A stretch of DNA of 64,000 nt from Candidatus Sulfotelmatobacter sp. (GTDB lineage: Bacteria > Acidobacteriota > Terriglobia > Terriglobales > Acidobacteriaceae), in assembly GCA_036500765.1 (NCBI GenBank), contig DASYBM010000004.1, positions 124,001-188,000 of the forward strand, given 5' to 3'. The notes below the pieces were generated by a model. The model saw only the letters and a program-made list of their open reading frames with translations. It searched no databases and was not told the DNA's origin. Positions 1 through 64,000 of this stretch are shown here, piece after piece (positions within the stretch are counted from its first letter, which is position 1; the number at the start of each line of letters is the position of its first letter). Made by a program: the position numbers and the translations under genes.

Positions 1-608
1 TTGGGCACGGGCAGCGTCGCAGCAAGAGCGGCGAGTTCGCCATATCCCAGCTTGCGCTTAGCGCTCAAGTCGGTCACGCTGTGAACGGGGTCGGCCACGC
101 ACTGCGACTCCGGAATTCCCCACTTCTGTGCCGCGGCGCGCACCAGCATCAGCCGCGCAGTCGCGCCGGCTTCTCGCAGCACATCGAAAAATTCTCGCAC
201 CGAATGCGACCCATCCGTATCCTGCGATCCGTAAGCGGCATTGCCATCGCCCTGTACGACGGTCACTCGGTTCCAGTCCGCATCGAGTTCATCGGCCAGA
301 ATTCTCGGCAGGCTGGTGCGCACGCCATTCCCCATCTCCGACCGGTGCGCGACGATGTACACCGCGCCGTCGGTATGAATCCCAACGAAAACGCTGGGAT
401 GGAACGGGGATGCTCCGATGGTGTCCGCGGCGCCTGGCAACAAAGATGTTGCCCCACTTCTTGCCGCCTTTGCGAGAAGCGGGAATTTTCCCACGCACAG
501 TACAAACGCGCTCGCCCCCAGCACACCCTGCAAAAATCCCCGGCGGCTGACGTTCTCAATCGTAACTTCGGTGGCGATTGTTTCCACCGCGATCGTCTGC
601 GTAATCAT
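1..608 (-). CDS. Molybdopterin-binding subunit of an IorB/xanthine-dehydrogenase-type hydroxylase (C-terminus beyond window)
   Basis: The visible 202 residues form the N-terminus of a large molybdenum hydroxylase subunit of the aldehyde oxidase/isoquinoline 1-oxidoreductase beta type, which oxidises N-heterocycles or aldehydes. A twin-arginine-like SRRGFL motif near residue 20, followed by a hydrophobic stretch, suggests Tat export of the folded cofactor enzyme. The segment [19 protein letters not shown] is typical of the first molybdopterin-binding region of the family. The start ATG overlaps the TGA of the upstream iron-sulfur gene by four bases (ATGA), so the two are translationally coupled. 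The gene runs off the left edge, so the substrate cannot be judged. Confidence 0.85.
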
Positions 609-1060
609 GCCATCTCCTTCGCCGCGGCATGAATCGCCGCCCGGATGCGCTGGTACGTTCCGCAGCGGCAGATGTTGCCCGCCATCCCGTCATCGATATC
701 ATCGTCCGTTGGCTTCGGTTTCGACGACAGCAGCGACACCGCCTGCATGATTTGTCCCGGCTGGCAATATCCGCATTGCGGCACGTTCACCTCGGCCCAG
801 GCTTTTTGCACCGCGTGCGGTCCGTTCGCCGAGATCGCTTCGATCGTCGTGATCTCCAGGCCCGCCGCTGTTCCCATCTGCTTTTGGCACGAACGAATCG
901 CCTTGCCGTTTTGCAGAACCGTGCACGCGCCGCAGAGGCCCATGCCGCATCCAAATTTTGTTCCGGTGAGTCCGAGCACGTCGCGCAGGTACCACAGCAG
1001 CGGCATTTCCGGATCGCCGTCAAAAGTCTGCTCGCGTCCGTTCACCTTGAAGTGAACCAT
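605..1060 (-). CDS. [2Fe-2S] subunit of a molybdenum hydroxylase (IorA-like)
   Basis: This 151-residue protein is the small electron-transfer subunit partnering the downstream molybdopterin subunit. An N-terminal plant-type ferredoxin fold carries the first cluster ligands in [11 protein letters not shown] and a later Cys. The C-terminal four-helix domain carries the second cluster ligands in CGYCQPGQ and ICRCGTY. Length and motif order match IorA/CoxS-type subunits. It is the first gene of a two-gene operon and overlaps the next gene by four bases. No export signal is visible. Such subunits can be carried out with a Tat-bearing partner (inference). Confidence 0.93.
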
Positions 1061-1121
1061 AGGAAACTCCCTTGTGGTGCATCTCGAAATGTATGCCGAT
1101 ATTTTACCGCCGATGAGGCAT

Positions 1122-1511
1122 TCAGCAACACTTGTCGGGGAGGATGAATACGGCGCGTGCCAGGTCCGATTTCAGGGTGGCTTCGTTGTAGTAGCGGCTC
1201 AAGATTCCGTCTTTCCACACCAGCAAGTCGGAGTTGCTCGCAATGAAGTCCTCCCACTCGTTGGCGCCGCAACGTACGATACGCTCGCGGATCAGAAAGA
1301 AATACGCATGCGTGATCGTCTCGTGGTAGAGCTGCGCCTTGCCCAGAGCCGCAGCGTACCGCTTCAATGCAGCCGTGAATCTCTCCAGCGCTTCCAGCGG
1401 CGCATATCGACTAAGATACGCGAAAGCCAGACGCACGTGATCTGAGTGATGAAACAAATCTTCCGGAACGCTGTCAGCTTCGAACCGCTGAATAAGTTCC
1501 TCATTGGTCAT
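1122..1511 (-). CDS. Conserved hypothetical protein, mostly alpha-helical
   Basis: About 129 residues that I cannot assign to a named family. The N-terminus ([16 protein letters not shown], then [17 protein letters not shown]) and the helical pattern suggest a small soluble all-alpha protein with several conserved-looking His and Tyr residues. It ends in a Cys-Cys pair. The start is ambiguous between ATG codons at 1511 and 1517. Both lie just downstream of the DoxX stop codon at 1528, so the two are probably co-transcribed. There is no strong Shine-Dalgarno sequence. Confidence 0.7.
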
Positions 1512-1527
1512 GGACATTAACCAGTTT

Positions 1528-1848
1528 TTACTTGCCCACGGCAATCGCGAAAGCCGCCGCCGCATAGATGACCAGGTTCCCGATGTTGTACATCCCGTGC
1601 AGCAGATGAATCAGAATCGCGAACACAAATACGGCCAGCAACAGCCACGCGCCCCGCACAGTCGTTTTCGGAATCAGCAGCAGGATGCATCCCGCGATCT
1701 CGCCGAATCCCAGCACCATCCGGATGAACCCAGGCATGTGGGTTGCGGCGAATGCATGCGCCGCGCCAGGCATTACGAACAGCACTGCTTCAATCAGGAT
1801 CACGATGCCAAGCGACCATTGCAGAACCGTCAGACCGCACTTTTTCAC
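1528..1848 (-). CDS. DoxX-like family membrane protein
   Basis: 106 residues with four predicted membrane helices (about 7-27, 42-60, 65-83 and 88-104), matching the size and hydropathy of DoxX/DoxX-like proteins. The family includes a subunit of an archaeal thiosulfate:quinone oxidoreductase, but most bacterial members have no proven role. It lies directly upstream of the helical hypothetical protein on the same strand. The start is ATG, with an AAGGGAGA-type ribosome binding site a few bases upstream. Confidence 0.75.
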   Translation of the reverse strand: MKKCGLTVLQWSLGIVILIEAVLFVMPGAAHAFAATHMPGFIRMVLGFGEIAGCILLLIPKTTVRGAWLLLAVFVFAILIHLLHGMYNIGNLVIYAAAAFAIAVGK

Positions 1849-1878
1849 GATGTCTCCCTTATTGCTTAGTGCGCTTGC

Positions 1879-2166
1879 TTACTTACTGCGCTTGCGCGGC
1901 GATTTGGCCTTGATCTCTTTCAGTCGGTGGCTGGCGCTGGAATCCAGATCCAGACCGTAGAACTTCTTCAGATCGCGAATCTTCTCCAAAGACGCGGCAC
2001 CGAACGGTGTTTTCCCGTCGAACGCATGCAGCACGATCCCTTCCAGCACGTCACCCAGCGTCATGTCGTGATATTCGGCGAAACCTTTCAGCACTTTGAG
2101 AATCCGCTTCTCCATGCGTACGCCGGTCTGCACGCGCTCGACGAGGAGCCTGGCGTCGTCGCTCAT
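1879..2166 (-). CDS. Small ribbon-helix-helix-like protein, possible DNA-binding regulator
   Basis: 95 residues from the ATG at 2166. The segment VRMEKRILKVLKGFAEYHD followed by MTLGDVLEGIVLHAF looks like the strand-helix-helix of a CopG/Arc-type fold. The C-terminus is very basic (KEIKAKSPRKRSK). An in-frame extension to 2202 is possible, but it would translate through a triple GTACCA repeat that looks like an operator, so I prefer the internal start. No clear Shine-Dalgarno precedes it. The assignment is by pattern only. Confidence 0.55.
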   Translation of the reverse strand: MSDDARLLVERVQTGVRMEKRILKVLKGFAEYHDMTLGDVLEGIVLHAFDGKTPFGAASLEKIRDLKKFYGLDLDSSASHRLKEIKAKSPRKRSK

Positions 2167-2168
2167 GT

Positions 2169-2190
2169 GTACCAATGTACCATGGTACCA
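2169..2190. repeat. Three GTACCA repeats at 8-bp spacing, candidate operator
   Basis: GTACCA occurs at 2169-2174, 2177-2182 and 2185-2190 with exact 8-bp periodicity, beginning two bases upstream of the start codon of the small basic protein. Part of it forms the palindromes GGTACC and CCATGG. RHH repressors commonly bind short repeats at such spacing, so autoregulation is a reasonable inference. Confidence 0.5.
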
Positions 2191-2241
2191 ACTCGGAAAC
2201 AAGATCCCGGATTGTCTGGGAAGACTGTCTTGGAAAAACCC

Positions 2242-3414
2242 TCAGGCCTTTGCTGGCCCCACGTACTGCCCGCCGTGTTGGTGCGCCAGATTGCCGATGT
2301 GGCCTGCCCGGGCCGCCGCGACCCCGGTTTCTACTGGCGCGTTCGGTTCTTTGCGCGACTTGATGCATTCAAAGAAATTTTCCATGTGCGAGATAGTCCC
2401 GTCGCGAAAGCTGTGCGCTGTGAGGACTGGGTTCTGCCCTTCCTCCAGACGTTCGCGATAAACGGCGAAGCCGCTGCGATTGATCTTCAGAGTCGCGTCC
2501 GTGCCGCGAAATTCCAGTCCGCCGTCATCGATGGACGAGTTCATCATGCCCTCATACACCACATCGAAGCCGGGATAGCGAAACGCAGCCTGCACCGTAT
2601 CCGGACAATCCCACTCTTCGAAAATATATTTGTCGCCCAGCATGAAACCCTGGCGGGGTTGGTCCGACTTCATCGCCCAATGCACGACATCGATCCAGTG
2701 CGTAAACAGGTCGGTCATGGCTCCGCCGCCAAAATTCCAGAACCAGCGCCAGTGACTGAATTTTTCGTCGCTGAAAGGCTGATCGGGAGCGGAGCCGAGC
2801 CAACGTTTCCAATCCAGCGCGCCCTGGTCGATCGGCTTCGCCGGCCGGTTGCGATGATAGTTCTGCCACCAATACGTCCGCACCTGGACGACGCGGCCAA
2901 TGCTGCCTGCCTGAATCATCTCTACTGCATCGCGAAAATGGCTCCAACTACGCTGCTGCATGCCGCATTGCAGAATCTGTTTGCTCGAACGCACTGCGCG
3001 CGTCAGTACCGGGCCTTCTTCCAGCGAGTGCGTGACGGGTTTTTCCAGATAAACATCTTTGCCTGCCTTCAATGCGTCCAGCGCCATGGGCACGTGCCAG
3101 TGGTCGGGCGATGCAATGATCACGGCATCAATATCTTTGTCATCGAGCACTTCGCGATAATCAAGATGCGTAGTCGCCTGAACACCGCTTAGCTGGGCAG
3201 TGGACCGCTTCTGAAATGCGTCGCAGTTCGGACCATACACGTCGCTGATCGCGACCAGTTGATAGGGCCCCGCCTTGTCCGCGGCATCGAGCAAGCCGTC
3301 CATGCGATGGCCGGCTCCGATGATTCCGATGCGAAGAGTGTCGTTCGCTCCGAAGGCGCGAGTTGAGGCGAGCGCGGTAAGTCCACTGGCAACCAGGAAA
3401 GTGCGGCGATTCAT
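2242..3414 (-). CDS. Gfo/Idh/MocA family oxidoreductase with Tat-like signal
   Basis: 390 residues from the ATG at 3414. The N-terminus MNRRTFLVASGLTAL is a twin-arginine-type signal, then RIGIIGAGHRMDG is the dinucleotide-binding Rossmann motif. DAVIIASPDHWHVPMALDAL and EKPVTHSLEEG carry the conserved family motif with the EKP lysine, and the C-terminal domain has GGAMTDLFTHWIDVVHW. This fits periplasmic sugar or inositol dehydrogenase-like proteins with tightly bound NAD(P). The sugar substrate is unknown. A further in-frame start upstream, at 3573, would hide the signal peptide and is unlikely. Confidence 0.88.
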   Translation of the reverse strand: MNRRTFLVASGLTALASTRAFGANDTLRIGIIGAGHRMDGLLDAADKAGPYQLVAISDVYGPNCDAFQKRSTAQLSGVQATTHLDYREVLDDKDIDAVIIASPDHWHVPMALDALKAGKDVYLEKPVTHSLEEGPVLTRAVRSSKQILQCGMQQRSWSHFRDAVEMIQAGSIGRVVQVRTYWWQNYHRNRPAKPIDQGALDWKRWLGSAPDQPFSDEKFSHWRWFWNFGGGAMTDLFTHWIDVVHWAMKSDQPRQGFMLGDKYIFEEWDCPDTVQAAFRYPGFDVVYEGMMNSSIDDGGLEFRGTDATLKINRSGFAVYRERLEEGQNPVLTAHSFRDGTISHMENFFECIKSRKEPNAPVETGVAAARAGHIGNLAHQHGGQYVGPAKA

Positions 3415-3524
3415 CGTCACGAGAAGGCCCTCCAATCTCTTTGTGCGGATGATGGTATCAGTCGATTCCGGAGATAGCACCACAACAACTCGTGGGGAAG
3501 ACGTTTTTCCAGGCAGAGGCCGCG

Positions 3525-3815
3525 TCACTTTGCCGGCGAGGCCTTGTTGAAGTCTGGCTTCGGCGGACTGCATGCCGCCTCAAACCATCGGCTGATATAG
3601 ACCTCGGCATGTCCTTCACCGCAATAATGCCGCGCCCCCGGCGCGTTGGCTGCTTCCGTACTCCACCGGTGCACAGTAAGGTCGGAATCTCCGCACCGAA
3701 TCACGAACCAATGGACGGGGTCGCTGGTCACGATGCCACAGACTTCACACCGGAATTCCCGCAAAGTTGTCATAAGTTTATTTTCGGATTTGTTTTGTAA
3801 GTCCACGTGCGGCAT
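3525..3815 (-). CDS. Small hypothetical protein with a zinc-ribbon-like Cys/His pattern
   Basis: 96 residues containing CEVC near the N-terminus and HYCGEGH further on, compatible with a zinc-binding treble-clef or ribbon. The ATG at 3815 is preceded by GGGGATGAGG, a usable ribosome binding site. An internal ATG at 3773 would give an 82-residue form without a good site. It lies between a NIPSNAP gene and the Gfo/Idh gene on the same strand. No specific function is recognised. Confidence 0.6.
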   Translation of the reverse strand: MPHVDLQNKSENKLMTTLREFRCEVCGIVTSDPVHWFVIRCGDSDLTVHRWSTEAANAPGARHYCGEGHAEVYISRWFEAACSPPKPDFNKASPAK

Positions 3816-3836
3816 TATGCCTCATCCCCTTGCAGT

Positions 3837-4274
3837 TCACACCGCCGGAGAGAAATCGGTCAGCGCCATGTAAGTGGAATCCACTTTATCGACCAGCTTT
3901 CCGTTCACCTCGGATTGGTCGCGCACTTTCTGCCATTCGGCATCGTCGCCAAATGCCTTCCAATTGCTGGCCGCGGCCTCGCGGCTGGGATGAGCGAGAA
4001 CGTAGATCAGTGTCTTGCCCTTCAACGGTTCATCGAGAGGCGTCCAATACGCCACGTTTCTCATCCCGTGTTTCTCGAACAGACGCGTAGTGTGCTCCCG
4101 AAAGCGTTTCAGCAGGTCGTCGAGCTTGCCTTCGTTTGCGTGGTAAACGCGAAGCTCATACACCGTTGCCGCCGAAGACGCAGGTTCGGATTTCCCGGGC
4201 CTCGCCTCTGCCCGGACCGCCGCCGGAACAAGCGCCATCATCGGCAATGCTTGCAGCAAAGTTCTTCTATCCAT
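3837..4274 (-). CDS. NIPSNAP family protein, exported
   Basis: 145 residues. The N-terminus MDRRTLLQALPMMALVPAAVRA is a signal peptide with an RR pair. The mature part holds one ferredoxin-like NIPSNAP repeat: YELRVYHANEGKLDDLLKRF, then MRNVAYWTPLDEP and the tail with a W-x-x-VRDQSE-like strand. NIPSNAP proteins have no firmly established bacterial reaction. The start is fixed by AGGAGG eight bases upstream. Related exported NIPSNAP proteins are common in Acidobacteria and Planctomycetes (general knowledge). Confidence 0.85.
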   Translation of the reverse strand: MDRRTLLQALPMMALVPAAVRAEARPGKSEPASSAATVYELRVYHANEGKLDDLLKRFREHTTRLFEKHGMRNVAYWTPLDEPLKGKTLIYVLAHPSREAAASNWKAFGDDAEWQKVRDQSEVNGKLVDKVDSTYMALTDFSPAV

Positions 4275-4394
4275 GCTCGCCTCCTGAATTCATGGCAATA
4301 GCGAATGCAAACATAACAGCACGTAGCGCCGGCATACCGCCGGCTGCCCCGGGAGCGTCTCACTCCTGTAGCGTCCAGCGGCAGCCCCATTGTT

Positions 4395-4400
4395 TATAAT
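4395..4400 (+). promoter_or_regulatory. Candidate -10 box (TATAAT) for lysS
   Basis: A perfect TATAAT lies 30 bp upstream of the lysS TTG start. No convincing -35 hexamer is present at 16-18 bp; the upstream sequence is a GC-rich repeat-like stretch. Confidence 0.45.
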
Positions 4401-4430
4401 CTCCCTTCCATCTTCAATCAAAGGACGATC

Positions 4431-5984
4431 TTGTCACTCGACGACAAAATTTACGAATTGCGCCGCGAAAAATTGAAACAGATTGAGGCGCTCGGCCAGG
4501 CCACGTACCGCAGCAAGTACGAATTCACTCATACGCTCGATCAGATCCTGGCCGACTACTCGGCGAAGTCCGGCGAGGAACTGGAAGCGTCGCGCGTCAA
4601 TGTGCGCGTTGCCGGACGCATCATGGCCATTCGACTCATGGGCAAGGCCGGATTCGCGCATCTCCAGCAGGGTGGCAAGCGCCTGCAAATTTATGTGAAA
4701 AAAGACGCGGTCGGCGAACAGGGATTCGAGCTTTATAAACTGCTCGACCTCGGCGATCATATCGGCGTCAGCGGATATCTGTTTCGCACGCGCACCGGCG
4801 AACTCAGCGTCCATGTCGAAGAGATCACATTCCTCAGCAAAGACCTGCTGCCGCTGCCGGAGAAATGGCATGGGCTGACCGACGTTGAGTTGCGCTACCG
4901 CCAGCGCTACGTCGATATGGTGATGAATCCCGAGGTGCGCGAAGTTTTTCTGAAGCGCACAAAGTTGGTGCAGTCGATGCGCCGCACGCTCGATGCCCAC
5001 GGATTCGTCGAAGTCGAAACCCCGATGATGCAGCCCATCGCCGGCGGCGCGGTCGCGCGCCCGTTCGTCACGCATCACAACACGCTCGACATGGATCTGT
5101 ATCTTCGCATCGCCCCCGAGCTTTACTTGAAGCGCCTGGTGGTAGGCGGACTCGATCGCGTCTACGAAATCAACCGCAACTTTCGCAATGAGGGGCTGGG
5201 ATGGCGCTGGAATCCAGAGTTCACCATGCTCGAGTTTTATCAGGCGTATACCGACTATCAGGGCGTAATGGATTTGACCCAGGAAATCATCACGCAAGCG
5301 GCGAAAGACGTGACCGGTGGGACAAAAACAAAATGGGGCGAGCAGGAGATTGATTGGTCGAACTGGAAACGTATGACCATGCGCGAGGCGATAATTCAAT
5401 ATTGGCCGCAGGCTGCCGGCGCGAAGCCGGAGATAAGCGACTTCGCCAGCAGCGAAGGCGTGAAAAAGCTCGTCGAACGCTTCAACTCCGCTCACGCACA
5501 CATGGCGTATGAAGCGAATGCTCCCGCAGGGAAGAACATCGCAGCGCTGTTCGAGGCAGCGGCGGAGGAACATTTAACGCAGCCGACGATCATTTACGAA
5601 TACCCCACGGCGATCTCTCCGCTCTCGAAGCAAAAGCCCGACGAACCTGACTGGACCGAGCGCTGGGAGATCTTCGCCGGCTCCATGGAGATCTCCAACG
5701 GCTTCAGCGAACTCAACGATCCCGAAGATCAGCGACGCAGATTCGAAGCGCAACTACAGGAACGCGCGCGCGGCGACGAGGAAGCCCACCAGATGGACGA
5801 AGACTACATCCGCGCTCTCGCCTATGGTATGCCGCCGGCCGGGGGCGTCGGCGTCGGTGTAGACCGGCTCTGCATGCTCCTCACCGACTCGCATACTATC
5901 CGCGACGTCATCTTGTTCCCACTACTGCGCCCGGAAAAAAGCTCAACCACAGAGGGCACGGAGAGCACGGAGGATCCGAAATAA
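4431..5984 (+). CDS. lysS: Lysyl-tRNA synthetase, class II, with a repeat-derived C-terminal tail
   Basis: 517 residues that charge tRNA-Lys in the cytoplasm. The N-terminal OB-fold (about 55-145) binds the anticodon. The class II catalytic core carries motif 1 (HGFVEVETPMMQPIAGGA), motif 2 (FRNEGLGWRWNPEF) and motif 3 (GGVGVGVDRLCML). The start is TTG with AAAGGA upstream, an uncommon choice for an essential gene. The enzyme should end soon after LFPLLRPE. The last 15 or so residues (SSTTEGTESTEDPK) are encoded by an ACCACAGAGGGCACGGAG-type dispersed repeat that runs into the coding frame. It stands alone, with the YeiH gene converging from the right. Confidence 0.97.
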   Translation: MSLDDKIYELRREKLKQIEALGQATYRSKYEFTHTLDQILADYSAKSGEELEASRVNVRVAGRIMAIRLMGKAGFAHLQQGGKRLQIYVKKDAVGEQGFELYKLLDLGDHIGVSGYLFRTRTGELSVHVEEITFLSKDLLPLPEKWHGLTDVELRYRQRYVDMVMNPEVREVFLKRTKLVQSMRRTLDAHGFVEVETPMMQPIAGGAVARPFVTHHNTLDMDLYLRIAPELYLKRLVVGGLDRVYEINRNFRNEGLGWRWNPEFTMLEFYQAYTDYQGVMDLTQEIITQAAKDVTGGTKTKWGEQEIDWSNWKRMTMREAIIQYWPQAAGAKPEISDFASSEGVKKLVERFNSAHAHMAYEANAPAGKNIAALFEAAAEEHLTQPTIIYEYPTAISPLSKQKPDEPDWTERWEIFAGSMEISNGFSELNDPEDQRRRFEAQLQERARGDEEAHQMDEDYIRALAYGMPPAGGVGVGVDRLCMLLTDSHTIRDVILFPLLRPEKSSTTEGTESTEDPK

Positions 5985-6016
5985 GGAAAGCGGGGAGGGC
6001 ACGACTTCAGTCGTGC
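5943..6016. repeat. Repeat running from lysS tail into the spacer
   Basis: The segment at 5943-5974 consists of words of the type CACAGAGGGCACGGAGAGCACGGAGG, related to spacer elements at 46942-47018. It is followed at 5999-6016 by a hairpin with perfect 7-bp arms (GCACGAC / GTCGTGC, loop TTCA). No T-run follows, so a Rho-independent terminator is not supported. Confidence 0.6.
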
Positions 6017-6217
6017 GTCACGCTCGCAAAGTAATCCGGGCTCCAGCCCTCGGCCGATGACTTGAGGAATATTAACTTCTCGGTACCTGACAATGCACTG
6101 TTTTAGGAGGATACCAATTCCTATACTCCAAGCATCAGTTTGGGCTCTGCATTGGCAGCGCTACCGTAGTGTCCACGCGGATACTGGGTCGGTGGCGCTT
6201 TGCTATTCCAGCCAAAA

Positions 6218-7303
6218 TTACAATCCCCAGATTCGATTCGCGCCCAGCACCAAGGCAAACGTCAGCGCCGCGATCAGTATCTCGCCCAACGCACCCACGA
6301 CGAAAGGCCGCAATCCCTGCTTCGACATCTCACGGAAGTTCGTGCGCAGGCCCACTCCCGCGAACGTCAGCAGAAATGCCCAGCGGGAAAGGTTTCCGAG
6401 CGATCCGACTTGATCCTTGTTAAAGGTGTGAAAACTCACGAGCAACGAGATCAGGAGAAATCCGAGCACGAACTTGGGGAACTTGTTCCACAGGAACGCC
6501 GCCTTGTTGCCGACGATGCCCGCCTGTCCGCGCTTGGCCCAGTAGATGGCGTAAGCCAGTACGACGAATCCGATCATGGCGTTGCGGGCGGTTTTCGCGA
6601 GCACGGCGACTTTTCCCGCAGCGTCGGAGTAGAGCGCGCCGGTGGCAGTAGCTTCGGCGGTGTTGTCTACTCCTAAACCCGACCATAATCCGAATGCGTT
6701 GTCGCTCAAATGCAAGCTGTGACCAATTAACGGAAAAGTAAACAAAGCTAAAGCGCCCAGCGCAAGAATTGCCGAAATGGCGAAGGTGGAATCCTCGTCA
6801 TCGGCGTCGATGGCACCTTTCGCGGCGATGATAGCGGAGACGCCGCAGATAGACGATCCAACAGCCAGCAGACTTGTGAGCTTCGGAGTCAGCTTAAACG
6901 CGCGACCGAGAGCGTGCATGATCACCAGGGAAAGCGAAATCTCGACCACGACCAGCGCGAGGCTAATGCCTCCTAACTTCAGGATGTCGGCCAGCACAAA
7001 ACGCGATCCCAGCAGGACGATTCCCACCTTCAACCAGAACTCGTAGGTTGCAATACCTGGCTGAAATATTTTCGGCAGCGGGACGACATTCGAGATGACC
7101 AGACCAATCAGGATCGCCCACAGGACATATTCGATGTTGGGGAATGTCCAATGATGAGTCTTGGCGTAAGTGTTCAGAAAATGTTCTAGAAACTTTCCCG
7201 CATAACCGACGGCGGCGAGTAACAGGATTCCGGGCACCAGCCGCAAGATGTTCGCCGACTTTTTGTCTGACTCCACGTGCGGCAGGGAAATAGAAGCTGC
7301 CAT
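6218..7303 (-). CDS. YeiH/UPF0324 family putative sulfate (sulfite) exporter
   Basis: 361 residues with about ten membrane helices and the family segments LVISNVVPLPKIFQPGIATY, VLLGSRFVLADI and GSSICGVSAIIA. Some homologues sit in sulfonate-degradation clusters (TauZ-type) and are proposed to export sulfite or sulfate. The start is set by GGAGGT six bases before the ATG at 7303; the in-frame ATG at 7351 lacks this. A tiny membrane-protein gene lies directly upstream, and the porin and sulfonate-type ABC genes follow further upstream on the same strand. Confidence 0.88.
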   Translation of the reverse strand: MAASISLPHVESDKKSANILRLVPGILLLAAVGYAGKFLEHFLNTYAKTHHWTFPNIEYVLWAILIGLVISNVVPLPKIFQPGIATYEFWLKVGIVLLGSRFVLADILKLGGISLALVVVEISLSLVIMHALGRAFKLTPKLTSLLAVGSSICGVSAIIAAKGAIDADDEDSTFAISAILALGALALFTFPLIGHSLHLSDNAFGLWSGLGVDNTAEATATGALYSDAAGKVAVLAKTARNAMIGFVVLAYAIYWAKRGQAGIVGNKAAFLWNKFPKFVLGFLLISLLVSFHTFNKDQVGSLGNLSRWAFLLTFAGVGLRTNFREMSKQGLRPFVVGALGEILIAALTFALVLGANRIWGL

Positions 7304-7370
7304 GACTACCTCCGATCGTCTTTCCCGATCAAGAACTGGCTCAAAATTCATGTTGAACGAGTATGTTGAA

Positions 7371-7499
7371 CTACCACGGTACTTTGCCGATTACGCCAAA
7401 ACGAACCGCCAGCGCGAGCGCCAGGGCCGCAAGCACCGCCCAGGTGTCGAGGGCAAGCTTGAGGCCGGTGCCGTTCGCGGCAGATTTTTCGGCAGACAT
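7371..7499 (-). CDS. Small single-pass membrane protein upstream of the YeiH gene
   Basis: A 42-residue ORF beginning MSAEKSAANGTGLKLALD, followed by one membrane helix (TWAVLAALALALAVRFGVIG) and a short tail. A strong GGAGGAG ribosome binding site precedes its ATG, which supports real translation, whereas the longer in-frame ORF (to 7646) starts without one. It is 67 bp upstream of the YeiH start on the same strand and probably co-transcribed. It may be an accessory subunit of the exporter (inference). Confidence 0.6.
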   Translation of the reverse strand: MSAEKSAANGTGLKLALDTWAVLAALALALAVRFGVIGKVPW

Positions 7500-7510
7500 A
7501 AATACTCCTC

Positions 7511-7529
7511 CTGATGCTGAATGCATCAG
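7511..7529. promoter_or_regulatory. Hairpin beside the ribosome binding site of the small membrane protein
   Basis: CTGATGC and GCATCAG form a perfect 7-bp stem around TGAAT. On the minus strand the hairpin abuts and slightly overlaps the GGAGGAG site of the 42-residue ORF, so it could modulate its translation. Confidence 0.35.
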
Positions 7530-7671
7530 CGCGACGATTGAGTGAGCACCGCCGGCCCGGAAAAGGAGAGTAGCCAAAACCGGGCCGGCAGCGATTCTGA
7601 AGGGAAGGCGCCCCTCAGAAATTCGTGGGATCGTGGTCCCGGGCACTCGCGCCCAGGACCATGATTTGGGG

Positions 7672-9507
7672 TTAGGGCAATACGTACCGGAATGACGTGT
7701 AGATCATGTTATCAATTCCGTGCGGATCGCCGCCGACGCCCGACCAGCTGTTGCGGGTGATGTAAGAATATTGCGCGCCGAAGCGGAAGCTGCCGCGGGG
7801 TCCGGAGTAGAACTTGTACCAGAGAGCTCCAGTACCTTCGATCAAGACCCGCGTGTCGGCGGTGCAATTGCTCAGGCCGCCGGGATCGAATCCAACGGTG
7901 CCGTTGTTCGTGCTGGTGGCAGGTGCGGTTTCCGTACCGCAGCCGGTGTTCTTGGAAGTCGGGACACCGTAGCCGACCAGGGCTCCAGCGCCGCTGCTTC
8001 CCAATGGATCAAAACTGACCGATCGCGAAGCGTATTCGAGACCGGCGTAAGTATTGAGGTCGAGTTTCTTGGTCAGATGGAATTCGAGAGTGCCAAGTCC
8101 CATCGTGTTCCTGATCAGGTGAATCGTTCCATTACCGTTGATGGCGGCATCGGGAAGGCCGCCGGGGGCGTAGCGGCCAATACCGCTGCCAGTGAGGGCT
8201 TTCACTCCGAAGGTGACGCGCTTGGCAATGTCGAAGCGCGCGCTGGCGCCGGCGCCGCCGCCTGTTTTAGACGCGTTATACGCTCCGACGGCGGAAGTCA
8301 CGCCAACGGCTTGCCCGCCGCAGGTTGCCGTAGCGAGCACTTCGCCGCAGGGGAATACTCGGTCTTGAAAGCGGTCGAGGATTCCGAAAACTTCATAGTG
8401 TCCGAAGCCCGGATCGAAAGCGATTTTGGCGAGAATATCGGGAGACGGATTGAACGAGTAGGTGGCCGTAGTGTTGTAGCTGTTGCTGGCGCCGTTCGAG
8501 CCCAGCAAATAGTTGCCCGCATTGCCGTGCGACGTAACCGTAGCCTGCGCGTTTTCGATGGCGACCGCAATGGCAACTTTGTCGCCAAAATTCTGAGTGG
8601 CGCGCAGACCGTATTGCCGAGTGAAAACGAAGCCGGCGTTATACGACGGGTCAATCACCTTGGGACGAGCGTCGTTGGTTCTGCCGAGGTCGTCGTCAGG
8701 AGAGATACCATGCCCGTTTTCGGTAGCTAAACTCCACGCCTGTCCGGCAAGGAAAGAAAAGCCATTATTAAACTTCGCCTGCCCCCACGCTTGCCGCATT
8801 CGAAGGGTGTAGCTGTTGGTGGAGGTCGAGGTTGAAGTTACGCCCGCCGAGAGGAAGTCGGCCGAGACATAGCTGGAAAGGTCCACACCTTTCAAGCGGC
8901 CGTCGACAAAGGTCGTGATTTTCGACTGGCGAGCGGAACCGAAGAACTCCGGCAACTGGCTCTGCGAAGCACCAGGCATAGTGACGCTGTTAAACGGGGT
9001 TGGAAGATCGGCGGCGAGCGCTCGGGAGCGCCGAACGAATGCACCCTCCGCGTATCCCCCGGGCGTGATGTTGATGCCCCGGAAATGCAGGGTGAGCGGG
9101 CCTTCCATCTGCTTGTTGTAAGTCTCCTCCAACGGCTGGGTGGGAGATTGCATCGCGGGGCTGTCCTGCTGCACGGCAGGATTCCCAAGTGCGGCGACCT
9201 GTTGCGTTGCTTGAGGTCGGTTAGTGTCGGCTGCGGCGGCGTTGATCGCGGACTGCTGCGCTTGCAACTCCTGTTGATGCTGGAGTTGCTCCGTGAGTTT
9301 CTCGATCTGCAATTGTTGCGCCGCGAGTGCATCCTTCAGCGACTGGATGTCGGCGGCTGTGATGGTAGGTTGCGCGGGTGCCGAAGCCGCGGGTGCTGCG
9401 GGATTAGCTGGAGCGGCGTTGGAGGCCGTTTCGGTTTGTGCCCAAGCGCCTGCGGTCAGGGCCGTGAGCGCGAGAGCGGTAAAGAACACGTGCTTGGTTG
9501 GTTTCAT
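7672..9507 (-). CDS. Outer-membrane porin with N-terminal coiled coil
   Basis: 611 residues. A signal peptide (about 1-23, ending GAWAQ) is followed by an Ala/Pro-rich linker. A Gln-rich coiled coil comes next (about 50-85, SLKDALAAQQLQIEKLTEQL), and then a long beta-barrel whose many alternating aromatic strands end in FRYVLP. The architecture resembles DcaP-like or phosphate-selective porins, in which a coiled coil trimerises the barrel at the outer membrane. SD AAAGGAGAGGA precedes the start. It lies downstream of a sulfonate-type ABC operon on the same strand, with a possible Rrf2-type site about 170 bp upstream, so a role in uptake of the same substrates is plausible. Confidence 0.8.
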   Translation of the reverse strand: MKPTKHVFFTALALTALTAGAWAQTETASNAAPANPAAPAASAPAQPTITAADIQSLKDALAAQQLQIEKLTEQLQHQQELQAQQSAINAAAADTNRPQATQQVAALGNPAVQQDSPAMQSPTQPLEETYNKQMEGPLTLHFRGINITPGGYAEGAFVRRSRALAADLPTPFNSVTMPGASQSQLPEFFGSARQSKITTFVDGRLKGVDLSSYVSADFLSAGVTSTSTSTNSYTLRMRQAWGQAKFNNGFSFLAGQAWSLATENGHGISPDDDLGRTNDARPKVIDPSYNAGFVFTRQYGLRATQNFGDKVAIAVAIENAQATVTSHGNAGNYLLGSNGASNSYNTTATYSFNPSPDILAKIAFDPGFGHYEVFGILDRFQDRVFPCGEVLATATCGGQAVGVTSAVGAYNASKTGGGAGASARFDIAKRVTFGVKALTGSGIGRYAPGGLPDAAINGNGTIHLIRNTMGLGTLEFHLTKKLDLNTYAGLEYASRSVSFDPLGSSGAGALVGYGVPTSKNTGCGTETAPATSTNNGTVGFDPGGLSNCTADTRVLIEGTGALWYKFYSGPRGSFRFGAQYSYITRNSWSGVGGDPHGIDNMIYTSFRYVLP

Positions 9508-9665
9508 GGAAGTACAGTCCTCTCCTTTTGATTTGGTAATGCTGTACTGCGATTGCCTGGGGGAGACAACTGGAGGCCACAGGCTGCAATGGTCCGCAGA
9601 GTGAACTCCTTTAATTCTTTCGTGCGCCTTGTTTCAGGTGCTCTGGGATTAGCCCGATCTGTTCC

Positions 9666-9694
9666 ATTAATACGATAAGCATAATAGACATTAT
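9666..9694. promoter_or_regulatory. Possible second Rrf2-type operator upstream of the porin
   Basis: The right half at 9681-9694 (ATAATAGACATTAT) matches 13 of 14 bases of the right arm of the palindrome in front of the Rrf2 gene (ATAATAGACTTTAT). The left half is only partly conserved. It sits about 170 bp upstream of the porin start, in the 258-bp spacer after the ABC permease gene. Confidence 0.4.
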
Positions 9695-9765
9695 GGGAAT
9701 ATCGGGCAACCCGTTTATGAATACTCTGTGAATTTCTGAACTTGGGGAATCGAAACGCTGTGTTC

Positions 9766-10527
9766 TTAAGTGGCGGGCGTCAAACCCCACTTGTTTTGTA
9801 GATGGCGTTCCATGCCTCGGAACACAATGCCGTCCACCAGGTAGCCGAGGGCGATGATCAGAATCATGACGGCGATCACGGCGCTCATGTCGTTCAGGTC
9901 GCGGCCCATCATCAGCACCTGGCCGAGGCCCAGGCTGAGGTAGAGCATCTCAGCCGTGATGAGAGAGCGCCAGGCGAAGGCCCAGCCTTGTTTCAGGCCG
10001 GTGACAATGAACGGAAGACTGGCGGGCAATAGGACATACCAGAACAACTTGAACCCTTTAGCGCCGAGGTTGCGGCCGGCCTGGCCGAAAATTTTGGGCA
10101 TCTGCTTGCGCCCGTCCTCCATGGCGAGAGTCACCGACAGCAGCGAGCCCATGATCACAACGAAAAGGATGGCGTTCTGATTGAGCCCGAACCAGAGTAG
10201 GGCCAGCGGCCACCAGCAGATGCTGGGCAGACTTTGCAGGCTGACCAGCAACCCGCCCATGGTTTCTTCGAGGAACTTGTTGCTGGCCACGCCCAGCCCG
10301 AGGATCATGCCAAGGACGACGGAAATGCCGTAGCCGATCAGGACGCGCTGCATACTTACCCGGATGGCGATCCAGTAGGTGTGATCCTGAAATCCGGCGT
10401 AGAGAGCTTGGCCCACTCCCCACGGCGTGGGAAATAGGTAGGGCGGCCAGATTTTCAGTTCAGCGAGGAGCGTCCACAGGCCGAAGAGTACGGAATAAAA
10501 AACAAGGTAGCGAACGGCGCGTTTCAT
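9766..10527 (-). CDS. ABC transporter permease, sulfonate/taurine/nitrate type (SsuC/TauC-like)
   Basis: 253 residues with about six membrane helices and the binding-protein-dependent permease loop (EAA region: AGRNLGAKGFKLFWYVLLPASLPFIVTG) that docks to the ATPase. It forms the inner-membrane channel of the importer encoded with the two upstream genes. Only two bases separate it from the ATPase gene, so they are one operon. Family members import sulfonates, taurine, nitrate or related anions. The Rrf2 regulator in the operon favours a sulfur compound, but the substrate is not proven by sequence. Confidence 0.9.
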   Translation of the reverse strand: MKRAVRYLVFYSVLFGLWTLLAELKIWPPYLFPTPWGVGQALYAGFQDHTYWIAIRVSMQRVLIGYGISVVLGMILGLGVASNKFLEETMGGLLVSLQSLPSICWWPLALLWFGLNQNAILFVVIMGSLLSVTLAMEDGRKQMPKIFGQAGRNLGAKGFKLFWYVLLPASLPFIVTGLKQGWAFAWRSLITAEMLYLSLGLGQVLMMGRDLNDMSAVIAVMILIIALGYLVDGIVFRGMERHLQNKWGLTPAT

Positions 10528-10529
10528 AG

Positions 10530-11519
10530 TTACGCTCCTCCTCCGACGGCCGCTTCAACTTCAGGCGCGATGCGCGGCTTCACCCCGTCTTTGTATTCGG
10601 CATCGAGGGAGCGGTTAATCTCCTCGCGAAGTTCGCCAAGAATCTCTCCGGCGAAGCGGGCAACGGTGGGGTCCTCGAGATGGCGCGGGCGTGGTAACTC
10701 GACGGGGAACTCGCTCTTGACGCGCCCGGGGCGGAAGGTAAGCAGAACGACGCGATCGCCCAGCCGAATCGCTTCGCGAACGTTGTGGGTGACGAAGATG
10801 ATGGTGCGGCCGGTCTCGCTCCAGATGCGCTCCAACTCGTCGTGCAGCAGGTCGCGAGTCTGGGCGTCGAGCGCGGCGAAGGGCTCGTCCATCAGCAGGA
10901 CGTCGGGTTCGGTCGCCAATGCGCGGGCGATGGCGACGCGCTGGCGCATGCCGCCGGAAAGCTGGTGGATGTAACTGTTTTCAAATTTCGCCAGGTGGAC
11001 GAGCCGGAGATAGTAGCGGGTTTTTTCCTGGCGCTCGACCTTGGCAATCCCCTTCATCTTCATGCCGAATTCGACATTCTGGCCGACGGTGAGCCAGGGA
11101 AACAGGGCATGCTCCTGGAAAATCATGATGCGGTCGGTGCCCGTGCCCTGCACGGCTTTGCCGTCGATCAGTATCTGACCCGCGGTCTGCTGATGCAGGC
11201 CGGCGATCAGGTGCAGCAGCGTAGACTTGCCGCAGCCCGAGGGGCCGACGATGCACACGAACTCCCCAGCGTGCACCTGGAGATTGATGCGATCGAGGGC
11301 CAGAAGCCGCTCGCCGCTCTGGGTGCGGTAGCTCAGGGAGATGTCGCTGAGTCCGACCTTCGCGGTTTCAAGCGGGACCTGGCGCCGGGGAGCGCCAACC
11401 GAGATCGGACCCAATTTTCTAGCAGGACTGCCGGCGCGGGCAGGGAAGCGCGGGTCGATCGAGATCGGATCGATGGGAATCGGGAACTGCGTAGGAAAAT
11501 CTTGCGCATTCGTACTCAT
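10530..11519 (-). CDS. ABC transporter ATP-binding protein (SsuB/TauB-like) with a proline-rich N-terminal extension
   Basis: 329 residues; hydrolyses ATP to drive the importer. Walker A GPSGCGKST is near residue 95, the signature LSGGMRQRVAIARAL and Walker B VLLMDEPFAALD follow, and the switch His is in FVTHNV. SsuB/TauB proteins normally begin close to the VGLSDISLSY strand, but here about 55 residues rich in Pro, Ile and Arg precede it. The start ATG overlaps the stop of the binding-protein gene by four bases (ATGA), which supports this start and the extension. Confidence 0.93.
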   Translation of the reverse strand: MSTNAQDFPTQFPIPIDPISIDPRFPARAGSPARKLGPISVGAPRRQVPLETAKVGLSDISLSYRTQSGERLLALDRINLQVHAGEFVCIVGPSGCGKSTLLHLIAGLHQQTAGQILIDGKAVQGTGTDRIMIFQEHALFPWLTVGQNVEFGMKMKGIAKVERQEKTRYYLRLVHLAKFENSYIHQLSGGMRQRVAIARALATEPDVLLMDEPFAALDAQTRDLLHDELERIWSETGRTIIFVTHNVREAIRLGDRVVLLTFRPGRVKSEFPVELPRPRHLEDPTVARFAGEILGELREEINRSLDAEYKDGVKPRIAPEVEAAVGGGA

Positions 11520-12538
11520 TGAATTGCCTTTCGGTTCTTTTCCGCCAGCACCTGGTTCAGAATTGTCAGCTCGTAGAGTGCAGAGAGATCGGGCATCTGT
11601 CGGCCCAGGAAGCCGTCGTCAAAGGCCTGTTGTGCAGCCGTAGTGAGAGCGCTGTGCAGCGGGTCATAGGTCACTTGCATTCGGGAGAACGCTTCGTCGA
11701 GAACGACAGGGGGAAGGGCTTTACCCGTTTCGACGAGGATCTGATGGTTCAGAAGTTTTTTTGCTTCGGATTGATGGGCGTTGATCCAGTCCGTCAGCTC
11801 AACATGGGCGCGAATCCAGTTCTTCACCAGGTCGGGATGTGCGCGCAGGAATTTTGTGTTCACCACGAGCAAGCCGATGACGAATTGTCCGTTCGGCCAC
11901 AGACTGCGCTCGTCGACCAGCAGGCGGCCGTTGCCTTCGTGAATCAGGCGCGTAGCCCAGGGTTCGGGCGCCCAGGCGGCATCGAGATCCTTCTTGAGGA
12001 ACAGGGTCAACTGGTCGGGATTGGCCATCGGGACGATCTGCACATCGCCGCCCTTGTCGTTGGTTTTCATGCCGTGGTTCTTAAGCCAGTTGCGCAGCGC
12101 GACGTCCTGGGTGTTGCCGAACTGCGGCGAAGCCACGCGCTTCCCGTGAAAATCCTCCGGCTTGTTGATGCCGGAGTCGTTGCGGACGATCAGGGAAGCG
12201 CCGCCGCTGGCCGCTCCGGCAATCACGCGAAGGGCGTCGCCATTCGAGCGGACATAGCCGTTGATGGCGGGGTTGGGACCGACATAGGTCATGTCGATTG
12301 CTCCGGCGAAGAGCGCCTCGATCGCGGAAGGGCCGGCGTTAAAGCTGGTCCACTGTACTTTGACCTGCGGGCCCATGGCCTTGTCGAACCAGCCATTAGC
12401 TTTGCCAACCATCGCCTGGGCATGAGTGATGTTGGGGAATGCGCCGACACGGACGGTAGTCGGCCCTTGCGCCGACGCGGAAATTGCGGTGGCGAGCGCC
12501 AGCAGCCCTACACTCAGCAACGAGCCAGATCTACTCAC
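11516..12538 (-). CDS. ABC transporter substrate-binding protein (SsuA-like)
   Basis: 340 residues. An N-terminal signal peptide (about 1-23, ending ISASAQ) is followed by the type II periplasmic binding fold typical of SsuA/TauA/NrtA-like proteins: VRVGAFPNITHAQAM, DMTYVGPNPAING and LDAAWAPEPWATRL. It captures an aliphatic sulfonate or similar anion in the periplasm and delivers it to the permease. It overlaps the Rrf2 gene by eight bases upstream and the ATPase gene by four downstream, so all four genes form one tightly coupled operon. Confidence 0.9.
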   Translation of the reverse strand: MSRSGSLLSVGLLALATAISASAQGPTTVRVGAFPNITHAQAMVGKANGWFDKAMGPQVKVQWTSFNAGPSAIEALFAGAIDMTYVGPNPAINGYVRSNGDALRVIAGAASGGASLIVRNDSGINKPEDFHGKRVASPQFGNTQDVALRNWLKNHGMKTNDKGGDVQIVPMANPDQLTLFLKKDLDAAWAPEPWATRLIHEGNGRLLVDERSLWPNGQFVIGLLVVNTKFLRAHPDLVKNWIRAHVELTDWINAHQSEAKKLLNHQILVETGKALPPVVLDEAFSRMQVTYDPLHSALTTAAQQAFDDGFLGRQMPDLSALYELTILNQVLAEKNRKAIQ

Positions 12539-13034
12539 CTTTGCCCCCGACGACCATTGGGAGGATGCTGGCTGCGTCTTTCTTTTGGTGTTTCTGGCGC
12601 TTCGAATTCTTGCCAGCTCGTGAACCGACCTCCGCTATAAGGTCGGCCAGCGTGGTGTTGTCGAGGATGCGCGCGGCCGCGTCGCGGACATCCAGGAATA
12701 CCTGATAGAGAGCCCGATGGGGAATATCGCGGTCGATCAGTTCGCGCAACTGGTCAGCGTCACCGAAAGGCGCGAGCGGGCCGTCAATCAGGCGGATGAT
12801 CTCGCTCAAGTGGATGTCGGCAGGGTCGCGGCGGAGCTGGTAGCCGCCCTTCGCCCCGCGCACGCTCTCCACCATGCGCGCGTTTTTAAGTTCGAGCAGG
12901 ATCAGTTCCAGAAACTTTTCGGGGAGAACCTCTTCGTAGGCGATGTCGCGGATCTTAATCGCGCCTTGATGGTGATGGCGGGCCAGCATCATCAGAGCCT
13001 GAAGAGCGTACAAACCTTTTTGGGAGATTTTCAT
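12531..13034 (-). CDS. Rrf2 family transcriptional regulator of the sulfonate-type operon
   Basis: 167 residues (170 if the ATG at 13043 is used). The winged-helix N-terminus MKISQKGLYALQALMMLARH and the wing ARMVESVRGAKGGYQLRR are classic Rrf2. No cysteine is present, so it cannot bind an iron-sulfur cluster as IscR or NsrR do. This places it nearer CymR-like regulators, which sense sulfur status through protein partners or metabolites. The C-terminal 25 residues are Lys-rich. It is the first gene of the operon with the ABC transporter, with a near-perfect palindrome immediately in front of it suggesting autoregulation. Confidence 0.88.
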   Translation of the reverse strand: MKISQKGLYALQALMMLARHHHQGAIKIRDIAYEEVLPEKFLELILLELKNARMVESVRGAKGGYQLRRDPADIHLSEIIRLIDGPLAPFGDADQLRELIDRDIPHRALYQVFLDVRDAAARILDNTTLADLIAEVGSRAGKNSKRQKHQKKDAASILPMVVGGKGE

Positions 13035-13049
13035 GGGGCGCATTATTCC

Positions 13050-13078
13050 ATAAAGTCCATTTAAATAATAGACTTTAT
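13050..13078. promoter_or_regulatory. 29-bp palindromic operator in front of the Rrf2 gene
   Basis: Outer arms ATAAAGTC and GACTTTAT are perfectly complementary, and the inner ATT/AAT pairs extend the match to 11 of 12 positions per arm, around an AT-rich 5-bp centre. It begins 7 to 16 bases upstream of the Rrf2 start codons and includes a TATTAT that could be the -10 box, a good position for repression by Rrf2 itself. Confidence 0.65.
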
Positions 13079-13099
13079 TAGCGTGAGTGAGAAAGCAAG

Positions 13100-13115
13100 T
13101 GTGATTCCACTCACA
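13100..13115. promoter_or_regulatory. CRP/FNR-type site (TGTGA-N6-TCACA)
   Basis: TGTGATTCCACTCACA matches the consensus half-sites of CRP-family regulators exactly and lies 21 bp upstream of the Rrf2 palindrome on the promoter side. An activator bound here would sit near -50 of the predicted transcription start. Confidence 0.45.
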
Positions 13116-13303
13116 ATGGATCGGAAATTCCAGACTATGCTCGTGAAATCAATGCATTAGCTTTTGCCTTATCGAATGTCGCAGCAAATCGGTGTGCACG
13201 GGATTGCAGTTTAGCGGCATTGGAAGGGAACGCCGGAGCAGCGCCAAGAGCTGCTTTTCCAGCTTTTTTGCACCGCATGATTTTGCACACTGATGAAAAA
13301 CGA

Positions 13304-14080
13304 CTAGGCAGAAATACGGAGGACCAGCACCGTGATATTGTCAGGGCCGCCGCGATCGAGTGCCATCGCCACCAGCATTTGGCAGGCTTCGGCGGGAGCA
13401 TTGGATTGCGCGATGCGGGCGAGGTCAGTGTCGCCAACCACGCCCCACAGGCCGTCAGTGCAGAGGAGAAGAGTATCGCCGTCCTGGAGAGGGAAAGGCT
13501 GCTGGGGAATATGCGGGGTGACTTCGCGGCCGGAGCCCAAAGCGGCGGTAAGAATATGGCGCTGGGGATGCGACTCGGCGTCTTCGGAGCGAACCAGGCC
13601 GCTCTCGACCAGGCGGCCAACGTAGGAATGATCGCGAGTCAAACGGGACATTGCCTGGGCACGCAGCAGGTAGAGGCGACTATCGCCTACGTGAGCGAAG
13701 TGGAGCTGGCGTCCGACGATGGCGAACGCGCTACAGGTCGTACCCATGCCGTAGAACTGGGGGTGGTCGATGGCAAAACGTTGAATGTTCTGATGAGCGG
13801 CTTCGAACGCGATGCTGAGAGTGGTTTGCGGATCGCCGTTAAACTCATTGTCGTACACACTGCGGACCGTCTCGACCGCCAGACGACTGGCCTCCTGACC
13901 GCCCTCGTAACCGCCCATGCCGTCGGCGACCACCGCGAGCCGACCCTTGCGAAAGAAGTCGTCGTCGGAATCAGACTCCCAGTAAAGAAAGGAGTCCTCG
14001 TTGTTCTCGCGCTGGCGGCCGACGTCAGTGAGGCTGGCTACATCGATTCCTGGCTTTACAGTTTTCGACTCAACGGACAT
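13304..14080 (-). CDS. PP2C-type protein serine/threonine phosphatase (Stp1-like)
   Basis: 258 residues; dephosphorylates Ser/Thr phosphoproteins using two metal ions. The motifs are in order: TDVGRQRENNEDSF (metal Asp and Arg region), VVADGMGGYEGG, GMGTTCSAF, AHVGDSRLYLL, LLLCTDGLWGVV and RGGPDNITVLVL. Length equals that of minimal bacterial phosphatases partnering Hanks-type kinases, although no kinase is in this window. It is monocistronic on the minus strand. The 225 bp between it and the CRP-like site show no gene. Confidence 0.95.
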   Translation of the reverse strand: MSVESKTVKPGIDVASLTDVGRQRENNEDSFLYWESDSDDDFFRKGRLAVVADGMGGYEGGQEASRLAVETVRSVYDNEFNGDPQTTLSIAFEAAHQNIQRFAIDHPQFYGMGTTCSAFAIVGRQLHFAHVGDSRLYLLRAQAMSRLTRDHSYVGRLVESGLVRSEDAESHPQRHILTAALGSGREVTPHIPQQPFPLQDGDTLLLCTDGLWGVVGDTDLARIAQSNAPAEACQMLVAMALDRGGPDNITVLVLRISA

Positions 14081-14215
14081 AAATTATGAACTGCGGATTA
14101 TGGACCGCGCTTTGCCTGGAACCCGGGGGCGAGCGATACTCAATTTCAGGGATAAGATTGTTTTATCGCGGTCGATCAAATGCAATCAAAAAAACGTCTC
14201 CGGCCCCGGTCATTA

Positions 14216-14275
14216 TATAGGGAAGCTCGGCGGAGGGGTGACTGATATAGGAAAGCTCCGCGGAGCGGTCACTGC
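14216..14275. repeat. Tandem pair of 30-bp units in the PP2C/secreted-protein spacer
   Basis: Two adjacent units (14216-14245 and 14246-14275) share TATAGG-AAGCTC-GCGGAG-GGT-ACTG with a handful of substitutions. The second contains the palindrome GCTCCGCGGAGC. They sit about 60 bp upstream of the next start codon, a promoter-proximal position. Confidence 0.55.
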
Positions 14276-14333
14276 GGTCATGTGAGCAATTTACCACTTA
14301 CGGCGAGAAGAGGCACGAGACCTGACAACCCTT

Positions 14334-15608
14334 ATGGGAAAGAAATTCCGAGTGGTGGGCATTCTTGTTTTGCTGACGGCGTTGCTGACGGCGCCCCTGC
14401 TGGGACAAGGCAAAAAGCTCTGGGTGCTGCGCTCCACGGGAGAGATGGTGGAGTACGATCCGGCGACATTTGCTCAGAAACAGGCGATCAAGCTCCCCGC
14501 CGAGGCGGTGCAATCGCCTGGCAATGTTACGGTGAACCGCCTAGGGCAGGTTCTTTTTGCCAGTCCGGTCGCGCTGCCACTCTCTGACGAAGAGGCCGCG
14601 TCGCCCCACAAGGTGTGGATTTGGAATGGCCATACTGCGAGCACGGTTGATCTAGGCGTGAAGCGCGAGGTTACGCCAACAGGATCGAACCAGGCGGTCA
14701 CGGAGATGGCGCCGGCAGCCTATCTTTCGGCGGATGGATCTCATCTGTTTTGGTTTGCGAATCAAGCCCGACGGTTGCAGCGGGAGGGGATTGATCTTTC
14801 GACGGCTACAACCTGGCAAGCGTGGCGAACGGATTTGTCGGGCGCGGGCCGGGAGGACTTGGCCACGCAGAAGTTTGCCGATTGCCGTTGTACGACCGGG
14901 ACTTGCGAGGAGACTTGCCCGTACGGCGTCGTTTGGGCGCCGGAGAGCGGCGTGGAGAAAATATTTCTCATGACGCAGTACGTCGCGGGCCAGACGGCGC
15001 CGAGCTACAAGGCCAGCACGCGCTACCGGGAAGCGGGTGGCCAGTGGACAGCGGAGCCCCTCGAGGAGCCGTTGCAACGCGTGCTGGACGCCTCGGCCGA
15101 TGGCAATATGTTCGTCGAGGCAATTCCCGACACGGGCTGCTGCGGATGGGTGAATGAGAGTAACGATCAGACCCTGGTGCTGAGTGCGGGGAAGAAGCGC
15201 ACGGTGTTTGATGAGCGCGCGACATATAAGAATTCCGACTACGATGTGAGTTTCTATACTTCGAACGCGAAGCTGTCGCCACAGTTGGACGCCGTGGCGA
15301 CGACAATCGTTTCCACGGCCCAGGCCAACAAGACCATTCAACTGGCGCAGCAGGGGGAGGCGAATCTGGAGGAGTCGCAGTCAATTCGCAAAGGCTTAGC
15401 CCAACTGCCGGCGGTGGAGGTGATGAGTTTGGAAGAGCCTCCACGGCGGGCTGCGTTTCTGCCGCACGCCGAATTGGTGGGATGGCTGAGTGAAAACGAA
15501 CTGCTGATCGTGGAATGGCATTTGCTCGTGACTTACAATGTGGGAACGGGGACGCGGCGCAAGTCGACCGTGCGGGTCAAGGATGCGGCGCAAGTATTTT
15601 TGCGATAA
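14334..15608 (+). CDS. Secreted hypothetical protein, probable beta-propeller
   Basis: 424 residues with a signal peptide (MGKKFRVVGILVLLTALL, cleavage near GQG). The mature chain alternates blade-like strands (KLWVLRSTGEMVEYDP, AAYLSADGSHLFWF, NELLIVEWHLLVTYN), resembling a WD/NHL-type propeller. An unusual Cys cluster near residues 185-196 (C-x-C-x4-C-x3-C) and a CC pair near 263 suggest disulfides. I do not recognise a named family. It is transcribed divergently from the PP2C gene and ends 103 bp before the next gene. Confidence 0.7.
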   Translation: MGKKFRVVGILVLLTALLTAPLLGQGKKLWVLRSTGEMVEYDPATFAQKQAIKLPAEAVQSPGNVTVNRLGQVLFASPVALPLSDEEAASPHKVWIWNGHTASTVDLGVKREVTPTGSNQAVTEMAPAAYLSADGSHLFWFANQARRLQREGIDLSTATTWQAWRTDLSGAGREDLATQKFADCRCTTGTCEETCPYGVVWAPESGVEKIFLMTQYVAGQTAPSYKASTRYREAGGQWTAEPLEEPLQRVLDASADGNMFVEAIPDTGCCGWVNESNDQTLVLSAGKKRTVFDERATYKNSDYDVSFYTSNAKLSPQLDAVATTIVSTAQANKTIQLAQQGEANLEESQSIRKGLAQLPAVEVMSLEEPPRRAAFLPHAELVGWLSENELLIVEWHLLVTYNVGTGTRRKSTVRVKDAAQVFLR

Positions 15609-15711
15609 ATCGTTTGCGCCCGGACGCATTCGTCCGGTGTCAGCTTGATGGATTCGGCGCGGGCAGACGAATGCGTCGGCCGCTACGTATGCTTCATTGG
15701 CAAGGACTGCC

Positions 15712-16326
15712 ATGGCATCGCGGGACTTCATATTCTGGGAAGTGGATGTGCAGGCCGACTTCATGCTGCCGGGCGGGAAGCTCTACGTTCCCGGCGCAGA
15801 GAAGTTGCTGTCCAACATCCGGCGACTCACCGACGCCGCAAGGCAGGGCCGCGTGTTTCTGGTTTCCCATGGATGTTTTCATACCCCCAACGATCCCGAG
15901 TTCAAATTATTTCCCCCGCATTGCGTGAAAGGAACAGCGGGTTCGGAGTTAGTGCCGGAAGCGCTCACGGAAAAAGTTATACGCATCGCCAATGACGCTG
16001 AGGCGAATCTGCCGCAAGACTTGTCGAAGTATCAGCAGATCCTCCTGGAGAAACAGACGCTGAATATTTTCGAAAGCCGGCATGCGGATGAACTCCTGCA
16101 GCGTCTGGATAAAAACGCGGAGTTCGTTGTGTTCGGCGTGGTGACCGAATACTGCGTCAGCTTCGCCGCCAAAGGTTTGCTGCAACGGGGGAGGCGCGTG
16201 GCCATGGTGCAGGACGCGATTGCAACTCTGAACCAACAAGACGGGCAGAAAGCAATTGCCGAGCTAGAAGAATTAGGTGCGCGACTCACCACGATGGATC
16301 AGGTTCTCGATGCGCTCGCTCGCTAA
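15712..16326 (+). CDS. Cysteine hydrolase of the isochorismatase/nicotinamidase family
   Basis: 204 residues. The likely catalytic triad is Asp in WEVDVQADFM, Lys in LEKQTLN and the nucleophilic Cys in GVVTEYCVSFAAKG. Such enzymes cleave amides such as nicotinamide, or vinyl ethers. I chose the ATG at 15712 because AAGGA lies at the right distance and the Asp strand follows directly; an in-frame ATG at 15697 is possible. A bidirectional terminator-like hairpin follows. Confidence 0.85.
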   Translation: MASRDFIFWEVDVQADFMLPGGKLYVPGAEKLLSNIRRLTDAARQGRVFLVSHGCFHTPNDPEFKLFPPHCVKGTAGSELVPEALTEKVIRIANDAEANLPQDLSKYQQILLEKQTLNIFESRHADELLQRLDKNAEFVVFGVVTEYCVSFAAKGLLQRGRRVAMVQDAIATLNQQDGQKAIAELEELGARLTTMDQVLDALAR

Positions 16327-16341
16327 CCATTCGTCTTTCTG

Positions 16342-16401
16342 AGCGGGACCTCCCAAAGACCCTGTCATCCCGGCCACAACATTGGGAGGGACCCGCTTTT
16401 T
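16342..16401. terminator. Bidirectional terminator-like hairpin between convergent genes
   Basis: AGCGGG-A-CCTCCCA (16342-16355) pairs with TGGGAGG-GA-CCCGCT (16383-16397) and is followed by a run of T on the plus strand. The loop carries a TGTCATCCCG word of a dispersed repeat family. It separates the cysteine hydrolase gene from the small lipoprotein gene facing it. Confidence 0.6.
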
Positions 16402-16409
16402 ACCTGCGC

Positions 16410-16688
16410 TTAATGACGATCGTGGTCCCCGTGATTGTGGCGCCAGGTGAAGTATTCTTTCTGCTCTTCAGGACGCAGTTTGCGGAAGTCGCGATTTGGA
16501 TCGCGATGATACTCATTGGCCCAACGGTGGTAGTAACCAATCTCCTCGTCGTTCCACACGTGATAATCGGTGTAGTAAGGATCGTAAACGCGGTAGGAGT
16601 GGTGCTCGGCGCATCCGATGCCTGCCAGGGACGACGCCAGTGCGGCGGCCAGCAACAGCGAACGAAATGGGTGGGAACCACGGCTCAT
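16410..16688 (-). CDS. Small Tyr/His-rich lipoprotein
   Basis: 92 residues. The signal FRSLLLAAALASSLAGIGC ends in a lipobox (LAGIGC), so the protein should be lipidated. The mature part is rich in Tyr, His, Asp and Trp (HHSYRVYDPYYTDYHVWND) and ends HNHGDHDRH, a plausible metal-binding surface. AAGGAG precedes the ATG at 16688. No function is recognised. A longer in-frame ORF to 16748 lacks a ribosome binding site. Confidence 0.65.
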   Translation of the reverse strand: MSRGSHPFRSLLLAAALASSLAGIGCAEHHSYRVYDPYYTDYHVWNDEEIGYYHRWANEYHRDPNRDFRKLRPEEQKEYFTWRHNHGDHDRH

Positions 16689-16915
16689 GTTTTTCTCCTT
16701 CGAAATAAGAAAACACCTCTCGACCTCGTTAGTTGCTGAAAAAGGCATAAGCGGTTTCAGTCAGAACTAATAATGCGACCGGCAAGCTGTCGGCCGCCGT
16801 CGGGTTCACCTTACTTTTGGCTTTTGACGTTTTCTTGCGAACACGTTTTCTTTTTCTTTCGATTACTTTTCAACCGGGTCGGTCTGTAATAGACTGAGCG
16901 CAAGGAGATTCCTAC

Positions 16916-18139
16916 TTGGCCGATCCGTTGTGTGCGCTGCTGGAGTTGCCGCCGCAGGAAAGAAACGAGCGAGGTCTGGAGCATACCCCGCGCGAAATCC
17001 GGCAGCAGCCGGCGACCTGGAGCCAGACCTACGAGCGCTGCGGGAGCCAACGCGACCCGCTGAACAACATGTTGCGCCGCGCCGGGATCGGGCGCGGCAG
17101 CACTTCTTCGCCCACCGTTTATCTGGTGGGAGCGGGAACGTCCGACTATACCGGACGCGCTCTCGCGCCGTTGCTGCGTCGCCGCTGGGGGTGCGACGTT
17201 TGGACGATTCCCAGCACGACCCTGCTCACCGACTTCGAGGAGTTTCATCATCCGGGCAAGGAGTATCTGTGGATTTCGTTTTCCCGCTCCGGAGAAAGTC
17301 CGGAAGGTGTGGCGCTGCTACAGCAGGCACTTGAGCGGCATCGCGAGATCCGGCACCTGGTGATAACCTGCAACCAGCGGGGGCCGATGGCGCAGTTATG
17401 TTCGAGCCATACCGACCGGGCTTTCGCACTGGTGCTCGACGATGCCGTGAACGACCGCGGGCTCGCCATGACCAGTTCGTTCAGCAACATGCTCCTGGCA
17501 GGACAGTGTGTGGCGCATCTCGAAGAGTTTGCGCAGTTCGGCGATGTGGTAGCGCAAATGAGCGAGACCGGCGGGAAGTTTTTGTCCGTGGCGGCGGAAG
17601 CCGCGGCGGCCATTGCGATGCTCGGTTGCACGCGCGCCTGTTTTGTAGGCACGGGCGTTCTGCGGGCCGTGGCGGACGAATCCGCCTTGAAAGTCGTCGA
17701 GCTCACCGCAGGCAGACTTACGACCCTCGCAGAGACGCCACTGGGATTGCGCCATGGGCCGCTTTCGAGCGTCGATGAAAATACTCTCTTTGTGGCTTTC
17801 TTATCGAGCGAAGCGCGCCGGCGCGGCTACGAGCTCGACCTGCTGCGCGAGATTAATCGCAAGCGTCTGGGGAGAGTGCGGGCCGTCATCACGGCGTGGG
17901 CCGATAACGACGTGTCGGCGCTGGCGGATTATAGTTTGTCGTTGAACGCTGCGACGAAGAATGCCGCGACGAACAACGGCGCCGCCGATTTTCCCGATCA
18001 ATATCGTCCCGTACTGGATGTTATGTTCGGGCAGACGATTGGCCTGTTCGCATCCATGCAATGCGGCCTGAAACCGGACCAGCCGAGTCCGAACGGGGTG
18101 ATCACCCGCGTAGTCCAGCCCATCAAGCTGTATTCCTGA
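16916..18139 (+). CDS. Tandem SIS-domain sugar-phosphate isomerase/deaminase (AgaS-like)
   Basis: 407 residues with two SIS domains. The first holds YLVGAGTSDYTGRAL and ISFSRSGESPEGVALL; the second holds ACFVGTGVLRAVADESALK and ETPLGLRHGPLSSV. This layout matches AgaS-type galactosamine-6-phosphate deaminase/isomerases and GlmS isomerase halves; the catalytic specificity cannot be fixed here. The start is TTG with AAGGAG upstream. It stands alone and converges on the PilT-like gene. Confidence 0.85.
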   Translation: MADPLCALLELPPQERNERGLEHTPREIRQQPATWSQTYERCGSQRDPLNNMLRRAGIGRGSTSSPTVYLVGAGTSDYTGRALAPLLRRRWGCDVWTIPSTTLLTDFEEFHHPGKEYLWISFSRSGESPEGVALLQQALERHREIRHLVITCNQRGPMAQLCSSHTDRAFALVLDDAVNDRGLAMTSSFSNMLLAGQCVAHLEEFAQFGDVVAQMSETGGKFLSVAAEAAAAIAMLGCTRACFVGTGVLRAVADESALKVVELTAGRLTTLAETPLGLRHGPLSSVDENTLFVAFLSSEARRRGYELDLLREINRKRLGRVRAVITAWADNDVSALADYSLSLNAATKNAATNNGAADFPDQYRPVLDVMFGQTIGLFASMQCGLKPDQPSPNGVITRVVQPIKLYS

Positions 18140-18230
18140 TTCCACCGGCAAGATTCACCACAACCAGGATTCACTACAAGAAGGAGCGGCAGAGCCACCG
18201 ACGCGGGCGGCGGCTGTGCTTCCACGGCCG

Positions 18231-19391
18231 CTAAGCTTTCGTTGGGACATCGGCCATGTCGGCCAGCGCCAGGCGCAGGTTCCCCGGATTCGTGGCGTAG
18301 GCGAGTCCGGTATCCAGGTCGACGACGCCCGCCCGGACAAGTTTGTCGATCTCGCCATCGAAGTGCTGCATGCCGTCCTCCGCTCCGTCTTCCATGGCTT
18401 CGAGCAGTGTCTTTCCGCCCTGTTCGCCTTTCTCGACATACTCGCGAGTGCGGAGCGTGGATTTCAGGATTTCCACCATGGCGATGCGCCCGCTTCCATC
18501 CTTGCGCGGTATCAGGCGCTGCGAAACGACGGCGCGAAAGCTCTTCGACAACCGGTTGCGAATGGTGTGTTGTTCTGCCATCGGAAAGACTCCCACAATT
18601 CGTTCGACAGTTTTCGAGGCGTCTATCGTGTGGAGGGTAGAGAGCACCAGGTGGCCCGTCTCGGCCGCCTCCAGCGCGATTTCGATGGTTTCCTTATCCC
18701 GCATTTCACCCACCAGGATGACTTTCGGCGCTTGCCGCAGCGCGGCTCGCAGCGCCAGCGCAAAGCTTGGCGTGTCGCTGTGCAGTTCCCGCTGGTGAAT
18801 GATCGAGCGCTTGTGCTTGTGCATGAACTCGATCGGGTCTTCGATCGTAAGAATGTGATAAGCGTGCGTCTCATTGATGCGGTCGACCAGCGCGGCGAGG
18901 GTCGAGGATTTTCCCGATCCGGTGGGTCCAGTCACCAGAACGACACCATTTTTAAGGGCGGCCAGATCTGCGAGTTGAGGCGGCAAGTGCAGTTCGTCGA
19001 AGGTGGGAATGTGCTGCGGTATTACGCGCATCACTATCGCATGCGTCCCGCGTTGTTGAAACACGTTGACCCGAAAACGGGAATGGCCGGGCAGACGATA
19101 TGAGATGTCGCATGAGCCTAGAGTTTGCAAGGCGTCGGTGGCCTGTTTGTTGCCGTTGATTAGCTCGTAAGCGATCCGGCTGGTGTCTTCCGCAGTTAAC
19201 GGTCCGGTCCCAGAGATTTTCACCGGAACCAATTTGCCGGAGAGTTCCACCATAGGAAAGCTGCCCGGTGACATGATCAAGTCGCTGACCTTGCCGGGTA
19301 CCTTCAGCATGGCGTGCAGCAGCGCAGGCGCGGGGATGGGCTTGGCTTGAGACGCAACAGGCGCTGGGGCAGTTTTTGCCGCGGTTTCCAT
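18231..19391 (-). CDS. pilT: PilT-like type IV pilus retraction ATPase
   Basis: 386 residues. It powers depolymerisation of type IV pili or a related secretion machine at the inner membrane. An N-terminal PAS-like domain is followed by the RecA-like core with Walker A VTGPTGSGKSSTLAAL, Asp box ILTIEDPIEFMH, Walker B KVILVGEMRDKETIEIAL and His box HLVLSTLHTIDASKTVERI. The ATG at 19391 has AAAGGA upstream. An in-frame TTG at 19571 would add about 60 disordered residues and is less likely. No other pilus genes are nearby. Confidence 0.87.
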   Translation of the reverse strand: METAAKTAPAPVASQAKPIPAPALLHAMLKVPGKVSDLIMSPGSFPMVELSGKLVPVKISGTGPLTAEDTSRIAYELINGNKQATDALQTLGSCDISYRLPGHSRFRVNVFQQRGTHAIVMRVIPQHIPTFDELHLPPQLADLAALKNGVVLVTGPTGSGKSSTLAALVDRINETHAYHILTIEDPIEFMHKHKRSIIHQRELHSDTPSFALALRAALRQAPKVILVGEMRDKETIEIALEAAETGHLVLSTLHTIDASKTVERIVGVFPMAEQHTIRNRLSKSFRAVVSQRLIPRKDGSGRIAMVEILKSTLRTREYVEKGEQGGKTLLEAMEDGAEDGMQHFDGEIDKLVRAGVVDLDTGLAYATNPGNLRLALADMADVPTKA

Positions 19392-19856
19392 TCCAAGATC
19401 CTTTTCGAAGGTTAGGTAAGATTGCAGTTGCGCGTCCGGTGGTCGGGGCGCGGTCCGCGCGGTCTTAACAGCCTCTCCCGAAACCGGTGCCGCTGTCACG
19501 TTACGTTGGAACGCGACCTCAAGGAGGAGACGTTGATCTGCCGCACTTAGTGTGCATTTGGCGTGAACCAATCAGGGCAACCCTAAACCGCGCGGTAGTC
19601 GTGAGATGCTAATACTTTTCGCGGCACCCCGGAGTTCGAGCTGATTGATCACCCGCTTAGTGCAGGCGATCAAGCTATGCTCCTAGCAGTTATCGATCAT
19701 AGCCACATTGCAAAAATCTACAAATCTCATACGTCTCTTGACGTAATCTCGATTATCATACGGCTGAACAAATTGATGGTCCCGTGGGATGTATCCGGGA
19801 TTACTGTTATCCATTCCCGAGTATTCGACGATACATCTCCCGCGCGTGGAGGAATT
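19392..19856. other. Spacer between pilT-like gene and lipoprotein gene
   Basis: The 465 bases contain an in-frame upstream extension of the pilT-like ORF (to 19571) and the leader of the lipoprotein gene, which is AT-richer than its surroundings (around 19690-19770) and probably holds divergent promoters. A TTGACG occurs at 19738 but lacks a well-placed -10. No RNA gene or riboswitch is recognised. Confidence 0.4.
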
Positions 19857-21500
19857 ATGAAGTCTGCCACTTCGTTCTCCCGTTCCTTGCTTCGTCCCTA
19901 TCCAACATCTACTTTTTTGGTTGTAACTGCTGTAATCGCGATCGTCGTAACGACGGGTTGCGGCTCGGCGGGAACATCTTCTTCTGGCACAGGTCCGAAG
20001 TTAAGTGGCAACACCACCGTGACGGTGCTGCTGTCGAGCACAGCGAACGATCAGCTGTCGCAGTTCGACCTTGACATCCAGGGCCTTACTTTGACCAGCC
20101 AGTCCGGGACGTCGGCCACCGTGCTGGCGGGCGACTGGCAGACGGAATTTATCCATGAGAATGGTGGTATCGAGCCGGTGACGACGGTGACGGTTCCTCA
20201 GGGGATTTATACGGCCGCGACAGCGACCATTGGAGCCTCCGGCTTTACCTGCGTGACGGTCATGCCTGCGCAATCTGATTCGCCCGGCAGCCTCGATACC
20301 AGCACTTATGCGTACGGGTATACTCCAACTGCTAACGTGACGGTTAACCTGCCTTCGCCGATCACTATCACGGGCGATAGCATGGGGCTTCAACTGAATT
20401 TACAGGTATTGCAGTCGGCAAGCTACCCCAGCACCTGCTATCCCACGGACTTCGCGCCGTTTTCGATTACACCGACCTTCAATCTCACTCCGGTAACGTT
20501 TGCCGCGGTACCGACGAGCCCGGCAAACGGCAAGGTTTACGAACTCGAAGGTCAGGTCAGTGCGCTGGGCTCCGACGCGAGCAGCTTTACTTTGACATTA
20601 GCCGAGACGCCCACACCGCAAAGAACACTGTCAGTGAATTCCAACAGCAACACTGTGTACCAGGGAATCGGAAACTTTTCCGCGCTTCAAGTGGGTACCT
20701 TCATCGACATGGACGGCGCAATCCAACCGGATGGATCTGTGCTGGCCACGCGCGTGGGCAGCTACGATCCAGTGGCTCTGAATGAAATGATCGGTCCGCT
20801 CGTGCAGCTTCCCGCTTCAGAGCAGACCCTCTACAGTTTTCCGTTCGGGCAGCAAGGGCAAACCTATTCCGTCCAAGGACAGGATTTGGGGGTTTACTCG
20901 TACTCCGACAGCACCTCATTTCAAATTTCCAGTCAGATGAACAATTTGAGCAGTCTGCCATTTGTGGCGAGCTTTAACAGTTCAAATATGGTTACGGGGC
21001 AGAACGTGGCCATATTTTCGCAGGCCATAACCGACTATTACGGGGGCCAATATACTGCCGCAACCACAATGACGCTCTTGCCGCAGACGATCAATGGGAC
21101 TGTCCTGCTGTCGGCGCCGAGCGGCAGTTTTACCGACTATGCCGTGTCGCTTGCATCGTACGATCTGTTCCCCATCCTGGCGGAACAACCGGGGCAGACT
21201 GTGCGGTTGAACGATCCCGGCACGGTGGAAGTCTACGTTGATGGCAACACTCAAATGCTGAACGCGCAAGCGCTCGCCCCAGGGAATTCGCTGCGGTTTT
21301 ATGGACTTGTCTTCAACGACGGTGGCACGTTGCGTATGGATTGCGCGCAGGTGAATGACGGAGTGCCATTCACGACTCAATCAGGTTCGAATGGTCAATT
21401 TTCGAATGGTCAATTAAAGTCCGGGCAGACACGAACAGTCGAGCGCCCAAGCCTGGGCGGAACGCCGCGAGTGATTTCGACGACTACGCAGTCTCATTAG
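19857..21500 (+). CDS. Exported lipoprotein with DUF4382/DUF5666-like repeats
   Basis: 547 residues from an ATG preceded by GGAGGAATT. The signal ends in a lipobox (VTTGC) followed by a Ser/Gly-rich tether. The N-terminal half has a DUF4382-like beta domain (TVTVLLSSTANDQLSQFDL). The C-terminal half has DUF5666-like strands (YELEGQVSALGSDASSFTL). The role is unknown; such proteins are surface or periplasmic. The tail GSNGQFSNGQLKSGQ is encoded by a tandem word TTCGAATGGTCAA and looks repeat-derived. It abuts the mutase gene tail to tail, with no spacer. Confidence 0.78.
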   Translation: MKSATSFSRSLLRPYPTSTFLVVTAVIAIVVTTGCGSAGTSSSGTGPKLSGNTTVTVLLSSTANDQLSQFDLDIQGLTLTSQSGTSATVLAGDWQTEFIHENGGIEPVTTVTVPQGIYTAATATIGASGFTCVTVMPAQSDSPGSLDTSTYAYGYTPTANVTVNLPSPITITGDSMGLQLNLQVLQSASYPSTCYPTDFAPFSITPTFNLTPVTFAAVPTSPANGKVYELEGQVSALGSDASSFTLTLAETPTPQRTLSVNSNSNTVYQGIGNFSALQVGTFIDMDGAIQPDGSVLATRVGSYDPVALNEMIGPLVQLPASEQTLYSFPFGQQGQTYSVQGQDLGVYSYSDSTSFQISSQMNNLSSLPFVASFNSSNMVTGQNVAIFSQAITDYYGGQYTAATTMTLLPQTINGTVLLSAPSGSFTDYAVSLASYDLFPILAEQPGQTVRLNDPGTVEVYVDGNTQMLNAQALAPGNSLRFYGLVFNDGGTLRMDCAQVNDGVPFTTQSGSNGQFSNGQLKSGQTRTVERPSLGGTPRVISTTTQSH

Positions 21501-23297
21501 TTAAGTGATGCTGATTTCTGTGTACGTGCCATACACTTGCCGCAAGGCTTCGCAGATTTCGCCGACCGTGGCGTAAGCGCGGACGGCGTCCACGATAAAG
21601 GGCATAGTGTTGGCTGAGGAGACGTTGCCATTAGTTCCGGCCTTCGGTTCTTTGCCGGCGGCTTTTTTCAGGGCATCGAGCGTGCGGCGGACTTCGTCAT
21701 TCGATCGCCTGGCGCGCAGGGTATTCAACTTTGCCGATTGCTGCCGCGCCACGCTCTCATCAATGTAGAGAATATTCGGCGACTCTTCTTCAATGACAAA
21801 CTCATTGGCGCCGACAATCACTTTCTCGCGGGCCTCGACCGCGCGCTGGTACTGGTACGACGCTTCGGCGATCTCTTTCTGGGGATAGCCCCGCTCGATG
21901 GCCTTGACCATACCGCCCATCGCGTCCATCTTGCTGAAATAATCGAATGCGCCGTTTTCCATTTGCAGGGTTAAGTTTTCTAAGAAATACGATCCGCCGA
22001 GCGGATCGACCGTTTGGGTTACCCCCGATTCGTAGGCAATGATTTGCTGCGTACGCAGCGCGATGCGCGCGGCCTCTTCGGTGGGGAGTGCAAGTGCTTC
22101 ATCGTAAGAATCGGTATGCAGCGATTGCGTGCCGCCGAGCACTGCGGCCAGAGCCTGGATCGCGACGCGGGCGATGTTGTTCCTCGGTTGCTGCGCCGGC
22201 AGCGACACGCCTGCGGTCTGCGTGTGAAAGCGCATCAGCCAGGTGCGCTGGTTCTTCGCGCCGAATCGCTCTTTCATCACGCGATACCAGATTTTGCGGG
22301 CCGCGCGGTACTTGGCGATCTCTTCAAAAAAATCGTTATGCGCGTTGAAAAAAAAGCTCAGGCGGGGACCGAATTCGTCGACGTCGAGGCCGCGCCGGCG
22401 CGCCCACTCTACATATTCCACGCCGTCATACAAAGTGAAAGCCAATTCCTGGAGCGCCGTTGAACCGGCCTCGCGAATGTGATATCCGCTGATTGAAATT
22501 GTGTTGAATCGCGGAGTGAACTTGGAGCCGAACTCGAACGTATCAATGACCAGCCGCATCGACGGCGCCGGCGGATAGATATACTCCTTCTGCGCAATGT
22601 ATTCTTTAAGAATGTCGTTCTGAATGGTGCCAGAAATCTTTTTCCAGTCGGCTCCCTGCTTTTCCGCCACCACCAGATACATTGCCCACAGCACGGACGC
22701 AGGCGAGTTGATGGTCATCGAGACAGTGGTCTTCTCGAGATCGATGCCACTAAAAAGAATTTCCATGTCTTCCAGCGAATCGATGGCCACGCCGCACTTG
22801 CCGACTTCGCCTTCGCTCGCCGCATGATCGGAGTCGTAGCCCATCAGCGTCGGCAAGTCGAACGCGACGGAGAGTCCGCTGCCGCCATGCTCGAGCAAAT
22901 ATTTGTAGCGCTGATTGGTTTCTTCGGGCGACGCGAAGCCGGAAAACTGCCGCATGGTGAAAAGCTTGCCGCGATACCCGGTAGCGTGAATGCCGCGCGT
23001 ATAGGGCGATTGGCCGGGATAGCCAAGATAAGTTTCTTCGCTCCAATTTTCCGGCAGATCGGCCTGTGTGTAGAGTCTGCGAATGGGAAGACCGGAAATC
23101 GTTGTAAAGCGGGCGCGGCCGTGCTCGTCGAGATTCGTGCCCGTAGGCGCGCCGATCGGCCGCTCCGGAGTTTTTTCGAGCGTCGGCGCGAGAGTTTTCT
23201 CCGCCCACTGCTTTTCGCCATCGGAAGGATGGCGGTTCTCAAAAACATCGGCGATCGGGCGCTCGGCGACTTGCGGTTTCAGCGGCTTCTTTTCCAT
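21501..23297 (-). CDS. Methylmalonyl-CoA mutase catalytic subunit (large chain without B12 domain)
   Basis: 598 residues covering the TIM-barrel CoA-binding part of acyl-CoA mutases: [67 protein letters not shown] and [10 protein letters not shown]. The cobalamin domain (DxHxxG) is absent, so a separate B12 subunit encoded elsewhere must complete the enzyme, as in many archaea and Acidobacteria. It interconverts methylmalonyl-CoA and succinyl-CoA or acts on a related acyl-CoA. The adenosylcobalamin is carried by the partner. Monocistronic here. Confidence 0.94.
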
Positions 23298-23604
23298 GCG
23301 GACCCCAGTGCTCTGATTCGATGATAGGGAAGTGAGAGCGGCGGAGCAAGGCGGGAGCGTGCGGTTAAAACGACCGGTCGGTCAGGGTCCGCTAGAGAAG
23401 GATCCGCGTACTCACGATCGCAAGCTCACAGAAGATACAATGTCATCCTGAACCCGGCGCAAGCCGGGTGAAGGACCGTACGACGGCCCGCAGCATTGAT
23501 GCAGTTTGGAAGGATTGCGTTGATGCGGGCAGCGTAAACGCGCTTGTAAACCGCACCACAAGCGCCAACTGCCGTAAGGTCTCTCGCGCCGGCTGCGCCG
23601 CCGC
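23298..23604. other. Spacer filled by a dispersed repeat element
   Basis: Between the mutase start and the glycosyltransferase stop there is no gene. Most of the spacer is occupied by the inverted-end element described at 23441-23615. The remaining 140 bp next to the mutase should hold its promoter. Confidence 0.5.
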
Positions 23605-23615
23605 TCAGGATGACA
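23441..23615. repeat. 175-bp element with 11-bp perfect inverted ends (TGTCATCCTGA)
   Basis: The left end TGTCATCCTGA (23441-23451) and right end TCAGGATGACA (23605-23615) are exact reverse complements. Each is followed inward by a GC-rich hairpin (for example ACCCGGC-GCAA-GCCGGGT at 23452-23469). Related ends occur at 24593-24603 and 61292-61302. The right end overlaps the stop region of the glycosyltransferase gene. No transposase is encoded, so it is at most non-autonomous. Confidence 0.6.
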
Positions 23616-24432
23616 ATTTGTTTTGAGAGCGCGACAGCTCCCACGCCTTGGCATATTTCCACGAAACATAGACCGCGTGATAAAGATGCAGGAGCAGGCC
23701 CTCGCGGCCGTCGAGAAATCCGAGACGAAAAAAATAGTTGTAGACAAATGTCAGCAGCGGGCGCAGCACGATGTTGGTCACGCTGAACCGAACTTTGTCC
23801 TTGCCCTTCGCCGCGACCATCTCCGCGCCGAGCGATGAGTAGTGGTTCATGTGTTCGATGTAGTCGTAGAGCGTGGGGTAGGAGTGGTGGATGATCGCGA
23901 CGGACGAACCCACGTCGAATTCCTGAGACGGCGCAACTACGTCGCAACCAGGTTTAAGGCTGATATCCTCATGGACGGTGCGATCCTCGAAGCGACCAAG
24001 ACCCCGCCAAAACATACGCAACTTCACGTCCGGCCAAAAGCCACCGTGGCGAATCCAGCGACCGAGGAAGTAGTTCCGCCGGGCAAACCGCAGGCCCATT
24101 CCCGCATACCCTTTCCCCGGAGGTGGAAACAATATTAAGGGCAGCAACTTCCGCATTTCCTCGCTAATTTCCTCGTCTGCGTCGAGGCTCAGAATCCAAT
24201 CGCCGGTGGCTTTGTCGATGGCTGAATTCTTTTGCGCGGCGTAGCCTTTCCATTCCTCGATGAAGACTTTTGCGCCGAACGACTTTGCAATCTCTACGGT
24301 ACGGTCGGTTGAGCCCGAGTCGACGACGATGATTTCTCCTTTGCCGTCAGCGACCAGAGGCTTCACGCTGGCGAGCGTGCGAGCGAGGTTGGCTTCTTCG
24401 TTATAAGTGATGATGACGACCGAGAGGTTCAT
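23605..24432 (-). CDS. Family 2 glycosyltransferase (WaaE/KdtX-like)
   Basis: 275 residues with a GT-A fold: LSVVIITYNEEANLARTLAS at the N-terminus, then IIVVDSGSTDRTVEIAKSFG, the metal-binding DADEE (DWILSLDADEE) and the acceptor region WIRHGGFWPDVKLRMFWRG. It transfers a sugar from a nucleotide donor, most likely to lipopolysaccharide core or a surface glycan, at the inner face of the membrane. The last residues (LSRSQNKLSS) are encoded within the right end of the TGTCATCC element. No glycan cluster surrounds it. Confidence 0.88.
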   Translation of the reverse strand: MNLSVVIITYNEEANLARTLASVKPLVADGKGEIIVVDSGSTDRTVEIAKSFGAKVFIEEWKGYAAQKNSAIDKATGDWILSLDADEEISEEMRKLLPLILFPPPGKGYAGMGLRFARRNYFLGRWIRHGGFWPDVKLRMFWRGLGRFEDRTVHEDISLKPGCDVVAPSQEFDVGSSVAIIHHSYPTLYDYIEHMNHYSSLGAEMVAAKGKDKVRFSVTNIVLRPLLTFVYNYFFRLGFLDGREGLLLHLYHAVYVSWKYAKAWELSRSQNKLSS

Positions 24433-24537
24433 GCGTCCAACGCGGCAATAGTATGCAAGCTCTGGTTCGGACTCGGAATTGTCTCACACTGGATTGATTC
24501 GGGGACGTGGTTAAGAAGGCGCGGATGGTGTCTGCGA

Positions 24538-24603
24538 ACAGCAGGTCCCTCGACTGCGTCTTGCGATTGGTGAGGCCAATCGCAAGTCTACGCTCGGGAT
24601 GAC
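24538..24603. repeat. TGTCATCCCGA-family repeat with an 11-bp stem
   Basis: Read on the minus strand it runs TGTCATCCCGAGC, a hairpin, then CGAGGGACCTGC. The hairpin CTTGCGATTGG/CCAATCGCAAG (24560-24586, loop of five) is perfect. It belongs to the same dispersed family as 23441-23615 and 61150-61302 but has only one end. Confidence 0.6.
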
Positions 24604-24623
24604 AAGGGTACAAAAACTTCAGG

Positions 24624-24645
24624 AAGTGTTCCCGCGGGAACACTT
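24624..24645. terminator. Perfect 22-bp palindrome downstream of the TolC-family gene
   Basis: AAGTGTTCCCG and CGGGAACACTT are exact reverse complements without a loop base. On the minus strand it lies 60 bp after the TolC-family stop and is followed within a few bases by GTTTTTG, compatible with an intrinsic terminator. As a perfect two-fold site it could equally be an operator. Confidence 0.4.
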
Positions 24646-24704
24646 TTATGACAATGTTGTACGTACATTTACTGAATTGTAAGTACATGCTTGCCCGGTT
24701 CCTC

Positions 24705-26843
24705 TTACCTGGTTCCTCCCGGAGGCGAGGCTCGAACCGGGGGTGCGGACTGATCCGCCGGCGCTGGGTTCGTCACTGGGGCCACATAGGGGACGTTCGG
24801 CAAGTGCGTGACCTGGCCGCGGGTGGCTTCGGCGACGTTGATGCCGGCGTGATCGAGGAGCAATCCCGTGGCGCGATCGAGTTCGATGCGCGACTTCTCA
24901 TAGGCGGCTTTCGCCGACACCAGATTGGATTCGCCGGTCGTGAGCGTGGCGGCGTCCTGAAGGATTGCGGTTTGGGTGGTGAGTCCAACTCTTAGTTTCT
25001 GCTGATCGGCGTCGAGAGTTTGGCGCGCGAGATCGACCGCGGACTGTGCGGCTTGCACGGCCACACGATTCTGGCGCACGTCGAATTGCGCGTTGCGGAC
25101 CTCGATCCGCACCTGATTCTCCAGTTGCCGCTCCCGCACCTGTGCCTGCCGAAATTCCAATTCGCCGCGCACCTGGTTCGATTGCGCCAGGCGATTGCGA
25201 ATTGGAATGTTCAGGGAAAGGCCAATCCCTTTGTCGGGAGCGGTTGAATTCACAAGTTGTTGTAAGGTTCCGCCATAGCTCATTGAGTTGGCACCGTTAA
25301 ATACTGGCGGGGAGGTGCAGGCGGCGCCGGAAGATAATGTGCACTGCGGGTTCAGGTTTCCACCAAGGCCGGAACCACCGTAGTAGGCGAAGGCATCGAG
25401 GGTGGGCAACAGTGCATTGCGGACAGCCTTGTTGCTGATGTCGCGGGAGTTCAGGTCGATGCGCGACTCCACCAGTTCGGCACGATGCTGAAGTGCATCA
25501 TTAATCATCTCCTGGATCGGCATTACCGGTTCCTGCTGCGGAAGTTCCTCGGTTGACGTGGGGATGACGTCGGCCTCTGCCAGCAGAGGATCGTCGATGC
25601 TGCGGCTAAGGGCATTCTTCATCAGCAATTCCTGAAGTTGCAAATTGTTCTGGGCCACGATCAGATTCTGCTGGTCGGTAGCGACCGTGCTCTGGGCGCT
25701 GACCACCTGGATGGGAGGGACGGTTCCCACCTGGGACTGGCGCTTGGCATCGTCGAGCGCCTTTTGCCCATAGGTCAGGGCTTCCTGCTGAACGCGCACG
25801 TTTTCGTAGGCGAAGACCAGATCCCAGTACATATTTTCGATTTGGTCCACGGTGGTGATGACTTGCAGGCGGAAGGCGACGTCGGAAATCTCGCGATTGT
25901 TTTTAGCGATACGGATGAAGCGCGTGTTGGAGAGAAGCCCGAAGCCTTGCAGCAGATTTTGCGAGACCTTGAATTGAAAGTTCGAGCCCAGTTGCGGGGT
26001 GAGCAGGCTGGCGGTGCTGTTGGTGGTGAGATGGGTATTATTAAAGCCCGCGGTCAAAGTAGTGCCCCACTGAAATCCCTGGGTATAGCCCAAGTCGGCC
26101 GTATAAGTATTTTGGGCAATGATGCCGCCGGGTGCGGGGCTAAAGACGCTGGTCGATATGGTGTTATTTTTGTCGAGCTGCAAGCTGCCCGTGAGCTGAG
26201 GATCGAAGCTGGTAATGGGCGATCCGATGCCGAGAGTGGAACTAACCAGTCCGTTGGTGCCAGTGCCGGCGCCGCCGGCGGCGATGGTTGTGCCTCCGGT
26301 GCCGGAACCGACGGTGCCGCCGAGTCCGCCGACGCCGCCGCCGGGCGTGTTCTGCACGATGCCGGTATTGACGCCGAGAATGGTGGCGCCGGACTTGGCG
26401 CGCAGCAGGTCGGCTTCGGCGATGTTGAGATTGTAGCGCGCAATGTCGAGATCAAGATTGTTCTCGAGGGCGAGAGCGACGGCGTCGTCAATGGACAGAT
26501 AGATCTTGCCGTCGCGCATGAGCGCGTCGATGCGCGGGGAGTTGCCGAGATTAGGCGGCGCCAGTTGCTGCTGCTTGTAGGGTAGCAGCAGATGCGGAAA
26601 GGCCGAGCGGGGAACGGAATAATCTTTTAGCAGAGCGGGCTGGGAGAGAGCGGGCTGGGGCTGCGCGGGTTCGGGCGCGGCCGGAGGCACGGCCTGCGCA
26701 GCGGTAGCGGTGGGAGCAGCAGCCTGTGCAGACAAGCGGGGCGGGACAGTCGCGACAAAAACGGTAGCCATCAGAATGAATAAGATGGACGCGAGCGCCA
26801 GGGGCAACCGCCGGACGACAGAAGTTAGACGCGATGAGAGCAT
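24705..26843 (-). CDS. TolC-family outer-membrane protein (paralogue A)
   Basis: 712 residues from the ATG at 26843, which has AAGGAG upstream. A signal anchor near residues 15-37 precedes a Pro/Ala-rich linker. Two OEP domains follow, with the typical long coiled-coil helices: DDAVALALENNLDLDIARYN, QIENMYWDLVFAYENVRVQQ and AEADVIPTSTEELPQQEP. A roughly 60-residue Gly/Ser/Thr insertion (around GGGVGGLGGTVGSGTGG) interrupts the first half. It forms the outer-membrane exit duct of an efflux or type I secretion system. No inner-membrane pump is encoded nearby. It lies downstream of its paralogue. Confidence 0.88.
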   Translation of the reverse strand: MLSSRLTSVVRRLPLALASILFILMATVFVATVPPRLSAQAAAPTATAAQAVPPAAPEPAQPQPALSQPALLKDYSVPRSAFPHLLLPYKQQQLAPPNLGNSPRIDALMRDGKIYLSIDDAVALALENNLDLDIARYNLNIAEADLLRAKSGATILGVNTGIVQNTPGGGVGGLGGTVGSGTGGTTIAAGGAGTGTNGLVSSTLGIGSPITSFDPQLTGSLQLDKNNTISTSVFSPAPGGIIAQNTYTADLGYTQGFQWGTTLTAGFNNTHLTTNSTASLLTPQLGSNFQFKVSQNLLQGFGLLSNTRFIRIAKNNREISDVAFRLQVITTVDQIENMYWDLVFAYENVRVQQEALTYGQKALDDAKRQSQVGTVPPIQVVSAQSTVATDQQNLIVAQNNLQLQELLMKNALSRSIDDPLLAEADVIPTSTEELPQQEPVMPIQEMINDALQHRAELVESRIDLNSRDISNKAVRNALLPTLDAFAYYGGSGLGGNLNPQCTLSSGAACTSPPVFNGANSMSYGGTLQQLVNSTAPDKGIGLSLNIPIRNRLAQSNQVRGELEFRQAQVRERQLENQVRIEVRNAQFDVRQNRVAVQAAQSAVDLARQTLDADQQKLRVGLTTQTAILQDAATLTTGESNLVSAKAAYEKSRIELDRATGLLLDHAGINVAEATRGQVTHLPNVPYVAPVTNPAPADQSAPPVRASPPGGTR

Positions 26844-27040
26844 AGGTCTTCTCCTTGCAGATCTCGTTGCTGTCTGTTGCATAAGGGGCATGCAGGCTTG
26901 CGATCGGGACTTGCCATCTGCGCTCAATGTGCAGTAACGCGAGCTTTGGATGCAATCAAGTGTCACTCCATCTTAGCGGGAGAAGTTTCCGGGAAACGCC
27001 GGGGGATTGTAAAGAATTGTGCGGCGGAAATGAAATGAAG

Positions 27041-27071
27041 AGGCGCCGCCGTCCGGCCAAGACAACGGCGC
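27041..27071. terminator. GC-rich hairpin between the two TolC paralogues
   Basis: GGCGCCG and CGGCGCC form a 7-bp perfect stem just after the stop of the upstream paralogue. Only a weak pyrimidine tract follows on the minus strand, so it may attenuate rather than end transcription. Confidence 0.35.
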
Positions 27072-27091
27072 CCTGTAGAAGCGTACACAGC

Positions 27092-29167
27092 CTACTGCGG
27101 TGGCGGTGGCGTGGCCGACGGCAAGTCTTTGCGCGGGGCGACGTCGGGAACGTTGGGCATACGGGTGACTTGACCCTTGGCGGCGTCGTCGACGCTGACT
27201 CCCGCGCGGTCGAGCGTTGAACCGACCGCGCGATCGAGTTCGACACGCGATTTTTCATAAGCGGCCATGGCCGAGACGAGTGTCGATTCCGCCGTCGCCA
27301 GAGCGCTGCGGTTCTGTAAAACCAGCGTAGTGGTGGAGGTGCCGAACTGGAATTTTTTCTGTTCGGCGTCGAGCGATTGTTTCGCATAATCCACCGCGGC
27401 TTGGGCGGAAGCGACGCTGGCTCGATTCTGCTCCACTCCAAACTGGGCGTTGCGCACCTCGATGCTGATGCGGTTTTCGGTTTGTTGCAGCGCCATCTGG
27501 GCCTGCTGATACTCCAGCTCGGAGCGGATCTGCACGGCTTGCGCGGCTCGATTGCGGATCGGGATGTTCAGAGTCAAACCGACGCCTTTATCGGGATTGG
27601 AAGAGTTCACGAGCTGGTTCAAGGTGCTTCCGATAGGCGTGGTTGGAAACGTAAAATCCAGGCCGCTGGGGCCACCAGTCGGACTGGCGCAACCGAATTC
27701 AAGCTGTAATTGGGTCGGAGGGTTCGCGCATACGCCGAGAGGACTCTGATTACCGCCAATTCCGGCTCCGCCGTAATAGGCGAATAGGTTCAGCGTAGGT
27801 AGCAGCGCATTGCGCACCGCCCGGTTGCTGATCTCAGTCGTATTCAACTGGATGCGTTGCTCCACAACATCAGCTCGATGCCTTAGCGCTTCGTTCACCA
27901 AATCTTCAGTGGGCTGTATCTGTTCGTTCTGCGGCACTTCCATAGTGGATGTGGGGATCACTTCCGCGCTCGCCAGGTGAGGATCGCGCAGCGTGCGGCT
28001 GAGCGCATTCTTCATCAGCAACTGTTCTAACTGCAGGTTGGTTTGAGCAACCGTGAGCAACTGCTGGTCCTGCGCCACCGTGCTCTGAGCACGAACCGCT
28101 TCGATCGGGGCTAGGCTGCCGATCTCCACTTGTTTCTTGGTGTCGGAAAGCGTTCTTTCGGCAAATGCCAGGGACTCCTGCTGCACGCGCATGTTTTCGT
28201 AGGCGTATACCAGATCCCAGTACATGTCTTGAATCTGGTTCACTGTGGTGATGACTTGCAGGCGGAAGGCTACATCCGACAGCTCGCGGTTGTTCTTGGC
28301 GATTCGAATGAAGCGGGTATTGGCGGGGAAGCCAAGTCCCTGGAGAATCGGCTGAGTGAGCGTCAGTTTAAAATTAGAGCTTAGGGACGGGCTCACAGCG
28401 GAGAAGAAGCTATTCGTCGTTTGCCTGCTGTTATTGAAGCCTATCGATAGATCCGTGCCCCAATGGAAGCCCTGGCTGTAAGTAAAATTCACCGTGCCAG
28501 TATTCTGAACCAGGTGCGACCCCGGTTCGACCCCCTGGAAGATGCTAACTGCGGTCTGGGAGAGATGATCTTCCTGTAGCGTGCCGGTGACGATCGGGTC
28601 GAAACTAGTGATGAGGGAGCCCATACCCAGCGTGGAGCCGACCAGTCCGCCTGCGCCTGCGCCCGCTCCGCCTGCGCCGAGGCTGGTGCCGCCGGAGCCG
28701 GAACCGACCTGCGAGCCGAGGCCGCCGACGCCCGCGCCAGGAGTGTTCTGCACGATACCCGTATTGACCCCGAGCGTGGTGGCGCCGGCGCGCGCACGCA
28801 ACACGTCAGTATCGGCAATGTTCAAATTGTAGCGCGCGATGGCGATGTCGAGATTGTTCTCCAGCGCCAGCGCGACCGCGTCATTCAACGACAGGTAGAT
28901 CTTGCCGTCGTGCATGAGCTGGTCAATCCGCGCCGTGTTCGCCAAATTAGGCGCGGAAAGGTGGCGGGCCGTGTAGGGTCCGATGGGGTTGGGAAAATGA
29001 GACACCGGCCGGGCGTAGTTCAGTGCCGGCACCGGCTTTGTTTCAGGCGTGTTCTGCGGGGTCGGGGCCGTGGGCGGCTCCTGAGCCAGGGATGTAAGGG
29101 TCAGGGTAGCGAATAAGCAGGCAGCGGCGGCGAGCCGTACGGTCGAGGCTAAACGTGCAAATGGCAT
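27092..29167 (-). CDS. TolC-family outer-membrane protein (paralogue B)
   Basis: 691 residues with a signal peptide (1-28, ending LTSLAQ). The two-repeat OEP layout is the same as in the neighbouring paralogue. Shared near-identical segments include RIAKNNRE-SDVAFRLQVITTV, MYWDLV-AYEN and SNRAVRNALLPTL. It has the same glycine-rich insertion (GGLGSQVGSGSGGTSLGAGG). The ATG is preceded by GGAGAAGAG. The shared domain order, insertion and position point to an old tandem duplication. The 248-bp spacer downstream includes a hairpin, so the two may be independently expressed. Confidence 0.88.
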   Translation of the reverse strand: MPFARLASTVRLAAAACLFATLTLTSLAQEPPTAPTPQNTPETKPVPALNYARPVSHFPNPIGPYTARHLSAPNLANTARIDQLMHDGKIYLSLNDAVALALENNLDIAIARYNLNIADTDVLRARAGATTLGVNTGIVQNTPGAGVGGLGSQVGSGSGGTSLGAGGAGAGAGGLVGSTLGMGSLITSFDPIVTGTLQEDHLSQTAVSIFQGVEPGSHLVQNTGTVNFTYSQGFHWGTDLSIGFNNSRQTTNSFFSAVSPSLSSNFKLTLTQPILQGLGFPANTRFIRIAKNNRELSDVAFRLQVITTVNQIQDMYWDLVYAYENMRVQQESLAFAERTLSDTKKQVEIGSLAPIEAVRAQSTVAQDQQLLTVAQTNLQLEQLLMKNALSRTLRDPHLASAEVIPTSTMEVPQNEQIQPTEDLVNEALRHRADVVEQRIQLNTTEISNRAVRNALLPTLNLFAYYGGAGIGGNQSPLGVCANPPTQLQLEFGCASPTGGPSGLDFTFPTTPIGSTLNQLVNSSNPDKGVGLTLNIPIRNRAAQAVQIRSELEYQQAQMALQQTENRISIEVRNAQFGVEQNRASVASAQAAVDYAKQSLDAEQKKFQFGTSTTTLVLQNRSALATAESTLVSAMAAYEKSRVELDRAVGSTLDRAGVSVDDAAKGQVTRMPNVPDVAPRKDLPSATPPPPQ

Positions 29168-29575
29168 CTACTCTTCTCCGTTGATATAAGAACCGAACCG
29201 ATTAAGGTCCTACTGACTGAATTCTTGCGAATACACCCATCTTCAATGCACTTGCTTCAATGCACTTGGGTTTCGTCTGCGACGCCAAGACACCCCAAAA
29301 ATAACGTTCTGTCAGGCGTTGGTACGCTAAAGACTGGCGGAAGGTTCCAGAAAGCCGGAAGAAAGTTGACCCTTCACGTCCTGCTGCTGGTTCGAACTCG
29401 TCCGATAGTCTCGAAGCTCGGAAGTCGGCGGAAAGCATTCAGTATAGCTGACTGGAAGTGCGCTTGACCTGCACCGCATCGCTGCTCGATCCGATGCATT
29501 TCGAACTTGTATATTTCGAACTGGTACATTGCTTTGGAAGCCAGAATGCCATTGGATGAAGCGGCCGGGGCGGGG

Positions 29576-29665
29576 GACTCGAAAGATCGTGACTCGAAAG
29601 ATCGTAATGCGCAGGATCGTAGTTTGAAAGATCGTAGTTTGAAAGATCGTAGTTTGAAAGATCGA
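29576..29665. repeat. Six tandem 15-bp units just upstream of the truA core
   Basis: Units begin at 29576, 29591, 29606, 29621, 29636 and 29651. The last three read AGTTTGAAAGATCGT/A. The first two read GACTCGAAAGATCGT and the third is diverged. They are in frame with truA and would encode a pentapeptide ending KDR (one unit QDR). Two further 15-nt-spaced words (ATTTCGAACT) precede them near 29500. Confidence 0.8.
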
Positions 29666-29668
29666 GGG

Positions 29669-30475
29669 ATGCGCAATCTCAAATTGATTCTCTCCTACGA
29701 CGGAACCGAATTTTCGGGATGGCAAGTGCAGCCCGATGCTCCGACAGTGCAAGGCACACTTGCCTCAGCCATTGGACGCATTACCGGCGAAAAGGTATTG
29801 CCGCAGGGGTCAGGCCGGACCGACGCGGGAGTACATGCGTTGGCGCAGGTTGTGACATTTGTCACGGAGTCTTCCGTTCCTACAGAGAATTTTGTGAGGG
29901 CGCTGAACGATAATTTGCCGGCGTCGGTGCGCGTGCTGGAAGTCGCGGAGGCGGCGTCCGAGTTTCATGCGCGACATTCGGCGCGGGCGAAGACGTATCG
30001 GTATCGAATTTATCGGGAGGCGATCCGTCCGCCATTTTTGGCGCGGTACGTGTGGCATTATCCGTATCCTCTGGTCGAAGAGGCGATGGAGCGGGCGGCG
30101 GAATTGGTCGTGGGCGCGCACGATTTCACTTCGTTTGCCGCGGTGGATCCGGAGCGGGCTACCGATGACCTAAGGTGCGAGAAGGACGTGAACCACGAAG
30201 GAAATGAAGGCTCACGAAGGAACCCAGTGGGATCCAATGTGCGGAGGATTTTTTCTTCATCCTGGGAGCGTACGGGCGACGAGTTGGTCTATACGGTGAG
30301 AGGTTCGGGATTCTTACATCACATGGTGAGAAATCTGGTGGGGACGTTCATTCTCGTTGGCAAAGGAACGTTGCAGATCGAGGACCTGGGTCGCATTCTT
30401 GCAGCACGCAATCGTTCGGCGGCCGGTGCGACGGCGCCGGCGAGCGGATTGTATCTGGTTAGTGTTGAGTATTAA
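29669..30475 (+). CDS. truA: tRNA pseudouridine(38-40) synthase TruA
   Basis: 268 residues from MRNLKLILSYDGTEFSGW, the normal family start. It isomerises uridines 38-40 of the tRNA anticodon arm. The catalytic Asp lies in GSGRTDAGVHA; RTYRYRIYRE-like and GSGFLHHMVRNLVGTFI motifs follow. The ATG at 29669 has almost no space for its GAGG. An in-frame ATG at 29546 with GGAAG at good spacing would add about 41 residues made of KDR repeats, so a longer form is possible. A roughly 20-residue insertion (CEKDVNHEGNEGSRRNP) before the VRRIFSSSWER strand is encoded by an ACCACGAAGGA-type spacer repeat. Confidence 0.95.
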   Translation: MRNLKLILSYDGTEFSGWQVQPDAPTVQGTLASAIGRITGEKVLPQGSGRTDAGVHALAQVVTFVTESSVPTENFVRALNDNLPASVRVLEVAEAASEFHARHSARAKTYRYRIYREAIRPPFLARYVWHYPYPLVEEAMERAAELVVGAHDFTSFAAVDPERATDDLRCEKDVNHEGNEGSRRNPVGSNVRRIFSSSWERTGDELVYTVRGSGFLHHMVRNLVGTFILVGKGTLQIEDLGRILAARNRSAAGATAPASGLYLVSVEY

Positions 30476-30496
30476 GGAACGGAGTCGCCCGTAAAC

Positions 30497-31177
30497 ATGC
30501 AGGCAACCCAGCAAAAGCTGCGCGACAGCCTATGGTTGGCTCTGATCGAGTTCGCCATGGTCGCGGGATTGTTCGTCGCAGATATTTATCATCACATTTA
30601 TCTGAGCAAGACCCCCTATTTGTTCCTGCTGGGATGGATTTCGCTCCGACTGCGTGGAATGAGGTGGAAGGACGTTGGCTTTACGCGGCCGCGCAGTTGG
30701 GGGAAAGCTCTGCTGCTCGGAGTTACGGTTGGGATCGGCATGGAAGTGATGGAATTATTTGGCACACAGCCGCTTCTGGCGCGATGGTTGGGAAAGATGC
30801 CCGATCTGTCGGATTTCGCCGGGATGGTTGGCAATCTGAAGATCTTCCTGATTTACCTGATTCTGGTTTGGACTCTGGGAGCGTTGGGAGAAGAGATCGT
30901 TTATCGCGGCTACCTGATGAATCGAGTGGCTGGGTTGTTTCGCAATACCAGAGCCGCCTGGGTGGTGAGCTTGATCGCAGTCAGCATTGTTTTCGGGTGC
31001 GGACATCTCGATCAGGGAGCCACCGGCATGGTTGAGAATGTGTGGGACGGGCTGCTGCTCGGTGCGCTATATCTGGCGTGCGGACGGAATCTGGCGGTGC
31101 CGGTAATCGCCCATGCGTGTACCGACACTTTGGATTTTGTGCTGATCTATCTGGGGAGATATCCGGGGATGCATTAG
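30497..31177 (+). CDS. CPBP-family intramembrane glutamic endopeptidase (CAAX protease-like)
   Basis: 226 residues with about six membrane helices. The catalytic motifs of the family are present: EEIVYRG (Glu132, Glu133 and Arg), FGCGHLDQG with the first His, and VIAHACTD with the second His. These proteins cleave within membranes and act in prenyl-CAAX processing, bacteriocin immunity or unknown tasks in bacteria. It lies 21 bp after truA on the same strand and is probably co-transcribed. Confidence 0.85.
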   Translation: MQATQQKLRDSLWLALIEFAMVAGLFVADIYHHIYLSKTPYLFLLGWISLRLRGMRWKDVGFTRPRSWGKALLLGVTVGIGMEVMELFGTQPLLARWLGKMPDLSDFAGMVGNLKIFLIYLILVWTLGALGEEIVYRGYLMNRVAGLFRNTRAAWVVSLIAVSIVFGCGHLDQGATGMVENVWDGLLLGALYLACGRNLAVPVIAHACTDTLDFVLIYLGRYPGMH

Positions 31178-31234
31178 ACATCGAACGAGCGAAGGCGTAG
31201 CGGAGCTACGTTTCTGCAGGCTACGGTTTTCTTC

Positions 31235-32806
31235 ATGACTCTTCATCTGCAAATCGCGGCAGCGAAGGTTAGGTCGGTGAATCCGGCGACGGGCGAAGTT
31301 CTGCGTGAGATCGAGTGCGCGGGGGGAAGCGAAATCTTCGCTGCCGTAGAACGAGCGCGCATGGCTCAATCTGCCTGGGCTGAGTTGGGACTGCGCCGGC
31401 GGATTGGCGTGGTGCGCGAGTTTCAGCGCCGTCTGCACGATAAGAAATCAGAGGTAGCAGCCGCCATCACACGCGAGGCGGGGAAGCCGCTCGTGGAAGC
31501 GTTGGCCACCGAGGTGTTGGTGGTACTGGATGCCGCGCGATTTCTTATCGACAACGCATGGCGGCTATTGCGCGATGAACCGGTGCCGCATGGAAACCTC
31601 GCCACCAAGCTCAAGACTGGATATCTGGTGCACGAGCCACATGGCGCGATTGGAATTATCTCGCCCTGGAATTATCCATTCTCGATTCCGGCCACGGAGA
31701 CCCTGGCGGCGCTGGTGGCAGGCAACGCTGTGGTTCTGAAACCCTCAGAATTGACGCCGCTGGCAGCGCTGGAGTTGGCGTCGTTGCTGCATGCGGCGGG
31801 CGTTCCTAAGGATGTATTTCAGGTTATCGTGGGCGACGGGCAAGCGGGGGCGGCGCTGTTGCGGTCACCGATCGATAAGCTGGTATTTACTGGCAGCGTC
31901 GCGACAGGAAAAAGAATTGCCGCTGCGGCGGCCGAGCGATTGCTTCCAGTGGTACTGGAGTTGGGCGGGAAAGATCCGATGCTGGTGCTTGACGACGCCG
32001 ATGTGGACGTAGCATCGAGCGCCGCGGTATGGGGAGCATTCGTCAATGCAGGGCAGGCGTGCCTTTCGGTCGAGCGCGTTTATGTGCATCGCAGTTTGTA
32101 TGAACCCTTTGTAAAGGCTTGCGCGGACAAGACGAAGCGGCTGCGCATGGGCAATGGCATGGACGCCAACACCGATGTGGGGCCGATGATCCACGAGCGG
32201 CAGTTGAAAATCGTGGACGCCCACGTGGAAGATGCGAAATCGCGCGGCGCGCGGGTTCTGGCCGGGGGCAAGCGACTGCCGGAACTGGGAGCTAATTTCT
32301 ACGCCCCCACAGTCCTGGCCGACGTGACGCATGACATGCGCGTCATGCGAGAGGAAACTTTCGGTCCGGTGCTGCCGGTCATGGCGTGCGCCAATGACGA
32401 CGAAGCCGTACGGCTGGCCAATGAATCCGAATATGGGTTGGCAGCGAGCGTGTGGACGCGCGACCGAAAGCGCGGCGAACATCTGGCGCGGCGTATTCAT
32501 GCCGGCACCGTGATGGTGAACGATGTGATTTCCTGTTTCGGCATCGGCGAAGCTCCGCATGGCGGCGTGAAGGCGAGCGGCGTGGGCCGGACGCACGGGC
32601 GATTCGGGCTCGATGAAATGGTGCGACTGAAGTATCTCGATATCGATCGGATGCCGGGGATGAAGAAAGTCTGGTGGTATGGGTACGGCGAGAGGTTACG
32701 GCAACAGATGGAAGGCTTTCTGGATATGCAGTTCGCCAGCGGGCTGGGGACGCGGGCGAGTGGGGCGGTGCGCGCGGCGGGGATGATGGGACGAAAGCGG
32801 CTGTGA
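31235..32806 (+). CDS. NAD(P)-dependent aldehyde dehydrogenase
   Basis: 523 residues; oxidises an aldehyde to its acid. The cofactor region IISPWNYPFSIPATETLAAL, general base Glu242 in ELGGKDPMLVL and nucleophile Cys276 in GQACLSVERVYV are all present, as is EETFGPVLPV. The C-terminal 50 residues after the usual end of the fold (RLRQQMEGFLDMQFASG) are an extension found in some membrane-associated relatives. The substrate is not determined. It follows the CPBP gene by 57 bp and may belong to that operon. Confidence 0.92.
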   Translation: MTLHLQIAAAKVRSVNPATGEVLREIECAGGSEIFAAVERARMAQSAWAELGLRRRIGVVREFQRRLHDKKSEVAAAITREAGKPLVEALATEVLVVLDAARFLIDNAWRLLRDEPVPHGNLATKLKTGYLVHEPHGAIGIISPWNYPFSIPATETLAALVAGNAVVLKPSELTPLAALELASLLHAAGVPKDVFQVIVGDGQAGAALLRSPIDKLVFTGSVATGKRIAAAAAERLLPVVLELGGKDPMLVLDDADVDVASSAAVWGAFVNAGQACLSVERVYVHRSLYEPFVKACADKTKRLRMGNGMDANTDVGPMIHERQLKIVDAHVEDAKSRGARVLAGGKRLPELGANFYAPTVLADVTHDMRVMREETFGPVLPVMACANDDEAVRLANESEYGLAASVWTRDRKRGEHLARRIHAGTVMVNDVISCFGIGEAPHGGVKASGVGRTHGRFGLDEMVRLKYLDIDRMPGMKKVWWYGYGERLRQQMEGFLDMQFASGLGTRASGAVRAAGMMGRKRL

Positions 32807-32853
32807 TCGGTACACGAGCTGTGTCTCTACCGTATGTCTCTTGGCATGATGAC

Positions 32854-33243
32854 TTACTCGTTTAAGCGGTCGCCATGGCTGCGAGGCTGTGAGACTACCA
32901 GGAATCGCACTGGGACGGACGACGGGTTGCGGATCTGATGGCGCTGCCCCGGCAGCACGCGGATGCCGCTGCCAGCGGCCAGAAGCGTGGTTTGGCCTTC
33001 CACTTCCATCAAGACTTCGCCGACGAGGATGTAGAAAAACTGCTGAGCTTTCTCATGATGGTGGCGAATTTCGGCAGCGCCGGGCGGCATGAATTCTTCG
33101 ATCACGCTGAGTTGTTCGTCGTTGACCAGGTACCACGCGTCGCAGTTGATTCCCCAGCGGTAGTGCTCCGCGTTGTCGCGGTTCACCAGGGCGGGGTGCG
33201 CGGGGCTGGCTTTCACCGAAGCGGAAGGGAGTTTTCGTGCCAT
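32854..33243 (-). CDS. Single-domain cupin protein
   Basis: 129 residues from the ATG at 33243, preceded by AGGAGA. A beta-barrel cupin contains PPGAAEIRHHHEKAQQFFYIL (motif 1, with a His cluster and a Gln in place of the usual Glu spacing) and PGQRHQIRNPSS (motif 2). It probably binds a metal; no enzyme activity can be named. It is divergent from the DinB-like gene, sharing a 49-bp promoter gap. Longer in-frame ORF sequence upstream (to 33372) overlaps the other gene and is rejected. Confidence 0.82.
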   Translation of the reverse strand: MARKLPSASVKASPAHPALVNRDNAEHYRWGINCDAWYLVNDEQLSVIEEFMPPGAAEIRHHHEKAQQFFYILVGEVLMEVEGQTTLLAAGSGIRVLPGQRHQIRNPSSVPVRFLVVSQPRSHGDRLNE

Positions 33244-33292
33244 GCTTTTTTCGTCTCCTGCAAACTCTAACAACCAGTGTAATCTGGTCGGC

Positions 33293-33805
33293 ATGGGTGC
33301 GAACGAAATGAAATCGTCGAAACTGGCGGCCTCCGATTCGAAACGGGAATTGCTGCGGCACGCCCTGGCCACGATTGCTTATCGAGGCGGGAAAGCTGTC
33401 CGCAACGCGCCGGTGGGCTTCGACGAATTTCAGGCAGGCGCCGGGACGCGGACGCCGGGCGAAATTCTGGCGCATATCGGCGACCTGCTCGATTGGGCAT
33501 TGTCGATCGCCTTGGGCGAGACGAAATATCGTACGTCCGCCGCTTTGCTGTGGGATCGGGAAGTAGGGCGATTTTTTGCGGCGCTGAAAAAGTTCGACGA
33601 CTACCTCGCCTCCAGTAATCCGCTGCACGCCGCTCCCGAGAAGCTGTTTCAGGGGCCGATTGCCGATGCACTCACGCACATCGGCCAAATCGGCATTTTG
33701 CGCAGGCTGGCTGGGGGCCCGGTGAAGGGCGAAAGCTACTACGCGGCGAATATTGAAACCGGGAAAGTAGGTGCCGAGCAGGCCGCACCTAAACGCGAGT
33801 TCTGA
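33293..33805 (+). CDS. DinB-like metal-dependent protein
   Basis: 170 residues predicted as a four-helix bundle of the DinB/YfiT class (LLRHALATIAYRGGKAVRNA, TPGEILAHIGDLLDWALS, LTHIGQIGILRRLAGGP). The His residues in AHIGDL and THIGQ occupy the usual metal positions. Members act as thiol transferases or are of unknown role. The start is either ATG 33293 or ATG 33308; neither has a clear ribosome binding site. It is divergent from the cupin gene. Confidence 0.78.
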   Translation: MGANEMKSSKLAASDSKRELLRHALATIAYRGGKAVRNAPVGFDEFQAGAGTRTPGEILAHIGDLLDWALSIALGETKYRTSAALLWDREVGRFFAALKKFDDYLASSNPLHAAPEKLFQGPIADALTHIGQIGILRRLAGGPVKGESYYAANIETGKVGAEQAAPKREF

Positions 33806-33951
33806 TTTCACCCGCGCCCGGTATTTCCCGGTTACAGGCCCAGCCCATAAGCCTTCCGCTGTAGTGTTTCGACGCGCGCCTTTCAGTTACAATGACCGCG
33901 TAAGGCCGAATCCGGCGGCGTTTGGGCCGCTCGAACGGGGGGGTAGATTCC

Positions 33952-34302
33952 TTGGCGACAAGCGAAGTGGCGGCGTCTGGCACGCACGGTGTTCCGCAGG
34001 ATGTCCAGCAGCTTCCCAACCATAAAGTTAGGGTCAAAAAAGCGGGGCAGCGCGCCTGCAACGAGAAAAACGACAAGGGAAAATTCTGCGGCGGGCATTT
34101 AAAGCTTTGGTTTTACATGACCGACGTGGTTGAGCGCGCTTGCGGCGACGTGGAAAAAGCCTGGGGACCGAAGGCCGAAGTTTATCGCTGTGAAAACTGC
34201 AAAGCGCTGTATCTGCCGACGCCGGGCGAGGCCAAGATCAATGTCGCAGGGCAGGGCATGAAGTCGGTATTCGGGCTCACGCTGCCGCCGAAGGAGAAAT
34301 AG
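33952..34302 (+). CDS. Conserved hypothetical protein with a C-terminal zinc ribbon
   Basis: About 116 residues from a TTG start (another in-frame TTG lies at 33922). The ATG-less start region is preceded by a G-rich tract. Cys pairs occur in ACNEKNDKGKFCGGHLK and in YRCENCKALYLP, giving a plausible zinc ribbon around the sequence FYMTDVVERACGDVEKAWG. The N-terminal 30 residues look disordered. No named family is recognised. The stop codon is followed at once by a palindromic word-repeat element. Confidence 0.65.
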   Translation: MATSEVAASGTHGVPQDVQQLPNHKVRVKKAGQRACNEKNDKGKFCGGHLKLWFYMTDVVERACGDVEKAWGPKAEVYRCENCKALYLPTPGEAKINVAGQGMKSVFGLTLPPKEK

Positions 34303-34466
34303 CTAGGAGCTACTAGCTGCTAGCTCCTGGCTTCTAGCCAATGCGCCGGCACGCGGCATTTTGGAATTTGTGAACCCCTTGCGTCTGATTTTTTTTCTGG
34401 CCGACAGCCGAGGCGCCTGTCCCTACGTGAGTTTTGCTAGAAGCTAGCAGCTAGGAGCTAGAAGCT
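34301..34466. repeat. Inverted-arm element built from GCTAGAAGCTAG words
   Basis: The left arm (34313-34338) and right arm (34436-34461) pair over 26 bases with three mismatches; each is a string of CTAGCT/CTAGGAG words. The 97-bp interior is not repetitive. The element begins at the stop codon of the zinc-ribbon gene and ends about 8 bp before the next ATG, so it provides almost the whole spacer. Confidence 0.8.
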
Positions 34467-34474
34467 TCCTTCCC

Positions 34475-35722
34475 ATGAACACTCCCGACCTCATCTACGA
34501 CTGGAATCAGAATTATCCGCCGGGCATGAAGCCGTCCGGGCCGGTGTTGATTAACGACGAGACTCTGCGCGACGGGCTGCAATCGCCTTCGGTGCGCGAT
34601 CCTTCAATTGCGGAGAAGATTGAGATTCTGCATTTGATGGAGACGCTCGGAATCCATTCGCTTAATTTGGGGCTGCCGGGCGCAGGGCCGCGTGCGGTTG
34701 AGGCCGTGACTGCGGTGGCCCGCGAGATCGCGGCGGGCAAAATGAAGATTCGCGCCAACTGCGCTGCGCGGACGCACGAGAACGATATTCGCCCGATCGC
34801 CGAGATCGTGCAGAAAACCGGGCTGGCGATCGAGGCTGCGACATTTATTGGGTCCAGTCCCATTCGCAGATTCACCGAAGGATGGACCGACGATTTTCTT
34901 TTGCAGACGGCAGACAAGGCCGTGAGATATGCGGTCTCGCTCGGGCTGAGCGTGATGTTCGTCACCGAAGACACCACGCGCTGCGATCCGGAGACGGTGA
35001 AAAAGCTTTATGCGACGGCGATCCAGTGCGGCGCGAGGGCGATCTGCATTTGCGACACCGCCGGGCATGCCACGCCCATGGGCGCGCTGGCGCTGGTGCG
35101 GTTTGTGATGGACGAAGTGGTGAAGCCCTCGGGCGAAAAGATTCGCGTGGACTGGCACGGGCATAACGACCGCGGTCTGGCGATTGCCAATTCCATGGCG
35201 GCGATCATTGCCGGAGCGAATTGCGTGCACGGATGCGCGATTGGCCTGGGTGAGCGCGTGGGCAACACGCAGGTCGACCAGATGCTGGTGAATCTGAAAC
35301 TGATGGGCGTTGCGCCCTGGGGCGAACAGGACCTGACCAAGCTCAAGCAATATTGTCAGGCAGTCTCGCGAGCAACCGGAGTGCCGATTCCAGCGAATTA
35401 TCCCGTGGTAGGCGACGATGCCTTTCGCACCGCGACGGGAGTGCACGCGTCGGCGATCGTCAAGGCATATCGCAAGGGCGATGTCCTGCTGGCGAATTCG
35501 GTGTATTCCGGAGTGCCGTCGCACATGTTCGGGCTGGAACAGATCATCGACGTTGGTCCGATGAGCGGGAAATCGAATGTGCAGTGGTGGCTGGAGCGGC
35601 ACGGGATGCCGGTGAGCGACGAGATGGTCGATCGCATCTACCAACGCGCCAAGCAGAGCGACCATACGCTGAGCGAGGCGGAGATTTTAGAGTGTGTGTC
35701 GGCCGCCGCGCAGAAGAAGTGA
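34475..35722 (+). CDS. DRE-TIM metallolyase family enzyme (2-isopropylmalate/homocitrate-synthase-like)
   Basis: 415 residues. The barrel begins with LINDETLRDGLQSP (the DRE metal/catalytic motif variant NDETLRDG). It contains VRYAVSLGLSVMFVTEDTTR, CDTAGHATP and the metal-binding HGHND in RVDWHGHNDRG, then GLGERVGNTQVDQ. This matches LeuA/homocitrate/citramalate synthases that condense acetyl-CoA with a 2-oxoacid. The C-terminal LeuA regulatory dimer domain is missing, so feedback control is unlikely. It is coupled to the ketopantoate-reductase-like gene two bases downstream. Confidence 0.85.
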   Translation: MNTPDLIYDWNQNYPPGMKPSGPVLINDETLRDGLQSPSVRDPSIAEKIEILHLMETLGIHSLNLGLPGAGPRAVEAVTAVAREIAAGKMKIRANCAARTHENDIRPIAEIVQKTGLAIEAATFIGSSPIRRFTEGWTDDFLLQTADKAVRYAVSLGLSVMFVTEDTTRCDPETVKKLYATAIQCGARAICICDTAGHATPMGALALVRFVMDEVVKPSGEKIRVDWHGHNDRGLAIANSMAAIIAGANCVHGCAIGLGERVGNTQVDQMLVNLKLMGVAPWGEQDLTKLKQYCQAVSRATGVPIPANYPVVGDDAFRTATGVHASAIVKAYRKGDVLLANSVYSGVPSHMFGLEQIIDVGPMSGKSNVQWWLERHGMPVSDEMVDRIYQRAKQSDHTLSEAEILECVSAAAQKK

Positions 35723-35724
35723 CT

Positions 35725-36621
35725 ATGGCTCAGTTACGACATGCGATTCTCGGCGTCGGCGGTGTGGGTGGGATGATCGGGGCGTGCCTGGCGAGGTCTG
35801 AGGCGCCCGTGACCGTGGTCGTTAGGCCGGAATCGTTGGCGCAGTATCCTGAACAACTTCATCTGGAGAGTCCCTTCGGAAACTTCAGCGTGCCGGTTGC
35901 GCGCGCTGTGGAAGTTCCATCCTGCGATGTGCTCTGGATTGCCGTAAAAGCCACGCAACTGGACGCTGCGCTAGCTGCGCTGAAGAATCCTCAGGCCGTC
36001 ACGGCGATCGTTCCTCTGCTGAATGGGATCGATCATCTTGCCGTGCTGCGCGCCAGATACGGGGCGGGGAAGGTGATTGCCGCCACCATCGCCGGCGAGA
36101 TGGAAAGGGTTGCCCTCGGACGCATCGTGCATCGCACACCCTTTGCGCGTCTGAATATGTCGGCGGCGGGACGGCCACTGCTCGGGCCGACTCTCGACGA
36201 GCTTCAAAAACTGGGCTTCGAGTGCCGCTTCATCGACGACGAAGCGACCCTGATGTGGGGCAAACTTGTCTTCCTCGCACCGTTCGCGTTGACCACGACC
36301 GCGGCCGATAAAACCGTAGGCGAGATTTTTGCTGATCCGGAGTGGAGAGCACTGGGACTGGCCTGCGTTCGGGAAGCCAGCGCCGTTGCCAAAGCGGAAG
36401 GTGCGAAGGTGGACGCTGAAGCCGTTATCGCCGCTGCGACCAAGATGCCGGGGACCATGCGCAGCTCGATGCAGAAAGATGTCGAGCGCGGCAATGCGCC
36501 GGAACTCGACGCAATTGCCGGACCGATTCTGCGCGGCGGCGCGCAGCACGGCATCGACGTGTCAGCGACGAAGAAACTGGTTGCGGCGGTCGAGCGCAGG
36601 GCCGCCACTCCCATCTCCTAG
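35725..36621 (+). CDS. Ketopantoate reductase-like (ApbA/PanE family) oxidoreductase
   Basis: 298 residues from the ATG two bases after the previous stop. The Rossmann motif is LGVGGVGGMIGACLAR, followed by IAVKATQLDAALAAL with the catalytic Lys region, VPLLNGIDHL and KLVFLAPFALTTTAADKT in the C-terminal helical domain. PanE reduces 2-dehydropantoate to pantoate with NADPH. Many paralogues reduce other 2-oxo acids. Pairing with a 2-isopropylmalate-synthase-like enzyme suggests a small 2-oxoacid pathway, but the true substrate is open. Confidence 0.85.
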   Translation: MAQLRHAILGVGGVGGMIGACLARSEAPVTVVVRPESLAQYPEQLHLESPFGNFSVPVARAVEVPSCDVLWIAVKATQLDAALAALKNPQAVTAIVPLLNGIDHLAVLRARYGAGKVIAATIAGEMERVALGRIVHRTPFARLNMSAAGRPLLGPTLDELQKLGFECRFIDDEATLMWGKLVFLAPFALTTTAADKTVGEIFADPEWRALGLACVREASAVAKAEGAKVDAEAVIAAATKMPGTMRSSMQKDVERGNAPELDAIAGPILRGGAQHGIDVSATKKLVAAVERRAATPIS

Positions 36622-36749
36622 GCGATCTCAACAGGGTCAATCCTGAGCGGCCAACCGGCCATCGTTTCGCCCGCTCTTCGGTAATCGTGGTTCCCCAGGT
36701 TAACAATCCCTAATCTCCTCGACCCGTTGTAAACTTACGCCATACCTTC

Positions 36750-38027
36750 ATGAGCCCGAATTCCCCGCGCGCGGACATGTCCGACCTAACGCCGTCGGTT
36801 AAGCAGGACGTGCAGCAGGAAGTGGCTCGCCTGGCGGCATCCCCAGAGGTGCGGTCGGCGTTCAACTGGTTTCGCACGCAAGAGCCGCAACTGACGCAGT
36901 GGCAAATGGAGATGGCGCGGATTCCGGCGCCTCCATTTGGAGAGTCGGCGCGGGCGGCCTGGCTGGCGGAGCGCTTTCGCGAAGTCGGGCTCGACGATGT
37001 GCGCATCGACGATGTGGGGAATGTGTTCGGCACGCATCCCGGCTTTGGACGGCGGTATGTTGCTTTGAGCGCGCATATTGATACGGTTTTTCCCGCGAAC
37101 ACGCCGCTGAATATCCGGCAGCAGGGCAGCCGTATCTACGGGCCAGGAGTCTCCGACAATGGCGCAGGGGTGGCGGCGCTGCTGGGGATTGCGGCGCTGC
37201 TGCGGAACGTGCGGGTACGGCATTCGCTGCCGTTTGTGTTTATTGGAAATGTCGGCGAAGAGGGCGAGGGCGACCTGCGCGGGATGCGCCACATTTTTTC
37301 GACGCCGCGCTGGAAAGATTCCATTGCCTACAGCCTGGTGCTCGATGGCGCGGGAGCGGACACGATTGTAGCCGAGGCGTTGGGCAGTCGCCGCTTTGAG
37401 GTGATTGTGCGCGGGCCGGGCGGGCATTCGTGGAGCGATTTTGGAGCGCCCAATCCGATTGTGATTTTGGCCAAGGCCATCGAAATGTTTGCCGCGACTC
37501 CGGTTCCTGCGACTCCGAAGACGACGTTCAATATCGGCGTCATTCGCGGCGGAACTTCGGTGAATTCCATTCCCGAATCGGCCAGCATGAAAGTCGATAT
37601 TCGCTCGACCTCCATGGCGGAGATGGAGCGACTGGAGCAATCGATGCGGCTGGCCCTGAACCGCTCCGTCGACGACGAGACCATGGGGGCCGAGATGCGC
37701 TCGTCGGCCCAGAAGCGGCCTTCGGGCGTGAGTTGTGAAGTTGTGGTGATCGGGAACCGTCCGGCGGGAGAGTTGCGCGCGGGAGCGCGGATTTTGCAGG
37801 TGGTGCGCGCAGTTGACGCCCAGCTGGCGAACGCAGCCCAGGTGCAACGGGCGTCGACCGATGCGAACATTCCTCTGTCGCTGGGACTGGAGGCGGTCGC
37901 CATCGGCGGCGGCGGCTCAGGTGGCGGAGCGCACACCTTGCAGGAATGGTTCGATTCCAATGGGCGCGAACTGGGCTTGAAACGAATCTTATTGACCATG
38001 CTGGCGCTGGCGGGGGTGGGGGAATGA
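36750..38027 (+). CDS. M20 family metallopeptidase (peptidase T/ArgE-like)
   Basis: 425 residues without a signal peptide. The two-zinc site residues are in LSAHIDTVFP (His, Asp), GPGVSDNGAGVAALLG (bridging Asp), IGNVGEEGEGDLRGMR (catalytic Glu pair) and GGGGSGGGAHTLQEWFD (last His). The lid domain includes EVIVRGPGGHSWSDFG. It should cleave small peptides or acyl-amino acids in the cytoplasm. An alternative ATG lies at 36777. Its stop overlaps the start of the amidohydrolase gene by ATGA. Confidence 0.9.
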   Translation: MSPNSPRADMSDLTPSVKQDVQQEVARLAASPEVRSAFNWFRTQEPQLTQWQMEMARIPAPPFGESARAAWLAERFREVGLDDVRIDDVGNVFGTHPGFGRRYVALSAHIDTVFPANTPLNIRQQGSRIYGPGVSDNGAGVAALLGIAALLRNVRVRHSLPFVFIGNVGEEGEGDLRGMRHIFSTPRWKDSIAYSLVLDGAGADTIVAEALGSRRFEVIVRGPGGHSWSDFGAPNPIVILAKAIEMFAATPVPATPKTTFNIGVIRGGTSVNSIPESASMKVDIRSTSMAEMERLEQSMRLALNRSVDDETMGAEMRSSAQKRPSGVSCEVVVIGNRPAGELRAGARILQVVRAVDAQLANAAQVQRASTDANIPLSLGLEAVAIGGGGSGGGAHTLQEWFDSNGRELGLKRILLTMLALAGVGE

Positions 38028-39856
38028 ATCTGGGTCACTGCCGTGGTGCGAGTCAAGGCCGTGCGAGTCAAGCCGGTGGAAGAGCGGCCCTTCAGGGCCG
38101 CGTAAGTCGCCTCAGATCAAATGCGGCTTTAGCCGCTGTGGCATTGTTGTGCGTGGTCGCGTTCCGCCCGTCAGCGATGGCGCAGACTCCCGCGCCAGGC
38201 GCCGCACCCGATACCAGGCCGAGGGCCGACATCATTTTCACGCACGCGAACGTTTATACCGGCGTGCCGGCCGATACGCCATTCAGTTCGATTCTGCGCG
38301 AGGAAGCGATTGCCGTGCGCGGGGACCGCATTCAGGCTGTCGGGAAGGCCATCGATATCGAAAAGCTGAAAGGCCCGCAGACTAACGTCATCGATTTGGG
38401 CGGACATTTTCTCATGCCCGGATTGAATGATGCTCACCTTCATCTTGACGATGCCGGGATGACGAAGCTGAGTGTCGATCTGACCGGCGTGAAATCTTTA
38501 GACGAACTGCGCGGAAAGGTGGCGAAGAAAGTCGAAGAATCGAACGCGGGCGACTGGATTCTGGGATCGGGCTGGGACGAGACGCTATGGCCGGTGAAAG
38601 CCACTCCAACCCGCTGGGATCTGGACGAAGTTTCGGGCGGACATCCTGTATTTCTGGTTCGCATCGACGGGCACATTGCCGTGGCGAATACGCGCGCGCT
38701 GCAGTTGGGCAGCATCACCCTGGCCAGCCGCGATCCACAAGGCGGGCGGATCGACCGCAACGAAAATGGCGAGCCTACGGGAATCCTGAGGGAAACGGCG
38801 CAGGCCGCGGTGCTGGGAGTGATTCCAAAGCCGACGCACCGTTTGCGACGGCAGGCGCTGGAATTGGCTCTCGCAGATCTAACGGAACATGGCGTAACTT
38901 CGGCGCAGGATTATTCGCCGAACTGGGAAGATTTTCAGATCTACGAAGAGTTGGAAAAAGAGGGCAAGCTCACGGTCCGCATCAGCGAGTGGTTGCCCTT
39001 CGACGAGCCATTGGAGGAGTTGGACAAGAAGCGCAACTCGCATCCGCAGTCGGATTTGATGCTGCACACCGGCATGCTGAAAGGTTTCATGGATGGTTCG
39101 CTGGGCTCGCACACGGCAGCAATGCTGGAGCCCTACTCGGATGATCCGACAAATTCCGGCTTGCCGCGTTACGAAGCGGCAAAGCTGAATGAGATGACGA
39201 AGGAGCGCGTGCTGGCCGGCTTCCAGATTGGCTTTCATGCAATCGGCGATAAGGGAGTACAGATGGGACTTGATGCTTTTGCCGAAGCGGAGAAGGCAGC
39301 GCACGAGGCGCATGTGAAAGCGCCGGACGGCGGCGACGACTTTCGTCTACGCATCGAGCACGCGCAGGTGACCACGCCGGCGCAAATTGCCCAGTTCAAA
39401 ACGCTGAAAGTCATTGCTTCGATGCAGCCCAGTCATGTGCTCAATGACATGCGCTGGGCGCAGGACCGCCTGGGGCCCAAGCGCGCAGCGACCTCCTATG
39501 CGTGGCTGGCCTTCCTGAATAAAAATGTGACGCTGGCCTTTGGCACCGATTATCCGGTCGAGCCGGTCACGCCGTTCCGCGGGCTTTATGCCGCCACGAC
39601 GCGCCGAAGTGAGAATGGCAAGCAGGAATATTTTCCCGAGCAGCGAATCACGATGGATCAGGCTATCGCGGCCTACACGCAGGGTTCAGCATTCGCGGAG
39701 TTTGAAGAGAAGGAAAAAGGTAAGCTGGTGCCGGGGATGCTGGCGGACCTTGTCGTCCTCGACCGCGATCCGGCGGCGTCGTCACCGGAGAAGTTGCTGG
39801 GCACTAAGGTGCTGCGCACGGTGCTGGGCGGCAAGACGGTGTACGAGGCGAAGTAA
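38024..39856 (+). CDS. Exported amidohydrolase (YtcJ-like) with a repeat-derived N-terminus
   Basis: 610 residues. The ATG overlaps the M20 stop codon (ATGA), so the pair is coupled. The metal-dependent hydrolase barrel carries HLHLDDAG (first metal pair, after GGHFLMPGLND), GFMDGSLGSHTAAML, FRLRIEHAQV and LAFGTDYPVEP. Members hydrolyse amides or formamides with unknown natural substrates. A hydrophobic signal (NAALAAVALLCVVAFRPSAMAQ) implies export. The 30 residues before it (RGASQGRASQAGGRAALQG) are encoded by tandem words and palindromes that elsewhere occupy spacers. Confidence 0.88.
   Translation: MNLGHCRGASQGRASQAGGRAALQGRVSRLRSNAALAAVALLCVVAFRPSAMAQTPAPGAAPDTRPRADIIFTHANVYTGVPADTPFSSILREEAIAVRGDRIQAVGKAIDIEKLKGPQTNVIDLGGHFLMPGLNDAHLHLDDAGMTKLSVDLTGVKSLDELRGKVAKKVEESNAGDWILGSGWDETLWPVKATPTRWDLDEVSGGHPVFLVRIDGHIAVANTRALQLGSITLASRDPQGGRIDRNENGEPTGILRETAQAAVLGVIPKPTHRLRRQALELALADLTEHGVTSAQDYSPNWEDFQIYEELEKEGKLTVRISEWLPFDEPLEELDKKRNSHPQSDLMLHTGMLKGFMDGSLGSHTAAMLEPYSDDPTNSGLPRYEAAKLNEMTKERVLAGFQIGFHAIGDKGVQMGLDAFAEAEKAAHEAHVKAPDGGDDFRLRIEHAQVTTPAQIAQFKTLKVIASMQPSHVLNDMRWAQDRLGPKRAATSYAWLAFLNKNVTLAFGTDYPVEPVTPFRGLYAATTRRSENGKQEYFPEQRITMDQAIAAYTQGSAFAEFEEKEKGKLVPGMLADLVVLDRDPAASSPEKLLGTKVLRTVLGGKTVYEAK
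38036..38137. repeat. Word repeats and palindromes within the 5' end of the amidohydrolase gene
   Basis: A 15-bp word (GTGCGAGTCAAGGCC / GTGCGAGTCAAGCC) occurs twice in tandem from 38047. It is followed by the palindromes GCGGCCCTTCAGGGCCGC and GCGGCTTTAGCCGC. The latter resemble GGCTAAAGCC motifs in the mreB-mreC spacer. Here they are translated. Confidence 0.7.
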
Positions 39857-40171
39857 GCACCCATATCAATTGCTCGTTAGTCGGCATGTAGGTCGCTTCC
39901 CGAAGCTCCAACTCGTTGTTCATCGGTGTTCGTCGATCGTCGACCCTTGATCGTCAACCCCTGATTGCCAACCCGTTTCTTGCTTCCCCCACAGAAACAG
40001 GAATTGCGCCCTAGGCACGGAAATTGGGCCTGCGGTAGCCCCTGGCGTGAAACGAATTTGCCGGTTTCAGCGTCTAATGTTGGATGGTGGTTTACTGCCT
40101 TGTGTTGAACTTGGTTCCCGGGGTAAGCGGGTATAATACAAGGGGTTAAAGATTTTCGGAGGAAAGTAGAC
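39857..40171. other. Spacer upstream of the HtrA-like protease gene
   Basis: The 315 bases hold a single arm of GTCGATCGTCGACCC-like words (39928-39968), a GC-rich remainder, and the promoter region of the protease. TATAAT at 40132-40137 is 35 bp before the start codon. TTGAAC at 40105 is rather far for a -35 (21 bp). GAACTT at 40107 recalls ECF-sigma -35 elements but no matching -10 is clear. Confidence 0.45.
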
Positions 40172-41773
40172 ATGGATTCGCGCGCAATCTGGATGCGCAT
40201 CAAGGCTCATGGCTGGGCCTACACGCTGAGTATTGTGGCAACGCTTGCCGTCGGCATTTTGATCGGGACGGTGGTTTCCTACGGCGTTAAAGGGAAAGAA
40301 GGGCAAAAGAGCGAGGCAACGCCGCTTAACATGCCCTCGCCGCAGCAAATGTCGAATACGTTTTCGCAGATCGCGAAACAACTGGAACCGAGCGTGGTCA
40401 ATATCAACACGGAATCGACCATCAAGAACGTCCACAAGCGACGCGGACAGAATCCCGACGACGATGACAGCGATAACGGCGGGATGGACGATTTCTTCAA
40501 ACACTTCTTCGGCGGTCCCGGCGGACAGGGTGGTCAGGGCATGCCCGGAGCTCCCGGAGGGCCGGGAGATGGATCCATCCGCGAGCGTTCGCTGGGCTCC
40601 GGCGTAATCGTCGATCCCAAGGGATACATTGTCACCAATCGCCACGTGGTCGAAAAGGCGGATCGCATCCGGGTTCGCTTCGAGGATGATCCTCCCGGCG
40701 TACAACATGATGCGAAGGTCATCGGCACCGATCAGGAAACCGATCTGGCCGTGATCAAAGTGGATATCGACCGCGTGCTGCCGTCGGCGAAGATGGGCAA
40801 TTCTGACAGCATGCAGGTGGGCGATTGGGTTCTGGCGGTGGGCAGTCCGTTCGGGCTGTCCGAGACTGTGACCGCCGGAATTGTTTCGGCCAAGGGTCGC
40901 GACATTGTTCCCGGCCGCCAATTCCAAACGTTCATTCAGACCGATGCCGCCATCAATCCCGGCAATTCGGGCGGTCCGCTGGTCAATATGAACGGGGAAG
41001 TGATCGGCATCAACACCGCGATTCTTAGCGAGACCAACGCTTATGCAGGCGTCGGTTTTGCGCTGCCCTCGAAGACTGTAGTCGATGTTTACAACCAGTT
41101 GACCGGGCCGGAACACAAGGTGTCCCGCGGCTCGATTGGCATCATGTTTGATGCGGTTGAAAATCCGGCGATTGCACGGGTCTATGGTTCGGGAACCGGT
41201 GTAACTGTCTCGAGCGTAGTGCCGGGCAGCCCAGCGGATGCAGCGGGATTGAAAGTAGGCGACACTATTACCAGCGTCGATGGCAAGAAGGTGAGTAAGG
41301 GCTCGGAACTGGTGGCCGACATTGCCTCGCGCAAGCCGGGATCGAAGGTCAGCCTCAGCTTCCTGCGCAACGGCAAGACGCAGGAAACCTCCGTGACCAT
41401 TGCAGATCGCGCCAAGCTGTTTGCCGCTCGTCTCGGCGATGAGCAGGAGAACGATGACGAGAGCACTCCCAAGCAGAGCAAGTTTGGCGTGACCGTTCGC
41501 AAAGTGACCCCGGAAATGGCCGACCGCCTCGACATGCCGGCAGGCAGGGGCGTAATCGTGCAAGATGTAAAGCCTGGGTCGTTCGCTGAGGATATCAACC
41601 TGGGACGCGGCGACATCATTCTCGAAGTCAATAAGCAACCGGTCAACAGCGAAGACGACTTCGCGAAGATTGAGTCGAGCCTGAAGAGCGGCCAGGACGT
41701 GGTGTTTCTGGTGCGCTCGCGGGGTTCGTCGCGGCAGGATGGAACCATCTTCCTGGCCGGTACACTTCCGTAA
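40172..41773 (+). CDS. HtrA/DegP-like periplasmic serine protease with two PDZ domains
   Basis: 533 residues. An N-terminal membrane anchor (about 16-35) is followed by a chymotrypsin-like domain with His157 (VTNRHVV), Asp191 (QETDLAVIKVD) and Ser266 (NPGNSGGPLVN). Two PDZ domains follow (about 345-425 and 435-525, GVIVQDVKPGSFAEDINLGRG). It degrades or refolds damaged envelope proteins. A Gly-rich, DNA-repeat-like loop (GGPGGQGGQGMPGAPGGP) sits between the anchor and the protease. GGAGGAAAG upstream fixes the start. It is followed by a long-loop terminator. Confidence 0.95.
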   Translation: MDSRAIWMRIKAHGWAYTLSIVATLAVGILIGTVVSYGVKGKEGQKSEATPLNMPSPQQMSNTFSQIAKQLEPSVVNINTESTIKNVHKRRGQNPDDDDSDNGGMDDFFKHFFGGPGGQGGQGMPGAPGGPGDGSIRERSLGSGVIVDPKGYIVTNRHVVEKADRIRVRFEDDPPGVQHDAKVIGTDQETDLAVIKVDIDRVLPSAKMGNSDSMQVGDWVLAVGSPFGLSETVTAGIVSAKGRDIVPGRQFQTFIQTDAAINPGNSGGPLVNMNGEVIGINTAILSETNAYAGVGFALPSKTVVDVYNQLTGPEHKVSRGSIGIMFDAVENPAIARVYGSGTGVTVSSVVPGSPADAAGLKVGDTITSVDGKKVSKGSELVADIASRKPGSKVSLSFLRNGKTQETSVTIADRAKLFAARLGDEQENDDESTPKQSKFGVTVRKVTPEMADRLDMPAGRGVIVQDVKPGSFAEDINLGRGDIILEVNKQPVNSEDDFAKIESSLKSGQDVVFLVRSRGSSRQDGTIFLAGTLP

Positions 41774-41782
41774 CTGAATCTG

Positions 41783-41852
41783 GCCCAACGGGAACTGGCG
41801 CTGTAGCGTCCAATCGAGGATGATTACAATGCTGGCGTCCGTTGGGCTTTTT
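41783..41852 (+). terminator. Long-loop intrinsic terminator after the HtrA-like gene
   Basis: GCCCAACGG (41783-41791) pairs perfectly with CCGTTGGGC (41839-41847), immediately followed by TTTTT. The 47-base loop contains TGTAGCGTCC and TGGCGTCC words. It begins 9 bp after the stop codon. Confidence 0.65.
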
Positions 41853-41884
41853 GTTGGTGCGGGCTGCAGCCGCGCAGGATTTAG

Positions 41885-42586
41885 GTGAAGGCTTTTAAGT
41901 TGAGAAACTGGGGACAAATTCGCCGAGCGCATCGTGCCGCCCTGGGTGGACTGATGATCCTGGCGTGCGCGGCGGCTTTCGGCCAGAGCGCAGACAAGAG
42001 TCCGAGCGCCGATTCAGCCTCCAGCAGTCCGGCTACCGCGAAGCCTGCCGCACCTGCGCATCGCAAATCCACAGCGAAGCCGGCCGGCGGCGCGACGAAA
42101 TCGACTTCATCACGCAAGACTCAGACCTCCAGAACTCAGACGTCAAAGACTCATACGGCATCGACCGGCAAGCATACCTCGCGAAAAAAGTCAGCGCGCG
42201 TGCGCGGCCAGCAAAAGATCGATTCGGAACGAGCCCAGGCCATTCAGGAAGCGTTGATTCGCGAGCACTATCTGAGCGGCGAAGCAACCGGCACGTGGAA
42301 CCAAGCCAGCGAAGAGGCGATGCGACGCTACCAGGCGGATCAGGGCTGGCAAAGCAAAACGGTTCCCGACTCGCGCGCACTCATCAAACTCGGGCTCGGC
42401 CCGAGCAAGGACCATCTACTGAATCCTGAGAGCGCAATGACCACGGTTCCAGACCAGCCCAGGGCCGAGCCCCTGTCCACCACGTCACATACCGCCGTGC
42501 CTGCGGCTGATCCAGCGTCCGCCACTTCGGCGCCCGCCACTCCGGTTCCGCCCACCGACCCGGACGATGCCTCTCGGCCGCAGTAG
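41885..42586 (+). CDS. Exported protein with a peptidoglycan-binding-like domain
   Basis: 233 residues from a GTG start preceded by AGGA. A signal peptide ends near AAAFGQS. A low-complexity Ser/Thr/Lys region follows (TSSRKTQTSRTQTSKTHTAS), then a PG-binding-1-like three-helix unit (about 118-178, AIQEALIREHYLSGEATGTW, then EAMRRYQADQGW). The tail is Pro/Ala/Thr-rich. It probably attaches to the wall in the periplasm. It ends at the left arm of a word-repeat element. Confidence 0.75.
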   Translation: MKAFKLRNWGQIRRAHRAALGGLMILACAAAFGQSADKSPSADSASSSPATAKPAAPAHRKSTAKPAGGATKSTSSRKTQTSRTQTSKTHTASTGKHTSRKKSARVRGQQKIDSERAQAIQEALIREHYLSGEATGTWNQASEEAMRRYQADQGWQSKTVPDSRALIKLGLGPSKDHLLNPESAMTTVPDQPRAEPLSTTSHTAVPAADPASATSAPATPVPPTDPDDASRPQ

Positions 42587-42588
42587 GA

Positions 42589-42733
42589 AGGCAGCATTTA
42601 GCATTTGGCGATTAGCACATAGCTCGGCGAGCGTATGTATTGGGCCCACGGATCGAGGTGCGTGATCCTGCTTTTGCGGAAGGTACAGACGCGACGTGGC
42701 TAAATGCTAAATGCTAAGTGCTAGCTGCTGCCC
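42589..42733. repeat. Inverted-arm element built from TTAGCATTTAGC words
   Basis: The left arm (42589-42623) reads GGCAGCATTTAGCATTTGGC then GATTAGCACATAGC. The right arm (42699-42733), read as complement, starts GGCAGCAGCTAGCACTTAGC and continues with ATTTAGC words. The word order differs between arms, and the interior of about 75 bp is unique. The right arm supplies the last codons and TAG stop of the PHP phosphatase gene. Confidence 0.75.
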
Positions 42734-43476
42734 TTCCGATAGCTGCCCAGCACCGGCCGCGGAAAATATGGCAGAGTTTCATTGTTGATGATGGCGCGCG
42801 GGTTATTTTCAACCAAGGCCCCGGCGATCTCCTCTCCGCAGATTTCCGCAGCGGCGTCGCGCGCCCGGGAAAGATTTGGGACGCGCTTTTCCGTATCATG
42901 AGCATCGCTGGCAAGTACGTGCACCGCCTGATGTTCGAGGAGCCATAGCGCCGCGCGGCGGGATCGGTCACCCCAGAATCCCGTCAGCGCCGAGCCGGTA
43001 ATCTGAATCACGCAGCCCTGATCGGCCCACTCCAACACGCGCTGCGGATGCTCGCGCAAAATTGGATTACGCTCGGGATGGGTGATGACCGCCGTAAGGC
43101 CGCAGTCTCCGAGCTTGAAAAAAGCATCCCCGATCTGTTCCGGAATACTGTAGTTGCTGAACTCGACCAGCAGGTAGCGTGTCTCGCCGATGACGTAGCG
43201 GGCGGGATGTTCGACGGCGTCCCGGACGTTATCAATTGAAAGATGAAAGTCGCAGCCGAGGCTCAACTTGAGGGAATCGCCGATGAGTTGTTGCAGATGC
43301 GCGACGAGCCCCTGGAGATACTCGCGGTCATAATGATAGCGGTCGTTGGCGTGCGGCGTGGCCACCATGTGGGTAATGCCATCCTCGGCCGCCATGCGGC
43401 ACATGGCGACAGCTACGGCCCAGGATTTGGGACCGTCGTCTACTTCCGGGAGGATGTGAGAATGAATGTCAACCAC
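42721..43476 (-). CDS. CpsB/CapC-type PHP-domain tyrosine phosphatase
   Basis: About 251 residues from a GTG at 43476 (an in-frame GTG at 43506 is also possible). The PHP metal motifs are VDIHSHILPEVDDGP, VATPHAND, YLLVEFSN, VITHPERN and LASDAHD. Such phosphatases act on tyrosine-phosphorylated chain-length regulators of polysaccharide export. The C-terminus GSYRKGSS and the stop codon are encoded by the GGCAGCAGCTAG word of the spacer repeat, so the end of the protein has been reshaped by the element. Confidence 0.87.
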   Translation of the reverse strand: MVDIHSHILPEVDDGPKSWAVAVAMCRMAAEDGITHMVATPHANDRYHYDREYLQGLVAHLQQLIGDSLKLSLGCDFHLSIDNVRDAVEHPARYVIGETRYLLVEFSNYSIPEQIGDAFFKLGDCGLTAVITHPERNPILREHPQRVLEWADQGCVIQITGSALTGFWGDRSRRAALWLLEHQAVHVLASDAHDTEKRVPNLSRARDAAAEICGEEIAGALVENNPRAIINNETLPYFPRPVLGSYRKGSS

Positions 43477-43566
43477 GATGAGATACGAACTCCGGCACGC
43501 CGCCACGTGCGTCTCAGTCGATTTAATCAGATTCGAGAGTAAAGAGAAAGCGAGGCAAACGCCTTT

Positions 43567-43604
43567 TACCGCAAAGGGCGCGAAGGTAATTTCGCAAAGG
43601 CCGC
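43567..43604. repeat. Spacer words of the ACCGCAAAGG type
   Basis: ACCGCAAAGGGCGCGAAGG followed by TTCGCAAAGGCCGC forms a short imperfect tandem between the phosphatase and PIN genes, related in style to the ACCACAGAG elements at 5943 and 46942. Confidence 0.45.
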
Positions 43605-43632
43605 TAAGAAAATCGATCTCTGCAAGTCGGGT

Positions 43633-44025
43633 TCACCAGATGGTTGGGATGGCGCGCGATTTGCGGATCTCGCGGTCGGCGGTGACCAGGGGAATATCTT
43701 CCACCAGCGCAGTCGCGCCGATAATCCTGTCGGCAGGGTCCTTCGGATAGCGGGACGGAAGTTCGTACGCCTGAAGGGCGATGTTGGCTGTGATCGGGAG
43801 GACGACGAAGCGACGTTCGACCTCGGCCAGAACGGTTTCTGCGTCAGGAATCAAATTGATTTGTCCGCAACTCCCAAGTCGTGCGATCTCAAGAAATGTG
43901 ATGTCGGAAACTGCCAGGCCGCGATCTTGCCGACGCGCATCCTCAATCTTTGACCGGGCCGCTGAAGATATGCGCTGATACTCCTGAGCAAGCCATATCA
44001 CCACGTGTGTGTCGAGCAGAATCAT
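43633..44025 (-). CDS. PIN-domain ribonuclease toxin (VapC-like)
   Basis: 130 residues. The acidic residues of the PIN active site are in LLDTHVVIW (Asp), SDITFLEIARL (Glu), DPADRIIGATAL (Asp) and TADREI (Asp). It is predicted to cleave tRNA or rRNA when free of its antitoxin. The antitoxin gene ends 24 bp upstream on the same strand, the usual antitoxin-first order. Confidence 0.9.
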   Translation of the reverse strand: MILLDTHVVIWLAQEYQRISSAARSKIEDARRQDRGLAVSDITFLEIARLGSCGQINLIPDAETVLAEVERRFVVLPITANIALQAYELPSRYPKDPADRIIGATALVEDIPLVTADREIRKSRAIPTIW

Positions 44026-44049
44026 CAGGAGCAGAATCGGAAGAGAAGA

Positions 44050-44289
44050 TCAGTAGAGATCGCCCCACTCCTCGGGACTAAGTATCGGAGAGACGATGTC
44101 ACCTTTGATCTCGATTTTCCCTTTACCCTTGAGGAAACCGAAGATGTCGTCCTTCTCCTGCTCGACGGGAACGAGTTTGGCCACGGGCTTTCCGCGCTTG
44201 GTGATGACGACCGCTTCGCGCTTAGCCTGAACTTCATCCATCACCTTGAGGCAATGGACTTTGAAAGCGCCGGCCGGCATGGTTTTCAT
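44050..44289 (-). CDS. Phd/YefM-type antitoxin partnering the PIN toxin
   Basis: 79 residues. The N-terminal fold MPAGAFKVHCLKVMDEVQ and VVITKRGKPVAKLVPV is the typical Phd/YefM DNA-binding dimer. The acidic C-terminus (SPEEWGDLY) should neutralise the toxin. AAAGGAA precedes the ATG. The upstream region contains a TATAAT between two copies of ATGACCAT, a good autoregulatory arrangement. Confidence 0.88.
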   Translation of the reverse strand: MKTMPAGAFKVHCLKVMDEVQAKREAVVITKRGKPVAKLVPVEQEKDDIFGFLKGKGKIEIKGDIVSPILSPEEWGDLY

Positions 44290-44309
44290 GGCACAGATTC
44301 CTTTCGATC

Positions 44310-44331
44310 ATGGTCATTATACCATGGTCAT
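44310..44331 (-). promoter_or_regulatory. Promoter/operator of the antitoxin-toxin operon
   Basis: ATGGTCAT occurs at 44310-44317 and 44324-44331 (direct repeats 14 bp apart). Read on the minus strand, a perfect TATAAT (44316-44321) lies between them, about 27 bp upstream of the antitoxin start. Binding of the antitoxin to both copies would cover the -10 box. Confidence 0.6.
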
Positions 44332-44449
44332 AGGTCCATATTCATTAGCGTTGCGAATGCAAGGAGTATGCGAGGCGCGTGCCGGCAGTGCCACGGGCAT
44401 TAAACTGAAGAGGTACTTTCCCGCCTTCTTGGAGCGTCTAGAATCGGAG

Positions 44450-44824
44450 TCATTCCTTTCGCGTCAACGGCAACAGGCGCACTCGTAGTCGCTGGGGATC
44501 GACAGTCAGTAATGCGCCAGCCTCAAGCTCGGATTCCATGTGATGGAGAGCCGCAATGACCTGCGGCCCGACCGACTGCGGACTGACGTCATCGGTCCGT
44601 AACTGCACGACGCTTGGTTTTTCTCCGTGAGTGGCGGCGAGGATGCCGCCGAAATCCATGTCATGTGTGAGGACGACACAATTGTGTTCGGCCGCGTAGG
44701 CCATGATTTCGGAATCGGGCGCATCGCCCCGGCCAACGGCGGACCAGTGCAATGCCTCGAATCCTACGTCTTTTAACAAAGTCGCCCAGCGCGGAGAGAG
44801 GTTCATGTCGACCAGCAACTTCAT
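44450..44824 (-). CDS. DUF5615 PIN-like toxin
   Basis: 124 residues starting MKLLVDMNLSPRWATLLKDVG. Acidic residues in LLVDMNLSP, DAPDSEIMAYA and LTHDMDFGGIL match the PIN-like DUF5615 family. The start overlaps the stop of the DUF433 gene (ATGA). The longer ORF to 44863 ignores this coupling. DUF433 and DUF5615 proteins are commonly found as toxin-antitoxin-like pairs; activity is inferred. Confidence 0.85.
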   Translation of the reverse strand: MKLLVDMNLSPRWATLLKDVGFEALHWSAVGRGDAPDSEIMAYAAEHNCVVLTHDMDFGGILAATHGEKPSVVQLRTDDVSPQSVGPQVIAALHHMESELEAGALLTVDPQRLRVRLLPLTRKE

Positions 44825-45051
44825 GCGCCCGGAAGAACAACTTCGCGCTCTTCCGCGAGCCACGCGGCGTAGCGAAGAGCTTGCAAGATATCTTCTCGTT
44901 CGAGATACGGATAATCGGCCAGAATTTCTTCAATCGTATGTCCGGCGCCGATCTGTCCCACAACCATGCCGACCGTAACTCGCAGACCTCGAATGCAGGC
45001 CTTGCCTCCCATGACGCCGGGCTCCTGGGTAATGCGTTCAAACCGCGTCAT
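44821..45051 (-). CDS. DUF433 antitoxin-like protein
   Basis: 76 residues beginning MTRFERITQEPGVMGGKACIRG, a recognisable DUF433 start (the G-x-P-x-I-x-G-T/L region), followed by a winged helix (TIEEILADYPYLEREDILQALRYA). GGGAG lies upstream. It is the presumed DNA-binding antitoxin for the DUF5615 protein, with which it overlaps by four bases. A longer in-frame ORF to 45156 overlaps the aminotransferase gene and lacks support. Confidence 0.85.
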   Translation of the reverse strand: MTRFERITQEPGVMGGKACIRGLRVTVGMVVGQIGAGHTIEEILADYPYLEREDILQALRYAAWLAEEREVVLPGA

Positions 45052-45118
45052 CCAAGTTCTCCCTTCGATGATCATTGAGCAGAGAATACCACGAAGTTTC
45101 GCAATTCCTTCCTGCCTG

Positions 45119-46336
45119 CTACGTGTTCCCATATCTCTCCCAAATAAACTCGGCAATCCCCTCGTACGCCTTGGTCAACGTCTGCTCATCCGGCAGGAAC
45201 ACGATGCGGAAGTGCTGCGTGCCGGGTTTTTGTCCGAAGCCGGAGCCATGCACGACCATGACGTGCTTCTGCCGAATCAGTTCCTTCACAAACGTTTCAT
45301 CGCTCTCCGGGATATCGATTTTGGGGTAAGCATAGAAAGCCCCGCGCGGCGCGACGCAGCTCACCCGGGGCGTCGCCTCGCACCATTTCTGTGTGAGATC
45401 GCGGCGGGAGCGCAGTTTGCGCTGCACTTCAATGAGATGATCCTGCGGCCCTTCCAGCGCGGGCTTGATCGCATACTGCTCGGGATGATTGGCGCAGAGG
45501 CGCGCGCGCAACAGGCGATGCACGCCCTCAGTGTAAGTTTTCACCGCGGCGGCATCTCCGGAGACGATGCCCCATCCGATGCGCCATCCCGGTACGAGAT
45601 AATTCTTCGACATGCCGCCAAACGTCACGCATGGCACATCAGGCGCGACCGACGCGAACGCGATGTGTGCAGTATCTTCCAGAATCAATTTGTCGTAGAT
45701 CTCGTCCGAAAAGACGATCAGATTGTGGCGGCGCGCCAGTTCGGCAATTTGCTCAAGCATTTGCCGCGTGCACAGCGCCCCCGTCGGATTGTTGGGATTA
45801 ATAATTACAATCCCGCGAGTGTGCGGCGTAAGCTTCCGCTCGATGTCAGCCAGCTCCGGCTGCCAGACATCCTCTTCATTGAGGTCGTAGGCGTTGAGCC
45901 GGATACCCAGCTTGCACAGCACTGCCGAATACAACGGATAGTCCGGGCTGGGAGTCAGCACGTCCTCACCCGGGTTCACCAGCGCCGAAAGGCAGAGGTC
46001 GACAGTCTCGCTCACGCCGGAAGTTACGAAAACATCCCGCACCGTCGCGATGCCCTTCCGCGCGGCCTCGCCGCGAATCGCCTCGACCGCTTCGGGAATT
46101 CCGGGCGATGGCGCGTAACCGTTCTTCCCGTCGCGCATGGCTTTGTAGACGGCTTCAATGATGTGCGGCGGCGTCTTGAAATCAAAGTTCAGCGGGTCGC
46201 CGACATTGAGCGGCAGCACTTTGTGTCCCTGCGCGATAACTTCGTCGGCCACGCAGGCCAGATCGCGAATCGCATAACGAACGTTGTCGAGGCGGGCGGC
46301 GGCGGAGATTTCGTGCGCTGGGCTGATGGGGGTCAT
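45119..46336 (-). CDS. Class I/II aminotransferase (alanine-type, AlaA/AspC-like)
   Basis: 405 residues of the PLP fold type I family. YAIRDLACVADEVIAQG and NVGDPLNFDF open the domain. NPNNPTGALCTRQML, SDEIYDKLI and the Schiff-base Lys in GGMSKNYLVPGWRIGW (near residue 243) follow, then FRIVFLPDEQTL. Close homologues transaminate alanine and pyruvate. I prefer the ATG at 46336; an in-frame TTG at 46393 would add 19 residues. Neither has a strong ribosome binding site. Confidence 0.9.
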   Translation of the reverse strand: MTPISPAHEISAAARLDNVRYAIRDLACVADEVIAQGHKVLPLNVGDPLNFDFKTPPHIIEAVYKAMRDGKNGYAPSPGIPEAVEAIRGEAARKGIATVRDVFVTSGVSETVDLCLSALVNPGEDVLTPSPDYPLYSAVLCKLGIRLNAYDLNEEDVWQPELADIERKLTPHTRGIVIINPNNPTGALCTRQMLEQIAELARRHNLIVFSDEIYDKLILEDTAHIAFASVAPDVPCVTFGGMSKNYLVPGWRIGWGIVSGDAAAVKTYTEGVHRLLRARLCANHPEQYAIKPALEGPQDHLIEVQRKLRSRRDLTQKWCEATPRVSCVAPRGAFYAYPKIDIPESDETFVKELIRQKHVMVVHGSGFGQKPGTQHFRIVFLPDEQTLTKAYEGIAEFIWERYGNT

Positions 46337-46447
46337 GGAAAACGTTGCCGCGACCTGCGAGACGTTACGGCTCAGCAGAAATTCTAAATGCAAGGAGCGC
46401 AGTTAGGATAGAAATCTGCAATTCGTCAACTGCGTCTCTCTGGGCGT

Positions 46448-46834
46448 TTACTGTTGGTTCGGATGGAAGACGAACACGGTTTCTTCAAGGGTCTGTGCCG
46501 GTCCGGGCGCATATTTCCAGCGCATGACCGCCTCGGCAGCATATTGCGAGAGCATGGGATTGCCGCCTTTCGCCTCCACCTTCGAAACGCTTCCGTTCGG
46601 AAGCACGGTGGCTTCTAGGCGTACCTGACCTTCAAAATGGCCATTCCTCAGGACGTAAGGATATTCTGGCTCGACCCTGATCACGATCTTGCGATGGGGT
46701 TTAGGCGCACCAGCGTCCTGGGCGAGAAGGCGCGGAACGAAGAAAAGCATAGAGCACGAGAACAACGCCAGCGTGACAAGCGCGCTTTTAAGGCCGCTCA
46801 GGGTGCGGCTGCTGCGAAGCAAACGATCTGACAT
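46448..46834 (-). CDS. Exported single TonB-C domain protein
   Basis: 128 residues. A signal anchor (ALVTLALFSCSMLFFVPRLLAQ) is followed directly by a TonB C-terminal domain (KIVIRVEPEYPYVLRNGHFE, then VRLEATVLPNGSVSKVEAKGG and AAEAVMRWKYAPGP). There is no Pro-rich spacer, so it is unlikely to energise outer-membrane receptors in the classical way. Such short proteins are common in Acidobacteria and their role is unknown. Start at the ATG 46834, with a weaker GTG at 46846. Confidence 0.8.
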   Translation of the reverse strand: MSDRLLRSSRTLSGLKSALVTLALFSCSMLFFVPRLLAQDAGAPKPHRKIVIRVEPEYPYVLRNGHFEGQVRLEATVLPNGSVSKVEAKGGNPMLSQYAAEAVMRWKYAPGPAQTLEETVFVFHPNQQ

Positions 46835-46941
46835 CGAAGGTCTCACGGCTTGAGATTTGAGACTCGGAGGGTAGCCCCACTAGAAAAGGTAGGTTGTGAT
46901 GGACACCCGCGCAAGGTTACCAACGTGCGGCTAAAAGCTTT

Positions 46942-47018
46942 AACCACAGAGAGCCGGAACCACACAGTGTAAAACTTCTGGATCATTTACCCGGTGCGAC
47001 TCCGTGCCCTCTGTGGTT
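46942..47018. repeat. Inverted-arm element with AACCACAGAG ends
   Basis: AACCACAGAG (46942-46951) and CTCTGTGGTT (47009-47018) are perfect reverse complements around a 57-bp interior that also contains AACCACACAG. The right end lies 7 bp from the stop codon of the ALDH7-like gene. Sequence words match those in the lysS tail. Confidence 0.65.
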
Positions 47019-47025
47019 GAGGGAC

Positions 47026-48561
47026 TTAGTCTTCCCGGTCGATCTGCGCTTTCTGGAGCTTGTCGGAATAATCCACGTAAACCGACTTCCACTCGGTGTA
47101 GAAGTCGATAGCGCCAATGCCGCCTTCGCGGTGACCGTTGCCGGTAGCCTTGGTGCCGCCGAAAGGCAGGTGGACTTCAGCGCCGATCGTAGGCGCGTTA
47201 ATGTACGTGATGCCGGCGTACAGGTCGCGAATTGCCGAGAATGCCTTGTTCACATCTTTAGTGTAGAGCGCCGACGATAGCCCGTATTCAATGCCATTGG
47301 CGATTTCGATGGCTTCTTCGAGATCTTCGCACGGGATGATCGAGACGACCGGCCCAAAGATTTCTTCCTGCGCAATGCGCATTTTCGGGTCGACGTCGGT
47401 GAACACAGTCGGCTCCATAAACCAACCGTGCTGGTAATCGCCCTGGTCGAGGCGATTCCCTCCGCACACCAATTTCGCGCCTTCGTTCTTTCCAATCTCG
47501 ACATAGCTGAGGTCGGTCTCAAGCTGCTTTTCGTTCACGGCCGGACCCATCTGCACGGCTTCATCCAGGCCGTTTCCGACTTTGAGCTTCTGGGCGCGAT
47601 CGACGAGGCGATCGACGAATTCGCGATACACGCCCTTCTGCACGATCATGCGGCTGGTTGCGGTGCAGCGCTGGCCAGTGGTGCCGAATGCGCCCCAGAG
47701 TCCGCCTTCAATGGCGAGGTCGAGGTTAGCGTCGTCGAGCACGATCATAGGATTTTTTCCGCCGAGTTCGAGCGAGCAGTGCTTGAAACTCTTGGCCGCG
47801 ATGCCGCCGATGATTCGCCCCACGGCAGATGATCCGGTCAGCGAGATAGCCCGCACGTCGGCGTGTTCGGCGAGCGGCGTTCCGACTTCGGGGCCAAATC
47901 CTGCGACCACGTTGATCACGCCCTTGGGCAACCCAGCGTCGGTGAGCGCGCGCACCAGATTGAAAGTCGAGAGCGGCGTATCCTGCGCGGGCTTGATGAC
48001 GCAGGTATTGCCGCAGACGATGGCCGGCAGCAGTTTCCACGACGAAATCGCCATGGGAAAATTCCACGGCGTAATCATGCCGCAGACGCCAATGGGCTGG
48101 CGTACGGCCATTGCGAACTTGTTAGGCATTTCCGAAGGCACGGTCGGACCAAACAGCCGGCGCCCTTCGCCGGCGTTGTAGTAGGCGGCGTCGATCGCTT
48201 CCTGCACATCGCCGCGGGTCTCGGCGAGAACCTTGCCCATTTCCCGCGTCATCTCGCGGGCATATTCTTCCTTGCGCTCGATCAAAATTTCCGCGGCGCG
48301 AAAGACGATCTCGGCGCGGCGCGGCGCCGGAACCAGTCGCCACTTGGCGAAGGCACGCTTGGCGGCGGCGACGGCTGCGTCCACGTCAGCCTTAGCAGAT
48401 TTCTGAAAGATGCCGACCAGGTCGCGCGTATCGGCGGGATTACGATTCTCAAACGTTTCGCCGGTCGAGGCATCGACCCACTCGCCGTCGATGAAATTCT
48501 TAAAAACTCTGGTCTTGCCGAAGCTGAGCGTGGCCGGAGAGGCCAAAGTATCGGTTGCCAT
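47026..48561 (-). CDS. Aldehyde dehydrogenase, ALDH7/semialdehyde-type
   Basis: 511 residues from the ATG at 48561, with GAGGAG upstream. The fold carries [20 protein letters not shown], the Glu base in [14 protein letters not shown] and the nucleophilic Cys in [12 protein letters not shown]. The C-terminal [18 protein letters not shown] resembles ALDH7 (alpha-aminoadipic or related semialdehyde) enzymes. This suggests oxidation of a semialdehyde in lysine or proline breakdown; the exact substrate is inferred. The gene ends beside a spacer repeat. Confidence 0.9.
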
Positions 48562-48728
48562 GATTTCTCCTCGTTTCCTATGAATGCCCAAGAATAATTG
48601 TCTGTATTGATGCTACAGGGGATAGAGAAGGTGCAGCAACTCAATCCAGCCGTCGATACCCACGAGCCGTATGATCGCAGGACAGGACCGGAGATAGAAT
48701 TGATTCGACACGAGAGGATTAGAAAACG

Positions 48729-49376
48729 ATGGAGACGTTTAACGGATTGAGCATTCCACGATCAACCGAGGAGTTGATTTCCCGGCGAGACACGGCGCTG
48801 CTAATTTATGACATGCAGGTGGGAATCGTTCGCCAGGTACCCGGCGGGCAGGAGATTACAGGCAAGGTCGGCAGAGTCTTGACGGCGGCCAGAAGGGCTG
48901 GGATTCGAACTTTCTTCACCAGACACATGTCGTTGCCGAAGGCGCTGATGGGCGCCTTTCAATATCGCACGGCAATGGCGTGGCAGCGCGTCGAGACTCC
49001 GGATCAGGTGAAGCCGATGTTTCTCCCCGACAGTCCTGCATTCCAAATCGTTCCGGAGTTGCAGCCGCAGCCCGATGAAGCGATCGTGGACAAAATCATG
49101 ATGTCTGCCTTTGCCGGAACATTTCTCGAAATCGCTTTGCGCGATTGCGGCATAAAAAGTTTCATCATCGTAGGCATAGCGCTCGAAATCGGAATCGATC
49201 CAACCTGCCGCCACGGTTCGGACCTCGGCTTTTGGCCGATCCTGGTTCGCGATGCCTGCGGCTTCGGCAACGAGGCCGCCGCCAATCACTCCCTCGCGTC
49301 GCTGGAGCACATGGGAGACACAACAATTACGGACGTCGAAACACTATGTGACTTGATGGCGAAGACGGCTAGTTGA
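48729..49376 (+). CDS. Isochorismatase-like protein lacking the catalytic cysteine
   Basis: 215 residues with the isochorismatase fold: Asp in ALLIYDMQVG, Lys in VDKIMMSAFAGT and the strand FIIVGIALEIGIDPTCRHGS. In active cysteine hydrolases the position after the ATE-type turn is Cys. Here it is Gly (LEIGID), and the next Cys is displaced by four residues. It may be an inactive or differently catalysing subfamily. It is divergent from the ALDH7-like gene. Confidence 0.83.
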   Translation: METFNGLSIPRSTEELISRRDTALLIYDMQVGIVRQVPGGQEITGKVGRVLTAARRAGIRTFFTRHMSLPKALMGAFQYRTAMAWQRVETPDQVKPMFLPDSPAFQIVPELQPQPDEAIVDKIMMSAFAGTFLEIALRDCGIKSFIIVGIALEIGIDPTCRHGSDLGFWPILVRDACGFGNEAAANHSLASLEHMGDTTITDVETLCDLMAKTAS

Positions 49377-49409
49377 TGCGTGTCTGTCGTGTGGCGAGCT
49401 GACGGGTGG

Positions 49410-49511
49410 CCCACTCAAGCCCGGTGTTGGCTTGAGTGGGAGACTCGACGCCCTATCTCTCCCCCAGCGGATGGCTCAGCCTTGGATCTGAGGCAGCGAC
49501 CAATGAAAGTG
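49410..49511. repeat. Hairpin plus first copy of a 43-nt direct repeat
   Basis: CCCACTCAAGCC and GGCTTGAGTGGG (49410-49440) form a perfect 12-bp stem. At 49469-49511 lies a 43-nt sequence that recurs at 50420-50462 with five mismatches (shared core TTGGATCTGA-GCAGCGACCAA). It sits 7 bp beyond the stop of the HEPN-like gene. Confidence 0.7.
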
Positions 49512-49518
49512 GCTGCCA

Positions 49519-50379
49519 TCAAAGCACGTTCGGGTTGTTCGAAAACCAATCGCGAAGCTGCTCGACTTTTTGCAGTACGTATGGAAAGGCGAGATATGAA
49601 AGCCGAATAGTATCGTCTGAGACCTTCTCGTTCATGGGATGTACTGCATTATTCCGTTGAACTTGGACCGCCTTAATCAGCGACACAAGGTGGTCTTGGC
49701 CCCCATCAAATATTTCAAAAGGACGACCCTGCAAGTTATTCGCTTTCTCTAACACGTTCCTCATTTGCTCGAATAACCCTGTCAGATCGCGCCGCTTGAG
49801 CGCGGTAGCGAATTTCGCTTTCCATTGGGGCGTCGAAATGGCATCCAGCATCTTCTCTGCGAGCATATACAGCGCCTTCTCAGAAGCCGCGCCCACCATA
49901 ACGGCTGCCGCCCGGAACCTGTCGTGCTCGAGCGTGCCAAGCCCCTCAACCATATATTCCCGAACAACGTCATCCAGGTTCGGGACCATCCGCTGCAATG
50001 CAGCGATGTATTCAGCGGGTAACTCCGGAATGGGCTCGTGCCCGTCCACCCATTCACGGCCCCGGGTAGTCAGTTCCACGTGCATACTATCCAAAGAGGG
50101 GAAATTTCTAGAAGCTGGAATTGCGAAGTCGCGACGTTGAAGATATAGCCACGCCTGGACCGCAGACTGTCTCAAGCTTTGAGAGTCATTATTATGCGCG
50201 AATTCGGGATTGTCAGGATTATTTGTTGCGGGAGGGCGTGATCGTCGCACCTGCGCGCCCGATTTTTCCAATTCTGTCCACGTCGCATTAATGAATGCTG
50301 TGAGCGTAAAGCTCGTCCTTACCCGGCGCAGCCCCGACCGCACAAAGGGCAGGATGGACGATAGGGTGTACTCCGGCAT
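49519..50379 (-). CDS. HEPN-like domain protein of unknown role
   Basis: 286 residues, not assigned to a named family. The C-terminal half is helical (FRAAAVMVGAASEKALYMLA) and contains QRNNAVHPMNEK, an R-x4-H arrangement resembling the HEPN ribonuclease motif; DUF4145-like proteins share this pattern. The N-terminal half (PSLDSMHVELTTRGREWVDG) resembles a winged-helix or linker domain. Codon and base use look more AT-rich than in neighbouring core genes. It could act in defence or RNA cleavage (inference). Confidence 0.6.
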   Translation of the reverse strand: MPEYTLSSILPFVRSGLRRVRTSFTLTAFINATWTELEKSGAQVRRSRPPATNNPDNPEFAHNNDSQSLRQSAVQAWLYLQRRDFAIPASRNFPSLDSMHVELTTRGREWVDGHEPIPELPAEYIAALQRMVPNLDDVVREYMVEGLGTLEHDRFRAAAVMVGAASEKALYMLAEKMLDAISTPQWKAKFATALKRRDLTGLFEQMRNVLEKANNLQGRPFEIFDGGQDHLVSLIKAVQVQRNNAVHPMNEKVSDDTIRLSYLAFPYVLQKVEQLRDWFSNNPNVL

Positions 50380-50419
50380 GGAATCAGATCATACCGGATA
50401 ACGGTCGGCGGTGTAGGCG

Positions 50420-50462
50420 GGATGGCCCAACGTTGGATCTGAAGCAGCGACCAACGAAAGTG
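50420..50462. repeat. Second copy of the 43-nt direct repeat
   Basis: Matches 49469-49511 at 38 of 43 positions and lies 19 bp after the stop of the pentapeptide-repeat gene, the same relative position as the first copy behind the HEPN-like gene. It contains the palindrome CCAACGTTGG. Confidence 0.7.
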
Positions 50463-50481
50463 AGATTATACAAGGACCAAA

Positions 50482-51645
50482 TCAAGGTTTGAAAGCCTGC
50501 TGGCCAGGTCGAGGTGACCCTTGCAGCCGGCGGAGTTCGGAATCGTAGTCCCCCTTACTTGGTCGGGTCTCCCAGTAGTACTGCGCGGTCCCACTGTAGG
50601 GATACGCCGCCTCGAGATACCGCAGCATGTCATGGTCAATCCTCGCAGCCTTCCACCAAGCTGTGCCCGAGAACGTCGCGCCGGTGTAGCCAGTTACACC
50701 GCTAAAATCTGCACCCTTAACATCGATGCCAGTCAACGTGCTACCGGTAATGTCGGCACCGCTGAAGTCGGCGCCGCGGAAGTCCTCGTAGAGAGTTATT
50801 GAGCGTAGATCGAGTTTTTCGCCTGACGGGCGTTGCCCCTTAAGTAAGGCCGAAAGCTTTCCTGATATGAGGCTCAGATCCTTCCCTAAATAAGAAACCT
50901 GCTTTCGCTCGGGGTCGGACAGCTTTGAGTAATCATTCGCCATCGTCTTAGGATTCCAGCTTTTCGTGAAGAGCGGATTCGCCTGCCCAGTTAGATTGCG
51001 ATCCAGTTCAATAACCCCTCGAACGTTGCCCCAGGAAATGGGCTCAAATATCAAGTTGAACAGGTCGGCGAACATTGTCGGATCATCGGTCCTCACAAGT
51101 AATTGCATGGCCATTTGAGAAGCCAAGCCTCCGTATCGATCGGATTTCGCGAAGCTCTTAAGAATAACGCCCGCTGGTGAGAGTTTCTCTGATTGCGATA
51201 GCAGCTTGACCGAGTCGGCCCACCGCAGATCCTCGGCGGCGTCGGCCTGCCGACGTGTCTCAGCATCCTTGTCCCGTTCGGATTGTATGAACTCGGCACG
51301 TTTGGCCTGCTCGGATCGGACAAACTGCCAACTCTGCTGTATCAGTGTCGCCGCGAGAACGACGGTCGTAAAAAGTGGGGCAAGCAAAGCAATATAGTCT
51401 TTGATCCGCCGATGCCTTTTGTCTGCCCTAGTTTCCTTCCGTTCGTCATTAATCTTCAGTTCTTCCGCCACCAACTTTCTGGCTTCCGCGCCTTGCTTCT
51501 CTATTTCTGACACGAGTCTTAGTAGCTCCGCTCCCTTCTGGGCGGAACTGTTTTCAGGACCGCCCTCAATAATTGCAAAGGCTATCCTTCGGAGCTGTTC
51601 CGTATCTTGCGGAGTCAGATTCACCTTAATCTCCGGATCCCGCAC
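50482..51645 (-). CDS. Pentapeptide-repeat protein with coiled coil and membrane anchor
   Basis: 387 residues. A helical N-terminus with charged coiled coil (EIEKQGAEARKLVAEELKIN) leads to one membrane helix (LLAPLFTTVVLAATLIQ), a second charged helix, a middle domain and a short run of pentapeptides (LYEDFRGADFSGADITGSTL, then IDVKGADFSGVTGY). Lysine-rich and less GC-rich than the flanking core genes. Similar membrane-linked pentapeptide proteins occur in accessory and defence loci, but no function is assigned. Confidence 0.65.
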   Translation of the reverse strand: MRDPEIKVNLTPQDTEQLRRIAFAIIEGGPENSSAQKGAELLRLVSEIEKQGAEARKLVAEELKINDERKETRADKRHRRIKDYIALLAPLFTTVVLAATLIQQSWQFVRSEQAKRAEFIQSERDKDAETRRQADAAEDLRWADSVKLLSQSEKLSPAGVILKSFAKSDRYGGLASQMAMQLLVRTDDPTMFADLFNLIFEPISWGNVRGVIELDRNLTGQANPLFTKSWNPKTMANDYSKLSDPERKQVSYLGKDLSLISGKLSALLKGQRPSGEKLDLRSITLYEDFRGADFSGADITGSTLTGIDVKGADFSGVTGYTGATFSGTAWWKAARIDHDMLRYLEAAYPYSGTAQYYWETRPSKGDYDSELRRLQGSPRPGQQAFKP

Positions 51646-52052
51646 TCAGGAAGAAGGTACCCACTCGGTTTCCAGATGTCAACGACACGCGTAACGAGAT
51701 CCTCTGTTGTGCGGACGGTGCCAGCGCGATTCCGCTCGGGGCGCCTCCTCCGCCAGCACGAAAATGTCGTCTTCCACGCTGTCATGACACAATCGATGCA
51801 TGCAGCCAGGGGATTTTTCCCGGACGAGCCCGCGCCTTTTGCCGCTTTGCTTTCTTACTCTTAGCTGTCATCACACAATCGTACGCCCTCTACCGTCATG
51901 ACGATGTGTTCCGGCAGGAACACATTCAATGACTGATAGTCCAATGAGTGATAGTCGGCAATCCGGAGACGATTCTCGGCAGCGAGCTCCACAACTATGA
52001 GCAATGAGCAGTCTTCAGCCCCGGCGCGGCCGTGCCTTGTGAGATTTCCGTT
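51646..52052. other. Spacer without a supported gene
   Basis: About 400 bases between the pentapeptide gene start and the M3 peptidase stop. It has short words AATGACTGATAGTC and AATGAGTGATAGTC in tandem (51928-51957) and a looser AATGAGCAGTC later. No ORF with coding features, RNA or terminator is recognised. Confidence 0.5.
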
Positions 52053-54125
52053 TCACTGCCCCGACGCTTTCCCCGATCCCGCCGCGCCCTCGAATTCCTC
52101 GCCCATCCAATGTTGCAGCGCGGTGATGTTCTGCGGACGGCCCAGGAAATTCTTGACCAGATCGTTGGCTGACATCGATCCGCCGGGTTCGAGGACGACT
52201 CGGCGGTAGCGCATAGGAGCTTCGCCGGCCAGCAGGTTTTTCTGGTCGAACTGGAGGAAGAAATCTACGGCGATGACCTTGTCCCACAAATATGTGTAAT
52301 AGGCGGACGAGTAGCCGCCGAGATGTCCGAATGACGCCCATATGTGAGTGTCGGGCAGCGGGGTGAATGGCGTGTAACGGCGCTCGGTGTCGAAGGTCAC
52401 GGCATCGAGGTCGACGTCTTCCGGTTTCGTTTTGTAAATGTCGTACGAAATCGCGGCGTATTGACTCTGGCGGGCAACCCAGCCTCCGCGGCCGAAGGCC
52501 GACGCGCGATTCATGCGGGCGACGAGTTCGGCGGGAATCGGCTCGCCGGTTTTGTAATGGCGCGCGAACTTGGCCAGCACCTGCGGACTGCGCAGCCACT
52601 CTTCCAGCATCTGCGAGGGCGCTTCGACGAAGTCGGATTCCATCGTGATGCCGCTGATGCCGGCCCACTGCTGCTGGCCGCCGAGAATGTGATGCATAAG
52701 GTGGCCGAATTCGTGGAAGTAAGTTTGCACGTCGTCGTAGTCCATCAGGCCGGGATCGGTCGCGGTGGGACTGGGAAAATTGCACACTAACACCGCCTCG
52801 GGGAGTTGCTTGCCGCGAACGCCGTCGAGCACCGGAGTCATTTCGGCATGGCTGAACTTGCCCTTGCGCGGATGCATGTCGAGATAAAACCGACCCACCG
52901 CTTTGCCGTGGTCGATCACGAGCCAGGTCTCGACCGCGGGATCCCAGGCGGGCGCGTTAGTTTCCTGCTGGAAGCTGACATGAAACAGGTCGGCGGCCGA
53001 GTCGAAGATTCCCTGCCGCACCTGCGCGAAGGGGAAGTAGGGGCGCACCGACTGGGAATCGAAGTCATAGCGGGCGCGGCGCGTCAATTCCGAGAGATAG
53101 CGCACTTCATAGTCGACGATTTCCTTCGCCCCGGGAGTCGTCTTCTGTTTCTCAGCGAGCAGCATCTCGAACTCGCGCTGCGACAAGGCGCGGGAAGCAT
53201 CGTTCACCTGCTGGATGAAATCCGCGATGTTCTGGCCTTTGACGATCATTTTGTCGGCGGCGTTGTAGTCGGCCCAGTTGGAGTAGCCGAGCAGCGTCGC
53301 GATTTCGTAACGGGTCTTGAGCAGGCTGGTGAGCGCCTCTTTATTCTGAGGATAGGCGCGTGTGTTGAAGGCGAACGAGACGCGGCGACGCAGCGAATCG
53401 CTCTTGGCAAAAGTCAGGACTGGGAGAGCATCGGGATAACTTGTCGTGATGCGCACCTTGCCGTCAGCGCCGGGCCTGTGGGCCTCGATGTAGTCCTGGG
53501 GAAGTCCATCAAGTTCCGCCGGATCGGCGTCGATGACTTTCCGGTCGTCGGCAATGTTGCGATCGAACATGGACTGCTCTTGGGTCGCCTGTTCGCTCAG
53601 TTGCTTGAGCCGGGCGCGGCTGGCATCGTCTTTATCGACGCCCGCCAGACGGAATTCCAGCAGTTGTCGTTGCACGTAATAGCGCGTGGCGGCATCGGCT
53701 TTCGACAGGTCGAGGGCGGTCAGTGCCTGATAGACCTCGCGATTCAGAGACAATGCGGTCTGGGCGGCGGTGGTCTTGGTAAACATCGCCGTGGCGTGGT
53801 CGCGAAAAGTCGCGTCCGGATGCACCTGCTGCATAAGACCGGCGAAATATCCCCCGGCATTAATCTGCCGTACCGCTTCGTCGAACGGAACGAGCGTGTT
53901 GTCGATGGTGCGCGGGTCTTTCACGCTTACCAGGACATCAATCGAGTGCTGCGCAGCAGCCAGCCTGTCACTTACGGATTTTTCAAACCCCGCGACGTCA
54001 GGATTGTTGGCCCACAGGGGCGGCTGCGAAACCGAGATTTTCTGTGCGGTTGAGAGAGCGACGAGGGCGAACGGCAGAAAAATGAGCAGCAGCATAGGGC
54101 GAACCAATGGGCGAAGCAGCGACAT
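52053..54125 (-). CDS. M3 family zinc metallopeptidase (thimet oligopeptidase-like), exported
   Basis: 690 residues. A signal peptide (residues 1-27, LLIFLPFALVALSTAQ) indicates a periplasmic enzyme, unlike cytoplasmic OpdA. The zinc motif HEFGHLMHH is near residue 471, with downstream ESDFVEAPSQMLEEW completing the site (Glu ligand) and the conserved TYLWDKVIAVDFF tail. It degrades oligopeptides. It is divergent from the FecR-domain gene and monocistronic. Confidence 0.93.
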   Translation of the reverse strand: MSLLRPLVRPMLLLIFLPFALVALSTAQKISVSQPPLWANNPDVAGFEKSVSDRLAAAQHSIDVLVSVKDPRTIDNTLVPFDEAVRQINAGGYFAGLMQQVHPDATFRDHATAMFTKTTAAQTALSLNREVYQALTALDLSKADAATRYYVQRQLLEFRLAGVDKDDASRARLKQLSEQATQEQSMFDRNIADDRKVIDADPAELDGLPQDYIEAHRPGADGKVRITTSYPDALPVLTFAKSDSLRRRVSFAFNTRAYPQNKEALTSLLKTRYEIATLLGYSNWADYNAADKMIVKGQNIADFIQQVNDASRALSQREFEMLLAEKQKTTPGAKEIVDYEVRYLSELTRRARYDFDSQSVRPYFPFAQVRQGIFDSAADLFHVSFQQETNAPAWDPAVETWLVIDHGKAVGRFYLDMHPRKGKFSHAEMTPVLDGVRGKQLPEAVLVCNFPSPTATDPGLMDYDDVQTYFHEFGHLMHHILGGQQQWAGISGITMESDFVEAPSQMLEEWLRSPQVLAKFARHYKTGEPIPAELVARMNRASAFGRGGWVARQSQYAAISYDIYKTKPEDVDLDAVTFDTERRYTPFTPLPDTHIWASFGHLGGYSSAYYTYLWDKVIAVDFFLQFDQKNLLAGEAPMRYRRVVLEPGGSMSANDLVKNFLGRPQNITALQHWMGEEFEGAAGSGKASGQ

Positions 54126-54350
54126 ACGGTGAGGGCCTCAGGAGGAGATTCTATCCATAAACAGACGTTTGGCGCTGTCTTTGGAAAGCAGATGATTACC
54201 GCCCCCAGGCTGCGAGAGCGGAATTTCCGAAGTGAGGGGCGGCAGGGCACTTCGGTAACGTCCCAAAGTCATTACCTGTTTTTTCCTCGGTTTTGCTTGT
54301 GCTAACGTTGCTCTTTACCGCATATTTACTGAGGTTTTTCGGTCTCACAA

Positions 54351-55637
54351 GTGTCTTCCGATAATCGCAAACCGGGGATTCATGTCGCGTGGACTACGAT
54401 CACCTATCGCAGCGTGATCCTGCTGGTCCTGGCGGGCGGCGCGATCTTCTGCGTGGCCGTGCGCTTTACCTTTCCGCAATTTTCCGAGAACACCGTGAAG
54501 GCGGGTGAGAACGTTGTCGGCAAGTTGCTGGAACGCGTGGGAGGCATGGCTCCCGCGGCCGGCACCGGCGCTTCGACCGCCCAGCAGGCCCACTTTACCG
54601 CCCTGGACGGCACGGTGCGGGTGAAGAAACTCAACGGCAACAGTTGGGTGCCGGGCGACTACAGCATTCCGCTGGAAAAAGGCGACGTGGTCCAGACCGG
54701 TTCGGAGGGCATGGCGAAGGTTGTTTTCAACGATGGCACCAGTTACACCGTGAAACAGGATTCGCTCATCGCGATTGAAGAGAACTCGGCTAACGATCAG
54801 CAGCAGACCAGCGTCGCAGTCGCCGTGAGCACTGGAACCGTAGACTTGTCGACCGCGACCTACAGCCAGGGATCGAAGTCGCAGGTCATTGTGGCGGGCG
54901 CGACCGCTTCGCTGTCGCCGGATTCGGCGGCGCAGGTACATAACGATCCCAAGGCCGAGCAGCACGAAATTCTGATGAAGAAAGGTACCGGCGAAGTCAC
55001 GCGCAACGGCGAGACGGTGAAACTCGCCGACTGGGAGCGGGTAAGCTTCCAGGGTCAGCAGTCGCATCTGGAAAAGGCCAAGGAGATTGGTCCGCCGACT
55101 CCAATCGGTCCGGCCAATATGGCCCCGCTGTTTTCCGCCGACGAAGCGACCAAGGACGTGGAATTTTCCTGGACGCCGATGGCGAATGCAGTTGGTTACC
55201 GGCTGCGCATCTCCCGCAATCCATACTTTTCCTCTACACTCGTTGACAAGAAGGTTAATACAGCGGCGGTAACCGTTACGAGCCTCGGCGAGGGCGCTTA
55301 CTACTGGATGGTGCAGTCTTACGACGCCGGTGGGAAGGAATCGGTGGAGAGCGAGAAGAACCGCTTCACCATCATTGCGAAGGGCAAAGAGAACGAAGCC
55401 ATCGAACTGGATCTCGATCCTTTCATTCAGCACGGGCACGTGATCGAAATAACCGGTAAGACACAGCAAGGGGCGCGGGTGATGGTGAATGGCAGCGAAG
55501 TGCCAATGATCAATGCGGATGGCCAGTTCCATTACTTCATGCCGCCGCTGCCCACCGGAGAAGCTGTGATAACAGTTACGGCGCAGACGACGCAGGGCGG
55601 AGTGAACACGCAACAAAAGAAAATTCTAATTCAGTAG
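54351..55637 (+). CDS. FecR-domain membrane protein
   Basis: 428 residues from a GTG start. A single membrane helix (about 21-42, VILLVLAGGAIFCVAVRF) is followed by a FecR-like beta domain (ALDGTVRVKKLNGNSWVPGD, then LEKGDVVQTGSEGMAKVVF). A fibronectin-like segment follows (FSWTPMANAVGYRLRISRNP, then AYYWMVQSYDAGGKE), and finally a terminal beta domain. It probably sits on the inner membrane facing the periplasm. It precedes mreB by 250 bp and a repeat, so co-regulation with the shape genes is uncertain. Confidence 0.85.
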   Translation: MSSDNRKPGIHVAWTTITYRSVILLVLAGGAIFCVAVRFTFPQFSENTVKAGENVVGKLLERVGGMAPAAGTGASTAQQAHFTALDGTVRVKKLNGNSWVPGDYSIPLEKGDVVQTGSEGMAKVVFNDGTSYTVKQDSLIAIEENSANDQQQTSVAVAVSTGTVDLSTATYSQGSKSQVIVAGATASLSPDSAAQVHNDPKAEQHEILMKKGTGEVTRNGETVKLADWERVSFQGQQSHLEKAKEIGPPTPIGPANMAPLFSADEATKDVEFSWTPMANAVGYRLRISRNPYFSSTLVDKKVNTAAVTVTSLGEGAYYWMVQSYDAGGKESVESEKNRFTIIAKGKENEAIELDLDPFIQHGHVIEITGKTQQGARVMVNGSEVPMINADGQFHYFMPPLPTGEAVITVTAQTTQGGVNTQQKKILIQ

Positions 55638-55655
55638 GACTCTAATTCGTTAGAA

Positions 55656-55765
55656 CAAGGTTTCATGGTTTCAAGGTTGCAAGTTTTTGTACCGATGAAT
55701 GGGAGCGTTTCGCAGCCATACGCCGAAACCTTGAAACTCTGGAGCCTTGAAACTTTGAAACCTGG
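55656..55765. repeat. Inverted-arm element built from GGTTTCAAGGTTTC words
   Basis: The left arm (55656-55687) reads AAGGTTTCATGGTTTCAAGG and more. The right arm (55725-55765), as complement, gives AGGTTTCAAAGTTTCAAGG and more. Both arms carry the same word repeated, with an interior of about 38 unique bases. It lies between the FecR gene and mreB. Confidence 0.8.
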
Positions 55766-55888
55766 ATGTGAATAAGCAGGGAAGCCGGGCATCTCGTAGA
55801 ATAAAAGAGCCACCATCCCTGACACAAGAAGACGCCGGGACAGTCCCCGGTAGAGCAACACGTCGAAAGACGCGGGAACTTTTTCGTC

Positions 55889-56953
55889 ATGTCAAATAAC
55901 GGATTTCATTCAGCCTCGACGCGCAATCATAACCTCCGCTCGCTGTTCAGCATTTTTTCCAGCGACCTGGCCATCGACCTCGGGACCGCCAACACGCTCG
56001 TCTATGCGCGCGGCAAGGGCATCGTCGTGAACGAACCTTCCATCGTTGCCATCAATAAAAATACGGGCGAAGTGGAGGCTGTCGGCAAAGAGGCGAAAGA
56101 GATGCTGGGGCGCACGCCGGGCAACATTGTCGCGATTAAGCCGATGAAAGACGGCGTGATCGCCGATTTCAAAGTTACCGAGAAAATGCTGAACTATTTT
56201 ATCCAGAAGGCGCACAACCGCAAGATGCTGGTGCATCCCCGCATCGTGATTGGCGTGCCCTCGGAAATTACCCAGGTGGAAAAACGCGCAGTCATGGATT
56301 CGGCCTATCGCGCCAAGGCGAGTGAAGTGCATCTGGTCGAACAGGCGATGGTGGCGGCGATCGGGGCGGGACTGCCCATCACCGAACCCAGCGGCAACAT
56401 GGTGGTCGACATCGGCGGCGGCACCACCGACATTGCCGTGATTTCGTTGAGCGGCATTGTCTATTCGCGTTCGGTGCGCATGGCCGGCAACCAGATGGAC
56501 GAAGCCGTCATGAACTATCTGAAGCGCAAATACAATTTACTGATCGGCGAGCGCACGGCCGAGCAGATCAAAATGGAAATCGGCTCCGCGCACCAGCTCG
56601 ATAAGCCGATGACCATGGAAATCAAGGGCCGCAACTTGATTGAAGGCGTGCCTAAAACGATCACCGTCGACGACGGCGAAATCCGCGAAGCGCTCAGCGA
56701 GTGTGTATCGACGATCATGAATGCGATTCGTGTCGCGCTGGAGCGGACGCCGCCTGAACTTTCCGCCGACATCAGCGACCGCGGCATCGTGCTCACCGGC
56801 GGCGGCGCGCTGCTGAAGAATCTCGACAAACGCATCCGCGAAGAAACCGGGCTGCCGGTTTCGATTGCCGACGACCCGCTGTGCAGTGTGGTGTTGGGCA
56901 CCGGCAAAATGCTCAGCGACTTCAAGCTGCTGCGAAAAATTTCGATTGAGTAA
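55889..56953 (+). CDS. mreB: Rod shape-determining actin MreB
   Basis: 354 residues; polymerises under the membrane to guide lateral wall synthesis. The actin-fold motifs are SDLAIDLGTANTLVYARGKG (phosphate 1), NMVVDIGGGTTDIAVISL (phosphate 2) and GIVLTGGGALLKNLD (adenosine). An N-terminal amphipathic stretch of about 20 residues precedes the core. It is the first gene of the elongasome cluster, with mreC, mreD, mrdA and rodA following in order. Confidence 0.98.
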   Translation: MSNNGFHSASTRNHNLRSLFSIFSSDLAIDLGTANTLVYARGKGIVVNEPSIVAINKNTGEVEAVGKEAKEMLGRTPGNIVAIKPMKDGVIADFKVTEKMLNYFIQKAHNRKMLVHPRIVIGVPSEITQVEKRAVMDSAYRAKASEVHLVEQAMVAAIGAGLPITEPSGNMVVDIGGGTTDIAVISLSGIVYSRSVRMAGNQMDEAVMNYLKRKYNLLIGERTAEQIKMEIGSAHQLDKPMTMEIKGRNLIEGVPKTITVDDGEIREALSECVSTIMNAIRVALERTPPELSADISDRGIVLTGGGALLKNLDKRIREETGLPVSIADDPLCSVVLGTGKMLSDFKLLRKISIE

Positions 56954-56967
56954 GCGATCGACCCTCA

Positions 56968-57067
56968 GGGGCTAAAGCCCAGATCTCCTGGGGCGTTTGG
57001 CGGCACGGCTAAAGCCATGCCCTTCCCACAACCTTCTTTCCGGCCAGTTCGGACTGGCAACTGGCAA
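56968..57067. repeat. GGCTAAAGCC palindromes and CTGGCAA words before mreC
   Basis: GGGCTAAAGCCC at 56969-56980 and ACGGCTAAAGCCATGCCCTT around 57005 are related imperfect palindromes. CTGGCAACTGGCAAC follows just before the mreC ATG. The mreC start has no Shine-Dalgarno, so the repeat has displaced or replaced the usual leader. Confidence 0.6.
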
Positions 57068-57071
57068 CTTT

Positions 57072-58385
57072 ATGGAATCCGTGCTTGGCCGCTACCGCAA
57101 CCTGGTCATTCTTGTAGGAGTGCTGTTTCTACAAGTGCTGGGCCTGGCCGTGCAGGTGAAGCGTGGCGGCGGCACCGATGCGGAAAACACGCGCCTGATC
57201 CGCGTCTGGACCGTCGGCGCCATCACGCCCTTTGAGCGGCTTCTAGTCTGGAGCCAGAACAGCACCGGTAATCTTTGGCACAACTACTTTTACCTGCGTG
57301 GAGTCCGAGCCGAGAATCGCCAACTGAAAGATCAGATCGAGCAGATGCGTCTCGATCAAGTGCGCCTGAGCGAAGACGCCGCCCAGGCCCGCCGCCTGCA
57401 AACCTTGCTGGCATTTAAAGAACAGTTCATCTCGAAGACCGTGGCGGCGCAGGTCATCGGCTCCAGCGGCAGCGACCTGTCGCGCATCGTCTACATCGAT
57501 AAAGGTGCGAACGCGGGGATTGCGCGGGACATGGCAGTCATGACGGCTGAGGGCATTGTGGGCAAAGTGCTGGTCGTCTATCCTTCGGTTTCGCAGGTGC
57601 TATTGATCAGCGATCAAAGCAGCGGTGTGGGCGCCCTGCTGGAGAAGACGCGTCTTCAGGGAGTGCTGCGCGGCACTGCCAACGGAGAAGTCGTGCTCGA
57701 GCGCGTGATGAGCGATGAGCAGGTTCCTGTTGGCGAGACTGTTCTGACCAGCGGCGGAGATCAGATCTTTCCCAAGGGTCTTCCGGTTGGGACTGTCGCC
57801 AAAGTTGAAAACGGCAAAGATTTGTTTCTGAATATCAAGATCAAGCCGACTGCCAATCTGAGTAAGCTGGAAGAAGTTTTGGTGCTGGTCGAAAAACAGG
57901 AACGCGAAGCAAAGGCGGACGAGGGAGCGCATCTTCGTGCCTCCGACATTCTGGCTCAACGGTTGCCGTCGGTGCCGGAAAAGCCGGTTGCGGATGCGAA
58001 GTCCGTCGCGGGCGCACCTACGGGCCCGAGCAAACCGACAACGGCGAATACCACACCTAAATTCGGAAGCGCCCCGGCTGCAACCGCTCCGGTTACAAAG
58101 AATCCATCCGGCGCGAGCAATGCGTCCATCGGGCGACCCTCGGGACCATCCGTGAAACCGGCTGATCGAGCGTCCGCAACGAAGGCGCCCGCCGCCGCAG
58201 GCAGCATCGTGCTTGCGCCCAAGCCCGATGCATCTCCGTCCACCACCGGAGCGCAGCCAAAGACCACTGATCCGAACGCATTACCCAGGAAGGCCGATCC
58301 CGCGGCAAACGATCCGAGCTCGCCGATCGCTCCCGCCACTCCGCCCGATTCGCCACCGCCCTCCGGCGAAAGTAGCCCTCAATAG
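57072..58385 (+). CDS. mreC: Rod shape-determining protein MreC with a Pro/Ala-rich tail
   Basis: 437 residues from the ATG at 57072. A membrane anchor (about 11-30), then a coiled coil (RAENRQLKDQIEQMRLDQV) and the paired beta-barrel domain (about 110-275, IVYIDKGANAGIARDMAV, then DQIFPKGLPVGTVAKV) are typical. The last 130 or so residues are an Ala/Pro/Ser/Thr-rich tail absent from the E. coli protein. It bridges MreB to PBP2 in the periplasm. The upstream in-frame codons to 56997 are repeat sequence and not coding. Confidence 0.95.
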   Translation: MESVLGRYRNLVILVGVLFLQVLGLAVQVKRGGGTDAENTRLIRVWTVGAITPFERLLVWSQNSTGNLWHNYFYLRGVRAENRQLKDQIEQMRLDQVRLSEDAAQARRLQTLLAFKEQFISKTVAAQVIGSSGSDLSRIVYIDKGANAGIARDMAVMTAEGIVGKVLVVYPSVSQVLLISDQSSGVGALLEKTRLQGVLRGTANGEVVLERVMSDEQVPVGETVLTSGGDQIFPKGLPVGTVAKVENGKDLFLNIKIKPTANLSKLEEVLVLVEKQEREAKADEGAHLRASDILAQRLPSVPEKPVADAKSVAGAPTGPSKPTTANTTPKFGSAPAATAPVTKNPSGASNASIGRPSGPSVKPADRASATKAPAAAGSIVLAPKPDASPSTTGAQPKTTDPNALPRKADPAANDPSSPIAPATPPDSPPPSGESSPQ

Positions 58386-58386
58386 C

Positions 58387-58908
58387 GTGCCCATCACATA
58401 CACATCCGGGGAGCAGGTTGAGGTCTATCGGTTCGGCATTCCTGTAACGATCGGCGTGCCGTTGCTGGCGCTGTTTTTGCAGGCGTTCGTGCCGATCCGT
58501 TTTCCGCGGTTTGCGGTTTACGTCGACCTGCCGCTGCTGGTGACAATCTTCTTTGCCATGGCCCGGCGCAGTCCAGTGGCTGGCCTGTTCACCGGAGCAG
58601 TGATCGGCCTGGCGCAAGATATGCTCGGCCACAATCCCATCGGCATCTACGGCATTGCGAAAACCGTTGTGGGCTATGGCGCCTCATCCTTGGGAGTGAA
58701 GCTGGACGTGGAAAACGCCGGCGCCCGCTTCCTGGTGACGCTGGGCTTTTATCTCGTGCACGCCGCGGTTTATTTCACGGTCGCTCATGGGCTGGTGAAT
58801 ATGACTCAAACCTGGAGCTGGCCTCGAGGAATTGTCGCCGGCCTGGTCAATGCGTTTCTGGGCGTGGCGCTGTTTTTCCTGCTCGACAAGTTCAAGCAGA
58901 GAACGTGA
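58387..58908 (+). CDS. mreD: Rod shape-determining protein MreD
   Basis: 173 residues from a GTG beginning two bases after the mreC stop, the only sensible start given the family length. About five membrane helices (PVTIGVPLLALFLQAFVP, LVTIFFAMARRSPVAGLFTG, IAGLVNAFLGVALFFL-like) and the short VAGLFTGAVIGLAQD motif are typical. It is an inner-membrane partner of MreC and PBP2. Word repeats fill the gap to mrdA. Confidence 0.9.
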   Translation: MPITYTSGEQVEVYRFGIPVTIGVPLLALFLQAFVPIRFPRFAVYVDLPLLVTIFFAMARRSPVAGLFTGAVIGLAQDMLGHNPIGIYGIAKTVVGYGASSLGVKLDVENAGARFLVTLGFYLVHAAVYFTVAHGLVNMTQTWSWPRGIVAGLVNAFLGVALFFLLDKFKQRT

Positions 58909-59133
58909 AAACCGTCGTCGGTCGTCGAAAACCGTCGTCGGTCGTCGGTCGTTAGTCGTTGGCGAATCGGCCCCGAGGTGACGTATTGCTTCAGTGATGA
59001 CCTCGGTTACATCGTGTCCCACCGCAGAGAATTCTTGCGGCTTACAATGTAAGTATCGCGATTTGGCTGACGACCGACGACCGAAGGCTAACGACTAACG
59101 ACCAACGACTGATCACCAACGACCAAGGACTGC
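58909..59133. repeat. Large inverted-arm element built from GTCGTCGGTCGTTAGTCG words
   Basis: The left arm (58909-58964) is a run of GTCGTCGGTCGTC and GTCGTTAGTCGTTGG words. The right arm (59067-59132) is a run of their complements (CGACCGACGACC, AACGACTAACGACC). The interior of about 100 bp is unique. The right end contains the AAGGA that serves mrdA as ribosome binding site. Confidence 0.8.
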
Positions 59134-59137
59134 ATTG

Positions 59138-61108
59138 ATGTTCGGCCGCGACGAAAAAGTTTCGGAAATCCGCCTTACGGCGGCCCAGTACATCATCCTG
59201 GCTGTCTTCCTCGTGCTCGGCTACGGGCTGTGGAGGCTGCAGGTGATGCAGAGCGATTACTACTCCTCTGCGGCCGAGAAGAACCGCATTCGCAACGTGC
59301 CGGTGCTGGCGCCACGCGGCAAGATTCTCGATCGCGAAGGGCGCACGATCGTCGACAACTATCCGTCTTTTTCTGCGCTCTTGATGCGCGATTCCTCGCG
59401 CGATCTACTCGCCGACGCCGACTTGATTGGCCAGGGATTGCACATCGATCCGAACGAAGTGCGTTCGCGCATTCGCCGCTCTGCGTCGCTGCCGCAGTAT
59501 CAGCCGATTTTCCTGAAAGAAGACATCACGCCCGACGAATTGCAGTTCATTGAAGCGCATCGCAACGAGTTGCCGGAGCTGGACACGATCATGGCGCATC
59601 GGCGCCTTTATCCGCGCAACGGCTTCATGGCGCACTTGATCGGCTATGTGGGCGAGGTCAGCGAAGATATGCTGAACCAGCCGCAATTCGAGCTCTACAG
59701 CGCAGGCGATGTGGTCGGCATTTCGGGAGTCGAACGCCAGTACAACACGCTGCTGATGGGCCAGAACGGATCGCGGCAGGCGCTGGTCGACAGCCACGGT
59801 CGCGAAGTAGGACGCCGCGGCGAGACCGAAGCGATTCCCGGCAAACAATTGCGGCTGACCGTGGACATCGATTTGCAGATTGCCGCCGAAGAAGCTTTGG
59901 CGGGGAAGAACGGCGCGATAGTCGCCATGGATCCGCACACGGGCGAAATTCTGGCCATGGCGAGCGGGCCCACTTTCGATCCCAACGATTTCGCGGTGCA
60001 CGTTTCGCGCGACCAATGGAACAAACTGGTCACCGATCCCGACAAGCCGCTGCTGAACAAGGCAATTCAAGCGCAGCTCGCGCCCGGCTCGACGTTCAAG
60101 ATCATCATGTCGGTTGCGGGATGGCAGGAGGGCATTGCGCAGAATATGCACGTTTACTGCAACGGCAGCGCGACGTTTTACGGCAGGAACTCCAAATGCT
60201 GGGTTTACTTTGTGCACCAGACCCACGGCGATGTGGACCTCGCCAAGGCGATTTATCAGTCTTGCGATGTATTCTTCTATACGCTCGCCGACAAACTCGG
60301 GATTAATCGGATTGCCAAATATGCGACCGATCTCGGTTTAGGACAGAAGACGGGGATAGACCTGCCCCAGGAAGCAAGTGGTCTGGTTCCCTCCGAGGAG
60401 TGGAAGCTGCGCAACTACCGGCAGAAATGGTATGCGGGCGAGACCATCTTCGTCGGGATCGGGCAGGGTGCAATCACGGTTACGCCGGTGCAGTTGTTGC
60501 GTGCGATTTCTGCGATTTCGATGGGTGGAAAGTTAGTCACGCCCCACGTTGCCGATCCCAGTGGCTTGCCGGCAAATTATGTCGAAGCCGGGCATTTCAC
60601 CGAAGTGAAGAACGTGTCGCTCGATCCAGCGGGATGGAACTACATCACCGACGCCATGGTTAAAGTGTTGCAGCCGGGTGGGACTTCTCCGTTGGCAGCA
60701 GTTCCAGGAATCGAGATTGCGGGAAAAACCGGGTCGGCACAGGTCGTCTCCCTGGAGAATCGGGCCAAGCACAAAGACAACGCCGACCTGGCGCAGAACG
60801 GATGGTTCGTCGGATTTACGCCGCGGCGCAATCCAGACATTGTGGTCTGCGTCTTGTTCCAGGGCGGCGAACACGGCAAGCTGGCGGCGCGTTTGGCCAC
60901 CCAGGTTATCAAGGCCTACGTTGAGAAGCAGCGCCGCACTCCGCAGAAAATGGTTGAGAAGCCGAAGAGCGGAACCGTGGATATCGGCGGCCTGTGGACT
61001 GAACCGGATACCGACGGGCATAAAGAAAAGCTCCAAGGCGGACGGTTCGTTCTCGACTTGCCCAAGAGGCCCTCCGCGCTGGCCGTAGCCGCGCCGGGAA
61101 TGCAGTGA
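59138..61108 (+). CDS. mrdA: Penicillin-binding protein 2 (transpeptidase of the elongasome)
   Basis: 656 residues. A membrane anchor (about 11-32) is followed by the dimerisation/pedestal domain and the transpeptidase domain. The catalytic motifs are Ser318 in APGSTFKIIMSV (SxxK), SCD in YQSCDVFFY (SxN variant) and KTGSAQ near residue 530. It cross-links lateral-wall peptidoglycan together with RodA. The C-terminal 50 residues (GLWTEPDTDGHKEKLQGG) are a short tail. ATG at 59138 has AAGGA inside the preceding repeat; an in-frame TTG lies three bases earlier. Confidence 0.97.
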   Translation: MFGRDEKVSEIRLTAAQYIILAVFLVLGYGLWRLQVMQSDYYSSAAEKNRIRNVPVLAPRGKILDREGRTIVDNYPSFSALLMRDSSRDLLADADLIGQGLHIDPNEVRSRIRRSASLPQYQPIFLKEDITPDELQFIEAHRNELPELDTIMAHRRLYPRNGFMAHLIGYVGEVSEDMLNQPQFELYSAGDVVGISGVERQYNTLLMGQNGSRQALVDSHGREVGRRGETEAIPGKQLRLTVDIDLQIAAEEALAGKNGAIVAMDPHTGEILAMASGPTFDPNDFAVHVSRDQWNKLVTDPDKPLLNKAIQAQLAPGSTFKIIMSVAGWQEGIAQNMHVYCNGSATFYGRNSKCWVYFVHQTHGDVDLAKAIYQSCDVFFYTLADKLGINRIAKYATDLGLGQKTGIDLPQEASGLVPSEEWKLRNYRQKWYAGETIFVGIGQGAITVTPVQLLRAISAISMGGKLVTPHVADPSGLPANYVEAGHFTEVKNVSLDPAGWNYITDAMVKVLQPGGTSPLAAVPGIEIAGKTGSAQVVSLENRAKHKDNADLAQNGWFVGFTPRRNPDIVVCVLFQGGEHGKLAARLATQVIKAYVEKQRRTPQKMVEKPKSGTVDIGGLWTEPDTDGHKEKLQGGRFVLDLPKRPSALAVAAPGMQ

Positions 61109-61116
61109 GTTTAAAT

Positions 61117-61373
61117 ACTAGTCCGAGAGTCTAGTCCGAGAGTAAGAGATGTCATGAGGGATCGTACGAAAGTGGATTTCAGCAGCGCGGTCAATGGGAT
61201 CCTAACTCACTGCCGGCATCGTAAAGTTACGATTCACTGCATATGGGCTGCCGGACCGAGTTAAGATCCCTCGCACCGGCTTCGCCGGTGCTCAGGATGA
61301 CAAAAATCTGTTAACCGGTGACGGATGATCGACGATTGACGACCGACGACTGACGACCGACGACTGACGACTA
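61117..61373. repeat. Composite repeat spacer between mrdA and rodA
   Basis: Three layers are visible. CTAGTCCGAGAGT occurs twice in tandem (61118-61143). A dispersed TGTCAT-family element spans 61150-61302: its left end reads TGTCATGAGGGATC, and its right end contains the same sequence in inverse plus a CACCGGC-TTC-GCCGGTG hairpin. Words of GACGACTGACGACC fill 61319-61373. No gene is present. Confidence 0.7.
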
Positions 61374-61400
61374 AGAGCAAACCTGAAAGCGGCACCACCT

Positions 61401-62498
61401 ATGTCCCGTTACGTTTCATACCGCGACTTTGACTGGGTCCTTCTGGGATTCGTGCTGATTATTTGCGGCTTGGGTGTGATGGAGATTCACAGTGCCACGG
61501 TGCACACGAAGTTTGCCGGAGCCCACGTCAAACAGATCTATTGGATATTGGCTGGTGTCGGCATGATGTTCGTGGTCAGCCTGATCAGTTATCAGGCGCT
61601 GCTCGATCAGATTCACTGGTTCTACATTGCCGGCGTCGGATCGCTGATGGCGGTGCTGCTCTTCGGGCAACGGTATCTGGGCGCGAAGCGGTGGGTCAAA
61701 ATGCCCGGAGGCAACCACTTTCAGCCGTCGGAGTGGGTCAAAATAATCCTCATTCTTGCCGTCGCCAAATATTTTGCCGACATGCGGCAGAGAGAACTTT
61801 CCTGGGCCGATTTTTTGAAGGCAGGCGCGATCGTCGGCTTTCCCATGTTGATGGTCTTGGCCCAACCCGATCTTGGCACTGCGCTCACCTACGTCCCCAT
61901 CGCCATTATGGGCGTATTTCTGGGAGGATTGCAGTGGAGGCAGGGGCTGACCGTAGCCTTGTTGGCTGCTATTGGCATTGGGGCTGTATTTTTCACGCCC
62001 CGCGTGCACGTGCTCAAGTCGTATCAGAAGCAACGGTTGACCAGCTTCATTGACCCAGAACTGGACCCGCAAGGCTCGGGGTACCAAGTTGAGCAATCCA
62101 AGATTGCGGTCGGTTCCGGAGGCCTGTGGGGCGGGAAAGGCTCGCAAACACACGGCGCTTTCCTTCCAGTGCCGCAAACCGACTTCATTTTTGCCGCCTT
62201 TTCCGAAGAACACGGATTCGTAGGCGCGCTCGGGGTTCTGCTGTTATACTTCGTTGTGCTGATGCGTTTGACCCAGAACGCGCAAACCGCCCCGGATCGG
62301 GCGGGCACGTTCGTGGTAATGGGTGTGGTGGCTGTGCTTAGCTTCCATATCCTGGTCAATGTCGGCATGGTGGTTGGCTTCATGCCCGTCACCGGAATAC
62401 CCCTGCCGCTGATGAGTTATGGTGGGTCTTCTGTACTGTTTATGTTCCTGGCGCTGGGGATGGTCATGAATGTTCGTATGCGCCGTTTCGTGAACTAG
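61401..62498 (+). CDS. rodA: Rod shape-determining protein RodA (SEDS glycosyltransferase)
   Basis: 365 residues with about ten membrane helices. RodA polymerises lipid II into glycan strands alongside PBP2. SEDS signatures visible are RWVKMPGGNHFQPSEWVKI, MVLAQPDLGTALTYVPIAI and GFMPVTGIPLPLMSYGGSS, which carry the conserved Gln-Pro-Asp and GYGGS-like loops. It directly follows mrdA apart from the repeat spacer, completing the elongasome cluster. Confidence 0.96.
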   Translation: MSRYVSYRDFDWVLLGFVLIICGLGVMEIHSATVHTKFAGAHVKQIYWILAGVGMMFVVSLISYQALLDQIHWFYIAGVGSLMAVLLFGQRYLGAKRWVKMPGGNHFQPSEWVKIILILAVAKYFADMRQRELSWADFLKAGAIVGFPMLMVLAQPDLGTALTYVPIAIMGVFLGGLQWRQGLTVALLAAIGIGAVFFTPRVHVLKSYQKQRLTSFIDPELDPQGSGYQVEQSKIAVGSGGLWGGKGSQTHGAFLPVPQTDFIFAAFSEEHGFVGALGVLLLYFVVLMRLTQNAQTAPDRAGTFVVMGVVAVLSFHILVNVGMVVGFMPVTGIPLPLMSYGGSSVLFMFLALGMVMNVRMRRFVN

Positions 62499-62947
62499 CG
62501 TGGTAAGCCGTTCAGGCCTAATCAGTTGCAGGAATGGTAAAAGCAGTTTTCGCTGCGTTCGCAGGCGCAGCCCCAAAATATCGAGCGCCCTCGCGTAAAG
62601 GGGGCATTTTACCGGTTAGTCGAGCAGTAGAAGGCCGGGCAGGATTGAAGCTGAACAGTCAGCCGGGCAGGGAACGGCCCCCCGACCCAATTCGGGTCTG
62701 AGAGTGCGGTCACAAACCCCGGCAGAAGTTAAAGCGATAAGTGCAAAAGATTCCCAAGCTTGTGCAGCGGACTCCGCAGAGAGAGCTAGGATCAGAACTC
62801 TCCGTCTCAGTCTGTCCCCACGTCGGGGCAGCATCGCGACTGTCTTTGTTGTTGTCTTTTCAGTTCAATTCAATCCTCCCTCCACTTCCCTGACTCCACC
62901 CCGGTGAAGCCCGCCCGGCTTAGTCGGCGCGGGACCGGAGTGTTTCA
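62499..62947 (+). other. Long leader/spacer upstream of the RNase E/G gene
   Basis: 449 bases without a supported ORF. It is GC-rich and able to fold: GACCC-AATTC-GGGTC and CCCCACGTCGGGG-like stems, and a GCCCGGC/GTCGGCGC hairpin shortly before a weak GGAG. RNase E autoregulates through its 5' leader in enterobacteria, so a structured leader is possible here, but no known RNA family was recognised. I looked for 6S, SRP, RNase P and tmRNA signatures and found none. Confidence 0.4.
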
Positions 62948-64000
62948 ATGAACAAAGAACTGTTTGTCTCTTCTACTCCCCACGAAACCAAGGTGGGCCT
63001 GGTGGAAGACGATCTGCTCGCGGAAGTTTATTTAGAGCGCGAGAACGAGTACACCTTAGCTGGGTCCATCTACAAAGGCCGCGTCACGCGCGTGCTGCCC
63101 GGCATGCAGTCGGCCTTCGTCGACATCGGGCTGGAACGCGATGCCTTCCTCTACGTTTCCGACTTCATGGAACTGGAAGAGCATGACGACGATTTAACTG
63201 ACGTCGTCCCCGCAACCCGAAGCGTGCCGGATTTGCGCCAACGTACCGAAGTTGCCCCGGCCACCGGTGAATCCACCATTGCGGAGCCTATTTCGCAAAT
63301 CGATACCGAGGAAGGATCGTTCGAGGCCGACACCTTAGCTGAAGATGCGCCGGCGTCGTCGACCGGCGAGATCACCGAGCCTGGGAATGCCGCAGATACC
63401 CCAAGTCGCGATCGTGGAAACTGGCGCGGACGGCGTCGCCGTCGCGGCGGCCGTCGCGACGGACGCGACCGGGCTTCGGATCGAGCGCCGGAGCGAGGAT
63501 CGGAGCGCAGCCCCGATCGCGGAGTGGAGAGAACGCAAGAACGCCCGGCGGAGCGATTCGCCGACCGTGGTCAGGAATCGCGCTACGCGCGCCCCGTAGA
63601 GACCGCGCGGACAGATTCGGGCCGAAACCAGCCCGCTGGCCCGCCGCCGGGATACACGCCGATCATTTTGCCGGGTGAGTCGATTTCGAAATACCAGCGC
63701 TATGCGCAACCCGCGCCCGCGCCGCCCGTTCGAGAGCTATACCTCGAGGCCGCATCAGAAGCTTCGGTTGAACCCGTTTCACCACCGGCGCCCACCTTTC
63801 CTGAAGACGAGCCGATTTTCGCCGCTGCCGATTTAGTCGCGGAACCGCTACACGAGCAGCACGAAGACATCAACTCCGTCCACGAAGAGCAATCGGTCCA
63901 CAAAGAGGAAGAAGAGCGAGGGGAACATCTGGAACCGGTGGAGTCGGCCTCAACTTCCGCGGCGTGGAATCAGGAGTTCCGCGCACCCGAGCCGGCGATT
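62948..64000 (+). CDS. rng: Ribonuclease E/G, N-terminal part with an insertion in the S1 domain (continues beyond window)
   Basis: 351 residues are visible. MNKELFVSSTPHETKVGLVE and the first S1 strands (YKGRVTRVLPGMQSAFVDIG, then RDAFLYVSDF) match RNase E/G. In E. coli the S1 domain continues directly, but here an acidic then Arg/Gly-rich disordered region (GRRRRRGGRRDGRDR) replaces it for at least 270 residues to the window edge, rich in Pro, Glu and Ser. The catalytic DNase-I-like domain must lie further right. It processes rRNA and mRNA 5' ends. Confidence 0.9.
   Translation, partial: MNKELFVSSTPHETKVGLVEDDLLAEVYLERENEYTLAGSIYKGRVTRVLPGMQSAFVDIGLERDAFLYVSDFMELEEHDDDLTDVVPATRSVPDLRQRTEVAPATGESTIAEPISQIDTEEGSFEADTLAEDAPASSTGEITEPGNAADTPSRDRGNWRGRRRRRGGRRDGRDRASDRAPERGSERSPDRGVERTQERPAERFADRGQESRYARPVETARTDSGRNQPAGPPPGYTPIILPGESISKYQRYAQPAPAPPVRELYLEAASEASVEPVSPPAPTFPEDEPIFAAADLVAEPLHEQHEDINSVHEEQSVHKEEEERGEHLEPVESASTSAAWNQEFRAPEPAI

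Follow-up and report, generated by a model that had tools for sequence, protein, structure and literature searches.

A dispersed CACnnAGG repeat in frame within a variable loop of an acidobacterial truA, and a leader array ahead of the gene

The truA locus and its relatives

The window, a stretch of 64,000 nucleotides, comes from a 5.04-Mb Candidatus Sulfotelmatobacter genome made up of 17 contigs (the genus is described in PMC6018796) and carries a truA gene with repetitive DNA both ahead of its start and within its reading frame. The features at this locus are as follows:

29441..29452, forward strand: motif AGTATAGCTGAC, a possible promoter core, kept ahead of the gene in 58 of 104 relatives
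29497..29530, forward strand: a further short 15-bp tandem repeat of 2.3 copies in the leader region, from the tandem-repeat scan
29546..29548, forward strand: upstream ATG proposed as the start by the initial annotation, with the weaker computed ribosome site
29576..29665, forward strand: six 15-bp units, a multiplied leader block (GACTCGAAAGATCGT and variants), recognized by TRF and congener comparison and most likely untranslated
29669..30475, forward strand: truA from its canonical start at 29669, assigned by TIGR00071 and the TruA fold
30137..30301, forward strand: insert-bearing hypervariable stretch AAVDPER...YTVR, with 55 aa in this protein against 37 aa for 42 of 103 sequences
30189..30222, forward strand: part of a dispersed CACnnAGG repeat, translating as NHEGNEGSRR, recognized by profile and 31-mer matches

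The truA product scores 179.3 bits against TIGR00071, passing the curated family cut-off of 142.85, and 125.1 bits against NF000622, under the cut-off of 308 for that model. Its top fold matches are the TruA structures 1dj0, 2nqp and 1vs3, and in the GRTDAGVHA region which includes the functional aspartate, R91, T92 and D93 are invariant across 51 sequences. The protein shares family, fold and catalytic region with TruA, the tRNA pseudouridine(38-40) synthase, and a structure model built from 51 aligned sequences is confident for most of the TruA core.

TruA was detected in 185 of 200 genomes of the family and in 42 of 45 genomes of the genus, the host genome included. The 164 loci were reduced to 162 with a full frame by removal of two partial ones (L093, L175), and then to 104 unique sequences by removal of 58 identical ones; L159 was left out of the loop counts, which are accordingly given for 103 sequences.

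A multiplied leader block ahead of the canonical start

Six 15-bp units lie in frame ahead of truA at 29576-29665, as the initial annotation had noticed, and they stand above chance by TRF score (5.6 copies at 29581-29664 with a score of 105; 2.0 copies at 29576-29605). The unit GACTCGAAAGATCG occurs once ahead of the truA start in many congeners, where a single GACTCGAAAGATCGC block sits 15 or 18 bases before the canonical start and contains its ribosome-binding site. Elsewhere in the host genome the array pattern finds only four places, each with three mismatches, which rules out a dispersed repeat; what had been taken for spacer-repeat DNA at this position is native leader sequence. By comparison of leader sequences, the array is shown to have arisen locally through multiplication of this native segment, and short tandem duplication would turn one GACTCGAAAGATCGC block into the six units, lengthening the truA leader.

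Among 27 perfect short tandem duplications in 464 kb of the host genome, nine have period 15 (two of them being the truA leader array itself) and six have period 14, so a 15-bp unit is usual in this genome. Separately, heptamer-based GACGACT tandem repeats of period 7/14 lie at 61330-61372 of the window, and similar 14-bp arrays occur elsewhere in the genome at about C4:233084 and C4:404275. At least five leader units were found in two of the 104 leaders scanned, those of the window and of L066 (congener G202); the L066 array has 5.5 copies of 15 bp at -87 to -4, the window array lies at -88 to -4, and the truA frame across the L066 array contains both TAA and TGA. Motif AGTATANCTGAC, present upstream in 58 of the 104 loci, has a distance of 228 from the start in the window versus 120-123 in L004, L057, L060, L063, L069 and L071. 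If this motif is the promoter core, the array would lie within the transcribed leader; a sigma-70 consensus scan of 29150-29760 returned no match.

The leader of the window truA is most likely untranslated. The alternative is that TruA is translated from 29546, with a 41-residue arm of repeated KDR that has grown from an older N-terminal extension. The frame is indeed open from 29507/29546 through the stop at 30475, and the structure model gives helix in the 40 residues preceding the canonical start (block means 48, 65, 79 and 65); however, a 15-bp unit that is open remains open even without selection, 15 being a multiple of 3. An in-frame stop lies within 15 codons upstream of truA in 34 of 104 loci, including the similar array of L066, and the leader block is out of frame with truA in 20 of 66 loci. 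The upstream ATG had been credited with the better ribosome-binding site, but the computed pairing, with an assumed 16S tail, is the reverse of this: -3.6 kcal/mol at 29546 against -4.9 kcal/mol at 29669. Protein-level constraint is likewise not clear, pN/pS being 0.79 in 22 congener leaders (of 25 found, three longer ones having been dropped and the window's own leader being absent from the set) versus 0.20 in the truA body, with 110 of 500 column shuffles equally low. Conserved coding sequence in the leader thus finds no support from pN/pS, although the block is in frame in 25 of the 31 congener leaders that have it. Taken with the in-frame stops of L066 and the weaker site at 29546, these values make a TruA with the proposed (x-x-KDR)n N-terminal arm unlikely.

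That 25/31 figure remains a point in favour of translation from upstream, as are the loci in which codons -2 to 0 offer no ATG, GTG or TTG and an upstream or unusual start would be needed. There are eight such loci among the 104 (L013, L050, L052, L053, L054, L074, L081 and L136), of which L074 and L081 belong to the same genus as the window and L136 to another; in these three a start further upstream is likely to be used. The two observations together imply that the truA leader probably became coding in some lineages. For the window itself, gene callers may place the truA start too far upstream.

A dispersed repeat in the TruA loop

The internal segment reported by the initial annotation near codon 170 is an in-frame insert that contains AACCACGAAGGAAATGAAGGCTCACGAAGGA at 30189-30222, or about codons 174-185 of canonical TruA. 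It lies in a loop that, counted from AAVDP as far as GxGFL, measures 37 aa for 42 of 103 sequences, at least 45 aa for 32 of 103 and 55 aa for the window; E. coli TruA (1dj0) passes from residue 166 to residue 173 where the window protein passes from 164 to 195. The CACnnAGG repeat accounts for about 35 of the 54 extra loop bases. In L060, the nearest row, and in most rows of the genus the loop is short and the insert absent, so that the segment is not one conserved in relatives that are free of the repeat.

The repeat is dispersed within its own genome. The pattern ACCACNNAGGNNACNNAGG has 29 exact occurrences there (control 0) and is present in 41 of 45 genus genomes; with at most one mismatch it is found in 72 places, the truA copy among them, versus seven for the reversed pattern, and a first, narrower pattern had given four matches versus one in the control. 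The copies examined, for which 30 of the 72 places were fetched, show three units in a row, often preceded by TTA, and an inverted second arm lies no more than 130 bases away in 8 of 29 copies versus 0 of 29 control stretches. One of the 30 fetched places, L228, was excluded because its match is a chance one within a coding kinase-like motif. Eight ORFs that hold copies were scanned by Pfam and three have families. At 46939-47019 of the window, CACnnAGG arms stand in opposite orientation (TTAACCACAGAG ... CTCTGTGGTT), giving a palindromic form. The copies examined show no GTAG/CGTC tag next to their CACnnAGG core, which sets the window insert apart from GTAG/CGTC REPs, and an Rfam scan of the whole window gave no match.

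The truA segment itself was compared with these copies by two means. Across 553 kb of the host genome the internal 31-mer has six matches with at most eight mismatches, five of them in loci preselected by a related pattern, and the best shares 27 of 31 bases; its reversal, its complement and each of 20 shuffles gave none. By itself the short word CACGAAGG shows no enrichment within the window (3 occurrences versus 2.73 expected). A profile of the 29 host-genome copies, truA excluded, matches the loop in 4 of 104 TruA genes, always on the same strand and in the same frame (E values 3.5e-6 in L147, 9.3e-5 in L157, 0.016 in L008 and a weak 0.04 in the window), and also gives a weak minus-strand match upstream of L044 (E 0.81). 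The TruA results were little changed when the ligase copy described below and L207 were removed from the profile. At the level of the DNA, the repeat is shown to be present and in frame within truA.

Other dispersed repeats occupy the same loop in congeners. The reading SAGVPPA or a variant of it occurs in L005, L037, L059, L061 and L062, which form one clade together with L064, a row with a plain loop. Allowing at most one mismatch, the genome of the window contains its DNA, AGCGCCGGCGTCCCGCCGGC, 35 times (control 0), and 29 of the 45 genus genomes contain it as well. The repeat has the GTAG tag, the palindrome and the linked Y1 transposase of a GTAG REP: it lies on both sides of one of six Y1_Tnp loci fetched from the window's genome, each of these two copies being preceded by GTAG. 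At L275 of that genome, GTAGCGCCGGCGTCCCGCCGGC at 1304 and 2072 on both sides of the Y1_Tnp match marks a putative REP-transposase unit. The loop of L056 has a CACnnAGG-like arm interrupted by CTTCGCTCGGGGCAGGCTC, a repeat that 34 of the 45 genomes contain (control 0), and that of L057 has GGTCAGAGACCCGGTCCCACA, present in 14 of 45 (control 0). Repeat DNA has thus entered this loop more than once among relatives.

As for the CACnnAGG repeat, plain loops are found in the row closest to the window, L060 (82/81), and in L036, the sister of L056 (97/96), and a third set of inserts belongs to another genus. On the tree, the eight insert rows (L002, L008, L147 and L157 as profile hits; L056, L136, L007 and L174 labelled by eye) need four changes and five stricter rows need five; an AU test did not reject the window and L056 as one clade (p 0.247). 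Two arrivals of the CACnnAGG repeat in the TruA loop are well supported, and three are likely.

The same repeat is found in a second enzyme. One CACnnAGG copy of the host genome falls within the gene for an ATP-dependent DNA ligase of 600 aa, in the part matched by Pfam DNA_ligase_A_M, and reads NHRGHRGSQG in the frame used in the TruA loop. This ligase loop is variable among the 20 ligases fetched, often reading HHRGHRGAQG or HHRDTESQRK. A profile without the ligase copy matches the loop in 10 of the 20 at E <1, four of them at <0.01, and the frame is always the same. L263 gives one further match, close to the beginning of its frame and outside the loop. In G204, the CTTCGCTC repeat is also inside the ligase gene (C30:5264-5282 within C30:4653-6446). 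The ligase loop of L262 (G204) reads HHRDALRLRSGQAPAQRN: here CTTCGCTC is embedded in CACnnAGG-like sequence, and the two are paired likewise in the L056 TruA loop. Within the window, a lysyl-tRNA synthetase gene at 4458-5984 has a CACnnAGG copy at 5946-5964 that gives a short predicted C-terminal tail, SSTTEGTESTEDPK; the TIGR00499 match of this protein stops at residue 494 of 508.

Interpretation and comparison with known systems

We favour, with a probability of roughly 0.7, two unrelated events at this locus: multiplication of the leader, most likely untranslated, and capture of a CACnnAGG repeat in a permissive loop. Of the two independent repeat incursions proposed initially, the one inside truA stands as a dispersed repeat in frame, whereas the leader array is a product of local multiplication. 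An intergenic-type CACnnAGG repeat would have arrived in frame between FTSFAAVDPER and NVRRI, in a stretch that would tolerate inserts and so permit capture of REP/MITE-like DNA.

Spacer repeats had been thought to be undergoing domestication as protein, in which case the insert would be under selection and would change TruA activity or a partner. Diverged CACnnAGG inserts do persist across the other-genus clade of L007, L008, L136, L147, L157 and L174, and the ligase loop retains repeat-like sequence throughout the genus; against this, relatives have no insert, a shortened one or other repeats, and the loop, which often changes in length and content, is of low model confidence (pLDDT block means 60, 51 and 51 for residues 201-230, numbered from 29546). 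Domestication in this sense is quite improbable, and we infer that the insert is tolerated and has brought no new function. That the segment arose by ordinary drift, the loop being hypervariable, and is not repeat DNA is very improbable: loop length does vary family-wide (the trait of at least 45 aa needs 18 changes on a tree inferred from the DNA with the loop removed) and the window copy has only its weak profile match, but the 27 of 31 bases shared with another host-genome copy, the empty controls and the dispersed repeats in the loops of other TruA rows argue otherwise.

A broader extension of loop capture, which we find doubtful, would make CACnnAGG a protein-compatible mobile sequence (NHRGHRGxQG), for which the TruA and ligase loops would be standing landing pads, with repeats replacing one another or nesting, and would have truA leader arrays join the protein once the canonical start is lost (compare L074 and L081). 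If that extension holds, the CACnnAGG repeat, read in this one frame, would repeatedly enter flexible loops of nucleic-acid enzymes, and dispersed repeats of several kinds would supply proteins with new sequence. Because many congeners and relatives with the short loop are available, the locus offers a traceable case of noncoding dispersed repeats becoming protein sequence in a soil bacterium. With several repeat families in one TruA loop and CACnnAGG present in the DNA ligase as well, the distinction between inserts that are tolerated and inserts later selected becomes testable.

Among the papers listed by the literature searches, none gives an account of the CACnnAGG element, which may bear another name; as far as these searches show, neither the host group nor the element has previously been described in such a role. 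The kind of event is already known, since both intragenic REPs and Rickettsia elements are in print. PMC3733652 describes REPs that lie within truB, within genes for DNA ligase and tRNA synthetase and, in S. maltophilia, within the one for pseudouridine synthase A. It also records that recB of two species carries different REPs at nearly one position, and that NH2-terminal repeats often go untranslated. Like the window insert, these REPs are short dispersed repeats in frame in housekeeping genes; the insert differs from them in consisting of a CACnnAGG repeat, with no GTAG/CGTC tag, in an acidobacterial host, and the SAGVPPA repeat of the five congener rows resembles them in its GTAG tag. Rickettsia palindromic elements, as reviewed in PMC10969869, are in-frame repeat DNA in many unrelated genes. 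Capture in the TruA loop would work as in both of these systems, but the Rickettsia elements of that account are about 150 bp long and encode a conserved peptide, whereas the window insert comprises about 34 bp of half-element.
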